IMG/VR virus record: IMGVR_UViG_3300032092_002720
Span: 64,001-128,000 of that record
Length of the DNA: 64,000 nt
Source: a virus
Strand: one strand, 5' to 3'
The notes under the pieces were generated by a model. The model was not told the origin of the DNA. It did no database searches and worked only from the letters and a program-made list of their open reading frames with translations. Position numbers and translations under genes: made by a program. Below are positions 1-64,000 of the stretch, one piece after another; the stretch's first letter is position 1, and every line of letters begins with the position of its first letter.

Positions 1-103
1 AAGGTATCAAATTTTCAATCTCAGTTATCGAATATTTGTGATGCTGAGCCAAAGCAAAGATCATACTATAGTAGTTTTGAAGCGAGTTGTGACTCAGCGC
101 CAC
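1..103 (-). CDS. gp51: gp51-like baseplate hub assembly protein (N-terminal part, runs off the window)
   Basis: Reading leftward from a GTG at 103-101, the frame stays open to the window edge and gives about 34 residues starting ALSHNSLQNYYSM and continuing with a HHKYSITEIENLIP stretch. In T4-like phages a short protein of this character follows gp26 and corresponds to the gp51 hub assembly catalyst, which helps assemble the baseplate hub without being a major virion component. The start overlaps the end of gp26 by 10 bp, which fits translational coupling. The GTG start is inferred, because the next in-frame ATG lies 13 codons downstream and the nearest upstream stop is at 142-140. Only the N-terminus is visible, so the identity rests on this motif and gene order. 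Confidence 0.55.
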   Translation of the reverse strand, partial: MALSHNSLQNYYSMIFALAQHHKYSITEIENLIP

Positions 104-804
104 ATAAAAAAATCTTTGAGATTCGTTAACTCGATACTCCTATCATTACCAAGTTCATTTTTATATTCGATCTTATGATACAGCTTCGGCATCTTCTCAA
201 AGAACGTACGAATCTTTTCGAAAGAATTGACTGGCAATTGATCGAGAAACTCTTCGAGTTCTTTATCTGTATACTCAGAAGCAGGATAGATTTCTTCGTC
301 TGTCACGATAGTGTCAATGCAGTTGATAATAAAGAAAGTCATCAGATCGACTTCGTTGTCAAACTGTGTGATCTTATCGGTGATGCTCGCACTCGGATAT
401 TTCATGATCATTGAAATATTATCAGACAACTTAATAGTCGAGTCTACACCTTCTGGCATTTCGACTTCAATCGAATCGAGATTGAGTTCAAAGTCATAAA
501 CTTTGTCATCTTCGTTATCACGATAAGATAGCTTGACGATGTTGTTCACCGACTTCGCGCGAAGCTTTAAGAACAAATATTCAAGATCGAATGTCGTAAG
601 CTTATCGACATCAAAGTCTTCGTCTTGCACGCACAGTCTTAAGATCTGCTTGATGGCTCTGATCACATCAGTATCTTCTCCACCCTGTTGAGAGATCAAC
701 AAGATCTTTTCTTCTTTCACCAAGAATGGTCTGAAAAGAATTTTCTTCTTTGAAGAAGGGACAGTCACGTCAAAGAGTGGTTGATCGATTTTTGGTAAAG
801 GCAT
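94..804 (-). CDS. gp26: gp26 baseplate hub subunit
   Basis: A 236-residue protein of the T4 gp26 type (Pfam T4_baseplate family). T4 gp26 is about 208 residues and is needed to build the central hub. The N-terminal half has the family pattern: a short proline-rich start, a hydrophobic FRPFLVKEEKILL segment, and a conserved DLEYLFLKLRAKSVN stretch near residues 73-87. The C-terminal half is acidic. The ATG at 804 is preceded on the minus strand by AGGAG with good spacing, which supports this start. It is the fourth of five minus-strand genes and overlaps the gp51-like frame downstream. Length and motif leave little doubt about the family. Confidence 0.85.
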   Translation of the reverse strand: MPLPKIDQPLFDVTVPSSKKKILFRPFLVKEEKILLISQQGGEDTDVIRAIKQILRLCVQDEDFDVDKLTTFDLEYLFLKLRAKSVNNIVKLSYRDNEDDKVYDFELNLDSIEVEMPEGVDSTIKLSDNISMIMKYPSASITDKITQFDNEVDLMTFFIINCIDTIVTDEEIYPASEYTDKELEEFLDQLPVNSFEKIRTFFEKMPKLYHKIEYKNELGNDRSIELTNLKDFFMWR

Positions 805-834
805 TATATATTCTCCTAGATTTAAAATTATGTA

Positions 835-2211
835 TTAAGCGCCTGGATTGATGCGCACTCCGAGAGTCGAGTAGTTTTTCGGCACCGGAACATCTGCAGT
901 TTGGTTTGTAGTTGGTGTACTTAATTGAACGGGTGTTACCGAGCCTCGAATTCTCCCAGCAAAATCGCCTATAATCGTAGTTTCATTCGTCAAGTTTGTA
1001 AGCTCAAGGCCTCTTCCAAGCGGAGAATTGAGAGTAGATAGCGGATTTCCGGGATCACCGACAACAAAAGTTCCGTCCGGATTTCTTCTTCTACCTGTTA
1101 CAATAATTTCGTCTTTAAACGACTTATCATCTACACGGGTCTTTGGCGGAATTCTATTGATTCGAAGATCAGTGAAAGAGAAAGTGATGTTCAGCTTCAT
1201 CAAAGTGTTTTCTTCGCTCCATGACATATTCATACTTTGTATTCCAGTAGGAAATACATCATATATATTGTACGTCATGACTTGGTTCTGAGCTCGGTCA
1301 TATACAAACACGTTTACGTTAGGACATGAGTATGTATCTTTATAGGCAATCTCGTAAGGTTTTCTTCCATTTTTAAGATTGTTGTTATTCATATTCGCGC
1401 CGCCAAAAGAGTCGCGATTGACGATGAGATTTAACCACTCTTCGAAGTATTCTATAACTAAAGCATTCTTATCGACGATGAATTGCAGAGTAAAATCTCC
1501 GACGTTTACACCATACGCAACGTTTTCGACTGGACCAAATCCATATCTTCGAATGTTTTGCTCTTGTAAGAGATTCACAGAAGGAAGAACGACGTTATCG
1601 CATCTCATCGTAAGAAGCGAGTCGAGATTCTGAGCACTAAATTTTGATCTCGTCCAGATCATCGGAGCAAAAACTACTAAGAAGCTGTGAGTAGGCAGTA
1701 CACTGTCGGCGCCAGAAACTTCTGCTCTAAATCGACCGATGTTGAACGTTCCTGTTGTGCGCGCACCTGTACTAAAAGCAGAATCAGAAGTTCTAGCTTT
1801 AGATATATTAGTAAGATTACCTTCAGAATCTCTTTCGAATAATTCTGAATTAGTATTAACACCTTCGCCTCTTAAACGCTCATCAATTACTGTTTTTGGA
1901 GCAGGCGCCCCAACTCCAGTGCCTGTCCCGGCGGCTGCACCCGCCGCGGCAGTCGAACGTGTAGGAGTTTCTTGTCTAGTAGAAGCGGCCGGTTGAGATC
2001 TCGTAGTTGCAGGTTGAACTCGAGGATCTGCTAGTCTGCCAAGTCTAACTAACTCTAAAGCTACTGGATCTCCGGAGGTAAGAACTTGTCCTACCGTTAT
2101 TGGACTTGAACTTTCTAGTATTCTTTCACGCTGTCGTAAAGTGATTTCACCGTATTGTGATTCCACTGGCTCACCGCGAGAGTTTTCTACGAAGTTAGGT
2201 CTATTTGACAT
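835..2211 (-). CDS. gp54: gp54-type baseplate tail-tube initiator
   Basis: A 458-residue protein with a T4 gp54-like, tail-tube-fold core at about residues 155-365. The core opens with HSFLVVFAPM, continues through CDNVVLPSVNLL, a FTLQFIVDK...YFEEWLNLIV segment and an IYDVFPTGIQSMNMSW segment, and ends in NITFSFTDLRI. In T4, gp54 (320 residues) sits on the baseplate and starts tube polymerisation. Here the core is preceded by about 150 residues rich in Ala, Thr, Ser and Pro (low complexity near residues 70-110) and followed by a polar tail of about 100 residues, which explains the greater length. Its start overlaps the stop of the upstream gene by one base (TAATG). A gp48-type assignment is less likely because a better gp48 match starts at 3297. 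Confidence 0.7.
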   Translation of the reverse strand: MSNRPNFVENSRGEPVESQYGEITLRQRERILESSSPITVGQVLTSGDPVALELVRLGRLADPRVQPATTRSQPAASTRQETPTRSTAAAGAAAGTGTGVGAPAPKTVIDERLRGEGVNTNSELFERDSEGNLTNISKARTSDSAFSTGARTTGTFNIGRFRAEVSGADSVLPTHSFLVVFAPMIWTRSKFSAQNLDSLLTMRCDNVVLPSVNLLQEQNIRRYGFGPVENVAYGVNVGDFTLQFIVDKNALVIEYFEEWLNLIVNRDSFGGANMNNNNLKNGRKPYEIAYKDTYSCPNVNVFVYDRAQNQVMTYNIYDVFPTGIQSMNMSWSEENTLMKLNITFSFTDLRINRIPPKTRVDDKSFKDEIIVTGRRRNPDGTFVVGDPGNPLSTLNSPLGRGLELTNLTNETTIIGDFAGRIRGSVTPVQLSTPTTNQTADVPVPKNYSTLGVRINPGA

Positions 2212-2810
2212 TACTTAGTAACTCCTAGCATTCTTTTCGTATCCATCCAAACTTGATTCTTTCTTGCTTTGACGAAACGTTCTGTTGGTAAGAAGAGCGC
2301 GATATCCCATTCAGATGGATAAACGTACATAAACTTTGACTGTACGTGCGAAGTCAAGTAATGCTTGATGCATGGAGCATACCATCTTAGCTTTGCGGCC
2401 TGTGTCATGAGTTCATAGCTAAGTTTCAGGCGAGTCGACTCGTCGTAACGAGTATTGTTTGCAAAGTCATATAAGCCGTCCATCAACTTCGCTCTGAGTT
2501 GTAACGGCAAGTAGTGTAAGTTGAGTCCCATAAATCCACCTTTGACCTTCTTATATGGAAAGATCAGAGGAAATCTATCGTAGTATGGAAGCTCTTCTTT
2601 GTGTTTTGGATCATAGTAAAACATGTACATTGATCCGAGCAGAGGCTGAGTGGTCATACGTACTGTATCACCCTTCATCATCTCACGCTCATTGATACGG
2701 TTCATTTTGCCAGCAGTATCTCTGAACCACTCACGCGCAGTGTTAGTACGCGCTGGTATTTGGCCAGCACGGACACCTTGAGTAATGATACTATCAAAGA
2801 CTGTTGCCAT
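2211..2810 (-). CDS. conserved phage protein between gp4 and gp54 (completion-type, unassigned)
   Basis: A 199-residue basic protein, rich in Tyr and aromatic residues. A central segment reads YYDPKHKEELPYYDRFPLIFP, then GGFMGLNLHYLPLQLRAKLMDGLYD; the C-terminus has VYPSEWDIALFLPTERF. I recall very similar proteins in T4-like phages of marine bacteria but cannot give a verified function. Its place between the gp4 head-completion nuclease and the tube initiator suggests a role in head or tail completion, or as a DNA-end protein comparable in position to T4 gp2 or gp3; this is inference from location. Both ends overlap neighbours by one base (TAATG), so it is translationally coupled within the minus-strand operon. 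Confidence 0.6.
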   Translation of the reverse strand: MATVFDSIITQGVRAGQIPARTNTAREWFRDTAGKMNRINEREMMKGDTVRMTTQPLLGSMYMFYYDPKHKEELPYYDRFPLIFPYKKVKGGFMGLNLHYLPLQLRAKLMDGLYDFANNTRYDESTRLKLSYELMTQAAKLRWYAPCIKHYLTSHVQSKFMYVYPSEWDIALFLPTERFVKARKNQVWMDTKRMLGVTK

Positions 2811-3250
2811 TAAAACTTAATTCCTAATTCTTTTTCGGTCAGTATATCGAACTTCCAACCTCGATCATTACAAAATACTGCTGCAGCTTTCCATTTGGCT
2901 TCGTTGACACCCCATGTCATGACTTCATTAATATAACGCTTATTAGGCTTATTTATCACCACTGGAGGCCGCGTCTGCGCATGAGGTTTTATTTCAACCA
3001 CCACAGTATCAATCTTACCTTCTGGATTTTTCTTCTTGACAATAAAGTCTGGAAAGTATCGATGTACTCGATTGTCAATAGGAGAACGATATGGGATGAC
3101 GAGTTCTTCACTTCCCCATTGCACGACATTAGGATGGGAATCTAAGTACATCATGAACTTTAATTCCCACCGACTACGATATATGATATTGTTCGAGTCT
3201 CCGATATACTTCTTTGTATTCTTTGGTCGAAACTTTCCCTGATAAGCCAT
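2810..3250 (-). CDS. gp4: gp4 (gp50) head completion nuclease-like protein
   Basis: A 146-residue protein beginning MAYQGKFRPKN and closely resembling T4 gp4, the 150-residue head completion protein. Family features in order are YRSRWELKFMMYLDSHPNVVQWGSEE, IPYRSPIDNRVHRYFPDF, a VVVEIKPHAQ strand, and a C-terminal KWKAAAVFCNDRGWKF segment. The E...D...E-x-K arrangement is the signature of a restriction-endonuclease-like (PD-(D/E)XK) fold, so it probably acts on or protects packaged DNA ends before tail joining. An in-frame extension upstream to 3577 runs antisense through gp48 and is rejected. No Shine-Dalgarno sequence precedes the ATG, and a minus-strand late-promoter box lies only five bases upstream. 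Confidence 0.88.
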   Translation of the reverse strand: MAYQGKFRPKNTKKYIGDSNNIIYRSRWELKFMMYLDSHPNVVQWGSEELVIPYRSPIDNRVHRYFPDFIVKKKNPEGKIDTVVVEIKPHAQTRPPVVINKPNKRYINEVMTWGVNEAKWKAAAVFCNDRGWKFDILTEKELGIKF

Positions 3251-3255
3251 GAATC

Positions 3256-3267
3256 TATTTATAAATA
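3256..3267. promoter_or_regulatory. palindromic divergent T4-type late promoter
   Basis: The 12-base sequence TATTTATAAATA is its own reverse complement and carries TATAAATA, the T4 late-promoter -10 box, on both strands (3260-3267 plus, 3263-3256 minus). It lies in the only gap between the minus-strand gp4 operon and the plus-strand gp48 operon. Plus-strand transcription would start roughly 25 bases before the gp48 ATG. Minus-strand transcription would start at or very near the gp4 ATG. Confidence 0.75.
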
Positions 3268-3296
3268 AGATGTAGCCTTTTAATTTGAGAGATAAC

Positions 3297-4562
3297 ATGG
3301 CCGGAAGAGATAATCGACTAGTAAATTTAGATAGTCTTAAGAGAGACGCGGGTGGTCTGGTAAACAGAGCCGTAAGGAATTTTACTAATAAACTCGAAGA
3401 CAAACTTGAGAACGCAGTCGAGGATCTTTTTGCCAAAGCATTAAAGAAGGTAGGATTTTCTGATAGACTTGCATCAGAGCTTTCAGCGCGCTTCGGAGAT
3501 TCTTTAACTGCTGGACTCGAAGACAAGTATTTCCAAACATTTACGAGCGAGATGAAGAGAGCATCGTGTGCCGACATTCGTAATAACTTTAATCCGCAGA
3601 ACGGTAATCTTATCGGAGCTTCTCCTAACGCTGAAACATATGTCGACGCTATTCAAAGAGCTTCAAATAAGATTGAAGGTCTTGGTCTGTCAGGAATGCA
3701 ATTCCCTGATCATATCAGTGAGAAGTATTACATGGCATTTAAGTTTAAGAGATATCAGCGACCTTCTCCTCAAACTGCGGCAACTCTTGACTTTGTACAA
3801 GCATTTGCTCTTCCTCTACCGAAAGGCATAAGAGAAAGTTTCGACATTGAAGTTGGCCAAGAATCACAGGGCTTGGCAGGCGGTATTGCGGATGCTGCTC
3901 AATTATATTTGGCTTCTTCAGATGGCGCAGGTAAAACTCAAGCATTAAAAAATGCTGCAGCTGCTCTAGCTTATGGTCAATTGGTGCAAGCAGCCGAAAA
4001 GATAGGCGGTAGCACGATAGGCCAAGCAGTCGGTGCTGTTCCAAATCCTCACATTCAAGCGCTGTTTAGTGGTGTTCCTCTTCGTACACATCGATTCGAA
4101 TGGACTTTTGCGCCTCGAAATGAGAAAGAAAGCCAACAGCTGATGGATCTGCTAAAAGCGATGAAAGCTTATGCGCTACCATCATACAGTAGCTTAGGTA
4201 CTGCTGCACTCGCTTATCCATTCTTGTGTCAGCCAGAACTGAAGATTGCTGGTAGTGCACAGTTAATTAAGTTCCAGCCGTGCTTGATTCAAAGTATCGA
4301 ATTGAACTATTCGCCGCAAGGAATTCCTGCATTCTTCGAAGGCACAAGCCATCCTGCGTTTATCGAAGTTTCAATCACAATGCTTGAAACTCAAATTCAA
4401 ACATCGCGAGATTACGGAAGAGAAGGCGGTGATCGTCTTAGCGCGACATGGGAAACGCTGAAAGGTGAGTTGCAAAAAGGCCTTGATAAGGCTGAGATAC
4501 CTTTCAATATCGATGAAAAGATGAACGAAGGAACAGACGCCATAAGAAACGCTTTAAACTAA
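3297..4562 (+). CDS. gp48: gp48 baseplate tail tube cap
   Basis: A 421-residue protein taken to start at the ATG at 3297, with GAGAGA just upstream; a TTG four codons earlier is less likely. The C-terminal half carries the gp48 pattern: a PLRTHRFEWTFAPRNEKESQQL segment near residues 260-280, then AYPFLCQPELKI, and a late stretch around IELNYSPQGIPAFFEGTSHP with FIEVSITMLET. T4 gp48 (364 residues) caps the hub and, with gp54, seeds the tail tube. The N-terminal 90 residues are helical and charged. It is the first gene downstream of the divergent late promoter and is followed after 12 bp by gp53. The gp48 versus gp54 labels could in principle be swapped with the 835-2211 gene, but the motifs favour this assignment. 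Confidence 0.75.
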   Translation: MAGRDNRLVNLDSLKRDAGGLVNRAVRNFTNKLEDKLENAVEDLFAKALKKVGFSDRLASELSARFGDSLTAGLEDKYFQTFTSEMKRASCADIRNNFNPQNGNLIGASPNAETYVDAIQRASNKIEGLGLSGMQFPDHISEKYYMAFKFKRYQRPSPQTAATLDFVQAFALPLPKGIRESFDIEVGQESQGLAGGIADAAQLYLASSDGAGKTQALKNAAAALAYGQLVQAAEKIGGSTIGQAVGAVPNPHIQALFSGVPLRTHRFEWTFAPRNEKESQQLMDLLKAMKAYALPSYSSLGTAALAYPFLCQPELKIAGSAQLIKFQPCLIQSIELNYSPQGIPAFFEGTSHPAFIEVSITMLETQIQTSRDYGREGGDRLSATWETLKGELQKGLDKAEIPFNIDEKMNEGTDAIRNALN

Positions 4563-4574
4563 GAGGAAACTAAG

Positions 4575-5417
4575 ATGGCAAGATATTTTGATAGATTTCC
4601 TATTGTAGACTATGACGGCAGCGTTGCCAAGAACATCTTGGCGCGAGTAGATTTTACTGAAAAGACGAAGAGAGATATTTACTCTACCTTCCAATTTACG
4701 CTCGAAGAAGGCTTCGAGAGACCAGATCTTTTGTCTTATAACTATTATGGATCTTCGAAGTTTGATTGGATGATTTATCTTACGAACAATATCGTGGATC
4801 CTTATTACGACTACTATAAATCTACAGAAGATTTTAAGAATTACATGGAAACAAAGTATGGATCCAATTCGAATGCTCGATCGATTACTCTCTTCTATCG
4901 ATTAAACTGGCATGAAGACGAAAGACTTATTACGATTCAGCAGTATGATTCTCTTATTGCAGATGAAACTGCTAACGCGCGGAAGTATTGGAAGCCTAAA
5001 CTTACAAATACTGGCGCGGTGATCGGTTACGAAAGAATCAAAGAAGAGTGGATAGTATCTACAAATAAAGTATTATCATTGTCTCTGTCTGTCGTCCCAA
5101 CTGGATTCGAAGTTGGAGATAGAGTGTCTCAGACGAGTACTGGAGCATTTGCTACAATCGACTATATTGATCTTGAAAACAATCGCCTGACTGTAAAACA
5201 TGTAAGTGGTACATTTGCAGTGAATGCAGCCGAAGGAATAAGTGAAATAAAAGTATTAAGTCAAAATATACCAGACGCCGAAGCCGAATATTGGTATGCA
5301 GTCAATGCATATGATGATGAGAAAGAAACAAACGAACTCAAGAAAAATGTAGTTGTGTTAAAGTCTTCTTATTTAGCAGAAGTAGAAAAACAATTCATTC
5401 AACAAATAAGCACATAA
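4575..5417 (+). CDS. gp53: gp53 baseplate wedge subunit
   Basis: A 280-residue protein matching the gp53 wedge family. The N-terminus reads ARYFDRFPIVDYDG, followed by the diagnostic LLSYNYYGSSKFDWMIYLTNNIVDPYYDYY near residues 54-84 and NYMETKYGS. T4 gp53 is 196 residues and bridges neighbouring wedges around the hub. The extra length lies mostly at about residues 160-225, where a small beta-rich insertion reads GFEVGDRVSQ ... LTVKHVSGTF; similar VGD-V-Q segments appear in gp7 and gp8 of this window. The family motif resumes at AEYWYAVNAYDDE. It is separated from gp48 by 12 bp and from the hub gene by one base. Confidence 0.88.
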   Translation: MARYFDRFPIVDYDGSVAKNILARVDFTEKTKRDIYSTFQFTLEEGFERPDLLSYNYYGSSKFDWMIYLTNNIVDPYYDYYKSTEDFKNYMETKYGSNSNARSITLFYRLNWHEDERLITIQQYDSLIADETANARKYWKPKLTNTGAVIGYERIKEEWIVSTNKVLSLSLSVVPTGFEVGDRVSQTSTGAFATIDYIDLENNRLTVKHVSGTFAVNAAEGISEIKVLSQNIPDAEAEYWYAVNAYDDEKETNELKKNVVVLKSSYLAEVEKQFIQQIST

Positions 5418-5418
5418 T

Positions 5419-6708
5419 ATGACTTCTATTAGAGACGGACAGTTTAAACTCAATGAGTTTTTAATGATTGATGCCACAGCTAAAACTGTTGATTGTGGCA
5501 AGGCACTTGATTTGACTCCTGTCTGTGTGCAAGCAAATATATATGAATCTGTATTGAATCCAACCGTGCTCGCAGAGTTCGAATTCTATGATGCAAAGGG
5601 AATGTTCAATCACTTTGTTTTCACAGATAAAAGAATTGTAATTGATTTTACGACAGACGAAGAGAATCCAAAATCTTCTATTCGATACGAGCTTTATATC
5701 GTAGCTGTTGACTCTGTTATTCCTACTAACGATGACAAGGCCGTCGTCTATAAACTTTCGTGCGTGACATATGAAGTATGGAAATCAGCCACTATTCGTA
5801 ATCTGCCGCTTGTCAGAAAAAAGATAGAATGCGAAAAGATGGTGAAAGCATATTTGCAAGCCATCGATTCTGCCAAACCGCTGTTCGCCGAAAAAACGCG
5901 TGGGCTACATGCTTTCAACTTTACTGAAAAGACTCCGATCGAGTGTATCGATCAAATTCGATTAGAATATGCCATGTCTCAAGAATTCCAAGGACATGCA
6001 TTTTACTTCTTTGAAAACAAGTACGGCTTTGTTTTTAAGAGCATGGAAATGTTAATCAAAGAAGGCAAAGAGAATATCGGCGACAAGTGTTTCATGCAAT
6101 CTGGATTAACAAATTTGAACGTATCTGGTTCAAAGTGGAGAAACATTCTAGCGACGAAGCTCATTCAAAACGGTAATCAGGGCATTGCCAGAAGAATTGG
6201 TGCAGGAAGCAATTTGGTCAAGCTGAAGAACAGTGTTACTGGGGAAATTGTTAATTTCCAAACTAACCCAAAAAATCTAGAATTTGAGACGCTGAATGAA
6301 AAATCTGTTTCTTCAAGTCTCAGAACTCAAGATGAAATAAGCAAAGACGAAGGAAACATTCAGATTGTTCCCTTCGATCCAAGAACCGAAAATGCAGAAC
6401 GAGCTGAAAAGAAAAACCAACTGCCATATTATATGGCGCACTTCTTAACTACGATTACTCACATTACAATCTATGGTGATAGTGCTATTTCTGCAGGCGA
6501 TGTCATTAAATGTCAATTTCCTGAACCGAGTGGTATTACAAGAGGAGAAACATCTCCGATTAACGAAGACAGCACGATGACGACTGGTAATTACATCATT
6601 ACGAAGTGCAGACATATTCTGACTTTCAATGAAAAGGCAGAGTATATGCAAGCTTTTGAGCTTGTAAAAGATGGCATCGGTGGATTGCCGCAAACACATA
6701 CAAACTGA
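5419..6708 (+). CDS. gp27: gp27-type baseplate hub protein
   Basis: A 429-residue protein lying directly before the gp5-type spike gene. The N-terminus (TSIRDGQFKLNEFLMIDA) and the beta-rich segments LDLTPVCVQANIYESVLNPTV and FEFYDAKGMFNHF fit the hub-protein tube-like domain that T4 gp27 (391 residues) shares with late-control D proteins. T4 gp27 forms the trimeric hub ring that carries the gp5 spike. The C-terminal part has ITIYGDSAISAGDVIKCQFPEPSG, resembling the small beta domain of such hubs, and ends in CRHILTFNEKAEYMQAFELVKDG. The identification leans on gene order and general pattern rather than a single strong motif. Confidence 0.68.
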   Translation: MTSIRDGQFKLNEFLMIDATAKTVDCGKALDLTPVCVQANIYESVLNPTVLAEFEFYDAKGMFNHFVFTDKRIVIDFTTDEENPKSSIRYELYIVAVDSVIPTNDDKAVVYKLSCVTYEVWKSATIRNLPLVRKKIECEKMVKAYLQAIDSAKPLFAEKTRGLHAFNFTEKTPIECIDQIRLEYAMSQEFQGHAFYFFENKYGFVFKSMEMLIKEGKENIGDKCFMQSGLTNLNVSGSKWRNILATKLIQNGNQGIARRIGAGSNLVKLKNSVTGEIVNFQTNPKNLEFETLNEKSVSSSLRTQDEISKDEGNIQIVPFDPRTENAERAEKKNQLPYYMAHFLTTITHITIYGDSAISAGDVIKCQFPEPSGITRGETSPINEDSTMTTGNYIITKCRHILTFNEKAEYMQAFELVKDGIGGLPQTHTN

Positions 6709-6717
6709 GGATGATAG

Positions 6718-7527
6718 ATGCAAAATCTAAGAGTTTTTGAAGGCATAGTAGCTGAAGATCCAACTTCAGATCTTGGATTAGAAGCTGATGAGCCACAGAC
6801 AGGCAGAGTATTAGTCAGAGAAATCTTAGGACATTCCGACAGAGTGAGTTCCGAAGATCTTTTGCCGGCTTACATTATGATGCCTACTACTAGCGCAGGC
6901 GTTTCAGGAATTGGACTGAGTCCTACTGGTCTTCTAAAGGGATCTCGTGTCATGTGCATGGAACTCCCTGGTCAGGCAGCCGTGTATATTTTTGGTGTAC
7001 TAAATTATGCTCCTGAAGATAACCATAGCGTATCATCTTATGCTCGAGGTCAAGGCGAACCAGAAGAAAAGACTCGTAATCGCGTTAAAAAGAGTGACGG
7101 TTTTGATATTGAACCAGCATCGAAATACAAAGCGAGATATCCTTATAACAATACTATGACTACTCGTAGTGGTCACATCTTAGAGTTCGATGATACTCCT
7201 GGATCAGAGCGTGTACAAGTTTATCATAAGTCAGGATCTTATCTCGAGATCTTGCCAGATGGCACTATTGTGACAAAGTCAGTAAAAGATTATGTTCAAT
7301 TGGCTGCCGGTAATATGACAATCTTCAATGTCGGAGACGAGAAAGGTGATCAGAATATCGAGATCACATGTAACCAAGGTAAGATTGTTATCACTGCCCA
7401 ATCAGATCTCGACATCTATGCAAACGAAGGTAACGTAGGGATCTATGCAAATAATGGCAGCGTACAAGTCGTATCAAAATCCGGCGTAGTAGATATTCAA
7501 GCCGCTCTTGTTGGAATCAATGCATGA
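6718..7527 (+). CDS. gp5: gp5-type central spike protein, no lysozyme domain
   Basis: A 269-residue spike protein. Residues 1-110 form the OB-fold-type N-terminus of gp5/VgrG-like spikes (EGIVAEDP..., TGRVLVREILGHSD, LKGSRVMCMELPGQAAVYIFGVL). Residues 145-175 hold the typical TRSGHILEFDDTPGSERVQVYHKSGSYLEI segment, followed by PDGTIVTKSVKDYVQLA and then short repeats (QSDLDIYANEGNVGIYANNGSVQVVS) that fit the triple-stranded beta-helix of the needle. T4 gp5 is 575 residues and has a lysozyme domain between these parts; none is present here. The next gene overlaps its end by four bases (ATGA). It probably trimerises on the gp27-type hub and punctures the outer membrane. Confidence 0.85.
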   Translation: MQNLRVFEGIVAEDPTSDLGLEADEPQTGRVLVREILGHSDRVSSEDLLPAYIMMPTTSAGVSGIGLSPTGLLKGSRVMCMELPGQAAVYIFGVLNYAPEDNHSVSSYARGQGEPEEKTRNRVKKSDGFDIEPASKYKARYPYNNTMTTRSGHILEFDDTPGSERVQVYHKSGSYLEILPDGTIVTKSVKDYVQLAAGNMTIFNVGDEKGDQNIEITCNQGKIVITAQSDLDIYANEGNVGIYANNGSVQVVSKSGVVDIQAALVGINA

Positions 7528-8843
7528 GAGCGATAGTTTATGTTCCAGAAGTGCCGGGTTTAGAATGCAGCGCAAGCGGAAAGATATCTTTTCGTCAGCT
7601 AGAAGATTACTTCGTAGGTATCTCAAAGATTATTAGTCAGCTTAAACTGCAAGCGAAGTTTATTCAAGACGAGTGCGGCAAAGAATTGATTCAGGCTATT
7701 CGCGACATCGAAAAGCTGGTTGATGATATTACTGGAATTCTAATGACTGATGTCTTTAAGAAGATCAAGTCTAAAGAACAGGAGATGAAGTACAAAGTTC
7801 GTGAGTTCATGAAAGAAATCGACGTGTGGTTTCAGAAGAAGATCGTCGAAGCCTTGCTCAAGATTATTAGTATTCTTGGTATTCCGAACGTATTGCAAAC
7901 TCCAATTCCATTCATTACTGCTGTTACACTTATCGATGAAAACGGTAATCCTGTCCGTTATCAGCCTGTGATCAAGGACTTCTTTACGAAGGAAGGTAAA
8001 GTCAAGATCAAGGCTGCTATGGCAGAGGACATCGAATCGATTCGTAAGTTCTTTGGCGATGGCAAATATGACGGCACTTTAGGCATCAAGAGTCCTGAAC
8101 ACGAAGCAGAAGAATTCTGGCAGAAAGCTTTGCGCTGGATGAAAGAACTGCTAAGCGATTTCATTGCCGCATGCATCAATGCAATGATTAGTTTACTGAC
8201 TAAGATTCCTATCATCGGTCCTATTATTAAAAAGCTCGGTGTATTCATTGATCCTACGAAGCCTATTAAAGAACAGTTGAAACTCAAGTATGAAGAGTTT
8301 AAACAAAAAATTAAGAAGGCCAAAGAAGATGTCTTATCTGGAAAGGCTTTTGAAGATCTCGGTGAAAAGATACTTGAAGAACTGATAGACTTTGTCTTGA
8401 ATCTGCCGATCCCATTATTTGGAACACTCGGCAATCTAATTGGTTTCGATAAAGAACAGCGTAAGAAGAAAGAAACGATTCACTCGAAAGAAGAATTGTG
8501 GCATCGAATTGAAGATGCATTCGAAGATGCCATGGAAAAGATCAAGAAGTTCTTTCAAACAGATTTACTGGCAAAGATACATGATATCATATTGAAAGCT
8601 CCAGGTTGGATCCTCAATCAGTTTCCAATCGTAAAGAAAATCGTAAAGGCAATCAAGCTGATCATCGATGTTTGCCGCGGTAAAGTATCAATATGCGAGG
8701 TTTTAAATATCATTTTGAAACCGATATTCAGTATTCCAGACGCAATCTTACAATTAATTCCGAATTGCATCGAAGTAAAAAGAACGAAGTACGGATTAGA
8801 ACCGAATCCTGAAGTATCTCCACAGTGGGCGAAACCGGCATGA
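7524..8843 (+). CDS. helix-rich tail/hub protein, candidate tape measure
   Basis: A 439-residue protein predicted by eye to be almost wholly helical and rich in Lys, Glu and Ile. It has long amphipathic stretches and two hydrophobic segments: near residues 208-238 (FIAACINAMISLLTKIPIIG) and near residues 285-305 (LIDFVLNLPIPLFGTLGNLIG). There is no catalytic motif and I do not recognise a family. It overlaps the spike gene by four bases and precedes gp25, so it belongs to the hub/tail set. T4 gp29, the tape measure and hub component, is also all-helical (590 residues), and no other gene in this window fits that role; this assignment is inference. The hydrophobic helices could instead point to an ejected, membrane-active protein. 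Confidence 0.6.
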   Translation: MRAIVYVPEVPGLECSASGKISFRQLEDYFVGISKIISQLKLQAKFIQDECGKELIQAIRDIEKLVDDITGILMTDVFKKIKSKEQEMKYKVREFMKEIDVWFQKKIVEALLKIISILGIPNVLQTPIPFITAVTLIDENGNPVRYQPVIKDFFTKEGKVKIKAAMAEDIESIRKFFGDGKYDGTLGIKSPEHEAEEFWQKALRWMKELLSDFIAACINAMISLLTKIPIIGPIIKKLGVFIDPTKPIKEQLKLKYEEFKQKIKKAKEDVLSGKAFEDLGEKILEELIDFVLNLPIPLFGTLGNLIGFDKEQRKKKETIHSKEELWHRIEDAFEDAMEKIKKFFQTDLLAKIHDIILKAPGWILNQFPIVKKIVKAIKLIIDVCRGKVSICEVLNIILKPIFSIPDAILQLIPNCIEVKRTKYGLEPNPEVSPQWAKPA

Positions 8844-9298
8844 CAGATCAATATATGATTTCTGAGAATGGATATTTCTTTACGGATATCAATGCTCCGA
8901 CTCCAGAGGTGGCTTCTTATGGAGATTTAAATCCTCCTGCTCCACCGCCTTTTACTGTTCCAGAACCAGGAGTTACTACGCTTGATGATGGAAAAGTAGT
9001 AAGATACGAAGACAGTGAAATGATCATGAACTACTTTGTGTATGATGGCAGTGATAAGCTCGTTTCATATCTCGAAACGAACAAAGCGACTGGAATCATG
9101 ATACAATATACCTTTACTCGAACAGTTGGTCCGCCGCTCGATGCCATTGGAAGCAACGAAGATTATCAAAACTTTGCTGCAACTGGGCAAGTGGAAGGTC
9201 TAAACGACGATGTGCCTAACGCTTCTATCGAAAACTATAGCGTTACAGAGACACGAATAGCGTCAATTGGACCACACGGCGAACTGATTCCAGCATAA
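8840..9298 (+). CDS. small baseplate-region protein of unknown function
   Basis: A 152-residue protein starting at the ATG at 8840, which overlaps the preceding stop as ATGA; an in-frame start five codons earlier is less likely. It is acidic, with a proline-rich stretch near residues 27-45 (LNPPAPPPFTVPEPG) and a beta-type middle (YFVYDGSDKLVSYLETNK). No catalytic or binding motif is visible and I do not recognise the family. Its position between the helix-rich tail protein and gp25 suggests a virion or baseplate assembly role. Confidence 0.65.
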   Translation: MTDQYMISENGYFFTDINAPTPEVASYGDLNPPAPPPFTVPEPGVTTLDDGKVVRYEDSEMIMNYFVYDGSDKLVSYLETNKATGIMIQYTFTRTVGPPLDAIGSNEDYQNFAATGQVEGLNDDVPNASIENYSVTETRIASIGPHGELIPA

Positions 9299-9301
9299 AT
9301 A
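9294..9301 (+). promoter_or_regulatory. possible weak late promoter box upstream of gp25
   Basis: CATAAATA lies across the stop codon of the preceding gene, 19 bp before the gp25 start. It differs from the T4 late box at the first base. The extended string ATAAATAAGATAAA is repeated exactly before the tube gene (57571), which supports a shared function. Activity is inferred. Confidence 0.4.
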
Positions 9302-9319
9302 AGATAAAAGCAGGGTAAT

Positions 9320-9748
9320 ATGGTAGACAGAATAGACACACTCACTACAAGAAAGACGACGCAGCGAGAGCCTGTGTTCACTGACTTTTACAATGACTTT
9401 AATATACATCCTCAGAACAAGCGTCTTGCTCTCCATACTGACGAACAAGCCGTAAGAAGATCGATGAGAAACATCTTGTCGACCAATACCAAAGAACGTT
9501 TGTTTAATCCTGAATTTGGCGGTGGCCTTCGAAGATTCTTATTCGAAGATATCTCCGTGATGACTGCAGATTTGATTAAAGATGCTGTGACGGATTCTAT
9601 TACCAAATATGAACCACGCGCCAGAATCATCGATGTCTTAGTAATATCAAACGAGTTTGCGCATTCTTATGAAATATCGGTCTATTATGAGATAATAAAT
9701 AATGCTAACCCGCAGACACTACAGCTAACCCTTTATAGAGTAAGATAA
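9320..9748 (+). CDS. gp25: gp25 baseplate wedge protein
   Basis: A 142-residue protein of the GPW/gp25 family (T4 gp25 is 132 residues). Conserved parts are FTDFYNDFNIHPQNKRLALHTDEQAVRRSM at residues 20-50, then the hallmark ERLFNPEFGGGLRRFLFE near residues 59-75, and a C-terminal EPRARIIDV...YYEII strand pair. gp25 is the core wedge component shared by contractile tails and type VI secretion (TssE), where it starts sheath assembly from the baseplate. The end overlaps the gp6 start by one base (TAATG). Confidence 0.93.
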   Translation: MVDRIDTLTTRKTTQREPVFTDFYNDFNIHPQNKRLALHTDEQAVRRSMRNILSTNTKERLFNPEFGGGLRRFLFEDISVMTADLIKDAVTDSITKYEPRARIIDVLVISNEFAHSYEISVYYEIINNANPQTLQLTLYRVR

Positions 9749-11625
9749 TGGCAAACTCGAGCATAGTCCTTACACAATTAGATTTCGATTCCTATAAGGA
9801 TTCGCTGAAGACATTTCTGAAATCTCAGGATAGATTTAAAGATTACGATTTCGACGGAAGTAACCTTTCGGTTCTTCTCGACGTGCTTTCGTATAACACC
9901 TATCAGAACGCGTTCTATCTGAACATGATCAGCAACGAGATGTTCCTTGACTCTGCTAAGTTGCGCGATAGTGTTGTTTCTCATGCCAAAGAATTAAACT
10001 ATCTTCCGAGATCTTTTAGATCTTCATCAGCTGTGATTAAACTTGTCATCACTTCTTCAGATGCTACAAAGAGATCGATCGTCATTCCAAAGGGTACATC
10101 GTTTACTTCGCGTGTCGATGACTTCACTTATAACTTTAGTACTACTGAAAACTATGTCATTACAAACAGAACTCCGTCAGGATCAAACTTTGTATATGAG
10201 AGCGAAGCAATTCGAGTATACGAAGGCAACTATCTTAGCGACACCTATACTGTAAACTATGATAGACCACTTGTTTATAAGATTAGTAACAAGAGAGTGG
10301 ATCTTGAAAGCTTACTAGTTACGGTCTTCGAAGATAACGGCACTACTGTTCAAACTTACAAGAGAGCAACATCACTCTTCGGCCATGACGGAAATTCAAA
10401 GGTCTTCTTCTTACAACCAGGAATTGGCGATGCATATGAGGTTGTCTTCGGTGACGGAGTAGTTGGAAGAAAGCCAAAGAACAACTCGGCAGTAATTATC
10501 GAATATCGAGTATGTACCGGCGAACTTCCAAACGGAGCATTTAAATTCATTAATACTGCTCGTATTGACAACGAACCAAATGTTGTTATTGAAACTATTA
10601 CTGCTGCTGCAGATGGCGCGGTTGCCGAAGATCTTACATCTATCAAGTATAATGCGCCGCGAGCCTTTACAACACAAGAACGCGCTGTGACTTCTGAAGA
10701 CTATGAGAACCTACTCAAAGCAAACTTCCCAGAAATCAATGCAGTTGTTGCATACGGCGGCGAAGATGCCAGTCCTCCACAATATGGTAGAATCTTCTTA
10801 TCAATCGATCTTCAAGATGTAGATGGGCTACCAAAGATCAAAGAAGCAGAATATAAGAAGTTTCTAAGATCTCGTTCTTCTGTTGCCATTGAGCCGCTAT
10901 TTGTTTCTCCTGATTATACGTATCTGTACGTCAAAACAAATATCAAATACAATATCAACTTGACAGGTTTAAATCCAGAAGATATTCGTACGAACGTTAT
11001 CGATTCTATTCTGAATCACGCTTCTGTCAACCTGAATAACTTTGGTCGTACACTACGCTACTCAAGATTTATTCGAGATATCGACGCCGCAGAAACAAGC
11101 ATTATTAGTAACGAAACTGAAGTTGAACTCGTCAAGTATCTGACTCCAGTGCTGAGTACGACAGTGACTTCTACTCCTACGTCAACTTCTGGTTCTCTTG
11201 TATCATTGGCAACTTCAGGCGTAGTGTCATCTGGCCAGAATGTAACGATTGACTTTAAAAATCCTTTAAGAAACGATGTTCCAGGTAAAGGTGCAGAGCA
11301 CTTAATCGGTGACATTCATATCGTAAGTTCTTCGACATTTACCTATAATGGTTTGGCAAACTGCCGTCTTGAAGATAACGGTGATGGTATCATGCGTATC
11401 ATCAATACTTCTGGAACACAGCACAGAACCATTCTTGATATTGGTACTGTTGACTATGATACTGGTATCATCAGAATCGACAACTTTAATATTACTAATT
11501 ATACTGGCACTTCTTTGAAAGTGTACGCTAAGCCACGCAATCTTGACATCACTTCTTCCCAGAACGTGATACTAAATATTCTTGAAAATGACGTCGACGT
11601 CACAATTGAACAGATTAGAGAATAA
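9748..11625 (+). CDS. gp6: gp6 baseplate wedge protein
   Basis: A 625-residue homologue of T4 gp6 (660 residues), a baseplate-J-type protein that forms the inner ring linking wedges. The N-terminus shows the family pattern FDSYKDSLKTFLKSQDRFKDYDFDGSNLSVLLDVLSYNTYQNAFYLNM. Later come a beta-rich domain and the TQERAVTSEDYENLLKANFPEINAVVAYGGE segment near residues 310-340, typical of the J-like core. The C-terminus (about 480-625) carries a beta-rich part rich in Ser and Thr. The stop overlaps the gp7 start by one base (TAATG). Confidence 0.93.
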   Translation: MANSSIVLTQLDFDSYKDSLKTFLKSQDRFKDYDFDGSNLSVLLDVLSYNTYQNAFYLNMISNEMFLDSAKLRDSVVSHAKELNYLPRSFRSSSAVIKLVITSSDATKRSIVIPKGTSFTSRVDDFTYNFSTTENYVITNRTPSGSNFVYESEAIRVYEGNYLSDTYTVNYDRPLVYKISNKRVDLESLLVTVFEDNGTTVQTYKRATSLFGHDGNSKVFFLQPGIGDAYEVVFGDGVVGRKPKNNSAVIIEYRVCTGELPNGAFKFINTARIDNEPNVVIETITAAADGAVAEDLTSIKYNAPRAFTTQERAVTSEDYENLLKANFPEINAVVAYGGEDASPPQYGRIFLSIDLQDVDGLPKIKEAEYKKFLRSRSSVAIEPLFVSPDYTYLYVKTNIKYNINLTGLNPEDIRTNVIDSILNHASVNLNNFGRTLRYSRFIRDIDAAETSIISNETEVELVKYLTPVLSTTVTSTPTSTSGSLVSLATSGVVSSGQNVTIDFKNPLRNDVPGKGAEHLIGDIHIVSSSTFTYNGLANCRLEDNGDGIMRIINTSGTQHRTILDIGTVDYDTGIIRIDNFNITNYTGTSLKVYAKPRNLDITSSQNVILNILENDVDVTIEQIRE

Positions 11626-14600
11626 TGAAGAATATAGAAAAAAGAATATCTCCGTTAATTCAGAGCCAATTCCCTTCTTTTTATCAAGAAGAGGGAGAGA
11701 ACTTCATTGCGTTTACTCGAGCTTACTATGAGTGGCTAGAATCGACTAACAATCCTTTGTATCATACTCGTCGACTTCCAACATACAGAGACATCGACGA
11801 TACTACAGACGACTTCATCGTCCACTTCAAAGAGAAGTATCTGAAGAACATTCAGTTTGATACTGCTACTAACAAGAAACTTCTTGTGAAGAACTCGCTC
11901 GATCTGTATCGTGCAAAAGGTACAGAACGTTCGATCGACCTCTTCTTTAAACTTGTGTATGGTACAGCCGCTGAAGTACAATATCCAGCAGAAAAGATCT
12001 TCCGCCTTTCAGACGGCGTGTACGAAAAACCAGAATATCTTGAAATCGGATACTCGATCTATAATATCGACTATGTCGGCAAGCAAGTTGTAGGACAGCT
12101 TTCAGGAGCCAAAGCTTTCGTCGAGAAGTACATTCGTAGAAGAGTCGGTAAAGGTTTCGTTAACCTACTTTATATTTCTGGAAGACAAGGCGAATTTCGC
12201 AACGGCGAAGTAATCGGTCTAAATATCAATAATGAACCCGTATTCGATATTACCAAAAGATCGAAGCTAATCGGTTCTGTAAAGAGAGTCACAGTTCAGA
12301 CACGCGGCCGAGACTTTACTGTCGGAGATATCGTAAGATTTACGAACAGCGATCGCGGTCTCGGAGGTTTAGCACGAGTAGAATCTACTAATTCTCAAAC
12401 CGGCCTTGTTGATTTTATTTTTACAGACGGCGGATATGGATACACGCTCAATACAGAATCGATCGTCTCTGAAAAAGTATTAAATCTTAATCAAATCACC
12501 GCTGATTTTACATCTGAAAACTACTATCGACTGTTTGAACGCGGTGTTCAGCCCGTAGTCAATATCGGATATAGTGCAGCCACATCAAACGTTTCAGTTG
12601 GTAATACTGTATATCGTTATGCCGCGAATGGCATGCTTGCTGCACAAGGAAGAGTGCTTGAAGTTGCTCCTACATCGAATACAAACGGCTTTATCTCTGT
12701 GTCGCACACTTCAGGCGTATTTGTTCCGTCTGCTACCTATTATACTGGAACGAATAACACCGGAACAAGCTTTACGGCTAGTACGCTGACAGACAAGTCG
12801 ATGTCTGGCAAGTTCATGAACGTACCGACAGATTATGCTGTTATTATTACTGCGCCTTCTTCTACATTTATTGTAGGCGATGTAGTACAGCAGCAAAATG
12901 CAGGATATATCACCGCTTCTGGTACAGTGGCAAATGTGATCCAGCTAGAAGGCGAAGTACAACTCACTCTTACCAATGCTCGCGGAGTTTTCAAGAACAG
13001 CAAGCGTATGGCGGACTGGGATTACAAAGTCGGAACAGGCACAATCACTACGGTTACTACTAGCAACGTAGTGACTGGAACGTCTACTGCCTTTAATAAC
13101 AACTACATTAACTCTACGCTTTATATTACGGGCAACGTGGCGGTTGGTAACGTAGTCAGTGTAATCAATTCAACTTCTCTTATACTTTCTGCAAACGCCT
13201 CGGCAAACGCGACCGGAAATGCTCATAATTACGGTTTAACGTATAAGCTTATCAAGCAAAATGACAGCGGAACATATGCGAACGTAAGTTACGTGAATCT
13301 GAATGCAGGTTTGTATGACATTAAGAAGCAAGTTCATGTCATCGAGTTTGATGAATGCTCTTCAAACAATGTTACCTTTGCGAATAACATCTACATCTAC
13401 AATAGCGCGAATGCGATTGTTGCCGAAGGTAGCGTGATCACTGCTAACTATGACACAGGATCAAACAGCGGAACATTAACATTCCTTTCTCGCAAAGGTT
13501 ACTGGAACGAAACAGATACGGTATACACAACCGCGAACGCAGACAACTTTAAAATCACATCTTATTCGCTTGATATTACAGGCGGCGACTACGTTCGTTC
13601 ATTCCCTTCGACGATCGTTGCTCCTCTCTCGAACACCACTGCAAATATCTCATCGATTAGTTTTGGAACAGGCGCAGGATTTGGTGTAGGTACGATCGGT
13701 GAAACCGAAGTCATCTTCATTGGTACTGATCTTATTGCTGCTAACAGCCAAGATACACTCGACTACAGTCGTCTTCAACTCTCTGTGACTGCGAATACTG
13801 GGTTCGATGAAGGTCAAAGAGTATATCAACAGATCCGCAAGGTTTCATTCAATCCTTCGACTGCAGCAAACGCAACGACAGGGTTTATTACTATTACAGA
13901 TGCTAATACTTACTATATTGCAGGTGAGAGTGTTACATATGAAGTTGCTGCAGGAAATACAGTAATCAGTGGACTCGAAAGCGGTAAACCTTATTACGTG
14001 GCATTCTCAAATACCACTGGACTCATTCTTTCGAGTCCTGCAAACAAATATATTCATATCAATAGCACGAGTTTCCCTGGAGAAAGCTTTGCTAATACAT
14101 CGTTTAATATTCCGGCGTTTGCTGCGACTCGCGCAAACGAATCTGGACACTATCTTTACAAGACCGCGCATGCAACATTATATGATGTGACTGGAACGAA
14201 TCTCCTTATCAAGGATCCTATTCGCGACTTTGGTTTCACAAACAATACTTCGACGCCGGCGAATAGCAATATCCTTGTATATGGCAATAATCTTGTGAAT
14301 ACTGCAATTACAGCAGTAACAGAATTATCGACTGTTGCACAAGCAAATCAAGTGTTCGCTTCGCAGTTTATCTCTGCAGATGCATTCGGATTTCCAAAAA
14401 ATCCACAAGGCAACTTACTCGACAATATGTACGCATGTCTGACGTTTGGTAGATTTGAGATCGGGATTATTGGATCACTCAATCAGATCAATCCAGGTGA
14501 AGATTATAACGTCGATCCTTTTGTTCTTGCACATCAACCATACATCTCAGGATTCGATCGTAAAGACTTTGTAATTACGTTTGAAAATGCAACGAGAAAC

Positions 14601-17468
14601 TTTGTTGCTGGAGAAATAGTAAATCAATCTCAAGCAAACCTCAAGTTCTACGATCTGAAGGTTTCTTCAGGTGCATACAGTAATACGTATGATGCCAAGA
14701 CATTTACTGTACAATCTCAGTACGAAGCCAACAGTTCATCAGAATTCATCTTCTATCGTAACATCACATCATCATTTAATCCTACAGACGAAGTCAACTC
14801 AAATACAGATTTTATTACAATCACTGGCAACGAGTTTGCAGCAAATGATCTTGTTCGTTACTTTACTGATAATGCGAACACTGCTGTAACAGGTTTATCG
14901 AACAACAGTTTCTACTACGTATTGACTTCTAACTCTACGGGTGTTACTCTTACAACTGAAGCAGCAAACACGCTTGCGAAAGTGAACATTACGCAGAGCT
15001 CAAACGTAGCAGAATTTAACTCAAATACTGACGTACAAAATAGTAATGATTTTATTCAAATCGCGACTGCGAATACATTATTTGCCAACGGCGGTCAAGT
15101 CAGATATGTCGTGACAGATGGAGTTGCCGCGGTTTCTGGTCTCGAAGCGAATGCTCTGTATTATGTTCGCTATGCAAATAGCACTGGCTTAGCACTTTCA
15201 TTGACAGCCGGTGGAGCCAACGTCGATTTAACTGCAGCAAATCCTGGAAGTAATGGGCACTTCCTCAGAAATTATAATCCTGACTTGATTGGTCATCAGC
15301 TACGTAGCTATACGAACGAGTTCGCCAATGGTCAAATCGTTCAATACAGAATTCCGAATGGCAATACTGCCATCAGCGGTTTGACAGCAAATGCTGTTTA
15401 CTATGTTGTTGCTGCGAACACCGTAGGATTTAAATTAGCTTCTACTTTAAGCGGATCTGCAATCAACATTACTGCCAACTCGACAGGCGGAGAATCACAT
15501 ACGATCGCAACTCTTCCAGGTTATCTTCCAAAGGATAAGTTGTTCCAGAATGTTGGCGGAAACATTGTCAATGCTACTGTTTCTTCAATCTTCTCGAATA
15601 CTACTGGCAATTATGTCAGAGTAACTGGAAACACTGCACCTATTACAAATAACGCTTTGCTATATTCTTATACTGTACCTACGGCAAACGGTCTTATTTC
15701 GAGCGTAAGTCTTTTCGAGATTGTATCGACTGCCAAAGCAATTGTAAAATCAAGTAATAGTTCTCAGATGCTTGCCAAGAGAATCACGTTCGAAAACACC
15801 TGGTTGCCGAATGAGCCAATGATCGGCGAAGTTTCTGGCGCCGAAGCTGATGTGATAGGCGTGACTGAAGATATCACAGAATTATATCCTATCGGTTTGA
15901 ATGCAGATATCACAGCAAACGTTGTGACATCGGATGGTGAAGTCACCGCTCTTCAAGTCATCGATTCAGGTTTTGCATATTCGAATGGCGAAATCGTTGA
16001 CTTTGTATCAGAAGACAATCTGAGAGCTGGTACTGCAAAGATGATTCTCGACGGTCATGGCATTGGAATCGGATATTATAGAAGCTCGAAAGGATTCTTG
16101 TCTGACGATATCTACGTGCACGACGGAGACTATTACCAAGAATATTCATATGAGATTCTATCAAAAATCTCGGTAGATAGATATGCTGACATGTTTAAGA
16201 AGGTCATGCACACAGCTGGAACGAAGTTCTTTGGATCTGCATTGATCATAGAAGAAGCAAATGCGGCGCTCGCGCTGTCGAGCATTTCTACAGGCCAAGA
16301 AGTACAGTTTAATTCGAATGACGACGTTTCGACTGTGAATGATACTATTCAGACAGACATCGAAGATGTCAGTTTCAAGTTTAAGGTAATGGATGTCAAC
16401 AATGATACTGATCTGATATCGTTAGGGACTAATCCTTATTATACCACACTCCCATTAAATGTACATGATTATTTACAATATACGACGTCAGAAGCACAAA
16501 CACTTGGTGTAGGAACTTCTTCGAGTCTATCGAATAACGAGTACTATTACGTAGTGTTCGCAAATACGACAGGCATCAAGATCTCTGAAACAAGAGGCGG
16601 AGATGCTCTGAATCTGAATACTGTTGCAATCAGTAATACGCTCGAGCTTCATACGCTAACGAAAGTTATTAATCCGTTTGCAAATGGTGACTTGGTGCTT
16701 TACACTACATCGAATACAGCTGTTGAAGCAAGCATTACGGGCACGTTTACTACGAATACTGGCGCAGCGGTAGATTCATTCATTCGAGTTGCAAATAATA
16801 AGTTTAGAAACAGCGATTATGTCAATGTAACATTTGATTCCGCAACGTGTAATACACAAAGCTTTAATGCAAATACTGGCATTGACTATCAGCGTGCTAA
16901 CACTGCTGCTAACACTGCTGCTAATACTGCAAATTCCTTCATCACGATCACTTCACATCCATTCACAAACGGGCAATCTGTATTGTATTATACAGATGCA
17001 GGAAACACTGCAATTTATGGATTGACTAACAATCAAATCTATTATGTAATTGAAACAACTGCTAATACATTTAAACTTGCTGTACAGTCCGGAAACACAG
17101 ATTCGATTGCTAATATTGCTGCTTCTGCTATTAGTGAAACTGGTCACTATATTCTAAGAGGATTTAGTGGTATTACAAATGCAGCTTCTTATTACGTGAT
17201 GGATGCAAACACTTCTGGCTTCAAGCTTTCTACAAACGCTTCAAGAACTAATATCATAAACTTTAAGAGCTCAAATACAGGACTTACGCTGAATCTTTCA
17301 CAGAATAAGTTGACGAATGCACAATCATATTATGTTGTAAATACTACTCCAAATACGGTGAAACTATCGTTAACCGCGAATGGAAGTCCTATAAATATAA
17401 CAGCGAATGGCAGCACTAGCGGAGACATCAACGCTGGTCACTTCTTGACAAAGACGATAGAGGAATAA
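11625..17468 (+). CDS. gp7: gp7-type baseplate wedge initiator, greatly enlarged by repeats
   Basis: A 1947-residue protein, nearly twice T4 gp7 (1032 residues). Residues 1-200 are the gp7-like core: SPLIQSQFPSFYQEEGENFIAFTRAYYEWLE, then KNSLDLYRAKGTERSIDLFFKLVYG. gp7 begins wedge assembly with gp10 and gp8 and links to the tail. The rest is beta-rich. From about nt 13850 to 17165 it holds six or so copies of a 70-90-residue module with the pattern FITIT...FANG..V.Y...NTAI.GL..N..YYV..AN..GF.L. The same module occurs in the DUF4815 protein and the tail sheath. A linker near residues 1758-1769 has tandem NTAANTAANTA. The last 200 residues are further modules, so the outer part probably forms a flexible or stacked arm. 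Stop and next start are adjacent. Confidence 0.85.
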   Translation: MKNIEKRISPLIQSQFPSFYQEEGENFIAFTRAYYEWLESTNNPLYHTRRLPTYRDIDDTTDDFIVHFKEKYLKNIQFDTATNKKLLVKNSLDLYRAKGTERSIDLFFKLVYGTAAEVQYPAEKIFRLSDGVYEKPEYLEIGYSIYNIDYVGKQVVGQLSGAKAFVEKYIRRRVGKGFVNLLYISGRQGEFRNGEVIGLNINNEPVFDITKRSKLIGSVKRVTVQTRGRDFTVGDIVRFTNSDRGLGGLARVESTNSQTGLVDFIFTDGGYGYTLNTESIVSEKVLNLNQITADFTSENYYRLFERGVQPVVNIGYSAATSNVSVGNTVYRYAANGMLAAQGRVLEVAPTSNTNGFISVSHTSGVFVPSATYYTGTNNTGTSFTASTLTDKSMSGKFMNVPTDYAVIITAPSSTFIVGDVVQQQNAGYITASGTVANVIQLEGEVQLTLTNARGVFKNSKRMADWDYKVGTGTITTVTTSNVVTGTSTAFNNNYINSTLYITGNVAVGNVVSVINSTSLILSANASANATGNAHNYGLTYKLIKQNDSGTYANVSYVNLNAGLYDIKKQVHVIEFDECSSNNVTFANNIYIYNSANAIVAEGSVITANYDTGSNSGTLTFLSRKGYWNETDTVYTTANADNFKITSYSLDITGGDYVRSFPSTIVAPLSNTTANISSISFGTGAGFGVGTIGETEVIFIGTDLIAANSQDTLDYSRLQLSVTANTGFDEGQRVYQQIRKVSFNPSTAANATTGFITITDANTYYIAGESVTYEVAAGNTVISGLESGKPYYVAFSNTTGLILSSPANKYIHINSTSFPGESFANTSFNIPAFAATRANESGHYLYKTAHATLYDVTGTNLLIKDPIRDFGFTNNTSTPANSNILVYGNNLVNTAITAVTELSTVAQANQVFASQFISADAFGFPKNPQGNLLDNMYACLTFGRFEIGIIGSLNQINPGEDYNVDPFVLAHQPYISGFDRKDFVITFENATRNFVAGEIVNQSQANLKFYDLKVSSGAYSNTYDAKTFTVQSQYEANSSSEFIFYRNITSSFNPTDEVNSNTDFITITGNEFAANDLVRYFTDNANTAVTGLSNNSFYYVLTSNSTGVTLTTEAANTLAKVNITQSSNVAEFNSNTDVQNSNDFIQIATANTLFANGGQVRYVVTDGVAAVSGLEANALYYVRYANSTGLALSLTAGGANVDLTAANPGSNGHFLRNYNPDLIGHQLRSYTNEFANGQIVQYRIPNGNTAISGLTANAVYYVVAANTVGFKLASTLSGSAINITANSTGGESHTIATLPGYLPKDKLFQNVGGNIVNATVSSIFSNTTGNYVRVTGNTAPITNNALLYSYTVPTANGLISSVSLFEIVSTAKAIVKSSNSSQMLAKRITFENTWLPNEPMIGEVSGAEADVIGVTEDITELYPIGLNADITANVVTSDGEVTALQVIDSGFAYSNGEIVDFVSEDNLRAGTAKMILDGHGIGIGYYRSSKGFLSDDIYVHDGDYYQEYSYEILSKISVDRYADMFKKVMHTAGTKFFGSALIIEEANAALALSSISTGQEVQFNSNDDVSTVNDTIQTDIEDVSFKFKVMDVNNDTDLISLGTNPYYTTLPLNVHDYLQYTTSEAQTLGVGTSSSLSNNEYYYVVFANTTGIKISETRGGDALNLNTVAISNTLELHTLTKVINPFANGDLVLYTTSNTAVEASITGTFTTNTGAAVDSFIRVANNKFRNSDYVNVTFDSATCNTQSFNANTGIDYQRANTAANTAANTANSFITITSHPFTNGQSVLYYTDAGNTAIYGLTNNQIYYVIETTANTFKLAVQSGNTDSIANIAASAISETGHYILRGFSGITNAASYYVMDANTSGFKLSTNASRTNIINFKSSNTGLTLNLSQNKLTNAQSYYVVNTTPNTVKLSLTANGSPINITANGSTSGDINAGHFLTKTIEE
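16896..16931 (+). repeat. 12-bp triplet repeat encoding ANTA linker in gp7
   Basis: Three tandem copies of a 12-base unit, GCTAACACTGCT twice and GCTAATACTGCA once, encode the ANTAANTAANTA linker before a beta module. A similar NTAANTAAN linker is encoded in the DUF4815 gene near 24058-24085. Such in-frame short repeats are a plausible site of length variation. Confidence 0.75.
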
Positions 17469-19898
17469 ATGGCAGTAACACAAAAACTCATTACGAGTAG
17501 TTTTAATGTAGCGGCAGCTGCAAACTTCATGAATAGCTTTGCTAACAATGATTACTTTGTGTATGCTGCTCGTCATATTCCTTATGCTAACAGCGACACG
17601 ATTATTCCTGTTCCGAATAATAGCATTCGTGATACAGATACGAATGTCTATGACAATATGATCTTCGCGAAGAGAATTTCTTCGGATGATGTAGTTCATA
17701 TGGCGAAAAAGAATCTATGGGAATCAAACACACATTATGCGATGTATGATCATCTTGACGGAGATCTTGAAAATAAAAACTTCTTTATCACGGTCGACGA
17801 CGATACAGAATACAACGTTTGGAAGTGCTTGTTCAACAAAAGCACTGGCACTATCAATGTAAATTCTACTGTTGCTCCTTCTCGTGTAGGCAGTGCCGCT
17901 GATCTCAATCCTGTTGAGACAGGTGACGGGTATGTATGGAAATACATGTACACCATCACAAAATCCCAGTATGAAAAGTTTGCTACTTCGCAGTACGTTC
18001 CTATCATTGCCAACACTGCGGTCATCGATGGAGCTACTCGAGGAACGATCGAAGTCATTAAGGTAGAAGATCCTGGCGCAGGCTATGACAACTACATTGC
18101 CGAAGGCACGCTCTTAACTTCAGATATTACTGTTCAGGGTATTCCGACATTCTACGGTGCACCTGCAACCGCTGTATCGATCGATGACTATTACCAAGGT
18201 TGCGTCATGAAGATGACTTCTGGAGCCGCTATCGGGGAATATCGTAGAATCGTTAACTACGAAGGTACTGCTGCTCAGAAGAAATTCATTCTCGACGCAT
18301 CGTTCCTTATTACTCCTTCAGCGGGAGACACTTACGAAGTATATCCATATGCATTCGTTTGGGGAGACGGCGAAGAATCGACTCCTGCAGAAGGAATTGT
18401 ATATATCGATGCGGCATCTACAAATTCCGTGAATAGAGTCGAGTTGCTAGCGGTAGGAGAAAACTATCGAAAGGCTGAATCATATATTTCTGAACAGCCT
18501 GTTACTATTCCACCATCTATTTTTGATGAAACGTTTATTCAGCTTCCGCCGGTTGTGTCAAGTTCTACGTACTTCGCGCCAGCATCGTTGCGTCCAATCA
18601 TTTCTCCAAAGAATGGACATGGCTCAGATCCTTACAACGAACTCTTTGCAAAAAGAATATGCATCAGCGCTAAGTTTAATAATAGCGAGAGCGGTATCGT
18701 TTCCACAGAAAATGATTTTAGGCAAGTCGGCGTAATTAAGAATCCATTGTTTACTGAAGTTGATATGAATATCAACAATGTAATTGGCCCAGGTTTTTCT
18801 GTTGGTGAGAAAGTCTATCAATATAGAAAGTTAAAGCTGCACGGCAACGTTTCAATTACAGCAGCTAGCACGACGATTGAAAAGACAGACTTCGGACTTC
18901 TTTCGACTACTGCTACTATCGTAAGCCCAGGAACTGGATACAATAGCACTGCGAATAATCAACTCGTCTTTAACAATTCTGGAACTGATGGAACAGGTGC
19001 AGCAGGCACATTTGCAAATAACGGTTCAGGAGTTATTACATCTGTTACAATTACTAATGCTGGTTCTGGATATACTTCAGCTCCTCTCGTTACGATCAAT
19101 GGAGATGCAAGTGTATCAGGATCGAATGGAGTTATTACTGTAGCTCTTAGAAATCCAGATGCTCCTACTTACAAAGATGCCTTTGAAGTTGGCGACTATG
19201 TTCTTGTCACAGATGGTTCGAACAACTACATCTCGACTGTAGCCAATGTTCCGCAAGACTATCGTATTACGACTGCGAATACAAATAGCTCGTTTACAGC
19301 AGAAGATTGCGAAGTGTCAGCTATCGTCGTAGAAGCGAGCGGTATCGTATCGTTCTCTGGATCAAGTCAAATTGAATTGTCAAATGTCGCAGGCGTATTT
19401 ACTTCTGGAAGTCGTATCATCGGAGTCGGTGGCATGTCAGGAGACACGGTCGTTCCTGTATCGGGTACGACAGCAACTATTACTGGAACGATTGAAATTA
19501 ATGATAGAAATGCGAGTGCTTTCAACTATTCTCGCCAGCTAACTCGCCTCATTGGTACATTTAGCTCTGGTGGTGTACCGTTCCTCGAAGATGAAGAGAT
19601 TAAGCAAGAGAGTCTGATTTCATATGCACAACCTCGCGGCAGAGTACACCATCTCGATGAGATCGAAGGTTCTGATATATTATGGATCAGTAACAAGTCA
19701 GGCATCTTCAATCTTGATCCTCGCGGAGTAAGAGATATCGCGGGCACAATATCTTCTGCAGAGCTTTCCCCATTATTGAATAAATACCCTGGAGACTTTG
19801 TAGTCGGTAGCGGAGAGGTTCTTTACTTAGAGAATCTTGATCCTATCGCTCGTAACGATAACAAATCAGAAATTATAAAGATAGTATTGGAGTTTTAA
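17469..19898 (+). CDS. gp8: gp8 baseplate wedge protein
   Basis: An 809-residue protein whose first 350 residues match the gp8 wedge family. It begins MAVTQKLITSSFNVAAAANFMNSF and has DYFVYAARHIPY near residue 30, then NVWKCLFNKSTG, DGYVWKYMYTITKSQYEKF, and a PFVWGDGEE-like segment. T4 gp8 is 334 residues and forms a dimer in the intermediate wedge ring. The extra 450 residues contain beta modules, including repeated SPGTGYNS and NAGSGYTSAPLVTING motifs near residues 485-560 and a VGEKVYQY segment. The family core resumes near the C-terminus (FLEDEEIKQESLISYAQPRGRVHHLDEI). It directly abuts gp7. Confidence 0.85.
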   Translation: MAVTQKLITSSFNVAAAANFMNSFANNDYFVYAARHIPYANSDTIIPVPNNSIRDTDTNVYDNMIFAKRISSDDVVHMAKKNLWESNTHYAMYDHLDGDLENKNFFITVDDDTEYNVWKCLFNKSTGTINVNSTVAPSRVGSAADLNPVETGDGYVWKYMYTITKSQYEKFATSQYVPIIANTAVIDGATRGTIEVIKVEDPGAGYDNYIAEGTLLTSDITVQGIPTFYGAPATAVSIDDYYQGCVMKMTSGAAIGEYRRIVNYEGTAAQKKFILDASFLITPSAGDTYEVYPYAFVWGDGEESTPAEGIVYIDAASTNSVNRVELLAVGENYRKAESYISEQPVTIPPSIFDETFIQLPPVVSSSTYFAPASLRPIISPKNGHGSDPYNELFAKRICISAKFNNSESGIVSTENDFRQVGVIKNPLFTEVDMNINNVIGPGFSVGEKVYQYRKLKLHGNVSITAASTTIEKTDFGLLSTTATIVSPGTGYNSTANNQLVFNNSGTDGTGAAGTFANNGSGVITSVTITNAGSGYTSAPLVTINGDASVSGSNGVITVALRNPDAPTYKDAFEVGDYVLVTDGSNNYISTVANVPQDYRITTANTNSSFTAEDCEVSAIVVEASGIVSFSGSSQIELSNVAGVFTSGSRIIGVGGMSGDTVVPVSGTTATITGTIEINDRNASAFNYSRQLTRLIGTFSSGGVPFLEDEEIKQESLISYAQPRGRVHHLDEIEGSDILWISNKSGIFNLDPRGVRDIAGTISSAELSPLLNKYPGDFVVGSGEVLYLENLDPIARNDNKSEIIKIVLEF

Positions 19899-19902
19899 TT
19901 AA

Positions 19903-22900
19903 ATGGCTCTGGAAACCAACCTAAACGTATCTCCTTATTTTGATGACTTCGACGTCAAGAAGGACTTCTATAAAGTCCTGTTCCAGCCTGGTGTCGCAGT
20001 CCAAGCACGTGAGCTTAACCAGCTCCAGTCAATCTTGCAAAATCAAATTGAGAAGTTTGGTGACAACGTGTTCAAGCGCGGAACAATCATCGATGGTTGT
20101 ACGATTACTAAGCATGATAAAGTTCCTTATATCAAGATCAACGATTTGACGACAGATGGTCTACAAGTCGATGTCAGTCTTTATAACAATCTGTATGTAA
20201 GAAACGCAAGCAACTTAGAAGCCCACATCAAGAAGACGGTTTCTGGTCTACAATCTCGCGCGCCTGATCTTAATACTCTGTTTGTAAACTACATTAACTC
20301 TGGAAATAACTTCGCGACAGATTCTTTTGCTGCAGATGAGACGCTCACAGTCTTCGACAAATCTTACCCTATCTTCAATATCAAAGTAAACGATGGCGCT
20401 TCTAAGTTTAGTAATAGCGACACGGTTGTAGTGATGTCGGCGCTTGCTGTACAAAATAGTACCGGCGGTGCAGCAGCAGCTGCAAGCTTTGCGGCTGGAT
20501 CTGTAATTCAGAACGGCGTTGCAAATGCCGTGATTATTGAAGCTAACACAACTGCAAATAGCTCTGCTCTTATCTTGAAGGTGAGACCAGAATATCCTGA
20601 TCTTATTTCTGCAAATACAATTAAGTTTAGATTCGCAGCTGGAGAATCTATTCGTAACGCTACATCTGGAGTATCTGCTAACGTAGTTGCAATTGTCGGT
20701 TCAGGTGCAGTTGGTTCTATTACAACAGACAGTCTAGGTAAAGTTACTGCAGTTCAGGTTGTTGGCCAAGGTTCAGGTTATTACGTAGAACCGCATGTTA
20801 CCATCGCAAACAACTCAACTACTTCTACATTTACTGCCACTGAATTGGGCGAGCTTGAGCTTGCAGCTGAAACATTCCTTGCTACAATTCAGGTCGCAAA
20901 TGCCACATCTGTTCCTATCGGAACTGGTTACGGTGTTACGATCGGAGAAGGCACGATCTATCAAAAGGGATTCTTCTCGAGAGTCGCTTCTCAGTTTGAG
21001 GTTGTAAACAAGTATTCAAACACTGGCTTTGATAAGTCTGTCGGTTTCTATACAAACGAAAGCATCGTCAATTCAAATCAAGATCAGTCGCTTCTTGATA
21101 ATGCCACTGGAACTTTCAACTTTTCAGCTCCTGGTGCAGATCGTCTGAAGCTGACACCAGTCATCAGCGTACTGACAAAAGCAGAAGCAGATGCAAACTC
21201 AGAATTCCTTCCAATCATCGAGTTCACTGATGGTCGTCCGTATCGTGTAAATCAAGATACTGTTTACAATGTCATTGGTCGTCAACTAGCAGCAAGAACC
21301 TACGAAGAATCTGGCAACTATGTCATCGATCAATTCCTTACATTGACAAAAGATTCTGGTACATTCTCAGATACTGCAAGCCTTGTGAACATGAACATTG
21401 ATCCAGGTAAAGCTTATATCAACGGTATTCGTATTGAAACTATCGACAACTATAAGCAAAACATGAACAAGGGTACGACGAAGCTGAATGATCCTGCTTC
21501 ACAGACTCGTCTTGGCTACGGCAACTACTTCGAAGTCGACGAACTTGCTGGTTCGTTCAACTTTGACATCGGCGGAGAAGTCGAACTGCATAGTACAGCT
21601 GCTAATTATCTTAGCACAGGCTCGACTACTATCACTAGCCCTGGCGCAAAGATCGGTACTGCAAGAATTCGCACCTTTGCTTGGCAAAGTGGAGATGTAG
21701 GCAACGCAAATGCCGTTTACAGAATGTATCTCTTCGACATTAAGATGAATGCTGGTAAGAATGTCAAAGATGTAAGAAGCATTTATTCTAGCTCAGGAAA
21801 TAAAGCAATTGCTGACACAGTAGTTAGTGCTACACTCGGAGCGGTGCTTTATGATACAGTCGACTCTTCGCTTCTTTTCAAGCTGAAGAATGCTACGTCA
21901 AATGTGTCGAACATTACGTATCAATATAGAACCATTAATGCATCTGAAACTTCTAATTCTGCCGGCTATGTCGTTCTAAATCTTCCATCGAATGAATATT
22001 TCCCATATACAGAAGAGCTGAATACTTCTGAGAAGCGTGATCTGATTGTAATTCCTAACGGAAATTATAAGTCGCAAATTGTGGCTACTGGTTCAATCGA
22101 AGTGTTCGGAGCAAATGCTACAGTGAATGGTACTGGAACATTGTTCAATACTCAATTTTCACCCGGTGATTGGGTTCAAATTTCTAACTCGAGCGGATAT
22201 AACGCTAACACGACTTATGCACAGATCGCATCGATTGCAAACAGTACTTCGTTGACTCTTGCCACAAATGCAGGAAAAACTTATTCTGGCGGTAGTATTA
22301 CTCTTTATTACCCTCAAAATATTCCGATCTCGCTGACAAATAAGGCATCGAAGTGGGCAAATGTCGACAGCTCGAACAGTCAAGTCATGACGATCTACTT
22401 CGGTAACAATGTCGCTAATGCCACTTCAAATGCTGCCGCTTCGATGCCAGTTTCAGTGGTGTATAATGCGCAAAGAAACAACGTAAGCTCTGCTGCCAAG
22501 ACGTCAAATCGCGGCAACTACGCCAGAATTCGTATCGCAAATAACAACAGCGCAGGTATTCGTGGACCATGGCCTCTCGGCGTATCAGACGCATATCGTC
22601 TGCGCGGAGTATGGAGAAAAGACGCCACTGTTCAAGATATCACGTTTGACGTATCGACAAACATTGCAAATTCCGGAACTGCGAATGCGTTTATTACCGT
22701 AACAAACAACCCATTTGCTAACGGCGATTCACTCGTATATTCGAATGCTGCAGGTGTAGGTGTACTCGGCGGCTTAACTAACGGCACTACATACTACGCA
22801 GTATACGCCAACACAAGCGGATTCGCACTCTCTGCTACTCGCGGGGGTGCAAACCTCACTCTTACATCGAATAGTTCTTCTACTCATAAGTTTACTGGTA

Positions 22901-25293
22901 ATACCATGTACTTCACTGAGAACACGTACGGTGTAACAGACGTCACGAATCAGTTTTATATTGACAGCGGTCAAAATGAAGATTTCCTTGATATTTCTAA
23001 GCTTGTAAGAAAACCGAGATATGATACGCTTGCGGCGAATGACGTCCTTCTTGTAAAGTTTGATGCTTTCCAATCTGCATCAGGCGTCAAGACAATTTCT
23101 TCTTATACGATTAACGATAGTGCAAATCTTGCTTCTCTAGTGAGCGACGTAAGTATTAATACCATGGAACTCGCCGAGTTCGAAGGAAAAACTGGAATTT
23201 ATTATGATGTAAGAGATTGCGTAGATCTTCGTCCATCGGCGGCAAATACAATCAACTATGTGACTGATATTTCTTCGGTTGCTGCTGGTGCAAACGCCGC
23301 ATCGATTATCAATCCTACGCTTCCTTCAAATGCAAACTACTTCTCTTCGGCTAGCGCATTTTTCCCAGTGCCTAACTCTACATTGTCTGCAAATGTAAGT
23401 TCCTATCTTGGAAGAGTTGATCGAGTTATTATCAATTCGAACGGCGGATTTGAAATAAGAAACGGCGAACCAGGTATTTCTCCTGTTCTGCCACCCGCAC
23501 AAGACAATTCGCTTACTTTGCAAATATACAATATTCCTCCGTATCCTTCTCTTCCAGAAGTACTTTCTGCTGAGATGATTGCTATTACAGATACGAAAGT
23601 AATGAGCGCCATTTCTGGAAAAAGAAAGAGCACCTATACTATCAAGCCTTCAATCAGCGCTGCTCAAAGAACTCGCATTCAACAGCGTCGTTATACGATG
23701 GCTGATATCGGTAGCCTCGATAAGAGAATTAAGGATCTGGAATATTACGTATCGTTTACTCTTGCAGAAGCATTAGCAAAATCAAGATTTATTCCGAGTA
23801 GTTTAGATGCGGCTCTTGATAGATTTAAGTTTGGATTCTTCGTAGATCCTTTCACCGATTATGTTTATGCAGATGTTGGAAATCCAGAATTTTATGCTAC
23901 TATTAAAAACGACCAGCTTGGACCATATCTGAGAGAGTTAAATCTTCAGTTTAAGCCAGATGGCACAGGACAAGAAGATGGCATTCTGACACTTCCATAT
24001 AACGAGTTTGTGATTGGAGAACAGAGCGTCGCAACTGCAGGACCTCTTCCAGTTGCAAATACTGCTGCAAATACTGCCGCGAATACAACTGGAAATGTTG
24101 TTGTTACTACTGTTACTCAAAGAATAGAATCAACAGTAGCAAGAGAAAGAAGCACCAGCGTTTCGGATTCTGGCACAGTGTTCGAAGAATTTGTTTATCG
24201 ATTCAGCAGTCTTTCTGGACCAGCCGAACTTTATGTAGTTTCTCGCGACAATGCCATTTCGGCAACTGTCTATCAAGGAGCTTCAGAAAATGGTCCATGG
24301 ACAGCCACTCAAACTTCTGCGTCTGCGACTGGAATTACCAGCGCTGATATTGCCAGACTCTATCAAATAAACCAGCTTAACGATGGTCGTGGAGTCGAGC
24401 ATGTTGGAAGCATTGAGCGCAAGTCATATCCAACCGGTATCGATTCTGGTACTTTCCTTGAAGATCAATTTAAGATCACATGGACGCATGATCCTGCTGC
24501 AGGCCAATATGCAAAGGTGAGAATATACAAGGGTAAGAAACGCGGAGGTCTATTTGGTGGACAAGGCAGAACAGGAACTTATGGTTACCTTCTGCAATAT
24601 CCGACAGATTCTGTAACAACTTCGACAATTACGGTAGCGAATCCAAATACGTTTGAATATACGGGCGCTGTACATAACATAAATCCAAGTTCATTCACAA
24701 TTACCAATTCGATGTTTAGTTATTTTAACTTCGACAGAGGATCAGATCTATCTTACATTGCTGATTCTCAGAAGTTTATAATTTCTGTATCTGGCTTGAA
24801 GCCGAATACGAATCATACGTTTACGTTTGATGGAGAAAACAGAACTTCGAAGTGTTCACAAGTAAGAACATCTACGACGAATACTACTGGCCTCCGAAGC
24901 GACGAAAACGGTGTCATGACATTCGATTTTTATTATGACGCCGGTCTCGATGAAGCAGCAACTGATGCAGCGGCACAAAATCGTATCATCTCTAATATTG
25001 CTGGACAAAAACGATTTGTAATTGAAAATACTGATGGAACTTCGAGAGCAGCAGGCGCAATTACTCTTGCCTACTACTCTAATCTTCCTGCTACAAACAC
25101 TAATAATCTGAATGTTACTGCTTCGACCACTTCTACTTCTGTTGCACAAGCTGACGCCAGAACGAACACTCAGGGTGGTGGAAATGCGACTGAAACCGCG
25201 GTTGATACATTTATTGATCCGAGTGGTACTTACAACGTGATCAGACTCGATCTTCGAAACTTTGAATCACAGATAAATTTCAATCTACCATAA
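19903..25293 (+). CDS. DUF4815 large tail/baseplate structural protein
   Basis: A 1796-residue protein. Its N-terminus has the DUF4815 hallmark NVSPYFDDFDVKKDFYKVLF followed by VQARELNQLQSILQNQIEKFG (residues 8-50), found in large tail proteins of far-T4 phages next to gp8. The first 90 residues look like a baseplate-anchoring domain. The middle carries beta modules: a GSGYYVEPHVTI motif near residue 285, and a copy of the FITV...FANGDSLVYS...GGLTNGTTYYAVYANTSGFALS module at nt 22670-22905. Residues 1240-1290 contain a helical segment with RTRIQQRRYTMADIGSLDKRIKDLEYYVSFTLAEALAK, probably a coiled coil. The C-terminal 400 residues are beta-rich. Its position after gp8 fits a peripheral baseplate protein carrying fibres; the precise T4 equivalent (gp9, gp10) is unclear. 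Confidence 0.8.
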   Translation: MALETNLNVSPYFDDFDVKKDFYKVLFQPGVAVQARELNQLQSILQNQIEKFGDNVFKRGTIIDGCTITKHDKVPYIKINDLTTDGLQVDVSLYNNLYVRNASNLEAHIKKTVSGLQSRAPDLNTLFVNYINSGNNFATDSFAADETLTVFDKSYPIFNIKVNDGASKFSNSDTVVVMSALAVQNSTGGAAAAASFAAGSVIQNGVANAVIIEANTTANSSALILKVRPEYPDLISANTIKFRFAAGESIRNATSGVSANVVAIVGSGAVGSITTDSLGKVTAVQVVGQGSGYYVEPHVTIANNSTTSTFTATELGELELAAETFLATIQVANATSVPIGTGYGVTIGEGTIYQKGFFSRVASQFEVVNKYSNTGFDKSVGFYTNESIVNSNQDQSLLDNATGTFNFSAPGADRLKLTPVISVLTKAEADANSEFLPIIEFTDGRPYRVNQDTVYNVIGRQLAARTYEESGNYVIDQFLTLTKDSGTFSDTASLVNMNIDPGKAYINGIRIETIDNYKQNMNKGTTKLNDPASQTRLGYGNYFEVDELAGSFNFDIGGEVELHSTAANYLSTGSTTITSPGAKIGTARIRTFAWQSGDVGNANAVYRMYLFDIKMNAGKNVKDVRSIYSSSGNKAIADTVVSATLGAVLYDTVDSSLLFKLKNATSNVSNITYQYRTINASETSNSAGYVVLNLPSNEYFPYTEELNTSEKRDLIVIPNGNYKSQIVATGSIEVFGANATVNGTGTLFNTQFSPGDWVQISNSSGYNANTTYAQIASIANSTSLTLATNAGKTYSGGSITLYYPQNIPISLTNKASKWANVDSSNSQVMTIYFGNNVANATSNAAASMPVSVVYNAQRNNVSSAAKTSNRGNYARIRIANNNSAGIRGPWPLGVSDAYRLRGVWRKDATVQDITFDVSTNIANSGTANAFITVTNNPFANGDSLVYSNAAGVGVLGGLTNGTTYYAVYANTSGFALSATRGGANLTLTSNSSSTHKFTGNTMYFTENTYGVTDVTNQFYIDSGQNEDFLDISKLVRKPRYDTLAANDVLLVKFDAFQSASGVKTISSYTINDSANLASLVSDVSINTMELAEFEGKTGIYYDVRDCVDLRPSAANTINYVTDISSVAAGANAASIINPTLPSNANYFSSASAFFPVPNSTLSANVSSYLGRVDRVIINSNGGFEIRNGEPGISPVLPPAQDNSLTLQIYNIPPYPSLPEVLSAEMIAITDTKVMSAISGKRKSTYTIKPSISAAQRTRIQQRRYTMADIGSLDKRIKDLEYYVSFTLAEALAKSRFIPSSLDAALDRFKFGFFVDPFTDYVYADVGNPEFYATIKNDQLGPYLRELNLQFKPDGTGQEDGILTLPYNEFVIGEQSVATAGPLPVANTAANTAANTTGNVVVTTVTQRIESTVARERSTSVSDSGTVFEEFVYRFSSLSGPAELYVVSRDNAISATVYQGASENGPWTATQTSASATGITSADIARLYQINQLNDGRGVEHVGSIERKSYPTGIDSGTFLEDQFKITWTHDPAAGQYAKVRIYKGKKRGGLFGGQGRTGTYGYLLQYPTDSVTTSTITVANPNTFEYTGAVHNINPSSFTITNSMFSYFNFDRGSDLSYIADSQKFIISVSGLKPNTNHTFTFDGENRTSKCSQVRTSTTNTTGLRSDENGVMTFDFYYDAGLDEAATDAAAQNRIISNIAGQKRFVIENTDGTSRAAGAITLAYYSNLPATNTNNLNVTASTTSTSVAQADARTNTQGGGNATETAVDTFIDPSGTYNVIRLDLRNFESQINFNLP

Positions 25294-25309
25294 GATCGAT
25301 AGAGTAGTA

Positions 25310-25317
25310 GATAAATA
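25310..25317 (+). promoter_or_regulatory. T4-type late promoter box (GATAAATA)
   Basis: GATAAATA followed by ATAAAAATAAACGAGG lies in the 46-bp gap after the DUF4815 gene, 22 bp before the next start. The extended string ATAAATAATAAA also occurs before gp67 (59846) and before gp23 (63622), both expected late start points. The first base differs from the TATAAATA consensus. Confidence 0.6.
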
Positions 25318-25339
25318 ATAAAAATAAACGAGGAAATGC

Positions 25340-27451
25340 ATGTCTGCCTTTAACTATATTCAAACCTTTTACGTGAATCCGCAAACAGTGGCTAACGCTC
25401 CTGAAGTCATGCTCACATCCATCGACGTCTTCTTTAAGGCTAAGCCTGTGCGTGGAGCCACCGTTTCAGGCGCAGTGGCTCCTACAGTAAACGCTTGGAT
25501 TTGCGAAGTAGAAAACGATTCTCCTTTTGAAACTCGTCAGCTTCGCAACTCCATGACTCTTATTCCATATGATTTGATTAATACTTCTCAAGATGCTTCG
25601 GCGGCAACAGTAATCGGATTTAAAGATCCTGTTCGTTTGGCCACTGGAAAGCATTACGGATTAGTTCTTAAATTTAATGATCCAGGATTTGATGTATGGC
25701 AAAACGTACTCGGTGATAGACTCGTAACCGACGGTCAGATTACTAATACGTTGTCTGTAGGTTCAAGAGGAACACACGGCGGCAAGCTATATGTTCCTAC
25801 GAATACTTCTTCTCACCGTTCGCTAAGCGATAGAGATCTGAAGTTTAAAGTAAAGGTTGCCAGATACACTGCTAATAACATTACAATCAGCCTTGTAAAT
25901 AAAGATTATGAATTCTTCACGATCGATAACACCAACACAGGTGCATTTATCGGTGGAGAATATATCTATCAAGATATCGCCAATGCCTCTGGTACTGTTA
26001 CGGTTTCTACGAACAGCTTAAACGTAGTTGGTGTTGCAACAACTTTTACTAATCTTCTTGGCGGCGCTAAAATTTTAGTTCAAAGCGGTGGATCTAAACA
26101 GATTCTATCTGTGAATGCTATTACGAATGCCACACACATGACAATTGCAAGCTTACCAGCTTTCTCTGCTTCTGGAATCGGTTATAAAGTTCCACCCGTA
26201 GGTTTGGCATATAACATAGATTATCCAAAAAATAAACTGATTTTGGTCGACTCAACTGCAAATACTACAAATAAATTTGCCGTCAGTGGTGGCAGAATTA
26301 TAGGAGAAAGATCGGGAGCGACTGCAAATATTGCTTCTATCGATCGCTATCCAGTTGATAACTTTAAACCTTCGTTTCTCATTGGCAATCCTTCTGGCTC
26401 TACGTTTACGCTGAATTATAGGATTGCCAACTCTGCGAATCAGTTATCTTCTACATCGACAAATATCAATCTTCTGCAAATGAATGATTCGGCAACCACA
26501 GGATATATCTTATCTCGCTCGGTTGAAGTTGATGGCTCAAATCTTTTCGGAGACAGAAAAAAGTCGGTTGTTGCAAATCTGAATATTGCTGTGAGCACAG
26601 CTGAGATCGATCGCTTTAGTGTTCCTTATGCAACTACCCGCGAACTTGACTTCTACTTCTATCAGAACGACATCAACAACGTTTACACAGAGACAAGAAC
26701 AGTAGGACTTAGCAGCATTGCTAACTATGACACAGAAACTGGTGCAAACGGTCTTGCTAAATCGAAGTATGTCTCAAAGGTTATTAAATTTGCTCAAGAC
26801 AAATATGCAGAAGATATCGTAGTATATCTGACAGGTTATCGTCCGGCTGGAACAGAAATCAAAGTCTATGCGAAAATTCATAACGCTGCAGACAGAGAAT
26901 CATTCCAAAGTAAAGCATGGACTCCTCTTGTATTGAAAGATAATATCGATCGCTTTAGCTCGACAGATCCAAATGATATGTACGAGTTTACATATGGATT
27001 CGATACAGCCCCTGAACTTCAAGCCGCTCTTCCAGGAACAGGCACGATTACTTATGGTTCGAATAGCATCGCTACAACAAGCAATCATTCTGCTACAGTT
27101 ACCGCGGGTGATTTGATTCGAATCAGAGATCAAGACTTTGGTAATCATGAAGTGTTTGTAGTTTCGGCAGCAAATACCACTGCCATCGAAACATATCGAA
27201 ACATTACAACATCAACTCTCGTGTCTTCTCCTGGCCGACCAACAAGATCAGATATTGTTATCGATAAACTGAAGTATAGAAACGTCGCATGGAACAATGC
27301 TGAAAATGATAACACTGTAAGATATGTCAACTCTGAATATGTTGAGTTTGATCTCTATACATCGATGCAAATCAAGATCGTTCTTCTTGCAACTCAATCT
27401 CATATTGTTCCAAAGGTAGAAACTGTCAGTGTAGTCGGAGTATCGGCATAA
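25340..27451 (+). CDS. large tail/fibre-associated structural protein
   Basis: A 703-residue protein starting MSAFNYIQTFYVNPQTVANAPEVMLTSIDVFFKAKP, a beginning I recall in virion structural proteins that follow DUF4815 proteins in far-T4 phages. It is beta-rich throughout, with an N-terminal jelly-roll-like region (WICEVENDSPFETRQLRNS, then GKHYGLVLKFNDPGFDVW). A middle module near residues 215-260 (GTVTVSTNSLNVVGVATTF...GGAKILVQSGG) resembles similar modules in gp7. The C-terminus has YAEDIVVYLTGYRPAGTEIKVYAKIHNAADRESF. It is probably part of the baseplate rim or a fibre connector. SD-like GAGG lies upstream. The function is inferred from location only. Confidence 0.7.
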   Translation: MSAFNYIQTFYVNPQTVANAPEVMLTSIDVFFKAKPVRGATVSGAVAPTVNAWICEVENDSPFETRQLRNSMTLIPYDLINTSQDASAATVIGFKDPVRLATGKHYGLVLKFNDPGFDVWQNVLGDRLVTDGQITNTLSVGSRGTHGGKLYVPTNTSSHRSLSDRDLKFKVKVARYTANNITISLVNKDYEFFTIDNTNTGAFIGGEYIYQDIANASGTVTVSTNSLNVVGVATTFTNLLGGAKILVQSGGSKQILSVNAITNATHMTIASLPAFSASGIGYKVPPVGLAYNIDYPKNKLILVDSTANTTNKFAVSGGRIIGERSGATANIASIDRYPVDNFKPSFLIGNPSGSTFTLNYRIANSANQLSSTSTNINLLQMNDSATTGYILSRSVEVDGSNLFGDRKKSVVANLNIAVSTAEIDRFSVPYATTRELDFYFYQNDINNVYTETRTVGLSSIANYDTETGANGLAKSKYVSKVIKFAQDKYAEDIVVYLTGYRPAGTEIKVYAKIHNAADRESFQSKAWTPLVLKDNIDRFSSTDPNDMYEFTYGFDTAPELQAALPGTGTITYGSNSIATTSNHSATVTAGDLIRIRDQDFGNHEVFVVSAANTTAIETYRNITTSTLVSSPGRPTRSDIVIDKLKYRNVAWNNAENDNTVRYVNSEYVEFDLYTSMQIKIVLLATQSHIVPKVETVSVVGVSA

Positions 27452-27660
27452 TGTTGATGAAAACTGAAACTGACGGGTTCATGAAAGATACTTCTACTGG
27501 AGCTTTCATAAATACAGATGATGCATCTTATGCAAAGTTTGTAGCAGAAAGATCGAAAGTGAAGAATAGCAAAGATCTATCAAATAGAATAAGTGCAGTC
27601 GAAGATGATCTCAAAGAAATTAAAACTCTACTCTTACAAGTAGTGAATGGAAGAAATTAA
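27451..27660 (+). CDS. small coiled-coil virion-associated protein
   Basis: A 69-residue protein, DGFMKDTSTGAFINTDDASYAKF in its first half and a heptad-like helix LSNRISAVEDDLKEIKTLLLQV in the second. Proteins of this type commonly lie between the large tail protein and the fibre genes in far-T4 phages. The function is unknown; an adaptor or assembly role is likely from the coiled coil. The start and stop each overlap the neighbouring genes by one base (TAATG), so translation is tightly coupled. Confidence 0.7.
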   Translation: MLMKTETDGFMKDTSTGAFINTDDASYAKFVAERSKVKNSKDLSNRISAVEDDLKEIKTLLLQVVNGRN

Positions 27661-29714
27661 TGTCAAGACCAGTAGCTAATGTTGATGTAATTACCGACTC
27701 ATTCGAGATTTGGCTCTTAGAGACCAATGAACTTCTTCATGCGCTCTCGACAGAAATCATCACTGCAAACAGCACATATGCAAATACAGGTAACACTGCG
27801 TTTCCAAGAACAGCTCAACTGTATGGAACGTTTGGTGCTAACAATCTAGTCGTAACAAACTGGATGAAGGGCGGTAACGTCAACGGTTCGTTTGCGAATC
27901 TGATGATCAGTACGAACACGGTTCTGAGCAATGTGACATCGACCGAAATTCGTCTGGAAGTTGCCAATGGTTCTTCGAACACATTCATGTGGCAGTATGG
28001 TCTACATGCTGGTTTGACCGGTGCAAACCTCGTAGCCAATACGACCAAGCTGACGATTCAGTCTAACTCTACCACGAATACAACAGCAACTGCATTCGCA
28101 GTTGTTGCCGCGAATAGCACTAACACTGCTACTATGAATCCAATTAGCTTTAGCACTGGACTCTTCGTCGCGAACACGATTCAGATCTCTCTTGGTGCTA
28201 ACGTCACTGCCAATGCTACAAACGGCGGTACGATCCAAGTCACAGGATCAGGTGCAGTAGGTAACAGTGTATCAAATAGCAGCGGTCTATATGTAGGCAA
28301 CACTGTTACGAACAGTCAAATGACGAGCGTTCGATTCTTTGCATCAGAAGGTAGCAATACCGTACTCGCAAACAATCAGCTCATCAGCATTGCAAATAGC
28401 ACTTCATCTGCTAACATGGATCCTATCAGTTTCACGACTGGTATCTTTACAGCTAACACAATTCAAGTTTCTCTTGGCGCCAACGTGACTGCAAATGCTA
28501 CTAATGGTGGCACGATCCAAGTCACAGGAACTGGCACAGTCGGTAATACGGTTGCAAATAGCAGCGGTCTACATGTAGGTAATACTTTAAACTCTTCGCA
28601 AGTGACTGCAGTTAGATTCCTTGCATCTGAAGGTTCAAATACCACTCTTGCAAATACTCGAATCATTAGCATCGCTAACTCGAGTGCCACTGCAAACATC
28701 GAGCCAAATGCATTTAAGACTGGCATCTTTACTGCCAATACTATTCAGATTTCTCTAGGTGCCAATGTAACTGCGAATGCTACCAACGGCGGTACAGTTC
28801 AAGTAACTGGATCTGCCACTGTTGGTAACGTAGTCGCTAACAGCAGCGGAGTCTTTGTAGGCAACAGCCTCAACTCTGTTGAACACTCTGCTGTCAGAGT
28901 CTATGCTGTTGAAGGTTCGAATACCACTCTTGCAAATACTCGAATCATCAGTATTGCCAACTCAACATCAACATCTAACGTTACTCCGACAGGATTCTTT
29001 GCTGGTATCGTCACTGCCAACCAAACAGTTGTTGCAGTCGGTGCGAATGTCTTTGCAAATGCAACTACTGTACTTGTCGGCAACGCGACGTTTAATACGG
29101 CGATTGGTAATGGATCGATCACTGCATCTGCTAATCTTACCATCACGCCAACAAGCCATCTTGTTGTTGTAGGTGCTGCAACAGTCAGTTCGAACGTTGC
29201 TCTTGCAAACACGCTGGCAGTTACAGGAAATACAAATCTTTCGAATACGCTCTCGGTAACAGGAGCTACTGTACTTTCAAATACATTGGCGGTGACAGGT
29301 GGAGCCACTCTTTCAAATACGCTCGCAGTCACTGGTCCTGCTACACATGCAAACATCGTGACTTTCAAGACTGAGCACGTAGTTGATGTCTTTGCAAACG
29401 GAAATCTTGGAGCTACGACTGGCTCAGATCTTCTTGTCTTCGAATATCCAAAGGCAGACTATAGCACAGCTAAACTTCTCATTCAATTGAAAAATGCCGG
29501 TAATACACAGATCTCTGAAGTACTACTTGCTCATGATAATTCGACTGCGCAGCTTACAACATACGGTACGGTTTCTTCACCTGTTGCAGCTAATTCCGGA
29601 GTTAGCTTACTTGGTACTTTCTCTGCGAACGTGGCTACGGCAAACGTAAGAGTGTATGTCAATCAAACAAGATCTAGCACGGCTGCAAAAGTTGTTGCTC
29701 AATTCATTAAGTAA
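27660..29714 (+). CDS. repeat-rich tail fibre protein
   Basis: A 684-residue protein, very rich in Asn, Thr, Ala and Ser. Residues 1-30 (VDVITDSFEIWLLETNELLHAL) form an attachment helix typical of far-T4 fibre proteins. From residue 110 to 470 there are about four repeats of some 90 residues, each with FxTGIFTANTIQISLGANVTANATNGGTI-type, SSGLHVGNTLNSSQ and VRFLASEGSNTTLANTRIISIAN segments. Short NTLAVTG(N/A/G/P) repeats follow at 510-565. The C-terminal 110 residues (VDVFANGNLG...FEYPKADYSTAKLLIQLKNAGNTQISEVLLAHDNS...) resemble the C-terminus of the 34325-36223 fibre. It is probably a trimeric fibre or fibre base. Confidence 0.75.
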   Translation: MSRPVANVDVITDSFEIWLLETNELLHALSTEIITANSTYANTGNTAFPRTAQLYGTFGANNLVVTNWMKGGNVNGSFANLMISTNTVLSNVTSTEIRLEVANGSSNTFMWQYGLHAGLTGANLVANTTKLTIQSNSTTNTTATAFAVVAANSTNTATMNPISFSTGLFVANTIQISLGANVTANATNGGTIQVTGSGAVGNSVSNSSGLYVGNTVTNSQMTSVRFFASEGSNTVLANNQLISIANSTSSANMDPISFTTGIFTANTIQVSLGANVTANATNGGTIQVTGTGTVGNTVANSSGLHVGNTLNSSQVTAVRFLASEGSNTTLANTRIISIANSSATANIEPNAFKTGIFTANTIQISLGANVTANATNGGTVQVTGSATVGNVVANSSGVFVGNSLNSVEHSAVRVYAVEGSNTTLANTRIISIANSTSTSNVTPTGFFAGIVTANQTVVAVGANVFANATTVLVGNATFNTAIGNGSITASANLTITPTSHLVVVGAATVSSNVALANTLAVTGNTNLSNTLSVTGATVLSNTLAVTGGATLSNTLAVTGPATHANIVTFKTEHVVDVFANGNLGATTGSDLLVFEYPKADYSTAKLLIQLKNAGNTQISEVLLAHDNSTAQLTTYGTVSSPVAANSGVSLLGTFSANVATANVRVYVNQTRSSTAAKVVAQFIK
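28140..29010 (+). repeat. about 270-bp tandem repeats in fibre gene
   Basis: The stretch encodes about three to four consecutive copies of a 90-residue fibre repeat. The DNA copies have diverged at third positions, but segments such as the one encoding SLGANVTANATNGGT (near 28190, 28470 and 28755) remain very similar. Boundaries are approximate. Confidence 0.7.
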
Positions 29715-29722
29715 GGTAATAT

Positions 29723-31438
29723 ATGTCAGGCGCAAATAATAGATTTAAGGTTGATAACGGTCTAGTTGCTTCTGGCAACGCGATCTTCTATGATCGTGTC
29801 GACGTAGAAGCCAACGCGCACTTTAAAAACGACTTGTTCGTTGTATCTGGTAACCTTGTTGTTAACGGATCTCTTGTTTATGCTAACGTTACCATCGGTC
29901 AAGGTGGTGTTCTTCTGATTGCAGATCAGCAGCCACTCGGTAATACTTCAAATCGTTTCAATGCATTCTTATATGATACTATCTCGTATAGTACACTTCG
30001 CCCGAATGCAAATGGTGGTGCTCTCGGTACTACCACGGCAAGATTCGACGTCTTTGCAAATAACATCACTGTTACGAACACTGTTAACTTCCCAAGTGGA
30101 GCAGGTGTTAACTCGACTCTTTATACTGGTACAGCAAGCAATGCTAACACAGTATACAATATCTCGGCAAATGGTATCGTAGTTCGAACTGGCACAGGAA
30201 CAGGAACAACTGTATCGATTGCTTCTACTGACGGGCTGAGTGTTCTTAATGGAAATGGTGTAGCTGGTAATCCAACGATTAGCTTCGTTGCAAATGCTGG
30301 ACTCTTTACGAATACTGCGGGTGTATGGGTTAACGCTTCAGCTATTACTGTAGGTACACTTCCTACAACTCGTGGTGGAACAGGCGGCAACATTAATAAC
30401 CTTCTACCTACGCAATCTGCTGGTGTAAAGGGTTACGTACTCTCATCAAACGGTGCTGATGGTGTTCTTTATTGGTCTGCACTTGCTGGACCTCAAGGCG
30501 CTCAAGGTGCAACTGGTGCTCAAGGCGCTCAAGGTGCAACTGGTTCGCAAGGACCTATCGGTGTGCAAGGTTCAGCATCTACTGTTCCTGGTCCACAAGG
30601 AGCTCAAGGTATAACTGGAGCTCAAGGCGCCCAAGGAACAACTGGTTCTCAAGGTCCACAAGGACCTTCAGTTCAAGGACCGACTGGACCACAAGGTGCT
30701 CAAGGTATTCAAGGACCACAAGGACCACAAGGAACAACTGGAGCTCAAGGCGCAGCATCGACAGTTCCTGGTCCACAAGGTGCTCAAGGTTTACAAGGAG
30801 CCCAAGGTCCGCAAGGGGCGCAAGGAATTACAGGTGCACAAGGTGCAGCATCAACAGTTCCTGGGCCTCAAGGAGCTCAAGGTTTACAAGGAGCTCAAGG
30901 TGCAACAGGTGCGCAGGGACCTGGAGGTTTGAATGGTGCACAAGGTGCTACTGGTGCTCAAGGACCAGCAGGTTCAAGTATAACGGGTCCTCAAGGACCA
31001 CAAGGTGCACAAGGAAGTGCATCTGGTGCCGTAGCTCCTATTCTCAGACACGTTACAGCTGGATTTACAAGTGGTGGTCAAGTCTTTGTAACCGGTTCTA
31101 CTCCTACTGCTTCTGCCGCTGGTGATATCTGGATCGATACAGCAGGAACTACGGGATATACACAAAGTCTCTCATCAAATGGATGGACTCGATTGCCGAA
31201 CGGCGTGATTCTCCAATGGGGAACAGTAACTGTTACTCCAAATACCACAGGATCTGGATCATTTCCAACATCGTTCACCGCGGTTGCCCGAGCTGTGATG
31301 AATGGCGTAGGAGATACAAGTGTATTTGGACAAGCTTCTAAAGCTGCAACAATCTTTAGTGTTAGCACAACTGGTTTTAGTTGGTTTAACGGAGATGAAA
31401 ATTCTCACACTGGTTACTGGTTAGCAATGGGATATTAA
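29723..31438 (+). CDS. collagen-like tail fibre protein with gp53-like tip domain
   Basis: A 571-residue fibre protein. Residues 1-100 resemble fibre shafts and attachment domains (NNRFKVDNGLVASGNAIFYDRVDVEANAHF). The middle, about residues 255-435 (nt 30485-31027), is a collagen-like run of Gly-X-Y triplets, mostly GAQ, GAT, GPQ and GLQ, broken three times by a STVPGPQ element. The C-terminal 130 residues form a tip domain: ASAAGDIWIDTAGT, then NGVILQWGTVTV, FPTSFTA, and a final WLAMGY, typical of the gp53-like tail-fibre C-terminal domain that contacts receptors. The next gene is a fibre chaperone. The V-P-G sites put Pro before Gly, the position collagen prolyl hydroxylases use. Confidence 0.88.
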   Translation: MSGANNRFKVDNGLVASGNAIFYDRVDVEANAHFKNDLFVVSGNLVVNGSLVYANVTIGQGGVLLIADQQPLGNTSNRFNAFLYDTISYSTLRPNANGGALGTTTARFDVFANNITVTNTVNFPSGAGVNSTLYTGTASNANTVYNISANGIVVRTGTGTGTTVSIASTDGLSVLNGNGVAGNPTISFVANAGLFTNTAGVWVNASAITVGTLPTTRGGTGGNINNLLPTQSAGVKGYVLSSNGADGVLYWSALAGPQGAQGATGAQGAQGATGSQGPIGVQGSASTVPGPQGAQGITGAQGAQGTTGSQGPQGPSVQGPTGPQGAQGIQGPQGPQGTTGAQGAASTVPGPQGAQGLQGAQGPQGAQGITGAQGAASTVPGPQGAQGLQGAQGATGAQGPGGLNGAQGATGAQGPAGSSITGPQGPQGAQGSASGAVAPILRHVTAGFTSGGQVFVTGSTPTASAAGDIWIDTAGTTGYTQSLSSNGWTRLPNGVILQWGTVTVTPNTTGSGSFPTSFTAVARAVMNGVGDTSVFGQASKAATIFSVSTTGFSWFNGDENSHTGYWLAMGY

Positions 31439-31442
31439 TAAA

Positions 31443-31814
31443 ATGACAATTTACTACAGCCCAACAACAAAAGGTTTTTACGATACTGATTTTGGGTATC
31501 CGTCATTGCCTCAAGATATTATTGAAATTACCGCAGAGCAACACCAACAGTTTCTCCATGGTATGAATATGCAAAATAAAGAATTGGTTTTATCACAAGG
31601 AAATCTTGTTTTACAAGATCGAGTCGTGGTAATTACTTGGGAACAAATTAGATCGAAAAGAAATAATCTTCTGGCTTTATCTGACTATACTCAAATGGCA
31701 GATTGGCCTGGAGACAAAGTTTCTTGGGCTACGTATCGTCAAGCACTCAGAGATCTTCCTCAAACTTATACAAATGCCGCTGATGTTATTTGGCCGACTG
31801 CACCAGGAGCATAA
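31443..31814 (+). CDS. tail fibre assembly chaperone
   Basis: A 123-residue protein of the phage tail assembly chaperone (Tfa-like) kind. The N-terminal half (YYSPTTKGFYDTDFGY, then ITAEQHQQFL) is typical of the N-domain. The C-terminal half contains the family signature WEQIRSKRNNLLALSDYTQMADWPGDKVSWATYRQALRDLP and ends WPTAPGA. Such proteins bind the tip of the fibre encoded just upstream and help it fold or trimerise, which fits its place 4 bp after the collagen-like fibre gene. Confidence 0.88.
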   Translation: MTIYYSPTTKGFYDTDFGYPSLPQDIIEITAEQHQQFLHGMNMQNKELVLSQGNLVLQDRVVVITWEQIRSKRNNLLALSDYTQMADWPGDKVSWATYRQALRDLPQTYTNAADVIWPTAPGA

Positions 31815-31817
31815 TAA

Positions 31818-32258
31818 GTGCCTCTAACGTTTTTATCTGCTAAAGCTGTTAAATATTGGAATGGCTCGTCGTGGGTAGGCAGTCAAGATTTTGGTGCTGT
31901 TAAAATGTGGAATGGATCTACATGGCAAGTTGTCGGCATACGTCCCTATGCAGATGTGGCCTTAACTACTTTTTCTCCTGACGGTGGGGCATCATATCCG
32001 GGAACATATCTCTCTGACAGTCAATATAATACTGGAGCTTCGATTACTATTAATGCTTCAGCAAGTGTAGTTTGGAATTGGAGCGCGGATAATTCTAACG
32101 GCGGAGCGTCTGTTGTAAATGGAGGAAGCGCATCAAGTATTACATTTACTCTTTCTTATGCCGGTTACTCTTATGATACTTCCTTTCTTGTTAATGCTTC
32201 GAACGGCGCGGAAACTAAATATTGGGAAGTTTACTTAGAATCTCTAACTTTTGATTAA
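31818..32258 (+). CDS. small beta-rich fibre-region protein with WNGS repeats
   Basis: A 146-residue protein starting at a GTG (31818); AGGAG at 31805-31809 has proper spacing to it and no better ATG lies nearby. It begins with two copies of a short motif (VKYWNGSSWV and VKMWNGSTWQ), followed by a beta-rich domain with ASITINASASVVWNWSADNSNGGASV and TFTLSYAGYSYDTSF, resembling an Ig-like fold. The function is not known. Its place in the fibre cluster suggests a decoration or fibre tip component. Confidence 0.65.
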   Translation: MPLTFLSAKAVKYWNGSSWVGSQDFGAVKMWNGSTWQVVGIRPYADVALTTFSPDGGASYPGTYLSDSQYNTGASITINASASVVWNWSADNSNGGASVVNGGSASSITFTLSYAGYSYDTSFLVNASNGAETKYWEVYLESLTFD

Positions 32259-32276
32259 ACATAGCGGAAGAATTAA

Positions 32277-32606
32277 ATGGCACTGAAAGCTAACATTACA
32301 ATTGATCAAGGCACATCTTTCGCAACCACGATTGATGTCACCGATGAAGAAGGTAACATCGTAAATCTAACAGGATTTACAGGTGCCGCACAGATGCGTA
32401 AGCATTACACGTCATCAACTTACTATTCTTTCAATGTTGCTATCACTGCTGTAACAGGTGAAGTTACTCTTTCGATGACTGCTAACGCTACAAATAACGT
32501 GGCTGCAGGAAGATATGTATATGATTGTGAATTGAATGACGGATCCGGAACGATTTCTCGTCTTGTTGAAGGTATAGTCACCGTCACACCAGGAGTTACA
32601 AGGTAA
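32277..32606 (+). CDS. small Ig-like/BppU-like virion protein
   Basis: A 109-residue beta-rich protein: ALKANITIDQGTSFATTIDVTDEEGNIVNLTGFTGAAQMRKHY, then VTLSMTANATNNVAAGRYVYDCELNDGSGTISRLVEGIVTVTPGVTR. The order of strands resembles the N-terminal domain of baseplate upper proteins (BppU-like), which often attach fibres to baseplates. The family assignment is by eye. It overlaps the next gene by one base. Confidence 0.65.
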   Translation: MALKANITIDQGTSFATTIDVTDEEGNIVNLTGFTGAAQMRKHYTSSTYYSFNVAITAVTGEVTLSMTANATNNVAAGRYVYDCELNDGSGTISRLVEGIVTVTPGVTR

Positions 32607-32848
32607 TGGCAGGCACATCTCGTCTAGTTGCCAAGATTACAAACAATAACGGCAGATTGTCTTCTGCCGCACCTATTACTCTGAAGAATCAAATTCAAGA
32701 AATCCGCAGTATTGAAGACATCGCAGATGTTGTCGAGACTGATGTGACAGACGGAGCTACACTAGTTTATAATTCTGAAACAGATAAATATGAAGTACGA
32801 CAACTACAAATCGAGGACCTCGGCGCCATAGACGGCGGTTCTTTTTAA
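32606..32848 (+). CDS. small fibre-region protein ending DGGSF
   Basis: An 80-residue protein. The N-terminus is basic. The C-terminal half has IEDIADVVETDVTDGATLVYNSETDKYEVRQL, a short motif common in phage fibre proteins (DV...DGATLVYN...KYEV), and it ends IDGGSF. The next fibre gene ends with the similar LDGGTF, so the two may share a common terminal interaction motif. A role as a fibre adaptor is inferred. Confidence 0.62.
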   Translation: MAGTSRLVAKITNNNGRLSSAAPITLKNQIQEIRSIEDIADVVETDVTDGATLVYNSETDKYEVRQLQIEDLGAIDGGSF

Positions 32849-32860
32849 TAAGGAAACAAG

Positions 32861-34081
32861 ATGGCTAACTTAATTCAGATCAAAAGATCGTTAACGACTG
32901 CCACCGCTCCGTCATTAGCTAATGGTGAATTGGCCTTTACAGCAAACGGTGATCATCTGTTCATCGGTTCCAATGGTGCATCAATCACCATTGCTGGTAA
33001 GTTCAATCCCGGTGTGCTCACTGCTAACCAAGCTCTCGTAGCTAACGGTACTTCTGGTATCGACAAGATTATTACGGCTAACGCTGTTGTAACTACACTG
33101 ACTGCCAACGGTTCGACCGGTACCGCAGGGCAAGTGCTAAATTCAAACGGAACAGTTGCCTATTGGGCAGATCCTGCATCGAGCTCATTTACACTTGCTG
33201 CTGATTCTGGAACAAGTGACACGTTCAATACAGGGGAAACTCTGACATTTGTTGGCGGTAATGGTTTAACTACTACCGTTTCAAACAACCAAATTACTAT
33301 TGATGCCACAGCAGGCACAGACGGCGGTCTTGCATCTAATGCGACTGGATTATTTGTTGTTGCAGGTTCTGGTCTCGTTACGAATAGCACGGGTGTACAC
33401 GTTGGTTCTGCAAACGGTATCAACGTTCAGGCTGATACGGTCGGACTTACAACTGGTTCGACACTTACAGTTAACTCGACTGGTGTGCATGTTAATTCAG
33501 CACTGTCAATTACAGATCTTTCTCTTTCAGGAAATCTGACTGTTCTCGGTACGCTTTCGACAATCGATACTACCAACTTAACAGTCAAAGATTCGCTGAT
33601 TGAACTTGCAAACGGCAACGCTTCATCCGACCTTCTTGATATCGGCCTTTATGGGCAATTCGGTTCGAGCGGAGCTAAGTATACCGGTCTTTTCCGCGAT
33701 GCTACAGACGGCGTCTATAAGCTCTTTACTGGTTCTCAAACAGAACCTACAACAACTGTAGACACTGCTGCAGCTGGTTATACTACTGCTACATTACAAG
33801 CATTCTTAACCTCTGGCGGTCTTGTTTCGAACTCGACGGCTGTAACACTTACAGCAAACTCTACGCTTGCAGTTAACATTACTGCCAACTCTCTGTCACT
33901 CTCGACTCCACTCGCAGTGACATCAGGCGGTCTTGGACTGAGCAGTATTGCAACTGGTGCAATTCTTGTTGGTAACGGATCTGGAACAGCAACTGTTCTT
34001 TCTGCTGCTACAGACGGTTACGTTCTACAGTCGAACGGTACTTCGGTCGTATATGGTACACTTGATGGAGGCACATTCTAA
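32861..34081 (+). CDS. tail fibre protein with Mtd-like N-terminus
   Basis: A 406-residue fibre protein. Residues 1-45 (IQIKRSLTTATAPSLANGELAFTANGDHLFIGSNG) match the pattern of the small N-terminal domain seen in many phage fibres, including the tropism determinant N-domain. Short beta repeats follow: GLTTTVSNNQITIDATAG, then alternating STGVHVNS-type units. A further segment, SGNLTVLGTLSTIDTTNLTVKDSLIELANGN near residues 220-250, is a widespread fibre module that also occurs in the 36255-40283 gene. The C-terminus is LQSNGTSVVYGTLDGGTF. It is likely a trimeric side fibre or fibre segment. Confidence 0.75.
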   Translation: MANLIQIKRSLTTATAPSLANGELAFTANGDHLFIGSNGASITIAGKFNPGVLTANQALVANGTSGIDKIITANAVVTTLTANGSTGTAGQVLNSNGTVAYWADPASSSFTLAADSGTSDTFNTGETLTFVGGNGLTTTVSNNQITIDATAGTDGGLASNATGLFVVAGSGLVTNSTGVHVGSANGINVQADTVGLTTGSTLTVNSTGVHVNSALSITDLSLSGNLTVLGTLSTIDTTNLTVKDSLIELANGNASSDLLDIGLYGQFGSSGAKYTGLFRDATDGVYKLFTGSQTEPTTTVDTAAAGYTTATLQAFLTSGGLVSNSTAVTLTANSTLAVNITANSLSLSTPLAVTSGGLGLSSIATGAILVGNGSGTATVLSAATDGYVLQSNGTSVVYGTLDGGTF

Positions 34082-34083
34082 TC

Positions 34084-34275
34084 ATGGAAGTTGAATTTGT
34101 TAATGAATATATCAGTAAATTGGTTGCAAAAGTACACGATCTTACAAATCAAAACTTAATGTTGGAAACTCGCTTGGCGCTCCTCGATCGGGCGCTGAGC
34201 GAGTCTAACGTAGAACTGCAAGCTCTTAAGCAAAAGAACGAAAAGAAAAAACAGGTAGAAGATTCCTCTGTATAA
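34084..34275 (+). CDS. small coiled-coil protein
   Basis: A 63-residue protein, almost certainly one long helix with heptad spacing (YISKLVAKVHDLTNQNLMLETRLALLDRAL) and a charged, lysine-rich tail. Like the small gene at 27451 it lies between large fibre genes, so it may be an assembly factor or spacer. No family was recognised. The stop codon overlaps a late-promoter box. Confidence 0.65.
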   Translation: MEVEFVNEYISKLVAKVHDLTNQNLMLETRLALLDRALSESNVELQALKQKNEKKKQVEDSSV

Positions 34276-34278
34276 ATA
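34271..34278 (+). promoter_or_regulatory. T4-type late promoter box (TATAAATA)
   Basis: An exact TATAAATA lies across the stop codon of the small coiled-coil gene, 46 bp before the ATG of the second collagen-like fibre at 34325. Transcription would start just before the palindromes at 34284-34317. Confidence 0.7.
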
Positions 34279-34283
34279 TCATG

Positions 34284-34317
34284 AGGATTATATAATCCTA
34301 TCATACTCTATATAGAG
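34284..34317. repeat. two perfect palindromes in the fibre mRNA leader
   Basis: AGGATTATATAATCCT (34284-34299) and CTCTATATAGAG (34306-34317) are perfect inverted repeats with no spacer, separated by six bases. They sit between the late promoter at 34271 and the fibre start at 34325, so both would lie in the 5' untranslated leader. The second palindrome covers part of the ribosome-binding region (GAGG). No T-run follows, so they do not look like a terminator. Confidence 0.7.
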
Positions 34318-34324
34318 GTTGGGA

Positions 34325-36223
34325 ATGCCGAATAAATTTCAATTTAAGCGTACGACAGTCTCAGGTCGTACAGCTAATACTACGAACGCAGCAAACGCGG
34401 CCTTTATTGACAAGGGCGAGTTGGCTATTAACTTAGCCGATCGCAAAGTCTTTTCTTCAGACGCGTCGAATAATATCTTCGAAGTCGGATCCAACCTCTC
34501 AAGTCTCGCAGTTACAACTCTTGTTGCTAACGGTTCTTCGGGTTCCAATACACAAGTTCTAGCCTCGAATGGCACGGGTGTATATTGGACATCTGCTACT
34601 GCTACTCTCGGCTCTGTTAACTGGGCGCAAAACGCTGCTCCATCAGTATACATTAGCGCTGGCACTCCAACAGTCATTGCGCAGATTAGTCTTACCTCTT
34701 CAGGTAGCCCGATTCAAATCATTGCACACGGCGATGCCAATCCTCTCACTGCTGGCGGTTGGGGTAGATTACAGCTTTATCGAGGTTCAACGCCGATCGG
34801 TGCTCAGACTCACTTTGAGTCTTCTAACGGAAACGAAAACGTTCCGTATTCACTTCAATTCATTGATACTCCTCCTGCAGGAACCTACACGTATTCTATT
34901 AAATCTAACTCTGTTACTGGTAACACTCAGTACGGTGAAACTGATGGACCAGTAATTTCTGTCGTAGAACTTCAAAACGTTGTAGGTGCACAGGGTGCTC
35001 AAGGTGCACAGGGAGCAACTGGAGCCCAAGGTGCGCAAGGAATTACGGGCGCACAAGGCGCCACTGGGGCACAAGGTTCGCAAGGTGCAACTGGTGCTCA
35101 AGGTGCACAGGGAGCTCAAGGACTTCAAGGAGCACAAGGAGCAACTGGAGCTCAAGGACCACAAGGTGAGACTGGAGCTCAGGGCGTTCAAGGCGCACAG
35201 GGACCACAAGGTGCACAAGGTGCAACTGGTCTCGGATTCAAGATCGCAAAGTCATATGTTTCTGTAGCAGCACTCACAGCCGATACCTCACCGACTGGTA
35301 TCTTGGCTGGTGAATTTGCTATCGTTGAAACTGGTAATGTAAACGACGCAGAAAACTCAAGACTCTACCTTTGGAATGGATCTGCATATTCATACGTATC
35401 AGATCTTTCGGGTTCGACAGGATTTACAGGACCTCAAGGTGCGACTGGTCCACAAGGCGCAACAGGACCTCAAGGTGTGCAAGGACCACAAGGTCCAGGT
35501 GTTGATGCCAACTTAAGTGTTACATGGGCTAACACACAGATCTTCAATGCCAACGTTACATTCAATGCTGGTGTCATCGCTAACAGTTCGATTGGTGCCA
35601 ACGGAGAAGTACTGACGTCGAATGGAACTTCAGTTTACTGGGGTCCAGCTGCGGTCGCTTCGAACGTATACACAAGCATAGTAACGTATACATACTCGAT
35701 CTCGTCTAACACGACTGTTATTACAGGCGCAGATGCCAATACGCAAATTCTTTCATACACTGCTGGCCTCGAGAGCGTGTTCCTCAACGGTTCGAAGCAG
35801 ATCTCGACCACAGATTATACCACTCCGAACTCTGCGGCGATTACGTTTACTTCGAATGTCATTGCAGGTGACGTCGTTCAGATCGTCGCTCAGATTCCTG
35901 CGCTTAGCGTAATCGAAGGCGCATCGAACTCACAGACAACTTCGACAACTGCAAATACCATCGTAGACTCTTTCGCGAAAGCAGCATACAGATCAGCTAA
36001 GTATTACATACAGATTACATCTGGATCAGACTATCACATCACAGAAGCATTACTTCTTCATGATGGCTCTCAGGTCTATGTAACCGAGTATGGTACAGTA
36101 TATTCAAACACATCACTTGGTAATGTTAGTGCTAATATTAATTCCAGTAACGTAAATCTGCTGGTTGCTCCTACAAACTCTTCGAGCGTAGTAAAGACGA
36201 AGAGAATTACTCTTGACGTATAA
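34325..36223 (+). CDS. second collagen-like tail fibre protein
   Basis: A 632-residue fibre protein, starting at the ATG at 34325 rather than a TTG two codons earlier. The first 60 residues (NKFQFKRTTVSGRTAN...KGELAINLADRKVFSSDASNNIFEVGSN) form a fibre attachment domain. Gly-X-Y runs occupy about residues 221-303 (nt 34985-35235) and 370-396 (nt 35432-35512), separated by a small globular insert. The triplets are mainly GAQ, GAT and GPQ. The C-terminal 110 residues (NTIVDSFAKAAYRSAKYYIQITSG...HITEALLLHDGSQVYVTEYGTVYSN) are a compact beta domain shared with the 27660-29714 fibre and common in far-T4 fibres. Confidence 0.86.
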   Translation: MPNKFQFKRTTVSGRTANTTNAANAAFIDKGELAINLADRKVFSSDASNNIFEVGSNLSSLAVTTLVANGSSGSNTQVLASNGTGVYWTSATATLGSVNWAQNAAPSVYISAGTPTVIAQISLTSSGSPIQIIAHGDANPLTAGGWGRLQLYRGSTPIGAQTHFESSNGNENVPYSLQFIDTPPAGTYTYSIKSNSVTGNTQYGETDGPVISVVELQNVVGAQGAQGAQGATGAQGAQGITGAQGATGAQGSQGATGAQGAQGAQGLQGAQGATGAQGPQGETGAQGVQGAQGPQGAQGATGLGFKIAKSYVSVAALTADTSPTGILAGEFAIVETGNVNDAENSRLYLWNGSAYSYVSDLSGSTGFTGPQGATGPQGATGPQGVQGPQGPGVDANLSVTWANTQIFNANVTFNAGVIANSSIGANGEVLTSNGTSVYWGPAAVASNVYTSIVTYTYSISSNTTVITGADANTQILSYTAGLESVFLNGSKQISTTDYTTPNSAAITFTSNVIAGDVVQIVAQIPALSVIEGASNSQTTSTTANTIVDSFAKAAYRSAKYYIQITSGSDYHITEALLLHDGSQVYVTEYGTVYSNTSLGNVSANINSSNVNLLVAPTNSSSVVKTKRITLDV

Positions 36224-36226
36224 ATA
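36219..36226 (+). promoter_or_regulatory. T4-type late promoter box (TATAAATA)
   Basis: An exact TATAAATA overlaps the last codons of the second collagen-like gene and lies 28 bp before the ATG of the long repeat fibre at 36255. GAGGGATAGGG is the likely ribosome-binding region in between. Confidence 0.7.
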
Positions 36227-36254
36227 GAATAAAATCTGAGGGATAGGGAACCAG

Positions 36255-39200
36255 ATGACTACACCAGTTAATTTTCGCGTTAAGAACGGGTTAACCGTAG
36301 CGAACGGAATAGCAGTAACAGCCGGAAACGTTGTAATTTCGAGCGGTCAACTCGTGATCGGTGCTACTGCGATCAACTCAACTTCACTCAGCCAATCGGC
36401 TGACAATGCATACGCTAACGGCGTGAACTATGCAGACGGTAAAGCTGCTGATGCTTATACGAATGCTGTAGCTGTAGCTACTGGTTCCTCGACCAATGCA
36501 TATAATAACGCTGTTGCTTTTGCGGCCAATGCCGATAATCTCACAACTGGAACACTTTCTCTCAATCGCCTTCCTGCGACAGTGAACGTATCTCTCGCTC
36601 TGAATGTTACAAATACTGTTAACATTTCAACGAGTAACGTAACTGTTTCACAAGCGAATGATGTCGCGAAGATCACAGGAACCACAATTTCATTAACAGA
36701 CAGTTTAACAGAAACTGGTAATACTTATTATGCAGCAATCTCTCATGATAAACTGATTACAGAAAAAACTTATACTGTTGCCAACGTAATCTATGCAGAT
36801 TACGGCGAACTCTCGCGCACAGGAATGTTTGCAGGTGTAGGTATCGATACGTCTAACACTTCAATCTATGTTCGAGGTGTCACAGTCAATACCTCGGTGA
36901 TTGCGATCGGAAATACTTCAGTATTCAGTTCCATCAACTCGACGGCATTTTCTGGTAACGGCGCATCACTTACTTCTGTCAATGCTGCGACAGTTGGCGG
37001 TAACTCTGCTTCTGACCTTCGAACATATACAGAAACGTATGCATCAAATGCCACGAATCTGACTTCAGGTACAGTCAACTCTGCTCGCCTCCCATCAGCA
37101 AATGCTACCGTAGCAGGTGCAACTCTTCTTGTCGATTCAGTATCGAATACTTCGACGACAGCAGCCGCTTCAGCAGCTTCTGTTAAAACTGCATATGACG
37201 CAGCCATTACTGCAAACACGAATGCGACCAATCTTTCTGCGAATGCATATTCGAATGCTGTAACGTATACTGATAATAAAGCTGCAAATGCATACTCGAA
37301 TGCCATTGCTATCGCAGCGAATGCTACCAACCTCACATCTGGTACTGTCAACGCAGCAAGACTTCCATCTGGTAACTCGACAACTGCAGGCGCAGTGATT
37401 CTTGTCGATTCGATAGCGAACACTTCAACAACTGCAGCCGCTTCTGCTGCAGCTGTAAAAACCGCCTATGATGCTGCCATCGTTGCTAACACAAATGCAA
37501 ACACTGCGTTAACAGCCGCTGGATCTGCATACACGAACGCAGTGTCATATACAGACACCAAAATTGGAACTGCAAACACTGCTATCACTGGCAATGCGGC
37601 GACCGCATATTCGAATGCTGTATCATATACAGATACGAAGATTGCAACTGCTAATACTGCCATGGCCGCTAACGCAGATGCTGCTTATACGAATGCAATC
37701 GCGATCGCTTCCAATGCAACTAATCTGACATCTGGTACAGTTAACTCAGCTCGTCTTCCATCTGGCAACTCAACTGTTGCCGGTGCGGTAGTTCTTGTCG
37801 ACTCGGTCTCGAATACATCGACAACTGCAGCTGCATCTGCCGCTTCAGTCAAATCTGCTTATGACGCAGCGATTACGGCAAACACAAATGCTAACACTGC
37901 ATTGACTGCCGCTGGCTCGGCTTATACCAATGCCGTATCTTATACCGACACAAAGATCGGTACTGCAAATACTGCCATGGTTGCAAATGCCGCTGCAGCT
38001 TACACTAACGCAGTCTCTTACACAGACGGTAAAATCAGTACTGCCAATTCTGCTATTACAGGAAATGCGGCTACCGCTTATAGTAATGCTGTGTCTTATG
38101 TAGATACAAAGATTGGTACTGCCAATACAGCAATGGTAGCAAATGCTGGCGCTGCTTACACAAATGCTGTATCTTATACCGACACGAAGATCGGCACAGC
38201 TAATACAGCGATGGTAGCAAATGCTGGCGCTGCTTACACAAATGCTGTATCTTATACCGACACGAAGATCGGCACAGCTAATACCGCAATGGCTGCTAAC
38301 GCGGCAGCAGCTTATACGAATGCAGTCAGCTATACTGATACAAAAATTGGCACCGCGAACACTGCAATGGCTGCTAACGCAGCTGCAGCTTATACCAATG
38401 CGGTAAGTTACACTGATACGAAGATCGGCACTGCAAATACTGCGATGGTAGCCAATGCCGGAGCCGCTTATACCAATGCGACTATCTTTGCTGCGAATGC
38501 TTCGAATGCAAACAATGGTACTCTTGCTGAAGCTCGTCTTCCATACCGTATGAATCAGGATCTCAGAACTTCTGATTCTCCGACTTTTGCAAACGGCTCG
38601 TTTACTGGTTCTGTTACAGTAGGTGGAAACTTAACCGTAACTGGTAATCTGATTTCGACTAACATCGAATCTTTCTCTGTGTCGGATCCTCTGATCAAGC
38701 TAGGTGTGAATAACCCCGGTGATACTTATTGGGGTGGATTTACATTCCACTATAACGGATCTGGTAATACTACAAACCATGCTGGTCTTGTACGTAGTCC
38801 GACATCAAAAGAATTCCTTCTTATGTCGACGTTTGGTGATGAGACTGCTGTTGCTAATAACAACACGATCAACATTGCTGATGCATCGTTCTCATATGCC
38901 AATTTAACGGTTAATCTATTAAAGGCTGGCAACTCTACGGTATTCTCAAGTATTAATGCTACGTCGTTTACCGGTACAGCAAATAATGCCACGAATGCTT
39001 TCGGTAAGACAGAAGGCGCGATCAATGCTAACTCTGCTCTGACTGCAAACAACTCGACGAATCTTGGCGGTCAAGATGCAGCATACTATACTAATGCGAC
39101 TAATATTAGTACTGGAACTCTACCTTTCGCTAGACTCCCATCGTTGTATCTTGGCACGACTGCTATTCAATCGACGAGTGCTGCTCAAGCTGTAAGCGGT

Positions 39201-40283
39201 ATCACAACTCTTGCGGCTGGTAATACTACCATCTCAGGTTTTGCTAACGTTATAAGTGGATTATCACTTTCTAATGGTACATCAAACTTCATCACTTGGT
39301 CGACAGCCGGTGTTGACGGTCCTTCTATTAATACACGAAGCCCGGGTACTAAGCTATTACTATATCCAGCTCTGTCTGTGAGTCAAACTGATTATGCTAT
39401 GGGTATTAGCCCGGCAACAATGTGGTCTACTGTTCCTACTAACGAAGATAGCTTTAAATTTAAATGGTATGGAGCTGACATAGAAGTTGCTTCTCTGAGT
39501 GGTACTGGTAACTTTAAGATATCTGGATATGCTAACGTATCTGGAGCAATTCAAGGTGGATCATCGCTTACAATTGCAGGTGCCGCTTCTGGTATCACTA
39601 CGCTTGCCGCAGGTAATACTACGATTACCGGAAACCTTAGTGTTTCGAGCGTCGGTAGCTTCGATCGAGTAACTACTGCCAATAATGGCGGTGGAACAAA
39701 TATTGGTATCGGTGATGATGCATGGTTCGGCGATATTAATCAGGCCGATACTGTTCGCATCATGGGTCAACAGAGTGCCAACAACGGATACATTGTTTTC
39801 GGCAATGCTAACAATGACATCAAATTGGGACGTTCTGGAACTGGTGCTCTTACATGGAACGGAGCATTCAGTGTTACTGGCGGACTAACTACTCTGTCAG
39901 CAAACCTTGTGATGGCCAACAACAACATCACGAATCCAACGCTGACAGGTTATACCGAATCTGAAGTTTCAAATACAGCTGTCACAGGAACATATACTCT
40001 TAACTGTGTTGCTTCTAACTTCTGGGATCTTACGCTTACTGGAAATACAACGATCTCTCCAACAGGAGTTCCTCCGAGCACAAGAATGTGGGCTGGAACT
40101 ATCGTAGCAAAACAAGATGCTACCGGTGGTCGCACGATCACTTGGCCGACAGGAAGTAAATATCCTGGCGGTGTAGCTCCTCCTGCAACAACAACCGCAA
40201 ACGCCATCGACGTATGGTCACTCATGACTTATGACGGCGGTACTTCTTGGATTGTTTCTCTGACGGTGAAGGGCGCCGCATAA
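36255..40283 (+). CDS. long tail fibre with 26-residue repeats
   Basis: A 1342-residue fibre protein. The N-terminus (PVNFRVKNGLTVANGIAVTAGN) is a fibre attachment type. Residues 250-760 alternate globular NATNLTSGTVNSARLPSGN...TAAASAASVK units with a run of 26-residue repeats built on AYTNAVSYTDTKIGTANTAM, probably a long trimeric coiled coil or helical shaft. A GNLTVTGNLISTNIESFSVSDPLIKLG module near residue 800 is a known fibre element. The C-terminal 100 residues (GTYTLNCVASNFWDLTLTGNTTISPTG...TITWPTGSKYPGGVAPPATTTANAIDVWSLMTYDGGTSWIVS) form a common receptor-binding tip domain. The stop overlaps the next start (TAATG). Confidence 0.85.
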   Translation: MTTPVNFRVKNGLTVANGIAVTAGNVVISSGQLVIGATAINSTSLSQSADNAYANGVNYADGKAADAYTNAVAVATGSSTNAYNNAVAFAANADNLTTGTLSLNRLPATVNVSLALNVTNTVNISTSNVTVSQANDVAKITGTTISLTDSLTETGNTYYAAISHDKLITEKTYTVANVIYADYGELSRTGMFAGVGIDTSNTSIYVRGVTVNTSVIAIGNTSVFSSINSTAFSGNGASLTSVNAATVGGNSASDLRTYTETYASNATNLTSGTVNSARLPSANATVAGATLLVDSVSNTSTTAAASAASVKTAYDAAITANTNATNLSANAYSNAVTYTDNKAANAYSNAIAIAANATNLTSGTVNAARLPSGNSTTAGAVILVDSIANTSTTAAASAAAVKTAYDAAIVANTNANTALTAAGSAYTNAVSYTDTKIGTANTAITGNAATAYSNAVSYTDTKIATANTAMAANADAAYTNAIAIASNATNLTSGTVNSARLPSGNSTVAGAVVLVDSVSNTSTTAAASAASVKSAYDAAITANTNANTALTAAGSAYTNAVSYTDTKIGTANTAMVANAAAAYTNAVSYTDGKISTANSAITGNAATAYSNAVSYVDTKIGTANTAMVANAGAAYTNAVSYTDTKIGTANTAMVANAGAAYTNAVSYTDTKIGTANTAMAANAAAAYTNAVSYTDTKIGTANTAMAANAAAAYTNAVSYTDTKIGTANTAMVANAGAAYTNATIFAANASNANNGTLAEARLPYRMNQDLRTSDSPTFANGSFTGSVTVGGNLTVTGNLISTNIESFSVSDPLIKLGVNNPGDTYWGGFTFHYNGSGNTTNHAGLVRSPTSKEFLLMSTFGDETAVANNNTINIADASFSYANLTVNLLKAGNSTVFSSINATSFTGTANNATNAFGKTEGAINANSALTANNSTNLGGQDAAYYTNATNISTGTLPFARLPSLYLGTTAIQSTSAAQAVSGITTLAAGNTTISGFANVISGLSLSNGTSNFITWSTAGVDGPSINTRSPGTKLLLYPALSVSQTDYAMGISPATMWSTVPTNEDSFKFKWYGADIEVASLSGTGNFKISGYANVSGAIQGGSSLTIAGAASGITTLAAGNTTITGNLSVSSVGSFDRVTTANNGGGTNIGIGDDAWFGDINQADTVRIMGQQSANNGYIVFGNANNDIKLGRSGTGALTWNGAFSVTGGLTTLSANLVMANNNITNPTLTGYTESEVSNTAVTGTYTLNCVASNFWDLTLTGNTTISPTGVPPSTRMWAGTIVAKQDATGGRTITWPTGSKYPGGVAPPATTTANAIDVWSLMTYDGGTSWIVSLTVKGAA
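37900..38480 (+). repeat. 78-bp tandem repeats in long fibre gene
   Basis: About seven copies of a 78-base unit encode 26-residue AYTNAVSYTDTKIGTANTAM-type repeats. Two adjacent copies, 38133-38206 and 38211-38284, are identical over 74 bases, which points to recent duplication by recombination or slippage. The outer copies have diverged at third positions. Confidence 0.85.
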
Positions 40284-42331
40284 TGAGTATTGGTGGTGGT
40301 TCGAAGTTTACATTAGAGAAAACATGGCGTGGTGCCGGGACTGGAACAACTAAGTTCAACAGTCCTGGTAACATCACGATTCCTTATGGTAGAAATAGTG
40401 TTCTTGTTTCTGGTAGAGGTGGCACAGGCACAGCTTTGATCCCTGGTCCTGGAACCGGCACATTCAACATCATTCCTGGCAATGCGACTGGCACATTCAA
40501 CATCATTCCAGGAAATGCGACTGGAAACTTTAATATCGTTCCTGGCAATGCGACTGGCACTTTTAATATTGTTCCTGGAAATATAGCCAACTATAATATT
40601 ATCTTTCCTCAGACCGGCAATTTCAATATCATATTCCCGCAGACCGGAGGATTCAACATCGTTCCAGGAAATGCTACTGGCACTTTCAACATTGTTCCAG
40701 GAAATGCAACTGGCAACTTTAATATCATTCCTGGCAATGCAACTGGCAACTTTAACATCGTTCCTGGTAATGCTACTGGCACTTTCAACATTGTTCCAGG
40801 AAATGCCACGGGTACATTTAACATTATTCCTGGTAATATTGCCAGCTACAATATCATTTTCCCAGGAACTGGTACATTCAACAAAGTTCCAGGGAACATA
40901 GCTGGTTATAACATCATTTTCCCTGGAACAGGTACTTTCAATATCATCCCTGGTCCTGTGGCAAACTACAACATCATTTTCCCAGGCACAGGGTCATTCA
41001 ACAAAGTTCCTGGAAACATCTCTGGCTATAACATCGTTTTTCCGGGTACAGGAGCATTTAACATTGTTCCAGGTAATGGTACAGGAACTTTTAACAAAAT
41101 TCCAGGTAATATATCTAGTTACAATATCAATCCGGGTCCAGTGTCAGGCTATAACGTAAATCCAGGCAACGTTTCAGGCTATAACGTAAATCCAGGCAAC
41201 GTGTCAGGCTATAACGTAAATCCAGGCAACGTATCTGGAAGCAATGTTATTCCTGGAAATGCCACCGGCACATACAACTCTGTTCCCGGAAATCGAATTA
41301 ATCCGGCGGTTATTAATCCGAAATTTGGATATTTTGCAGGAAGCTTCAATGCACCGTCTGGTGGTCCTCAGAACTTTAACTCTCCATCAGCAGGTCCTTC
41401 TAACTTTAACTCGCCTACTAATGGTCCTGCAAACTTCAATGCAGCGAGCAATGGTCCTGCAAACTTCAATGCAGCAACCAATGGTCCTGCAAACTTCAAT
41501 GCGCCAACTAATGGCCCTGCAAACTTCAATGCACCGACAAATGGCCCACAAAACTTTAACCCAGCTACCAACGGTCCACAAAACTTCAACGTTGCCAATG
41601 GCCCTGCGAACTTCAATGCACCGACAAATGGCCCACAAAACTTCAACGTTGCGAATGGCCCTGCAAACTTCAATGCGCCAACCGGTGGACCTCAGAACTT
41701 TAACGTTGCCAATGGTCCTGCAAACTTTAATGCACCAACGAACGGTCCACAAAACTTCAACGTAGCCAATGGTCCTGCAAACTTTAACCCTGCCACTAAC
41801 GGGCCTCAGAATTTCAATCCTGCCACTAGCGGTCCGCAGAATTTCAATCCAGCTACTAATGGTCCACAAAACTTTAATCCAGCTGTCGGTGGCCCTCAGA
41901 ATTTCAATCCAGCGACTAATGGACCTCAGAACTTTAACCCAGCTACAAACGGTCCTCAGAACTTTAACGTAGCGAATGGTCCTCAGAACTTTAACGTAGC
42001 GAATGGACCTGCTAACTTTAATCCTGCAACCAATGGTCCTCAGAACTTTAACCCTGCAACTAATGGTCCACAAAACTTTAATCCGGCAACGAATGGACCT
42101 CAGAACTTTAACCCTGCTACCAGCGGACCTCAGAACTTTAATACTCCAACTCCAGCCGTTCCAGGAAATCCGTCAAATACACTTGGTATTACTTTCCCTG
42201 GTTCAAATGCTGGAGGAACGGCTGCACCTGTGATAAATAACCAGATAGCGAGCTACTATGCTTATCCTGATGGCCAATCGCATTCGGTAACTGTGGCTCC
42301 TGGAGGATATATAGATATTACTATTGAATAA
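40283..42331 (+). CDS. Pro-Gly-Asn / Asn-Phe-Asn short-repeat adhesin-like protein
   Basis: A 682-residue protein starting at the ATG at 40283 that overlaps the previous stop (TAATG). Residues 1-48 are a compact start (SIGGGSKFTLEKTWRGAG...IPYGRNSVLVSGRGGTG). Then about 27 units of 10-11 residues follow, typified by FNIVPGNATGT and YNVNPGNVSG, and from about residue 350 some 28 units of 9-10 residues, typified by FNPATNGPQN and FNVANGPAN. A C-terminal cap of about 55 residues ends YPDGQSHSVTVAPGGYIDITIE. No known family was recognised. Regular Gly and Pro with Asn and aromatic spacing suggests an extended solenoid or polyproline/polyglycine-type fibre tip. Most block-1 units contain X-Pro-Gly, a classical prolyl-hydroxylase target, and a prolyl-hydroxylase-like gene follows 22 bp downstream. 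Confidence 0.8.
   Translation: MSIGGGSKFTLEKTWRGAGTGTTKFNSPGNITIPYGRNSVLVSGRGGTGTALIPGPGTGTFNIIPGNATGTFNIIPGNATGNFNIVPGNATGTFNIVPGNIANYNIIFPQTGNFNIIFPQTGGFNIVPGNATGTFNIVPGNATGNFNIIPGNATGNFNIVPGNATGTFNIVPGNATGTFNIIPGNIASYNIIFPGTGTFNKVPGNIAGYNIIFPGTGTFNIIPGPVANYNIIFPGTGSFNKVPGNISGYNIVFPGTGAFNIVPGNGTGTFNKIPGNISSYNINPGPVSGYNVNPGNVSGYNVNPGNVSGYNVNPGNVSGSNVIPGNATGTYNSVPGNRINPAVINPKFGYFAGSFNAPSGGPQNFNSPSAGPSNFNSPTNGPANFNAASNGPANFNAATNGPANFNAPTNGPANFNAPTNGPQNFNPATNGPQNFNVANGPANFNAPTNGPQNFNVANGPANFNAPTGGPQNFNVANGPANFNAPTNGPQNFNVANGPANFNPATNGPQNFNPATSGPQNFNPATNGPQNFNPAVGGPQNFNPATNGPQNFNPATNGPQNFNVANGPQNFNVANGPANFNPATNGPQNFNPATNGPQNFNPATNGPQNFNPATSGPQNFNTPTPAVPGNPSNTLGITFPGSNAGGTAAPVINNQIASYYAYPDGQSHSVTVAPGGYIDITIE
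40447..41270 (+). repeat. 33/30-bp tandem repeats (PGN block)
   Basis: About 27 tandem units encode FN(I/V)(I/V)PGNATG(T/N) and related elements. The last part (41149-41239) holds three nearly identical 30-base units encoding GYNVNPGNVS, identical except at one or two bases. This is consistent with repeated duplication. Confidence 0.85.
41340..42150 (+). repeat. 30/27-bp tandem repeats (NFN block)
   Basis: About 28 tandem units encode FNPATNGPQN, FNAPTNGPAN or FNVANGPAN. Units of nine and ten residues alternate in the centre. The DNA copies differ chiefly at third positions. The repeats create long spurious open frames on both strands. Confidence 0.85.
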
Positions 42332-42353
42332 GTGATTTGAAGAAGGATTTACT

Positions 42354-42947
42354 ATGCCATATATTATTCCTAAATATGGGAAGCAATTAAATTGTTTCGC
42401 GGTGTGGACAGGAGGATTTACTCCTGAAGAAGTCGATATGATCATCGACTTAGAAAAGCTCCAAGAATTTGAAAAGGGTAAAGTTGGGCTCGAGCAAAAT
42501 GCTGCGGCTCCTGCACATACGCGTGATTCTGATATCTCATGGATCCATCATGATCATCACAGCGATTGGCTCTTTAATAGAATGTCTGGAATTGTATCGA
42601 CTGTCAACTACGATCACTTTATGTATGACATCGAAGGAGTCGAGGCTTTTCAATATACAAAATACGGACCAAATCAACACTACACTTGGCACTGGGATGT
42701 TGAGTTCGGCTGGCAGAAATATATAAGAAAGATATCGGCATCTCTTCTTCTCTCAGATCCTGATGAGTATGAAGGCGGAGAGCTAGAGATTGTAAACAAT
42801 GGAAACTTTGAAGATAAAGTCTCGTTTAAACCGAATAAAGGTGATATCGTATTCTTCGCTTCATGGATGCCACATCGAGTGAAGCCAATCACATCAGGAA
42901 CGCGTAAGAGTCTTGTAGCATGGGTAATGGGTGAAAGAGAATGTTGA
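42354..42947 (+). CDS. 2OG-Fe(II) oxygenase, prolyl 4-hydroxylase-like
   Basis: A 197-residue enzyme of the 2-oxoglutarate/Fe(II) dioxygenase superfamily, PKHD/prolyl-hydroxylase type. The iron ligands are visible: H113 and D115 in YTWHWDVEF, and H174 in WMPHRVKP, with R184 ten residues later to bind 2-oxoglutarate. The segment QYTKYGPNQHYTWHWD and the following EYEGGELEI are typical of the family. It uses O2, Fe(II) and 2-oxoglutarate to hydroxylate its substrate. It starts 22 bp after the X-Pro-Gly repeat protein and lies two genes before a GT60-type glycosyltransferase, so fibre proline hydroxylation is an attractive substrate hypothesis. Other targets, such as nucleic acid or host protein, cannot be excluded. 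Confidence 0.85.
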   Translation: MPYIIPKYGKQLNCFAVWTGGFTPEEVDMIIDLEKLQEFEKGKVGLEQNAAAPAHTRDSDISWIHHDHHSDWLFNRMSGIVSTVNYDHFMYDIEGVEAFQYTKYGPNQHYTWHWDVEFGWQKYIRKISASLLLSDPDEYEGGELEIVNNGNFEDKVSFKPNKGDIVFFASWMPHRVKPITSGTRKSLVAWVMGEREC

Positions 42948-43678
42948 GTTGGAATCCTTTTAAGAAGAAACCTATCATTGAGTTTTATTGTCATCGAGAT
43001 GACGTAGCCAGTTTGCCGCATCCAAAGCCTGCAGCTAAACATATACCTGAATGGTATAAAAGAATTCCTCCGCTCATTACAGACGGCCGAGACGATCGTG
43101 ATTGGTCAGGATCACATAGTTTTACTGCAAAAAAATGCATGCCAATGATAGACGCCATGTCGTTGGGTTATGTCATTCCTCTTATCGCCGACATGACAGT
43201 CAGATCAAATCATGACTGTAGTACGATCGAAGTGACATCTTCTCCTCACATCACTGTATGTGAGTTTCATGACATTCGGCAACTCGGAGAAAGATCTGCT
43301 CCAGGATTTCCTGCTCCACCTTTAAAGTTCGTTAATCCATGGATCGTAAAGACTGCTCCAGGTTGGTCTACACTTTTTATAGCGCCGATTAACAACTTTG
43401 AAAGTCATTTTACTTGCTTATCTGGATTGGTCGATACTGATACATATCCAAAGGAAGTCAATTTCCCTGCAATCTGGCATACTCCAAATGCTGACGTGCT
43501 TCTGCCTGCTGGAACTCCATTGGTCATCGCTATCCCAATTAAGCGCGATGCAGTCCCATCAAAGCCTACGATAAGAGATATGAAAGAACCAGAACAACAC
43601 TTGATCAATCTCATATCGAAGATGCAAAACACGCGCAGAAGTGTATATACAAAAGAACTGAGAGCACCCAGAAAATGA
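42941..43678 (+). CDS. DUF6065-like protein, copy A
   Basis: A 245-residue protein with a pattern I recall for DUF6065-type proteins found in phages and bacteria. The N-terminus has FYCHRDDVASLPHPKPAAKHIPEWYK, then FTAKKCMPMIDAMSLGYVIPLIADM near residue 70. The middle has KFVNPWIVKTAPGWSTLFIAPIN and FTCLSGLVDTDTYPKEVNFPAIW, and the C-terminal part GTPLVIAIPIKRD. The fold appears beta-rich. No catalytic residues are established to my knowledge. It overlaps the 2OG oxygenase by seven bases and the next gene by four, so it is co-translated with both; a role in the same modification pathway is inferred. The family name is from memory. Confidence 0.68.
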   Translation: MLSWNPFKKKPIIEFYCHRDDVASLPHPKPAAKHIPEWYKRIPPLITDGRDDRDWSGSHSFTAKKCMPMIDAMSLGYVIPLIADMTVRSNHDCSTIEVTSSPHITVCEFHDIRQLGERSAPGFPAPPLKFVNPWIVKTAPGWSTLFIAPINNFESHFTCLSGLVDTDTYPKEVNFPAIWHTPNADVLLPAGTPLVIAIPIKRDAVPSKPTIRDMKEPEQHLINLISKMQNTRRSVYTKELRAPRK

Positions 43679-44415
43679 AAGATCTGTTTTCTTTTTTAAA
43701 ACCGAAAAAAGATATCGAATTCGTAGATACGAAGAAATTATCTTATCATAACTTTTCTGTCGAACGAGCTGTTGATGTTCCAACAAACACTCGTAAAGTC
43801 CAACAAGACAAGTATGGTAAACATCTGATGCCATACTGTCCCGGAATTTTAGATTATGCCCAATTCGGGTATATCATTCCAGCTTGGGTAGACATTCATA
43901 TTATGGCAAACAAAGCTGGCACTTCATGGTATCTTGGAGATAAAGGTGCTAGAGGAGATCGTGGTTTTGACAACGGCGTGAAGATGGATGAAAAGTTTGT
44001 AGAAGGTGCATTTACTCCTATTGGAATTAATCCTACTGCAATCTTGTTTCCATCGCCTTGGAAAATCTTTACACAAAAAAACATCAGCGCATTGTTAATG
44101 CCAGCATTCTACCACTCTACCTTTCTCGATGATCTATACGTGACGCCAGGTTTGGTAGATTATAAAAACTTTCATATCACAAACTTCATCTGTATGCCGA
44201 AGAGAGAATGTAACGTTCATATCAAAGCAGGCGAACCTTTACTACATGTCATTCCTTTCCTTAATAAAGATATTAGTGCTTCAGTTGGTCCTGCTACAGA
44301 TGAGATGATAGATAAAACTGCAAATCTAATTCCTGGAGATGATAAGCAATACTATCGGAAGTTTATGGGAATTAAAAAGAAATTTAATATGCAAAAAGAA
44401 GAGATTAAACAATGA
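43675..44415 (+). CDS. DUF6065-like protein, divergent copy B
   Basis: A 246-residue protein that follows the same order of motifs as its upstream neighbour. LMPYCPGILDYAQFGYIIPAWVDIHI parallels the PMIDAMSLGYVIPLIADM segment; LFPSPWKIFTQKNISALLMPAF parallels NPWIVKTAPGWSTLFIAP; VTPGLVDYKNFHITNFICMP parallels the SGLVDTD...NFPAIW segment; and AGEPLLHVIPFLNKD parallels GTPLVIAIPIKRD. The two are therefore probably an ancient tandem duplication, now very divergent. The function is unknown. It overlaps both neighbours by four bases, which suggests a fixed stoichiometry with copy A and the glycosyltransferase. Confidence 0.65.
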   Translation: MKDLFSFLKPKKDIEFVDTKKLSYHNFSVERAVDVPTNTRKVQQDKYGKHLMPYCPGILDYAQFGYIIPAWVDIHIMANKAGTSWYLGDKGARGDRGFDNGVKMDEKFVEGAFTPIGINPTAILFPSPWKIFTQKNISALLMPAFYHSTFLDDLYVTPGLVDYKNFHITNFICMPKRECNVHIKAGEPLLHVIPFLNKDISASVGPATDEMIDKTANLIPGDDKQYYRKFMGIKKKFNMQKEEIKQ

Positions 44416-45431
44416 ACATTTTTGTTTCAGTATGCTCGTACCAAGATCCTTTACTTCCTCATACTATCAAGAGTATGATGCAGACCAAATCAAATAGAAA
44501 CAACGTAGTCTATTCGATCTTCGAGCAGACGCGGTTCGAGGATTCTTTGGCTTGCACAGAGCCTGTGCTTGTAAATAGAGATGATGTCATCTATAAAAGA
44601 ATTGATCCAGAATATTCTGATGGCTGTGTTTGGGCAAGATACCTTAACTTGTTAAACGTAACAAATGAGTACGACTTTATCTATCAAGTCGACTCTCACA
44701 TGCTACATGACATGAACTGGGATCGCTCTCTTGTTGAAGATTATAAGAGAGCAATGGATATGGCTGGAACGAACAAAGTAATCATTACTGGTTCGTGTAA
44801 ATCATTTACGATTGAAGAAAAAGATGGGGAAATTAAAACGTATCCTCAGCATGAAGTCAACGATGCATGTCAAGTAAAGTACTACACTATCGATCCTCAT
44901 AATTTTATTCCAGACGTTCACGGCGATAATATTCCTTCGACTGATATGCCGAGACCTGCATTCCATATTATGGCTGGCAACTTCTTCACACACACCGATT
45001 GGCTCGATGAAGTTGGTTTAGATCCAAAGATATTCTTCCGCGGAGAAGAAATAATGATGACGATGATGTCATATGCGGCTGGATATAAGATGTTCCATCA
45101 TAGTAAGATGGTATCATATCATCTTGAGAACACTCGAAACTGGCATACGAAGACTCCACCAGAAAATGTAAAAGCTGCCCGAAGAAGAGAAATCTTGGCT
45201 GAAATTGGTATATGGAGATGGAAGCAGTATCTCGAAACTTGCAGAGAAGATCTCCTTTCCGAGTTCCATAAAGAATTCGGTGTAGACTTTATTAACTTAG
45301 AAATTGAAGAGCGCGCAAAGACTTATAGTCTCGATGCTATCGGTGGAGTTGATATCCTCGCTATTTCGAAGAAACCAAAGAAGAAAGTAAAGCTGCCTAA
45401 AACTCTTTTCATGAGTGAAGACGAAGAATGA
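44412..45431 (+). CDS. GT60-type glycosyltransferase (GlcNAc-hydroxyproline transferase-like)
   Basis: A 339-residue enzyme resembling the GlcNAc-transferase family (Pfam GlcNAc, CAZy GT60), whose known member Gnt1 of Dictyostelium adds GlcNAc to hydroxyproline in Skp1. Visible family features are the N-terminal IFVSVCSYQDPLLPHTIKSMM, a CVWARYLNLL segment at residues 72-81, the metal/nucleotide-sugar motif YQVDSHMLHDMNWD (D94-S-H96), MAGNFFTHTDW near 187-197, and DPKIFFRGEE (residues 204-213), followed by a HHSKMVSYH stretch. The C-terminal 70 residues are helical and end in a Lys-rich tail. It overlaps both neighbours by four bases. With the upstream prolyl-hydroxylase-like gene it could form a hydroxyproline glycosylation pair; the acceptor is unproven. 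Confidence 0.75.
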   Translation: MNIFVSVCSYQDPLLPHTIKSMMQTKSNRNNVVYSIFEQTRFEDSLACTEPVLVNRDDVIYKRIDPEYSDGCVWARYLNLLNVTNEYDFIYQVDSHMLHDMNWDRSLVEDYKRAMDMAGTNKVIITGSCKSFTIEEKDGEIKTYPQHEVNDACQVKYYTIDPHNFIPDVHGDNIPSTDMPRPAFHIMAGNFFTHTDWLDEVGLDPKIFFRGEEIMMTMMSYAAGYKMFHHSKMVSYHLENTRNWHTKTPPENVKAARRREILAEIGIWRWKQYLETCREDLLSEFHKEFGVDFINLEIEERAKTYSLDAIGGVDILAISKKPKKKVKLPKTLFMSEDEE

Positions 45432-45961
45432 TCGTATGTTCTCTCCCACGCTGCGGAGCTACAAAGTTTTGTTTAGACTTTCAAGAAAAAACAAAACTTA
45501 AGTTTGTGGGAGAGTTACATCCTGTTCATATTCAAAGTGATAGAAAAGCTTTGACGCACGAAACAGAGTATCAAACTAACTTTACTTCGGATTCTTTCGC
45601 AGAACTTTTACATGATCATAGCGAACACATTGCACTTGTAAATCAGCACTCATATCTTTTGGCTAATCAAGCAAGTGTTTTCATGCTCCGTAAAAATATG
45701 AGAGATGCATCTCTTAGCTTGGCAAACTATATGTTGAAGGCATATCCAGGAATTAAAGTAGCCGCACTGAAGTTTAATCTAGCTCTGATGCACCATGATC
45801 ATAAGGCTCTGACAGCATATTTAAATAAATATGAGAAAGAAGTGGTATGGTATGAAGACTACTACGGCATCTCTGGAACAAAAACCCCCTTGCTCGATTC
45901 GTATATCGGAAGAGATTCTATCATAAAAGAGATTGACGACTATTATGGATCAACAGTTTGA
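45428..45961 (+). CDS. possible P-loop sulfotransferase-like protein
   Basis: A 177-residue protein starting MIVCSLPRCGATKFCLDF. The LPRCGATK segment resembles the 5'-phosphosulfate-binding loop of sulfotransferases and P-loop nucleotide enzymes. A conserved-looking stretch MLRKNMRDASLSLANYML near residues 84-102 may correspond to the 3'-phosphate-binding R...S pattern (RKNMRDASLSL). It is shorter than usual sulfotransferases (about 250 residues or more), so it may be reduced or only distantly related. It lies directly after the GT60-type gene with a four-base overlap. The assignment is tentative. Confidence 0.5.
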   Translation: MIVCSLPRCGATKFCLDFQEKTKLKFVGELHPVHIQSDRKALTHETEYQTNFTSDSFAELLHDHSEHIALVNQHSYLLANQASVFMLRKNMRDASLSLANYMLKAYPGIKVAALKFNLALMHHDHKALTAYLNKYEKEVVWYEDYYGISGTKTPLLDSYIGRDSIIKEIDDYYGSTV

Positions 45962-46658
45962 TAAAAGATACGTTCTTACTACTATCCAACTGATAGGTCC
46001 ATTTATCGTATTATGGGCACTCTTGCAATATGCTACACTCGCATGGGTAGCCGTTGCTATGATCATGCTTTTTCTGATGAGAATCGTAGGCGGTTCGATA
46101 TTCTATCATCGCATTCTTTGTCATCACACTCATGATGTGCATCCAACAGTAGAGTTTATCGGCACCGCACTCGGATTCTATGGATCCTTTATGCCACCTG
46201 CAGACTTTTGCATAACACACTTCAATCATCATAAGTATGCTGACACTGAGCAAGATCCTCATTGCCACAGCACGCAAGGCTGGAGAACGATGTTCCCTAT
46301 TTTATGGAATATTACCAATCGGGTAGATTTTCGAACCGTAATTCGTCTTCGAAAAAATAAGACAGTCAATCTATTTTCTGAGAAGTATTGGCTGGTGGCA
46401 TCTTTGCCACTTCTATTGCTACTCATATCGCCTGAAGCATTCTTGTTTTTGTTTCTTATTCCGTGTACTCTATCGATATGGTCGGCGGCAATATCTACAA
46501 TGAATCACGATGAGAATGGAGCAAAGAACATGGGATTCTGGTATGGAATCGTAAGTGGCGCCGAGCACAAGCATAAGAATCATCACGATGATATATCAGA
46601 TGAAGGTTGGATAAATACCGTAGCAAATATAATAGCCAAAAAGAGAGTTAAAACATGA
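45945..46658 (+). CDS. membrane fatty acid desaturase
   Basis: A 237-residue integral membrane diiron enzyme of the acyl desaturase (delta-9, OLE1/DesC-like) family, starting at the ATG at 45945 within the end of the previous gene; a TTG four codons upstream is possible. All three histidine boxes are present: HRILCH (residues 55-60), HFNHH (92-96) and HKNHH (210-214). Hydrophobic segments near residues 12-50 and 150-182 provide the membrane anchors. The family introduces a cis double bond into acyl chains using O2 and reduced electron carriers. In a phage it may alter host membrane fluidity during infection, or lipid attached to a product of this island. It is shorter than cellular desaturases (about 270-300 residues) but complete at the motifs. 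Confidence 0.85.
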   Translation: MDQQFDKRYVLTTIQLIGPFIVLWALLQYATLAWVAVAMIMLFLMRIVGGSIFYHRILCHHTHDVHPTVEFIGTALGFYGSFMPPADFCITHFNHHKYADTEQDPHCHSTQGWRTMFPILWNITNRVDFRTVIRLRKNKTVNLFSEKYWLVASLPLLLLLISPEAFLFLFLIPCTLSIWSAAISTMNHDENGAKNMGFWYGIVSGAEHKHKNHHDDISDEGWINTVANIIAKKRVKT

Positions 46659-47203
46659 ATCTTGTTACAATCACTATAAATGATTTATCAGAAGTTGATT
46701 TTGATGATCTGTATGAAAGATCCAAAGATGCAATCGACGCAAATTGGCCATCTACATCTATAATGACAGATGAAGAAAAAAAGGCCGGATATGTGGCTGC
46801 TATAACTAGTGGATTAAACAACGAATGGCCAGGTTTAAATCCACACGGACCAAACGACAGATATGTTGTCGCCAAACAAGTAGACCTTGATACAGGAACC
46901 GAACTAGGATTAGTCGCAGGATTTGTTCTTCCAGACGGGATTTTTGATGGTAGACATTCTATGAGTTCTCGCGATGCAAGCGGTTCTCGAAACTGGGTGT
47001 TTTCTGAACAATTTAGACAAGCTCGAAGCGATTGGTATGCAAGTATTGGAGCAACTAAAACTTTATATAGAAATATTGTTGCCGATTCTATGCATTATCG
47101 CCACATTAAAATGCGAGCAGGATTACATTTTGAAATCATAGAAGATATAGAATCTCCAACTTATGGCCCGCGTTTTAGAAATGTCACAGTAGAATATAAG
47201 TAA
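46655..47203 (+). CDS. unrecognised protein in enzyme island
   Basis: A 182-residue acidic protein. It opens MNLVTITINDLSEVDFDDLYERSKDAID and has a beta-type centre (YVVAKQVDLDTGTELGLVAGFVL), followed by SRDASGSRNWVFSEQFRQARSDWYASIGATKTLYRNIVADS and a final GLHFEIIEDIESPTYGPRFRNVTVEYK. The strand-helix order loosely recalls a GNAT-type acyltransferase, but no clear acyl-CoA-binding motif is visible, so I do not assign it. It overlaps both neighbours by one to four bases. Confidence 0.6.
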   Translation: MNLVTITINDLSEVDFDDLYERSKDAIDANWPSTSIMTDEEKKAGYVAAITSGLNNEWPGLNPHGPNDRYVVAKQVDLDTGTELGLVAGFVLPDGIFDGRHSMSSRDASGSRNWVFSEQFRQARSDWYASIGATKTLYRNIVADSMHYRHIKMRAGLHFEIIEDIESPTYGPRFRNVTVEYK

Positions 47204-47907
47204 TGAAATTTTTATTGAATGTAGGAGCCGAGAAAGCTGGCACTACTTGGTTATATGATTATTTTCGAAACCATCCAGAATTCTATGATATGGGGAAAGA
47301 ACTCAATATCATTCAGAGAGATGATTTGGTGCCTATCTTAGAAGACGTAGACGAATATAGAAAAGACATAGAGTCTTTCTTTCGAGCAGTTTCAAATATA
47401 AATCAGGTGACAGGTGACTTCACACACTACGAAGGCTCAAGCGAGAACGTCTTTCGACTTATAAAGAATGGCTTGCTAAAGTACGATATCGAAGTAGTGC
47501 CAGTCTATATTATGCGAGATCCTATTCAAAGGGCTTGGTCTTCTTGGAATTCTCTCGGAGGAGGAAAGATTGCAATTAAATCCCCGGCTTCACAATTTGT
47601 GATGACTAATTTTATGTCATGCAAATATAGAGAAACGATAGAAGCTTTAGACGGTGTTTTCCCAAATCCGTTATATTTCTTCTATGAGGATTTTTTTACT
47701 CAAGACAATATCAATAAGATATGCGATGAGTTACAGATTTCTCATCATCCTGCAGAATGTGACACCAGAATCAACGCTTCTCCGTATAAGAAAATACCAA
47801 ACATCTTCTTGAAAACTTTTGGTAAATCTCCGAAGAATAAAACAACTGCTAAATATATTTTTGAAAGATTTGAAAATGTACCATGGAAACTCGAAGATTA
47901 TCCGTAG
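47203..47907 (+). CDS. sulfotransferase
   Basis: A 234-residue PAPS-dependent sulfotransferase. The 5'-phosphosulfate loop is at residues 6-17 (NVGAEKAGTTWL), followed by the family YDYFRNHPEF; the 3'-phosphate-binding segment is at residues 103-115 (IMRDPIQRAWSSW). FFYEDF near residue 165 is the usual distal motif. The enzyme would move sulfate from PAPS to a hydroxyl or amine on a sugar or protein. Placed in the same operon as glycosyltransferases and the prolyl-hydroxylase-like enzyme, its substrate could be a glycan on a fibre or on the host surface; that is inference. The next gene starts inside its 3' end. Confidence 0.85.
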   Translation: MKFLLNVGAEKAGTTWLYDYFRNHPEFYDMGKELNIIQRDDLVPILEDVDEYRKDIESFFRAVSNINQVTGDFTHYEGSSENVFRLIKNGLLKYDIEVVPVYIMRDPIQRAWSSWNSLGGGKIAIKSPASQFVMTNFMSCKYRETIEALDGVFPNPLYFFYEDFFTQDNINKICDELQISHHPAECDTRINASPYKKIPNIFLKTFGKSPKNKTTAKYIFERFENVPWKLEDYP

Positions 47908-48469
47908 ATCTACTCTCGATGAAGATCTTCGCTTAAAATTGCTTGAGGGTTTAAAAAATCCAGTACACATGCACTACTTTGATCGTAACGAAGCTACGAA
48001 CGCAACAGACGAAGCTGTGCTTGAGTTTCTCGACAGAGAACAATTTGGATGTAATAAAACTCACATCGAATATTGGTTTCAGTCTAAAGAATTTTCAGAG
48101 CATTTGTGGCCGCACGTAGATTTTAATGAGAAACTTCGAGATAGAATTAATGCTGGGGAACAATTAGAGCCAGAAGAACTGATGTCTCCAATTACCATCG
48201 CCTGTTATTTAGAGGCAACCGACCTTGAAGGCGGAGAATTCTGCATCTCTGAAAGAAGTTGGTTAGACTATGAAAAAGAACTCAACGATCCAGTAGATTT
48301 AAAAGAAGATTTGCTCAAATATACGTACGAATCTTTTCAACCCTTCGAAGGCGCAGTGTTATACTTTGAAGGCAGCAGATACTACCATTGGATCAACGAA
48401 GTCAAACGAGGATCTCGTAAGAGTATATTAATCAATTTCTGGGACGACTGTAGCCTTAAGTCCACTTAG
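47876..48469 (+). CDS. second 2OG-Fe(II) oxygenase-like protein
   Basis: A 197-residue protein, with the start taken at the ATG at 47876, overlapping the sulfotransferase by 32 bases; longer in-frame starts would overlap further. It has a 2OG-oxygenase arrangement: H80 and D82 in LWPHVDFNEK, GGEFCI near residue 120, H171 in SRYYHWINEV and R181 in GSRKSILINFW. The spacing between the HxD motif and the distal His is similar to the 42354 enzyme once a longer insert is allowed. The substrate is unknown. It is the last plus-strand gene of the island, and its stop region overlaps the convergent glycosyltransferase gene by 14 bases. Confidence 0.72.
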   Translation: MYHGNSKIIRRSTLDEDLRLKLLEGLKNPVHMHYFDRNEATNATDEAVLEFLDREQFGCNKTHIEYWFQSKEFSEHLWPHVDFNEKLRDRINAGEQLEPEELMSPITIACYLEATDLEGGEFCISERSWLDYEKELNDPVDLKEDLLKYTYESFQPFEGAVLYFEGSRYYHWINEVKRGSRKSILINFWDDCSLKST

Positions 48470-49208
48470 TTCCATGACGAGAGCTATACTTGGTTTCAGG
48501 ATCGTATGCTGCAAAGTCTTCGTAGCGAGGATCTCCTGGCTCGGCTCTCTTACCGATGCTATACTCACCAATATGATTAACGATGTTATGGCCTTCTTCG
48601 GTCTTCAGTTTACATGTCTGCATACCAAGTTGCTGCAATGATTTTGCTACGACATACTCGCTTAAGTTCTTCTCGCCTACTGATTCGGCATGAGGAAGAT
48701 CTACTATGGCGCGAGGAAAAACACTTGCCAAGCTCCAAAAATATGCCTCAGAAAGTTCACCGCGGTATTTTCCAAGTGTAATGTCTGTTTCATAAGCCTG
48801 TGTTTCCTCTTCAAAGTCATACCATTTCTGACGTGTCAAACACACCTGAGAAACGTTACGATAGTCATGTAAGATCTGAGTCATGTCAAGCATTCGAATC
48901 GGATGATTGAATGTCACGTCATCTTCTGACAGATACACGTAATCATAATCTCGTTCTCTCAGTAGTTCGAAGGTTCTATTCCATACGTATGGCAAACCCA
49001 TGTTCTGCTGATGCAAGTAGATCTCAGTAAAGCCAAAATTCTTGGCTAGCTCGAACATCGTGCCGTCATGCCGGCCTTTTGGCATATCATCGATAAAGAT
49101 GCCTTCGACTTGACAACCTTCGAAGTTTAACATATCACGCTGAGATTTAAGCGTAGGAATCAAATACTCGAGACGGTTCGTCGACCATATAATCTTACAA
49201 ACTTTCAT
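48456..49208 (-). CDS. GT-A type glycosyltransferase
   Basis: A 250-residue protein on the minus strand with a GT-A (family-2-like) layout. The N-terminus KVCKIIWSTNRLEYLIPTLKSQ is the usual first strand and helix; FIDDMPKGRHDG near residues 38-49 and the acidic SEDDVTF near residue 95 fit nucleotide-sugar and metal binding. NMGLPYVWNRTFELL lies between them, as in GT2 enzymes. The acceptor is unknown. It is co-transcribed with the 2OG-type gene at 49205, whose stop overlaps its start. The 3' end overlaps the convergent plus-strand oxygenase by 14 bases. Confidence 0.75.
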   Translation of the reverse strand: MKVCKIIWSTNRLEYLIPTLKSQRDMLNFEGCQVEGIFIDDMPKGRHDGTMFELAKNFGFTEIYLHQQNMGLPYVWNRTFELLRERDYDYVYLSEDDVTFNHPIRMLDMTQILHDYRNVSQVCLTRQKWYDFEEETQAYETDITLGKYRGELSEAYFWSLASVFPRAIVDLPHAESVGEKNLSEYVVAKSLQQLGMQTCKLKTEEGHNIVNHIGEYSIGKRAEPGDPRYEDFAAYDPETKYSSRHGTKWT

Positions 49209-49756
49209 TGCGCATACTCCGTGTCAAAGAAGAATGTCTGAAACAGACGACCATCATATAAATCTTTACCAAAGTAATCTAAGCTGGCATGGAAGAGGTC
49301 ACCGCTATAAAGAACTAGTCGATTGTATTTGTTGCCTACGATGTCGATCTTATCCCACTTGGTATAGTCGTATGCCTCGTGCTCGTTTTTCGGAGCTCGA
49401 TACTCTCCAGTTTCCTTGTGTCGAAACATTCCTGTGCCTGCAGTATGCGGCGCATCAGGCGTGAGATAGCATACACCAGCCCACATACTCGTGTGATCGC
49501 AGTGGATCCACGTTCTATCCATAGATGTTGCGTATTGAAAGGCTCCAGTGTAACCCGAATCTTCATGCCAATTGGTAATCTTTCCAATTGGATTCATCCA
49601 ATGTTGAATGCAGTCCTTGACATCTTGTGTCAAGAATGAAGGCGTTCGTTTTCCTGGGTAGTTACCTGTGACGCTAAAGTCTTGTGTAAGAGCAAAGGCT
49701 CTGACTGCGTCGGGATTGATATAGAAGTTATCTATAATCATCAAGTCTAAATTCAT
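49205..49756 (-). CDS. DUF6445-like 2OG-type oxygenase
   Basis: A 183-residue protein with a pattern I associate with DUF6445: IIDNFYINPDAVRAFALTQDF at the N-terminus, GNYPGKRTPSF, then WIHCDHTSMWAGVCYLTPDAPHTAGTGMFRHKETG, and NRLVLYSGDLFHASLDYFG near the end. The residues fit a 2OG-Fe(II) oxygenase site: H85 and D87 (IHCD), H156 (DLFHAS) and R170 before LFQTFFF. This makes a third such enzyme in the island. The substrate is unknown. A minus-strand TATAAATA box lies 32 bp upstream, so it starts its own short operon with the glycosyltransferase. Confidence 0.75.
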   Translation of the reverse strand: MNLDLMIIDNFYINPDAVRAFALTQDFSVTGNYPGKRTPSFLTQDVKDCIQHWMNPIGKITNWHEDSGYTGAFQYATSMDRTWIHCDHTSMWAGVCYLTPDAPHTAGTGMFRHKETGEYRAPKNEHEAYDYTKWDKIDIVGNKYNRLVLYSGDLFHASLDYFGKDLYDGRLFQTFFFDTEYAQ

Positions 49757-49787
49757 AATATTTCAAGTCCTCATATTGTACTGGTTG

Positions 49788-49795
49788 TATTTATA
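49788..49795 (-). promoter_or_regulatory. T4-type late promoter, minus strand
   Basis: On the minus strand this reads TATAAATA exactly, 32 bp before the ATG of the DUF6445-like gene. It stands back to back with the plus-strand box at 49801. Confidence 0.72.
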
Positions 49796-49800
49796 CGGCT

Positions 49801-49808
49801 TATAAATA
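49801..49808 (+). promoter_or_regulatory. T4-type late promoter, plus strand
   Basis: An exact TATAAATA lies 33 bp before the gp13 start at 49842; AGAGGG provides the ribosome-binding region. Another AATAAATA is found at about 49816. With the opposite box at 49788 it forms a divergent promoter pair separated by five bases. Confidence 0.75.
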
Positions 49809-49841
49809 GCTTGAGAATAAATATAATAAAAGAGGGATTAC

Positions 49842-50585
49842 ATGGCCACTCCTACTACAAAAGCCGAGTTCAAAGAATACTGTCTCCGTAAGTTAGGCAA
49901 GCCAGTAATTGAAATCAACGTAGACGACGATCAAGTCGATGATCGTGTTGACGAAGCGCTTCGTTACTGGTATGACTATCACTTTGATGGTTCTGAAAGA
50001 GTATACTACAAGCATGCTATCACGTCAACTGACGTAACAAACAAGTATATCACTCTTCCAGAAAATATCATCGGCGCGGTCAGCATCTTCTCGATGGGTG
50101 ATCCTTCGATCCGCTCTGACGACCTCTTTAACATTCGCTATCAGATCGCTTTGAACGACCTCTACACTCTGACTAACGTGTCGCTTGTTCCATACTATAT
50201 GGTCATGGAACACCTTGCTCTGATGAACGAACTCCTTGTCGGTAAACAGCCTATTCGTTATTCTCGTCACAAAGATCGTCTTTATGTTGATATGGACTGG
50301 AACACTGTTGCTGTCGGCGAATTCTTACTCGTTGAAGCCTACGAAGTAGTCGATCCAGAAACATGGACAGATGCTTATAACGATCGTTGGCTTCAGAACT
50401 ATGCTACAACTCTGATCAAAGAACAGTGGGGTTCCAACCTTACAAAGTTTACAGGCATGACTTTACCTGGAGGAGTTCAATTTAACGGTGAGAAAATCTA
50501 CGACGATGCCGTAGCCGAAAGAAGAAAGCTCGAAGACGAGATGATTTCTTCTTATTCTCTGCCGGTTCTCGATATGATTGGATAA
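49842..50585 (+). CDS. gp13: gp13 neck protein
   Basis: A 247-residue homologue of T4 gp13 (309 residues), which binds the portal after packaging and, with gp14, forms the neck to which the tail joins. Family features include FKEYCLRKLGKPVIEINVDDDQVDDRVDEALRYWYDYHFDG near residues 9-50, YITLPENIIGAVSIF, and the C-terminal WLQNYATTLIKEQWGSNLTKFTGMTLPGGVQFNG. It is the first gene after the late promoter at 49801 and is followed within four bases by gp14. Confidence 0.93.
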   Translation: MATPTTKAEFKEYCLRKLGKPVIEINVDDDQVDDRVDEALRYWYDYHFDGSERVYYKHAITSTDVTNKYITLPENIIGAVSIFSMGDPSIRSDDLFNIRYQIALNDLYTLTNVSLVPYYMVMEHLALMNELLVGKQPIRYSRHKDRLYVDMDWNTVAVGEFLLVEAYEVVDPETWTDAYNDRWLQNYATTLIKEQWGSNLTKFTGMTLPGGVQFNGEKIYDDAVAERRKLEDEMISSYSLPVLDMIG

Positions 50586-50588
50586 TAC

Positions 50589-51317
50589 ATGTCGACCAAC
50601 TTTTATTTCAACAATTTTACAAATAGCCAAGAGCAGATCTTAATTGAGAATCTGGTTCTTGAGTCTATTAAGATGTATGGTCACGACGTATATTATTGTC
50701 CTCGAACTCTGATTGCAAAAGATGATGTATACGAAGAAGATTCATTATCACAGTACAACAATAATTATTTAATTGACATGTATATTCGTAGCTATGAGAG
50801 CTATGAAGGTGACGGCCAGTTCTTATCGAAATTCGGTCTTGAAATCAGAGATCAGGTAACGTTTACAGTATCTGTTCGTAACTTTATGGACGAAATCGGC
50901 AACCTTGAGATGATCGATCGTCCTCAAGAAGGCGATCTTATCTATCTTCCGATGGCCGACCGTCTGATGTACATCAAGTATGTCAATAAGACTCCTGTCT
51001 TCTATCAGATGGGATCGATTCAGATGTATGATCTTGTCTGCGAAATGTTCGAATATGGCGGCGAGGAACTGAATACTGGAATTGCTGCCATTGATAACAT
51101 CGAGAGAGATCTCAGCCTTAGCCTCGATCTATACAACATTACCACTTCTGACGGACTCATTCTTATCACTCAAGATGGAACTCCTATTATTCAAAGCGGT
51201 TATAGTTTCGAAACACAAGCTGGTGATCCATTCGAAGACAATACCGAGTTCGAAGTCGAAGGCGACAGTATTCTCGACTGGACGCAGATAGATCCTTTTA
51301 GTGAAGGTAACGTATAA
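50589..51317 (+). CDS. gp14: gp14 neck protein
   Basis: A 242-residue homologue of T4 gp14 (256 residues). Conserved segments are NFYFNNFTNSQEQILIENLVLESIKMYGHDVYYCPRTL at the N-terminus, and LSKFGLEIRDQVTFTVSVRNF near residues 78-98, followed by RPQEGDLIYLPMADRLMYIKYVN. It forms the outer neck ring with gp13. The end overlaps the gp15 start by one base. Confidence 0.93.
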   Translation: MSTNFYFNNFTNSQEQILIENLVLESIKMYGHDVYYCPRTLIAKDDVYEEDSLSQYNNNYLIDMYIRSYESYEGDGQFLSKFGLEIRDQVTFTVSVRNFMDEIGNLEMIDRPQEGDLIYLPMADRLMYIKYVNKTPVFYQMGSIQMYDLVCEMFEYGGEELNTGIAAIDNIERDLSLSLDLYNITTSDGLILITQDGTPIIQSGYSFETQAGDPFEDNTEFEVEGDSILDWTQIDPFSEGNV

Positions 51318-52147
51318 TGTTTGGAAGAACATGGAATCATGATAGCTTAAGAAAGTATATCATCGTATTTGGTACGGTGTTCAATGACATCTATATCAAT
51401 CGCCTCGATAACAATGAAGAAATAAGACAGACTCTGAAAGTTCCTTTGACTTATGGTCCAAAGGATAAGGTTTTAGCGAGACTTGAGCAAAATCCTCAAA
51501 TGGATAATCAGGCCGGTGTTGTTTTGCCTCGCATCTCATTCGAGATGACGTCCTTAGAATATGATCCTACTCGTAAGCTGAATACTCTCAACAAGCTGAC
51601 AAAGCAATCTGCCACTGCAGGCACAGACGACGAAGTCAAGTATCAGTATATGCCTGTTCCATATGACATGCAATTCGAGATGAACATCTTAGTTAAGAAC
51701 GCAGAAGATGGCACACGCATCGTAGAACAAATCGTGCCCTACTTTACTCCTGACTTTACAGTCAGTGTCAACCTTGTTCCTGAGATAGACAGTGCACGTG
51801 ATATTCCTATCATTCTGAATAGTATTACTTCTCAAGATCAATACGAAGGCAGCTTCGAACAAAGAAGAGCGTTGATTTGGACACTCAGCTTTACAATGAA
51901 GGGCTGGTTATATGGTCCTACGAAGAAATCAAAACTAATTAAACTCGCAGAAACAACGTTCAGACTTCCTGAAGATGTTACGACAGGTAACACTACTAAC
52001 ACTACTAGCACGGTAACTGTGGCTGCTCGCCCAGGATTAACTGCTAACGGACAACCAACAAGTAATGCCGCAGCAAGCATTCCGTACGATGAAATTATAA
52101 GTACAGATGACTATGGCTTTATTAATACAATTACTGAGAATATCTAA
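51317..52147 (+). CDS. gp15: gp15 tail sheath stabiliser/terminator
   Basis: A 276-residue homologue of T4 gp15 (272 residues), the ring that caps the sheath and links the tail to the neck. The N-terminus MFGRTWNHDSLRKYIIVFGTVFNDIYI and the following KVPLTYGPKDKVLARLEQNP and LPRISFEMTSLEYDPTRKLNT are highly typical. The C-terminal 50 residues are a Thr/Ala-rich tail that differs from the core. It overlaps the terminase small-subunit gene by one base. Confidence 0.94.
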   Translation: MFGRTWNHDSLRKYIIVFGTVFNDIYINRLDNNEEIRQTLKVPLTYGPKDKVLARLEQNPQMDNQAGVVLPRISFEMTSLEYDPTRKLNTLNKLTKQSATAGTDDEVKYQYMPVPYDMQFEMNILVKNAEDGTRIVEQIVPYFTPDFTVSVNLVPEIDSARDIPIILNSITSQDQYEGSFEQRRALIWTLSFTMKGWLYGPTKKSKLIKLAETTFRLPEDVTTGNTTNTTSTVTVAARPGLTANGQPTSNAAASIPYDEIISTDDYGFINTITENI

Positions 52148-52536
52148 TGAGCAATGAACTTGATAAATTTTTAAACATCGCCTCTGGCGATAACTTACCG
52201 ACTGTGATCGAAAAGAAGATGAGTACGCAAGTCTCAGCTGACTTTGAGTATGCACGCGAGAACATGATGGAAGTCATCAATAAGGGTCAAGAAGCACTCT
52301 TTGATTTGATGGATGTGGCCAAACAAAGCCAGCACCCTCGAGCATATGAAGTCTTGGCAACCATGATGAATACGATGGTGGCAGCAAGCAAGGACTTAGT
52401 TGATCTTCAGGCCAAAAAGAAGAAGATCATGGAAGATGATCCTTCTGCTTCTCCTCAGCAAGTCACAAACAATCTTTTCGTAGGTTCGACGGCCGAATTA
52501 CAGAAATATCTGAAGCAGCACAAAGATGGCGAGTGA
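52147..52536 (+). CDS. gp16: gp16 small terminase subunit
   Basis: A 129-residue homologue of T4 gp16 (164 residues), which regulates packaging initiation by gp17. The central portion, VSADFEYARENMMEVINKGQEALFDLMDVAKQSQHPRAYEVLATMMNTMVAASKDLVDLQ, is the helical-hairpin core of the family. The C-terminus NNLFVGSTAELQKYLKQ also fits. It overlaps the gp17 start by 11 bases, a usual arrangement for this pair. Confidence 0.92.
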   Translation: MSNELDKFLNIASGDNLPTVIEKKMSTQVSADFEYARENMMEVINKGQEALFDLMDVAKQSQHPRAYEVLATMMNTMVAASKDLVDLQAKKKKIMEDDPSASPQQVTNNLFVGSTAELQKYLKQHKDGE

Positions 52537-54199
52537 AAACTATCTCGGTAATCCGAGGCTCAAGAGAGCAGATACAAAGGTCGAGTATACTCCCGAGCAA
52601 GTCGCAGAGTACATTAAGTGCTCTGAGGATCCGATCTACTTTATCTTAACTTATTGTAAGATCGTTAACATCGATAGGGGTCTGATCATGTTTCCGCTCT
52701 GGGAATTCCAGAAGGAAATGATCCTCGCCTTCGAAGCCAATCGATTTGTTATCTGTAAGATGCCTCGTCAGGTTGGTAAGACAACCACGGTTGCCGCTTA
52801 CTTGCTTTGGAAGATCGTATTCAACGAAGAGTATTCTATCGCTATTCTGGCCAACAAAGACAGACAGGCTCGAGAGATTCTTGGCCGTATTCAGTTGATG
52901 TTCGAGCATCTTCCGAAGTGGCTTCAAATGGGTGTTACCGAATGGAATAAGGGTAACATTAAGCTCGAGAATGGATCTGAAATCCTTGCTTCGGCTACCT
53001 CATCATCTGCTATTCGTGGTACTTCTCAGAACATGGTTTACCTCGACGAGTTTGCCTTCGTTCCGACCAACATTCAAGACGAGTTCTTCGCTTCGGTATA
53101 TCCTACCATTTCATCTGGTCAAAGTTCGAAGGTTCTCGTGACTTCGACGCCGAACGGTATGAACATGTTTTACCGCATTTGGACAGAGTCTGAAGAGGGT
53201 AGAAATGCTTATGCTCGTGTCGATGTTCACTGGTCACAGATTCCTGGCCGCGACGAAGCATGGAAAGAACAGACGATCAGCAATACGTCTGAAGAACAGT
53301 TCAGACAAGAATATGAGTGTGAGTTCCTTGGATCTTCGAACACTCTGATCCATCCTACCAAACTTCGTAACATGGTCTATAAGCATCCGATTGCACAAGC
53401 AGACGGTGGACTTAAGATCTATGAAGAGCCAGAACCAGATACAATCTATGCTATCGTAGTTGATACATCTCGAGGGGCTGGAGCTGACTATTCTGCCTTC
53501 ATTGTCGTCAATGTATCTACGATGCCTTATCGACAAGTGGCCACATATCGAAATAACTTGATATCTCCAATGATCTATCCGAACATCATCTATAACGCGG
53601 CTATCAAATATAACGATGCGCTTGTTCTTGTCGAAACGAACGATATTGGTCAGCAAGTAGCCGATATCCTACACTACGATCTTGAATATGATGGAGTTCT
53701 CGTCACCGCAAATAACGGCAGAACAGGGCAAAGCCTATCAGGTGGCTTTGCTACGACGACTCACTATGGTGTCAAGACTACGAAGCAGGTGAAACGAGTC
53801 GGTTGTGCCACACTCAAGACTCTCGTCGAATCTGATAAGTTTTTGATCTATGATTATGACACTATCTATGAGTTGACTCGCTTCTCACTCAAGAACAGTT
53901 TGAAAGGCAACCAGTCATATGAAGCAGAAGACGGTAATGATGACATGGCCATGTGCTGTGTTCTCTTTGCTTGGTTGACTACGCAGCCTTATCTCAAAGA
54001 AATTACGAATGTTGATATTCGTATGCAAATTTACGAACAGAATGAGAAGATGCTCGAGCAGCAGATGCTTCCATTTGGACTGATGAGTACAGGAGACGAT
54101 GAACATGACGAAGAAGTTAATGAACCTCTCTTCGAAGGTGGACCGAAAGATGATTTCTGGGTTAGCAAGAAGATGGGATTCTTCGAAGGAAACTTTTGA
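52526..54199 (+). CDS. gp17: gp17 large terminase subunit
   Basis: A 557-residue packaging motor (T4 gp17 is 610 residues). The ATPase domain has Walker A at residues 79-87 (MPRQVGKTT), Walker B at 170-178 (MVYLDEFAF) and the coupling motif TSTPNG near 206-211. The nuclease domain has the three acidic positions: D313 in VVDTSRG, E370 in LVETNDIG, and D472/D473 in DGNDDMAM. It therefore has both translocation and headful-cutting activities. The C-terminus is acidic. One base separates its stop from the Coq4-like gene. Confidence 0.96.
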   Translation: MASENYLGNPRLKRADTKVEYTPEQVAEYIKCSEDPIYFILTYCKIVNIDRGLIMFPLWEFQKEMILAFEANRFVICKMPRQVGKTTTVAAYLLWKIVFNEEYSIAILANKDRQAREILGRIQLMFEHLPKWLQMGVTEWNKGNIKLENGSEILASATSSSAIRGTSQNMVYLDEFAFVPTNIQDEFFASVYPTISSGQSSKVLVTSTPNGMNMFYRIWTESEEGRNAYARVDVHWSQIPGRDEAWKEQTISNTSEEQFRQEYECEFLGSSNTLIHPTKLRNMVYKHPIAQADGGLKIYEEPEPDTIYAIVVDTSRGAGADYSAFIVVNVSTMPYRQVATYRNNLISPMIYPNIIYNAAIKYNDALVLVETNDIGQQVADILHYDLEYDGVLVTANNGRTGQSLSGGFATTTHYGVKTTKQVKRVGCATLKTLVESDKFLIYDYDTIYELTRFSLKNSLKGNQSYEAEDGNDDMAMCCVLFAWLTTQPYLKEITNVDIRMQIYEQNEKMLEQQMLPFGLMSTGDDEHDEEVNEPLFEGGPKDDFWVSKKMGFFEGNF

Positions 54200-54200
54200 T

Positions 54201-54914
54201 ATGAAGCACGAATATGATTTAAATATTAGAAAAATGATAAAGCCTATGAAGGTTGCATTGCAGCATCCTGGCAAAGCTTTACCTTTTATTGCACAAGTCG
54301 TAAGGCATGGCAGTGGTCCTTCTCTGAAGTACACATACAAAAAGATGCTTGAAACCAAAACTGGTGGAGAGCTGGCATATAAAAATGAAGAGATATCTGA
54401 ATATTTGCCATTCCTTTCAGAGCGACCAGAAGGATCTGTCGGAAGAGAATCGTACAATTATTTTGGACATCATCAAGAGAATGTACAAAAAGTAAGTCGA
54501 AGAAAAAAGACTAATGATGAGTGGATCGAGGCTAAGCATCCATATAGCTGGATGGCGAGAAGATATCGTGATACTCATGACATATGGCACATTCTATCAG
54601 GTTATCCTACGAGTACAGAAGGTGAGATGTGCATGGTCATGTTTTCTTATGCACAGACTCGATCACTCGCTTGGTTAGTAATCAGTCTAAGTGCCATGTT
54701 CGCAATTATAAATCATTTGAAGAAGCCTTCAGAATATTTTACCGTGATTCGAATGGCATACGAAGCATATCGAAATGGTAAAAAAGCCAAGTTTTTGTTG
54801 GCCGAAGATTATGATAAACTACTATCTGAAAATTTAGATTCTGCTAGGGAAAGACTAAACATCCGCTTACCGAAAGCCTTTGTTAACAGATCTCCTAATT
54901 TTTTGAAGTTATAA
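54201..54914 (+). CDS. Coq4-like ubiquinone biosynthesis protein
   Basis: A 237-residue protein, starting at the ATG at 54201 immediately after the terminase stop. It carries the defining motif of the Coq4 family, HDxxHx11E: H126-D127-x-x-H130 in YRDTHDIWHILSGY and E142 in TEGEMCMVMF, with exact spacing. The following MFSYAQTRSLAWL helix and the N-terminal helical part fit the family, whose members are about 220-330 residues long. Coq4 is needed for ubiquinone synthesis, binds a metal at this motif, and has been linked to modification of C1 of the quinone ring. In this phage it sits inside the head/tail morphogenesis operon, between gp17 and gp18. It is a possible auxiliary metabolic gene. 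A structural reuse of the fold cannot be excluded. Confidence 0.8.
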   Translation: MKHEYDLNIRKMIKPMKVALQHPGKALPFIAQVVRHGSGPSLKYTYKKMLETKTGGELAYKNEEISEYLPFLSERPEGSVGRESYNYFGHHQENVQKVSRRKKTNDEWIEAKHPYSWMARRYRDTHDIWHILSGYPTSTEGEMCMVMFSYAQTRSLAWLVISLSAMFAIINHLKKPSEYFTVIRMAYEAYRNGKKAKFLLAEDYDKLLSENLDSARERLNIRLPKAFVNRSPNFLKL

Positions 54915-54917
54915 ATA
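54910..54917 (+). promoter_or_regulatory. T4-type late promoter box (TATAAATA)
   Basis: An exact TATAAATA overlaps the stop codon of the Coq4-like gene, 44 bp before the gp18 start; AAAGGGAG is the ribosome-binding region in between. It would give the sheath gene its own strong late transcript. Confidence 0.75.
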
Positions 54918-54961
54918 AAGCAAATGCAACTTATATGACTAACCTTTAAAGGGAGATAACA

Positions 54962-57571
54962 ATGGCGTTTCAAGTCAGCCCGGGAATTAACGTTTCTGAA
55001 ATTGATCTTACAACATCTGTTCCGGCACTTGCGACTACGGTCGGTGGTTTCGGCGGAGTATTTCGTTGGGGACCAGTAGGAAAGTTTGTTCTTGTAGATT
55101 CAGAAAATACACTCACAAATCGTTTTGGTAAACCGACTTCGGATAACTACGAAACGTTCTTCACAGCAGCCAACTTCCTTTCATACGGAAACGCACTGTA
55201 TGTGTCGCGTGCAGGAACTACAACAGGTTTTGCTAACAGCGCAAGCCTTACTCTTGACGCAGACACAACGATTGCTTCCAACGGTAATGCTCTTGGTCTT
55301 ACTGCGGGTGTTCTCGTACAAGGTGACGGCATTGCTGATAACACCTTTGTAACAGCAGTAACTAACAGCTCGATCACTATCTCGAAAGCAGCTACTACAA
55401 GCGGTTCATCGCTGGTTTCATTCATTGCAAACAATCGCGTTCTATCTGCTTATGCTGGTAATACAGCCACAGTAGTGACATCAAGCGTAGTAGTAAAGAA
55501 TTCAGAAGATTTCGAAACCCTAAATGCAAACGCTAGCAACTTCACAGGAACCGAGTTCATCGCTCGTTATCCTGGTGCACTCGGCAACTCGCTGAAGGTT
55601 TCGATGTGCGACAGCGCAGCTCAGTATGCTGAGACAGTTACATTTGAAACTAACACCACTTACGGTTCAACAACAGCAAACACATACGCTCTTGCAGATC
55701 TTACAAGCGCTACGATGTCGATCGCTGTGGGTAGCAACACTGCTAACGTTGTCTTCGTATGGTCTGGCGATGACTTCGCTGATCGTGTAGCTGCTTCCGC
55801 CGGTGCTCGAGTAGTTGGATCAAACGGTGTATCAACTAACTTCATCTCGCTTGCAACCGCAAATACGCTGTTCACAAATGGTGATGCAGTATGGTATGCA
55901 AGAGGCGCAGCAAATAGTGTAAACAGTATTCAGGGTCTATCTGAAGGCACAACTTACTACGTTATTGCAGCTAATACTACCGGTCTTTCACTGTCACTCA
56001 CTTCTGGCGGTTCAGCGGTTGCTATCTCGAACGGCGCTGCCAACGCAGACGTATACTTCACTAAGCAAACTGCAACAGACCTTGGTCTTACGCTTGCACA
56101 AGCACGTCTTGCGGTTACAGCAGTTCGCGATAAGATTTCGGTGGGCGACTACGTAGAAGTTGGTAATACTGACGTTGGTAAGCAGAACATGAAGGTTACT
56201 TCGAAGGGTAATCAGGCCGACGACGGTACGAACATCTTCTTCAATATCAGTTTCGATACCACTTGGAACAAGTCGACTAACTTCAGCGGTACTTCGCTGA
56301 AGCGTCAATGGGAATACTTCAACGTTGTAGAATCTGCTCCAGGTGTATCTTCATCGATGACAAATGCGGGTCGCACTGTTACTGACGAAGTTTCAGTTGT
56401 TGTGGTTGACGAAGACGGTCTGATCAGCGGAACACCTGGTCAAGTTCTTGAAATCTACCAAAACCTTTCACGTGCAACAGATGCCAAGAAAGATGACGGT
56501 ACGACCAACTACTATAAGACTGCTATCAATGACTTCTCACGTTGGGTTTGGGCAACAAAGGATAGAGCAGGAGCTGCTTCAGCTATTCTTGCAGATCTTG
56601 CTGAATCGACCAACACAACGACATATACAAAGTCGTTTGTTCGCGGTGTAGACGGCGCGACAGAAGGCACCGCATCGATGGCCGCTCTTGGTGCTGCATA
56701 TGATCTCTTTGCAGATGCAAGCACAGTAGATATTTCTCTGCTTCTTCAAGGTAAGGCAACTGGTACTAACGACGTTCAGCTAGCTAACTATCTGATCGAC
56801 AATATTGCAGAAGTTCGTAAAGACTGCGTAGTGTTCGTTTCTCCAGCATACTCTGATGTTGTAGGAGTGAATACAGAAAATGCTCAAGCACAGAATGTCG
56901 TAGATTTCAGACGTCTTCTACGTAACACTTCATACGCTTTCATGGATTCTGGTTACAAGTATCAGTACGACAAGTATGCAGACGTATATCGCTACGTTCC
57001 ACTGAACGGTGACATTGCTGGTCTTACAGCTCGCAGTGATAGCCTCAGAGATCCTTGGTTCTCTCCAGCTGGATTCACTCGCGGTCAAATCAGAAATCTT
57101 GTTAAACTGGCATTCAGCCCTGGCAAAAATGACAGAGATCTTCTATACAAGAACGACGTCAACCCAGTGGTAACATTCCCAGGTCAAGGCACAGTGCTCT
57201 ACGGAGATAAGACTCTCCTAGGCCGTGCAAGTGCATTCGATCGTATTAACGTACGTCGTCTGTTCATCGTTCTTGAAAAAGCAATCGCTACAGCTTCAAA
57301 CTCTACTCTGTTTGAATTCAACGACGATTTCACAAGATCACAGTTTGTTAATCTGGTTGAGCCATATCTTCGCGACGTTCAAGGTCGTCGTGGAATCTTT
57401 GACTTCCGCGTGGTTTGTGACGAGACGAATAACACTGCTGAAGTAATCGACAGCAATCGCTTTGTTGGAGACATCTACATCAAGCCTGCTAAGTCGATCA
57501 ACTTCATCCAGCTAAACTTCGTCGCCGTAAGATCTGGTGTCGAGTTCAACGAAATCGCTGGCCAGTTCTAA
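54962..57571 (+). CDS. gp18: gp18 tail sheath protein, enlarged
   Basis: An 869-residue contractile sheath protein (T4 gp18 is 659). The N-terminus QVSPGINVSEIDLTTSVPALATTVGGFGGVFRWGPVGK and ENTLTNRFGKP are classic. The conserved C-terminal domain includes WFSPAGFTRGQIRNLVKLAFSPGKNDRDLLYKNDVNPVVTFPGQGTVLYGDKT and INVRRLFIVLEKAI near residues 700-780. Extra length comes from two insertions: one near residues 90-165 (nt 55230-55450, a TVASNG...GDGIADNTFVTAV module) and one at nt 55810-56065 that copies the FANG/YYV/GLSLS module found in gp7 and the DUF4815 protein. The insertions probably lie on the outer sheath surface. Confidence 0.95.
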   Translation: MAFQVSPGINVSEIDLTTSVPALATTVGGFGGVFRWGPVGKFVLVDSENTLTNRFGKPTSDNYETFFTAANFLSYGNALYVSRAGTTTGFANSASLTLDADTTIASNGNALGLTAGVLVQGDGIADNTFVTAVTNSSITISKAATTSGSSLVSFIANNRVLSAYAGNTATVVTSSVVVKNSEDFETLNANASNFTGTEFIARYPGALGNSLKVSMCDSAAQYAETVTFETNTTYGSTTANTYALADLTSATMSIAVGSNTANVVFVWSGDDFADRVAASAGARVVGSNGVSTNFISLATANTLFTNGDAVWYARGAANSVNSIQGLSEGTTYYVIAANTTGLSLSLTSGGSAVAISNGAANADVYFTKQTATDLGLTLAQARLAVTAVRDKISVGDYVEVGNTDVGKQNMKVTSKGNQADDGTNIFFNISFDTTWNKSTNFSGTSLKRQWEYFNVVESAPGVSSSMTNAGRTVTDEVSVVVVDEDGLISGTPGQVLEIYQNLSRATDAKKDDGTTNYYKTAINDFSRWVWATKDRAGAASAILADLAESTNTTTYTKSFVRGVDGATEGTASMAALGAAYDLFADASTVDISLLLQGKATGTNDVQLANYLIDNIAEVRKDCVVFVSPAYSDVVGVNTENAQAQNVVDFRRLLRNTSYAFMDSGYKYQYDKYADVYRYVPLNGDIAGLTARSDSLRDPWFSPAGFTRGQIRNLVKLAFSPGKNDRDLLYKNDVNPVVTFPGQGTVLYGDKTLLGRASAFDRINVRRLFIVLEKAIATASNSTLFEFNDDFTRSQFVNLVEPYLRDVQGRRGIFDFRVVCDETNNTAEVIDSNRFVGDIYIKPAKSINFIQLNFVAVRSGVEFNEIAGQF

Positions 57572-57577
57572 TAAATA
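57570..57577 (+). promoter_or_regulatory. possible late promoter box (AATAAATA)
   Basis: AATAAATA overlaps the gp18 stop, 24 bp before gp19. The extended ATAAATAAGATAAA is identical to the sequence before gp25 (9295). A very strong Shine-Dalgarno AGGAGG follows at 57588-57593. Confidence 0.45.
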
Positions 57578-57600
57578 AGATAAACCTAGGAGGAAAGTAA

Positions 57601-58143
57601 ATGGCTTTTAATATCAATGAAATGAGAAGCCAGCTACAGTTTGGCGGCGCAAGACAAAACCTGTTCCAAGTGGATATTTCAAATCCTGCGAACAGCGCTG
57701 GAGATGCAAAAACAAGATTCATGTGTCAGGCAGCTCAGCTGCCTGGCTCTGACCTTGGTGTCATTCCAGTATTTTACTTCGGTCGTCAAATGAAGTTAGC
57801 TGGTGACAGAACGTTCGCCGAATGGACAGTAACAATCATCAACGATGAAGACTTCCTGATCCGTAATGCGATGGAAGAATGGTCGAATAGAATCAATCGT
57901 CTGCAACGCAACGTAAGAGAAATTGGTCCTGGATACAAGTCACAGGCGACAGTTACTCAGTTTGGTAAAGACGGTTCGAAGATCCGTACTTATGATTTCA
58001 ACGGAATCTTCCCAAGCAATATCAGCCCAATCGAACTCGATTGGTCTACAACCGATCAAATCGAACTGTTCCAGGTAACGTTCCAATATGACTACTGGAC
58101 AGTTGGTCGTACTGGATCGACAGGTCGCGCCGGCGGTGAATAA
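57601..58143 (+). CDS. gp19: gp19 tail tube protein
   Basis: A 180-residue homologue of T4 gp19 (163 residues), the main inner tube subunit. Typical parts are QNLFQVDISNP, FMCQAAQLPGSDLGVIPVFYFGRQMKLAGDRTFAEWTVTIINDEDF, MEEWSNRINRLQ and a C-terminal FQVTFQYDYW. A strong Shine-Dalgarno precedes the start, in line with its high expected copy number. A rho-independent terminator follows directly. Confidence 0.95.
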   Translation: MAFNINEMRSQLQFGGARQNLFQVDISNPANSAGDAKTRFMCQAAQLPGSDLGVIPVFYFGRQMKLAGDRTFAEWTVTIINDEDFLIRNAMEEWSNRINRLQRNVREIGPGYKSQATVTQFGKDGSKIRTYDFNGIFPSNISPIELDWSTTDQIELFQVTFQYDYWTVGRTGSTGRAGGE

Positions 58144-58144
58144 T

Positions 58145-58176
58145 AAGTAAAGGGTAATCATTCCCTTTACTTTTTC
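58145..58176 (+). terminator. rho-independent terminator after gp19
   Basis: A perfect 10-bp stem, AAGTAAAGGG (58145-58154) with CCCTTTACTT (58163-58172), encloses an eight-base loop and is followed by TTTC. It lies immediately after the gp19 stop. Confidence 0.85.
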
Positions 58177-58197
58177 GTTATTTAAATTGGAGAACCC

Positions 58198-59838
58198 ATG
58201 GCCGAGTTATTTGGTTTTGAAATTAAAAGAAAGCAAGAAGAAAAAGAGCTTCCATCATTTGCTCCTAAACAGGACGATGATGGAGCTCTTGTTCTTGCCG
58301 AAGGTGGAGCTTATGGCCAGTATGTTGACATGGAAGGTGCCATTCGCACCGAGTCAGAGCTCGTCTCGAAGTACAGAGAGATGGCTCAGCATCCAGATAT
58401 CGAACTTGCTGTCGATGATATTATCAACGAAGCCGTTGTTATCGATCCCAAAAAAGAAGTAGTTACTCTGAACCTTGACGATCTGGAACAACCAGAAAAG
58501 GTGAAGAAACTCATCTTAGAAGAGTTCGATACAGTACTCGAGCTGCTCGAGTTTAATCAGCACGCCTATGAAATTTTCCGCAAGTGGTATGTCGACGGTA
58601 GAATATTCTATCACATAATGATCGACGAGAAGGCACCTCGCGAAGGCATTCAAGAACTACGCTACGTAGATCCTCGCAAGCTTCGTAAAGTAAAAACTTA
58701 CAAGAAAAGAAAAGCTGCCAAGGATTCGAACGTCATTATTCCTGCAAAGGGCGAAGAGTTCTACATCTATAATGAGAATGGTTTCGGTAAAGTACCGACA
58801 CAACCTAACTATCAAGATCCTACTACGCAAGGTATTAAGATAGCCACCGACGCTATTATTAATGTATCTTCTGGCCTTGTCAACGTAAAAGGCGACATGG
58901 TTCTTGGTTATCTACAAAAGGCTATCAAGCCACTCAACCAGTTAAAGGCGATGGAAGACTCATTGGTCATCTATCGTATCTCTCGCGCACCTGAACGTCG
59001 TATCTTCTACATCGACGTTGGTAACCTACCTAAAATGAAAGCTGAGCAATATCTTCGTGATGTCATGACTCGCTTCAAGAATAAGGTAGTATATGATGCC
59101 GGTACAGGCGAGATCAGAGATGATCGTAAGCATATGACGATGCTCGAAGATTTCTGGCTACCTCGTCGTGAAGGCGGTAAGGGTACAGAAATCACTACTC
59201 TTCCAGGTGGTCAAAATCTTGGACAGATCGACGATATCGTTTACTTCCAACGCAAGCTTTACAAAGCGCTGAACGTTCCGATCTCTCGTTTGGATCCTGA
59301 ACAAGCATTCAACTTCGGTAGAGCCACAGAAGTTACTCGCGACGAAGTTAAGTTTTCTAAATTCATTACACGTCTTCGTGCTCGATTCTCTGATGTTTTC
59401 AGCAAGATCCTCGAGAAGCAACTCATCTTAAAGGGTATTATCACCTCTGAAGATTGGTTAGAATTTAAATCTAATTTCAAGTATGAGTTCACAGAAGATA
59501 ACCATTTCGCCGAGCTGAAGAACACTGAGATCCTTCGCGATCGTATCTCCATGCTTCGTGACGTTGACGACTATGCAGGCAAGTACTACTCGCATGAATG
59601 GATTCGTCGTAACGTTCTTTATCAGACAGAAGAAGATATGAAAGAGATCGACGAGCAGATTGCTGAAGAACTTGACAATCCTCAATATGCTCCGCCAGAA
59701 ATGGGTCCAGATGGGCAACCACTTCCTCCTGGAGATGTAGGCACACCTCCTATTGAGGATGACGCTGCTCCTGCTCCTGTTAAACCTAAACCTAAAGCTA
59801 CTCCTATTCCAAACGTACCAGATTTGGTAGGAAAATAA
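58198..59838 (+). CDS. gp20: gp20 portal protein
   Basis: A 546-residue portal protein (T4 gp20 is 524), the dodecameric vertex through which DNA is packaged. Conserved segments include YREMAQHPDIELAVDDIINEAVV near residues 61-83, FRKWYVDGRIFYH, LRYVDPRKLRKVK, RISRAPERRIFYIDVGNLPKMKAEQYL near residues 262-288, and RRKLYKALNVPISRL-type text (FQRKLYKALNVPISRLDPE) near 350. The C-terminal 60 residues are Pro-rich. No clear TATAAATA was seen between the terminator and the start, so readthrough or a divergent promoter may serve it. Confidence 0.95.
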   Translation: MAELFGFEIKRKQEEKELPSFAPKQDDDGALVLAEGGAYGQYVDMEGAIRTESELVSKYREMAQHPDIELAVDDIINEAVVIDPKKEVVTLNLDDLEQPEKVKKLILEEFDTVLELLEFNQHAYEIFRKWYVDGRIFYHIMIDEKAPREGIQELRYVDPRKLRKVKTYKKRKAAKDSNVIIPAKGEEFYIYNENGFGKVPTQPNYQDPTTQGIKIATDAIINVSSGLVNVKGDMVLGYLQKAIKPLNQLKAMEDSLVIYRISRAPERRIFYIDVGNLPKMKAEQYLRDVMTRFKNKVVYDAGTGEIRDDRKHMTMLEDFWLPRREGGKGTEITTLPGGQNLGQIDDIVYFQRKLYKALNVPISRLDPEQAFNFGRATEVTRDEVKFSKFITRLRARFSDVFSKILEKQLILKGIITSEDWLEFKSNFKYEFTEDNHFAELKNTEILRDRISMLRDVDDYAGKYYSHEWIRRNVLYQTEEDMKEIDEQIAEELDNPQYAPPEMGPDGQPLPPGDVGTPPIEDDAAPAPVKPKPKATPIPNVPDLVGK

Positions 59839-59844
59839 ATACAT

Positions 59845-59852
59845 TATAAATA
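59845..59852 (+). promoter_or_regulatory. T4-type late promoter box (TATAAATA)
   Basis: An exact TATAAATA followed by ATAAAAAGAC lies in the 39-bp gap between gp20 and gp67, 25 bp before the gp67 start; TTGGAG is the ribosome-binding region. Confidence 0.72.
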
Positions 59853-59877
59853 ATAAAAAGACTTTTGGAGATTTTAT

Positions 59878-60189
59878 ATGGATATTGACGAACTAATTGG
59901 AGCAGCTGTCGAACAGCAGCCAACTCGCTTTGCTACGGCATTTGATGATCTCATGGGTCAGAAGATCGCTGCGAGATTAGAAGACGAGCATACCACATAT
60001 GCTCAACAAATGTTTGCTTCTGACGAACCTGAAGATACCGATGAAGAAGAATTCGAAGATGATTTGGATTTTGACATCGACGACGAAGAGTTCGAAGACG
60101 AGTTCGAAGACGAAGAATTTGATCTAGAAGATCTCGACCTAGAAGATTTAGACACAGAGGAAGAAGACGACGATGGCGAAGACGCTTAA
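59878..60189 (+). CDS. gp67: gp67-like prohead core protein
   Basis: A 103-residue, extremely acidic protein: the last 55 residues are almost entirely Asp, Glu, Phe and Leu. The N-terminal 45 residues (DIDELIGAAVEQQPTRFATAFDDLMGQKIAARLED) form a helix like that of T4 gp67 (80 residues), a prohead core component cut to small internal peptides by the prohead protease. Position after the portal gene agrees. It overlaps the next core gene by 17 bases. Confidence 0.82.
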   Translation: MDIDELIGAAVEQQPTRFATAFDDLMGQKIAARLEDEHTTYAQQMFASDEPEDTDEEEFEDDLDFDIDDEEFEDEFEDEEFDLEDLDLEDLDTEEEDDDGEDA

Positions 60190-61495
60190 AGATTTCTTAA
60201 ATGAAAGACAGCTTGGGCCGATGGTCGTCAAGAATCCTGACGAGCAGAAGTTCATTGACAAGCACGTAGTTGCAAAAACTGACGATCGCAACGGCAATGA
60301 CGATGAACTCTTTAAGGGTTCGAAGGTCAAGATGGCCGATCGTCCAAAGCACCGTAAGGGATACAATCCTGGTGAAGACGAAGAAGTATATGAAGAGCTG
60401 AAGGGCAATCAGCACAAGATCGATGCCAACAAGAATGGCAAGGTCGATGCGCATGACTTCCACCTCCTTCGTAAGAAGAAAAAAGTTGCAGAAGATCTTG
60501 ATGAATCTGCTGAAGACAAACATTTTGAAAAACAGTCACCAAAAATGCAGAATGCAATTAATTTACATCTGCGTAAAGGACTTGACTATACATCAGCTGT
60601 TAAGGCTGCATCAAAGCATGTCAAGGAAGAAGTTGAAGAGCTAGAAGAGCTTTCAACACCTACTCTAAGAAATTACAGAGCAAAAGCGAAAGATGATGCA
60701 TATGACGCAGCTGATGTTGATGACGATCGTCGTCTTCGTAAGCGTTCAATGGGTTCGTGGAATGCAGGAATGAAGATTCTTAAGCGTGGTGATGCTTTAA
60801 GAAAAGAAGAAGCTGAGCAGATCGACGAACTCGATCACAAGCTTGGTGGCACACTGTCACGTTATATCAACAAGACAAAAGATAATCCAAAGCGCGAAGA
60901 AGGTCGTAATCTTGCTTTGAAGAAGCGTTGGGGTGATGCCAAGTATGGCACACCTGAGCCTAAAGTAAAAGCAGCAGTTCGCGAAGAAGCTGAGCAGATC
61001 GACGAGATCTCAGCCGAAAAGAAAGACGCATATGCACAAAAAGCTGGCAAGCAACTTCCAGGTTTGTTTGCAAAAAGCAACAGCGCTGATGGAGCTCGCA
61101 AATACTACAATCGTAAGAACGCTGTTCGTAAGATTGCCAATGAAGAAGCTGAGCAAGTCGATGAAAAGCTGAACATGGACAAAGCTTCAATGGGAACCGT
61201 AATCAAGGATTTCCAAAAGTCTGATGCTCCTCAGTTCCAAGGTAAGTCACAGAAGAAGCGCCAAGTGATGGCTATCGCCGCTAAGCTCTCAGCAGAGCGC
61301 GGGGGAAAACCACTCAACAAAGAAGAGCGTCTGCTTGCCAAGCTTGCTGACATTTCTGAAACACATAAGAGAACGATGGTATCGGTCTTTGAGAAACTTA
61401 ACGAAGATAACCAACGTGAGTTCATGCTAGCATGCGATACAGCAGAAGGCATCGAGCAAATGTTGGACTTCTCTATTCAAAACAGAGGTGAATAA
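60173..61495 (+). CDS. prohead core protein (gp68-like position) with EF-hand loop and IDE repeats
   Basis: A 440-residue highly charged, lysine- and glutamate-rich protein in the place of T4 gp68 (141 residues) but three times as long. Residues 84-95 (DANKNGKVDAHD) fit a canonical EF-hand calcium loop (D-x-N-x-N-G-x-V-D-x-x-D), followed by FHLLRKKKK. The motif EEAEQIDEL or a close variant occurs at about 152-160, 212-220, 271-279 and 324-331, separating basic segments. T4 prohead protease cuts after (L/I)-x-E, so these could be maturation sites that release basic internal peptides. The C-terminal 90 residues (TVIKDFQKSDAPQFQGKSQKKRQVMAIAAKL) are helical. It is probably an internal head or scaffold-core protein. 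Confidence 0.7.
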   Translation: MAKTLKDFLNERQLGPMVVKNPDEQKFIDKHVVAKTDDRNGNDDELFKGSKVKMADRPKHRKGYNPGEDEEVYEELKGNQHKIDANKNGKVDAHDFHLLRKKKKVAEDLDESAEDKHFEKQSPKMQNAINLHLRKGLDYTSAVKAASKHVKEEVEELEELSTPTLRNYRAKAKDDAYDAADVDDDRRLRKRSMGSWNAGMKILKRGDALRKEEAEQIDELDHKLGGTLSRYINKTKDNPKREEGRNLALKKRWGDAKYGTPEPKVKAAVREEAEQIDEISAEKKDAYAQKAGKQLPGLFAKSNSADGARKYYNRKNAVRKIANEEAEQVDEKLNMDKASMGTVIKDFQKSDAPQFQGKSQKKRQVMAIAAKLSAERGGKPLNKEERLLAKLADISETHKRTMVSVFEKLNEDNQREFMLACDTAEGIEQMLDFSIQNRGE

Positions 61496-61893
61496 TGGCT
61501 GTTACTATTACATCAAATAAGAAAAATACATCTGCCGTTATTCACGTTTCGGTTGCTAACACTACGATTAAGGTATCGGGCAATAGCACGACTACAAACG
61601 TAGATGCAACTTCTACGTGTCTTGCACTCGGCGATGAGGTACTCAGCGGAGCTTATATTGCTCAGGCATTCTGGGGTCTTGATCCGAATGGCACTGCTAT
61701 CATTAAGCGTGGAACTGTTCCAGTTGCTGTATTTGCGGCCGCTGGATATGTCGACTATGCTGGTGCAGGTATGGCTCTCACAGTAGGTCAAACAGCTAAT
61801 CTTACAGTAGAATTCGTAGGCACTGCAAATGGATACGTTCTGCTAGAAGTTCAAAAAGCTGGAGTACTTCCTTCAGAATACGCTGGTTCATAA
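61495..61893 (+). CDS. small beta-rich head-region protein, possible capsid decoration
   Basis: A 132-residue protein, Thr-, Ala- and Val-rich with alternating strands (SAVIHVSVANTTIKVSG; GTAIIKRGTVPVAVFAAAGYVDYAG; LTVEFVGTANGYVLLEVQK). No known family was recognised. Its place between a prohead core gene and the protease suggests a head decoration or minor virion protein. The start overlaps the preceding stop by one base. Confidence 0.62.
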   Translation: MAVTITSNKKNTSAVIHVSVANTTIKVSGNSTTTNVDATSTCLALGDEVLSGAYIAQAFWGLDPNGTAIIKRGTVPVAVFAAAGYVDYAGAGMALTVGQTANLTVEFVGTANGYVLLEVQKAGVLPSEYAGS

Positions 61894-61903
61894 GGTAAAA
61901 AAC

Positions 61904-62581
61904 ATGAAGCTAATCACAGAAGTTGTAGAAGATCTGAGATGTATTACAGAAGCTCGTGAAGACGGGAAGAAGAACGTATACATTGAAGGTATCTTCTTAC
62001 AAGGAGGCATTAAGAACCGTAACGGTCGTATGTATCCTGTAGAAACCCTTGAAAAAGAAGTTAATCGTTACGACGAAACTTACATTCAGAAAGGCAGAGC
62101 TCTTGGCGAGTTAGGTCATCCTGACGGTCCGTCCATTAACCTCGATCGTGTATCTCACATGATCACTTCTTTGAAGAAAGAGGGATCCAACTTTGTAGGT
62201 CGTGCTAAGTTGATGGATACTCCAATGGGTAACATCGCCAAAGGTCTCATCGGAGAAGGCGTAAAGCTTGGCGTATCGTCCAGAGGTATGGGTTCGTTGA
62301 AGCTAAATAGAGAAGGTATCAACGAAGTTCAAGACGATTTCTATTTGGCCACAGCTGCAGATATCGTAGCCGATCCATCTGCTCCAGATGCATTTGTTAA
62401 CGGGATTATGGAAGGTGTAGAATGGATTTGGCAAGACGACCTGCTAGTTGCAAAGAAAAATGCGGCTGCAGTACTCGAGCAAACTGTACAGACCATTGAA
62501 AAAGCATCTTCTTCAAGACAGCTTCAAGCTAAACAGTTTGAAATTTTTGAGAACTTCCTCAATAAAATTTCTAAAATCTAA
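61904..62581 (+). CDS. gp21: gp21 prohead protease
   Basis: A 225-residue serine protease (T4 gp21 is 212) that degrades the scaffold and trims the capsid during head maturation. The family features are YIEGIFLQGGIKNRNGRMYP near residues 27-45, the catalytic His in GELGHPDGP (H72) and the catalytic Ser in KLGVSSRGMGS (Ser125 or 126). The N-terminus has an ITE sequence that could be a self-cleavage site. It lies directly upstream of the scaffold, as in T4. Confidence 0.94.
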   Translation: MKLITEVVEDLRCITEAREDGKKNVYIEGIFLQGGIKNRNGRMYPVETLEKEVNRYDETYIQKGRALGELGHPDGPSINLDRVSHMITSLKKEGSNFVGRAKLMDTPMGNIAKGLIGEGVKLGVSSRGMGSLKLNREGINEVQDDFYLATAADIVADPSAPDAFVNGIMEGVEWIWQDDLLVAKKNAAAVLEQTVQTIEKASSSRQLQAKQFEIFENFLNKISKI

Positions 62582-62618
62582 CTTAGAATAAATAAATAAA
62601 ATTTACAAGGAGTCAAAA

Positions 62619-63617
62619 ATGTCAAATAAAGATACGAATGAAATCGTTCAAGACGAATTTCATGAAGATGGTCTCGAAGAGTCTGCTGGTTCGGAAACAC
62701 TAAAGCCAAACCCAACACGTGCAGAGATGCTGGCTACTTTCAGCCAACTTCTTTCGCAGTTGAAGGGCGAAGATCTTTCGCACTTCTTCAATGACTCTAT
62801 CCAGAAGTATAGCGCAGACGGCGTTCCTTCAGCGACTGCACCAGGTGGTGCACCAGCTATTGGTAAGATGCCAATGCCTACGCTGAACGCAGTAAAGGAA
62901 GATATCGCAGAAGTATTCTCTGGCGAAGATCTTACTGAAGAAGCAAAAGAAAAGTTTTCAACAATCTTCGAAGCAGCTGTATCAGCTCGCGTTTCGCTCG
63001 AAGAAGCTCGTCTCGAAGAAGAGTTCGCAGCGAAGCTCGACGAAGCAGTAGAAGAAGTGAAAGAAGAGATCACTACAAAAGTCGACCAGTATCTCGACTA
63101 TGTAGTAGAATCGTGGATGGAAGATAACAAGCTTGCTATCGAATCCACAGTCCGCGCCGATATTGCAGAGAACTTCATGGAAGGCCTCTACAATCTGTTT
63201 GCTGAATCTTACATCACAGTGCCAGAAGAAAAGCTTGATGTAGTTGGTGAACTGAAGGCACAACTCGAAGAGCTAGAAGCCAAGCTCGACGAGTCTGTAA
63301 ACAAGCAACTAGAACTGCAGTCAGTAATCGACGAAGCTACAATGGAAGCAACGTTCGACGAAGTGACTGAAGGTCTTGCTGCTACACAAGTAGAAAAGCT
63401 TCGCACACTTGCAGAAGGTATTGAATTCACAGATAGCGAGTCTTATGCAAAGAAACTCGACATTCTGAAGGGCAAGTACTTCTCTGAAAAGAAAGAAGTT
63501 AACACCGGTGTTATTTCGGAAGAAGCAACAGAAGGTCTTAACGAAGAAGCTAAGCCTGTAGCAGTCGGCGAAATGGCAAACTATGTCAGCGCGATTTCGA
63601 GAACCAAAAAGTTTTAA
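62619..63617 (+). CDS. gp22: gp22 prohead core scaffold protein
   Basis: A 332-residue acidic helical protein between the protease and capsid genes, matching T4 gp22 (269 residues). It has an N-terminal acidic tail, long Glu/Ala-rich helices (FAAKLDEAVEEVKEEITTKVDQYLDYVVESWMEDNKLAIE near residues 140-178 is the best conserved part), and a C-terminal EEATEGLNEE...YVSAISRTKKF. Several (L/I)-x-E sites should make it a substrate of gp21. AAGGAG precedes the start. AATAAATA copies in the 37-bp gap upstream may serve as a weak late promoter. Confidence 0.92.
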   Translation: MSNKDTNEIVQDEFHEDGLEESAGSETLKPNPTRAEMLATFSQLLSQLKGEDLSHFFNDSIQKYSADGVPSATAPGGAPAIGKMPMPTLNAVKEDIAEVFSGEDLTEEAKEKFSTIFEAAVSARVSLEEARLEEEFAAKLDEAVEEVKEEITTKVDQYLDYVVESWMEDNKLAIESTVRADIAENFMEGLYNLFAESYITVPEEKLDVVGELKAQLEELEAKLDESVNKQLELQSVIDEATMEATFDEVTEGLAATQVEKLRTLAEGIEFTDSESYAKKLDILKGKYFSEKKEVNTGVISEEATEGLNEEAKPVAVGEMANYVSAISRTKKF

Positions 63618-63620
63618 TTT

Positions 63621-63628
63621 GATAAATA
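63621..63628 (+). promoter_or_regulatory. T4-type late promoter box (GATAAATA) before gp23
   Basis: GATAAATAATAAAC lies in the 44-bp gap before the capsid gene, 33 bp upstream of the ATG. The first base differs from TATAAATA, as in the box at 25310. AAAGGGAG at 63648-63655 is the ribosome-binding site. Confidence 0.62.
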
Positions 63629-63661
63629 ATAAACAAATCCTAAGGATAAAGGGAGAATAAA

Positions 63662-64000
63662 ATGTTAGCTGAGGAACTAAATACCAAGTGGAAGCCAGTG
63701 CTCGAGCACTCGGATCTTCCAGAAATTACAGATGCTCACAAGCGCCTTGTCACAGCGACAGTGCTTGAGAACACAGAGCGTGCGCTTCGCGAGGCTGCTG
63801 GCCAAGGTAGCTCACAGCAAATGCTTGGCGAAGGTGACGGTCACGTCAACTCCGTAGGCAGCGGCCAGGTTGCAAACTTCGATCCAGTACTGATTTCACT
63901 CGTACGTCGTTCGATGCCAAACCTTATCGCTTATGACGTTTGCGGCGTTCAGCCAATGAACGGTCCAACAGGTCTTATCTTCGCAATGCGTTCACAATAC
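63662..64000 (+). CDS. gp23: gp23 major capsid protein (N-terminal part, runs off the window)
   Basis: The first 113 residues of the major capsid protein are present. The start MLAEELNTKWKPVLEHSDLPEI and the conserved FDPVLISLVRRSMPNLIAYDVCGVQPMNGPTGLIFAMRSQY leave no doubt. The T4 protein (521 residues) loses 65 N-terminal residues through gp21; here an (L/I)-x-E-type site, such as MLGEGDGHVNS near residue 55, may mark the equivalent cut. It follows gp22 as in T4. Confidence 0.97.
   Translation, partial: MLAEELNTKWKPVLEHSDLPEITDAHKRLVTATVLENTERALREAAGQGSSQQMLGEGDGHVNSVGSGQVANFDPVLISLVRRSMPNLIAYDVCGVQPMNGPTGLIFAMRSQY

Follow-up and report, generated by a model that had tools for sequence, protein, structure and literature searches.

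A palindromic T4-type late promoter predicted to serve divergent gp4 and gp48 operons, and apparently leaderless gp4 mRNAs, in T4-like phages

The late promoters of phage T4, which depend on gp55, gp33 and gp45, have an 8-bp box of sequence TATAAATA upstream of virion genes and no -35 element. They are activated by the gp45 clamp, the polarity of which is set by the DNA strand carrying the 3'OH end, and the box spans positions -13 to -6 (PMC1524935). In the T4-type phage RB18, gp4 and a baseplate gene are divergently oriented and have separate boxes that face each other, with a gp4 leader that contains a Shine-Dalgarno (SD) sequence. Cyanophage late promoters (NATAAATA or CTAAATA; PMC2984593) use the same type of box, which is found before gp4, with gp48 or another tail gene as the divergent neighbor; in most of the cultured cyanophages examined this box lies approximately 20–30 nt from gp4.

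Two further systems described outside the T4-like phages are also relevant. Bacterial bidirectional promoters with a symmetrical -10, described by Warman, Grainger and co-workers (PMC12825309, PMC10268837), direct divergent starts from a shared -10-type element; they are recognized by sigma70, are pseudo-symmetrical, and are influenced by -35 sequences. Their two directions are independent at basal activity but interfere once one of them is strongly activated, and 23 bp is among the common separations of the paired starts (PMC12825309). Leaderless mRNAs, such as that of lambda cI (PMC9031893), start at the AUG and have no SD. Each of these three classes, T4 late promoters, bidirectional promoters and leaderless mRNAs, is known on its own, and the open-access literature that we searched contained no palindromic late promoter of the T4 type and no leaderless late gene in a T4-like phage. 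The sequence comparisons described here predict both, in the form of a perfectly symmetrical late promoter common to two virion operons and of a late gene that is recurrently leaderless across T4-like phages.

The stretch of DNA analyzed (the window) is 64,000 nucleotides long and corresponds to positions 64001–128000 of a 128,766-base viral record, IMGVR_UViG_3300032092_002720. The phage is T4-like, with a portal protein that is approximately 54% identical to those of a Stenotrophomonas phage and of cyanophages, and its identified virion genes include gp4, gp48, portal and sheath, with late boxes preceding other virion genes too. A scan of ten candidate ORFs identified no gp55, gp33 or gp45, a negative that carries no weight because the 128.8-kb record is a fragment. 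The first gene of the minus-strand operon (2810–3250) encodes the 146-residue gp4, a head completion/closure protein with a TnsA-like nuclease domain (PHROG 218, 1e-60; Pfam PF08722, 2e-23), the start of which was set by N-terminal MAYxGKx homology. Directly 3' of it lies the gene for the gp2 DNA end protector (2211–2810, minus strand; PHROG 429, 2e-55), which has its own SD (AGGA), and the operon extends some 8 kb into the record's left half. The plus-strand operon begins with a gp48-like baseplate tail-tube cap gene at 3297–4562 (PHROG 230, 1e-37; Pfam PF11091, T4_tail_cap, 3e-7), whose leader contains a purine-rich, weakly SD-like GAGAG at 3287–3291 (plus strand), 5 nt before the ATG, and relatives keep either GAGAG or AAGAGAA.

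Between the two genes, at 3256–3267, is a perfect 12-bp palindrome, TATTTATAAATA, which contains a perfect match to the T4 late box on each strand, one directed towards gp4 (3263–3256, minus strand) and one towards gp48 (3260–3267, plus strand). The two boxes share a single core, as in a bidirectional promoter with one -10-type element in both orientations, and both precede late genes for virion proteins in a T4-like phage. Exactly 5 nt, GATTC, separate the minus-strand box from the gp4 ATG (3250–3248), and there is no SD, whereas 28 of the 39 listed window genes match the anti-SD by at least 4 nt. The plus-strand box is 29 nt from the gp48 start. These features confirm the preliminary description of a self-complementary late box on both strands, 5 nt from a gp4 that lacks an SD. 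The palindrome is present once in the window and once in the complete record, in which approximately 0.013 copies are expected under an order-1 model; the sequences flanking it are not palindromic.

Because the T4 box occupies -13 to -6, the 5-nt gap places the predicted +1 of the gp4 mRNA on the A of the ATG (3250, minus strand), and the mRNA would thus be leaderless. By the same rule, which is taken from T4 and applied here to a phage and host that differ from T4's, the gp48 mRNA is predicted to start at approximately 3273 (plus strand) with a leader of approximately 24 nt. This puts it 23 bp away from the predicted gp4 start, a separation that is common at the bacterial bidirectional promoters. 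No called gene in the record other than gp4 has a late box 10 nt or less from its ATG, and for every other late box that is closely followed by a called gene the distance to the start codon is 15 nt or more. Neither predicted mRNA has a stable 5' structure (z of 0.3 and 0.9), and matches to sigma70 promoters or terminators in the region are at chance level only.

The window also contains an ordinary two-box counterpart of the palindrome at 49788–49808, where separate back-to-back late boxes (49795–49788, minus strand, and 49801–49808, plus strand) serve divergent genes at 49756 (minus) and 49842 (plus), both of them leadered.

To place this junction among its relatives, gp4 loci were gathered from IMG/VR and from named phages, with the gp4 start positioned by N-terminal homology. 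Loci with 70 nt or more of upstream sequence, 340 in all, were clustered at 85% protein identity, which gave 125 clusters. Of these loci, 136 carry the 12-mer, distributed over the window's own cluster (WIN, 99 loci), L053 (32), L051 (3), L068 (1) and L224 (1), and the palindrome-carrying group consists of uncultured freshwater T4-like viruses. In the three related clusters that include the window (WIN, L053 and L051) the palindrome is invariant in 33 of 33 distinct intergenic sequences, with most flanking positions being 35–80% identical. The gap to gp4 is 5 nt in 31 of these and 4 nt in the other two, whereas that to gp48 varies from 27 to 32 nt, so that the spacing is set relative to gp4. 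The divergent neighbor is gp48-like in all 132 palindrome loci with a readable neighbor. Of the 125 cluster representatives, 5 carry the palindrome no more than 60 nt from gp4, compared with 0.006 expected, and there are no copies elsewhere in 588 kb of their sequence. This conservation, together with the large excess over the expected count next to gp4, leads us to reject a chance origin and indicates that the palindrome is under selection.

An N-terminally extended gp4 translated from further upstream is disfavored, because T4-type gp4 proteins share the same start methionine and an in-frame upstream start is absent from 11 of the 33 distinct sequences; some in-frame start codon does occur upstream, before a stop, in the other 22 sequences of the palindrome clade.

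These patterns also bear on whether the symmetry itself matters. Each box taken alone is simply the standard consensus, and in other relatives boxes overlap or face each other at many offsets, so that the palindrome could represent two functional late promoters that overlap by happenstance, with neither their symmetry nor their sharing under selection. We think this unlikely, since the offset between the boxes is identical in all 33 distinct sequences and is found again in L068; the two-way function is in any case common to this account and to that of a shared promoter, and they differ in emphasis only. L068 is one of two clusters beyond the window's three in which the palindrome recurs, and the gp4 tree does not place it with the window. 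That tree requires several changes for both the palindrome and the close gp4 spacing described below, and although it is weakly resolved (146 columns, 19 of 122 inner branches starred), more than one origin for either trait is likely.

Perfect symmetry could alternatively reflect a DNA-level element such as a recombination or nicking site or a protein operator, and across the palindrome gp48 does diverge faster than gp4. However, the flanks lack any palindromic character and the overlapping boxes are each an exact T4 late consensus in a promoter-like position and orientation for both genes, such that we regard a role other than that of a promoter as highly improbable. The divergence itself is seen on comparing the window's gp48 (3297–4562) with those of L003, L012, L033 and L040, which are 68–84% identical and differ at their N-termini while the gp4 proteins are 94–99% identical, suggesting that gp48 is exchanged or changes rapidly right up to the putative shared promoter.

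Close spacing between a late box and gp4 is not peculiar to the palindrome. The TAAATA nearest to the gp4 ATG is 4–6 nt away in 44 of the 125 clusters (27 of them at exactly 5 nt), compared with 0.6 expected from simulations, and the distances are bimodal, with few at 7–20 nt and most of the others at approximately 21–44 nt. In these 44 clusters the promoter spacing predicts a transcription start at or near the start codon, and an apparently leaderless gp4 mRNA is thus widespread, in approximately one third of the sampled gp4 clusters. We defined a close class of 46 clusters with a box 3–7 nt from the gp4 ATG and compared it with a leadered class of 57. The close class uses ATG in 46 of 46 clusters and has an SD in only one, as expected for leaderless mRNAs, which have no SD and begin with AUG, and the window's gp4 has the same two properties. 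A pyrimidine is present at -1 in 39 of 46 close clusters and 34 of 57 leadered ones (p 0.008), and pyrimidines are present at both -2 and -1 in 32 of 46 and 19 of 57 respectively (p 3e-4), these p-values being rough because the clusters are related and their counts non-independent. Such an enrichment is expected for transcription starting at the A, since a pyrimidine before a purine is favored at start sites. The median gap to the divergent gene is also shorter in the close class, at 23 nt versus 50 nt. As 41 of the close-class clusters lack the 12-bp palindrome, the spacing is not tied to the palindrome and mostly occurs without it.

The close class also bears on whether the palindrome promotes gp48 only, with gp4 being transcribed with a leader from an upstream promoter, such as one inside gp48 in antisense, or by another route and the proximity of the box to its ATG being incidental. 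The conventional leader and spacing of gp48 fit such an arrangement, and there are weak sigma70-like matches upstream of gp4 on the minus strand. These matches are at chance level, however, and the gap is fixed relative to gp4 rather than to gp48; moreover, all 41 close-class clusters without the palindrome have a gp4-directed box 3–7 nt from the gp4 ATG. We therefore consider a promoter for gp48 only to be quite improbable. As for late boxes elsewhere from which the minus operon might be transcribed, only one other minus-strand NATAAATA box was found in that operon, located within the gp4 coding sequence, and there is none on this strand between 3264 and 49787.

The comparisons argue strongly for the two central proposals of the preliminary description, that one late-promoter palindrome serves both directions and that the gp4 mRNA begins at its start codon, and we consider it likely that the palindrome is a bidirectional T4-type late promoter for both operons with gp4 expressed from a leaderless mRNA. 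Because late promoters of this type have no -35 element, the palindrome would be the entire sequence-specific element and would have no direction of its own. A phage late sigma factor of the gp55 type, together with host RNA polymerase, would bind it in either orientation. In one of these, transcription of the gp48/gp53 baseplate operon would initiate at about 3273 and give a normal short leader; in the other, the first base of the gp4–gp2 transcript, at about 3250, would coincide with that of the gp4 AUG, and the leaderless mRNA would be translated through recognition of its 5'-terminal AUG. Polymerases in opposite orientations would be sterically excluded from occupying the palindrome together.

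This proposed promoter departs from each of the described systems in at least one respect. The bacterial bidirectional promoters are only pseudo-symmetrical and use sigma70, whereas that of the window is a perfect palindrome presumably recognized by a phage late sigma factor with the replication clamp; binding in one orientation excludes the other at the bacterial promoters, and on steric grounds the same is expected at the palindrome. Relative to RB18, with which it shares the divergence of gp4 from a baseplate gene, the window has one palindrome in place of two boxes and a gp4 mRNA predicted to have no leader, and its 5-nt gap sets it apart from most of the cultured cyanophages that were examined. 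Leaderless mRNAs of the lambda cI type provide the closest parallel for gp4, but here the prediction concerns a phage late structural gene and recurs at that one gene in many T4-like lineages.

The preliminary description went further in proposing a built-in switch between the gp4 and gp48 operons. In a true switch, polymerase bound one way round would silence the opposite operon, so that the two would alternate or be kept at a ratio set by competition. The case for this is one of steric logic, as overlapping boxes cannot hold two polymerases simultaneously, and steric competition has been demonstrated at sigma70 bidirectional promoters under strong activation of one direction. However, all five of the E. 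coli bidirectional promoters tested were without competition at basal activity (PMC12825309), both operons here encode late virion proteins that are needed together, and the leaderless spacing is mostly found without the palindrome, with T4-type RB18 having two separate boxes. A switch is not needed, since compact, simultaneous expression of late virion operons explains the conserved features, and we find a true directional switch distinctly unlikely; the selective reason for the shared promoter is more likely to be compact, co-timed expression.

A more speculative extension of the bidirectional promoter is that the orientation of the replication clamp sets the direction of each firing, with replication geometry then partitioning transcription between the two operons, one of them leaderless. 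The clamp could choose in this way because there is no -35 element and clamp polarity follows the DNA 3' end, and we offer this tentatively, as a possibility about which we have considerable doubt. If the bidirectional reading is correct, the palindrome is a naturally perfect bidirectional promoter whose own sequence cannot specify direction, and it would provide a clean experimental system in which to study what orients the polymerase and whether the sliding clamp makes that choice. A recurrently leaderless late gene would similarly allow leaderless translation in lytic infection to be tested with a defined virion protein.

Several related junctions show other arrangements of overlapping signals. 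In many close-class relatives (including L071, L078, L344, L345, L342, L109 and L134) the gp4 box is CATAAATA, whose CAT is the ATG of the divergent gene read on the opposite strand, such that a start codon is embedded in the opposite promoter. The L205–L245 group presents the mirror case, with the gp4 ATG abutting TATTTAT so that the late box of the divergent gene overlaps the gp4 start codon. These embedded and abutting start codons suggest that compaction of the divergent junction has occurred repeatedly, with the palindrome being one form of it. L244 and L119 have a 14-bp variant palindrome, TATTTATATAAATA, comprising two late boxes that overlap by two bases.

Apparently leaderless late genes are also not limited to gp4. 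For other genes in the sampled loci the main peak of box distances is at approximately 17–35 nt, with a small additional peak at 4–6 nt (17 cases, several of them gp2), and gp2 and some other late genes follow a late box by 4–6 nt downstream of gp4 in, for example, L162, L169, L161, L168 and L136. Among cultured phages, Synechococcus phage S-CREM1 (L353) contains the arrangement TATAAATA-GTTTT-ATG at 246–279, with this ATG in frame with gp4, of which the annotated start lies 18 nt further downstream and may be wrong.
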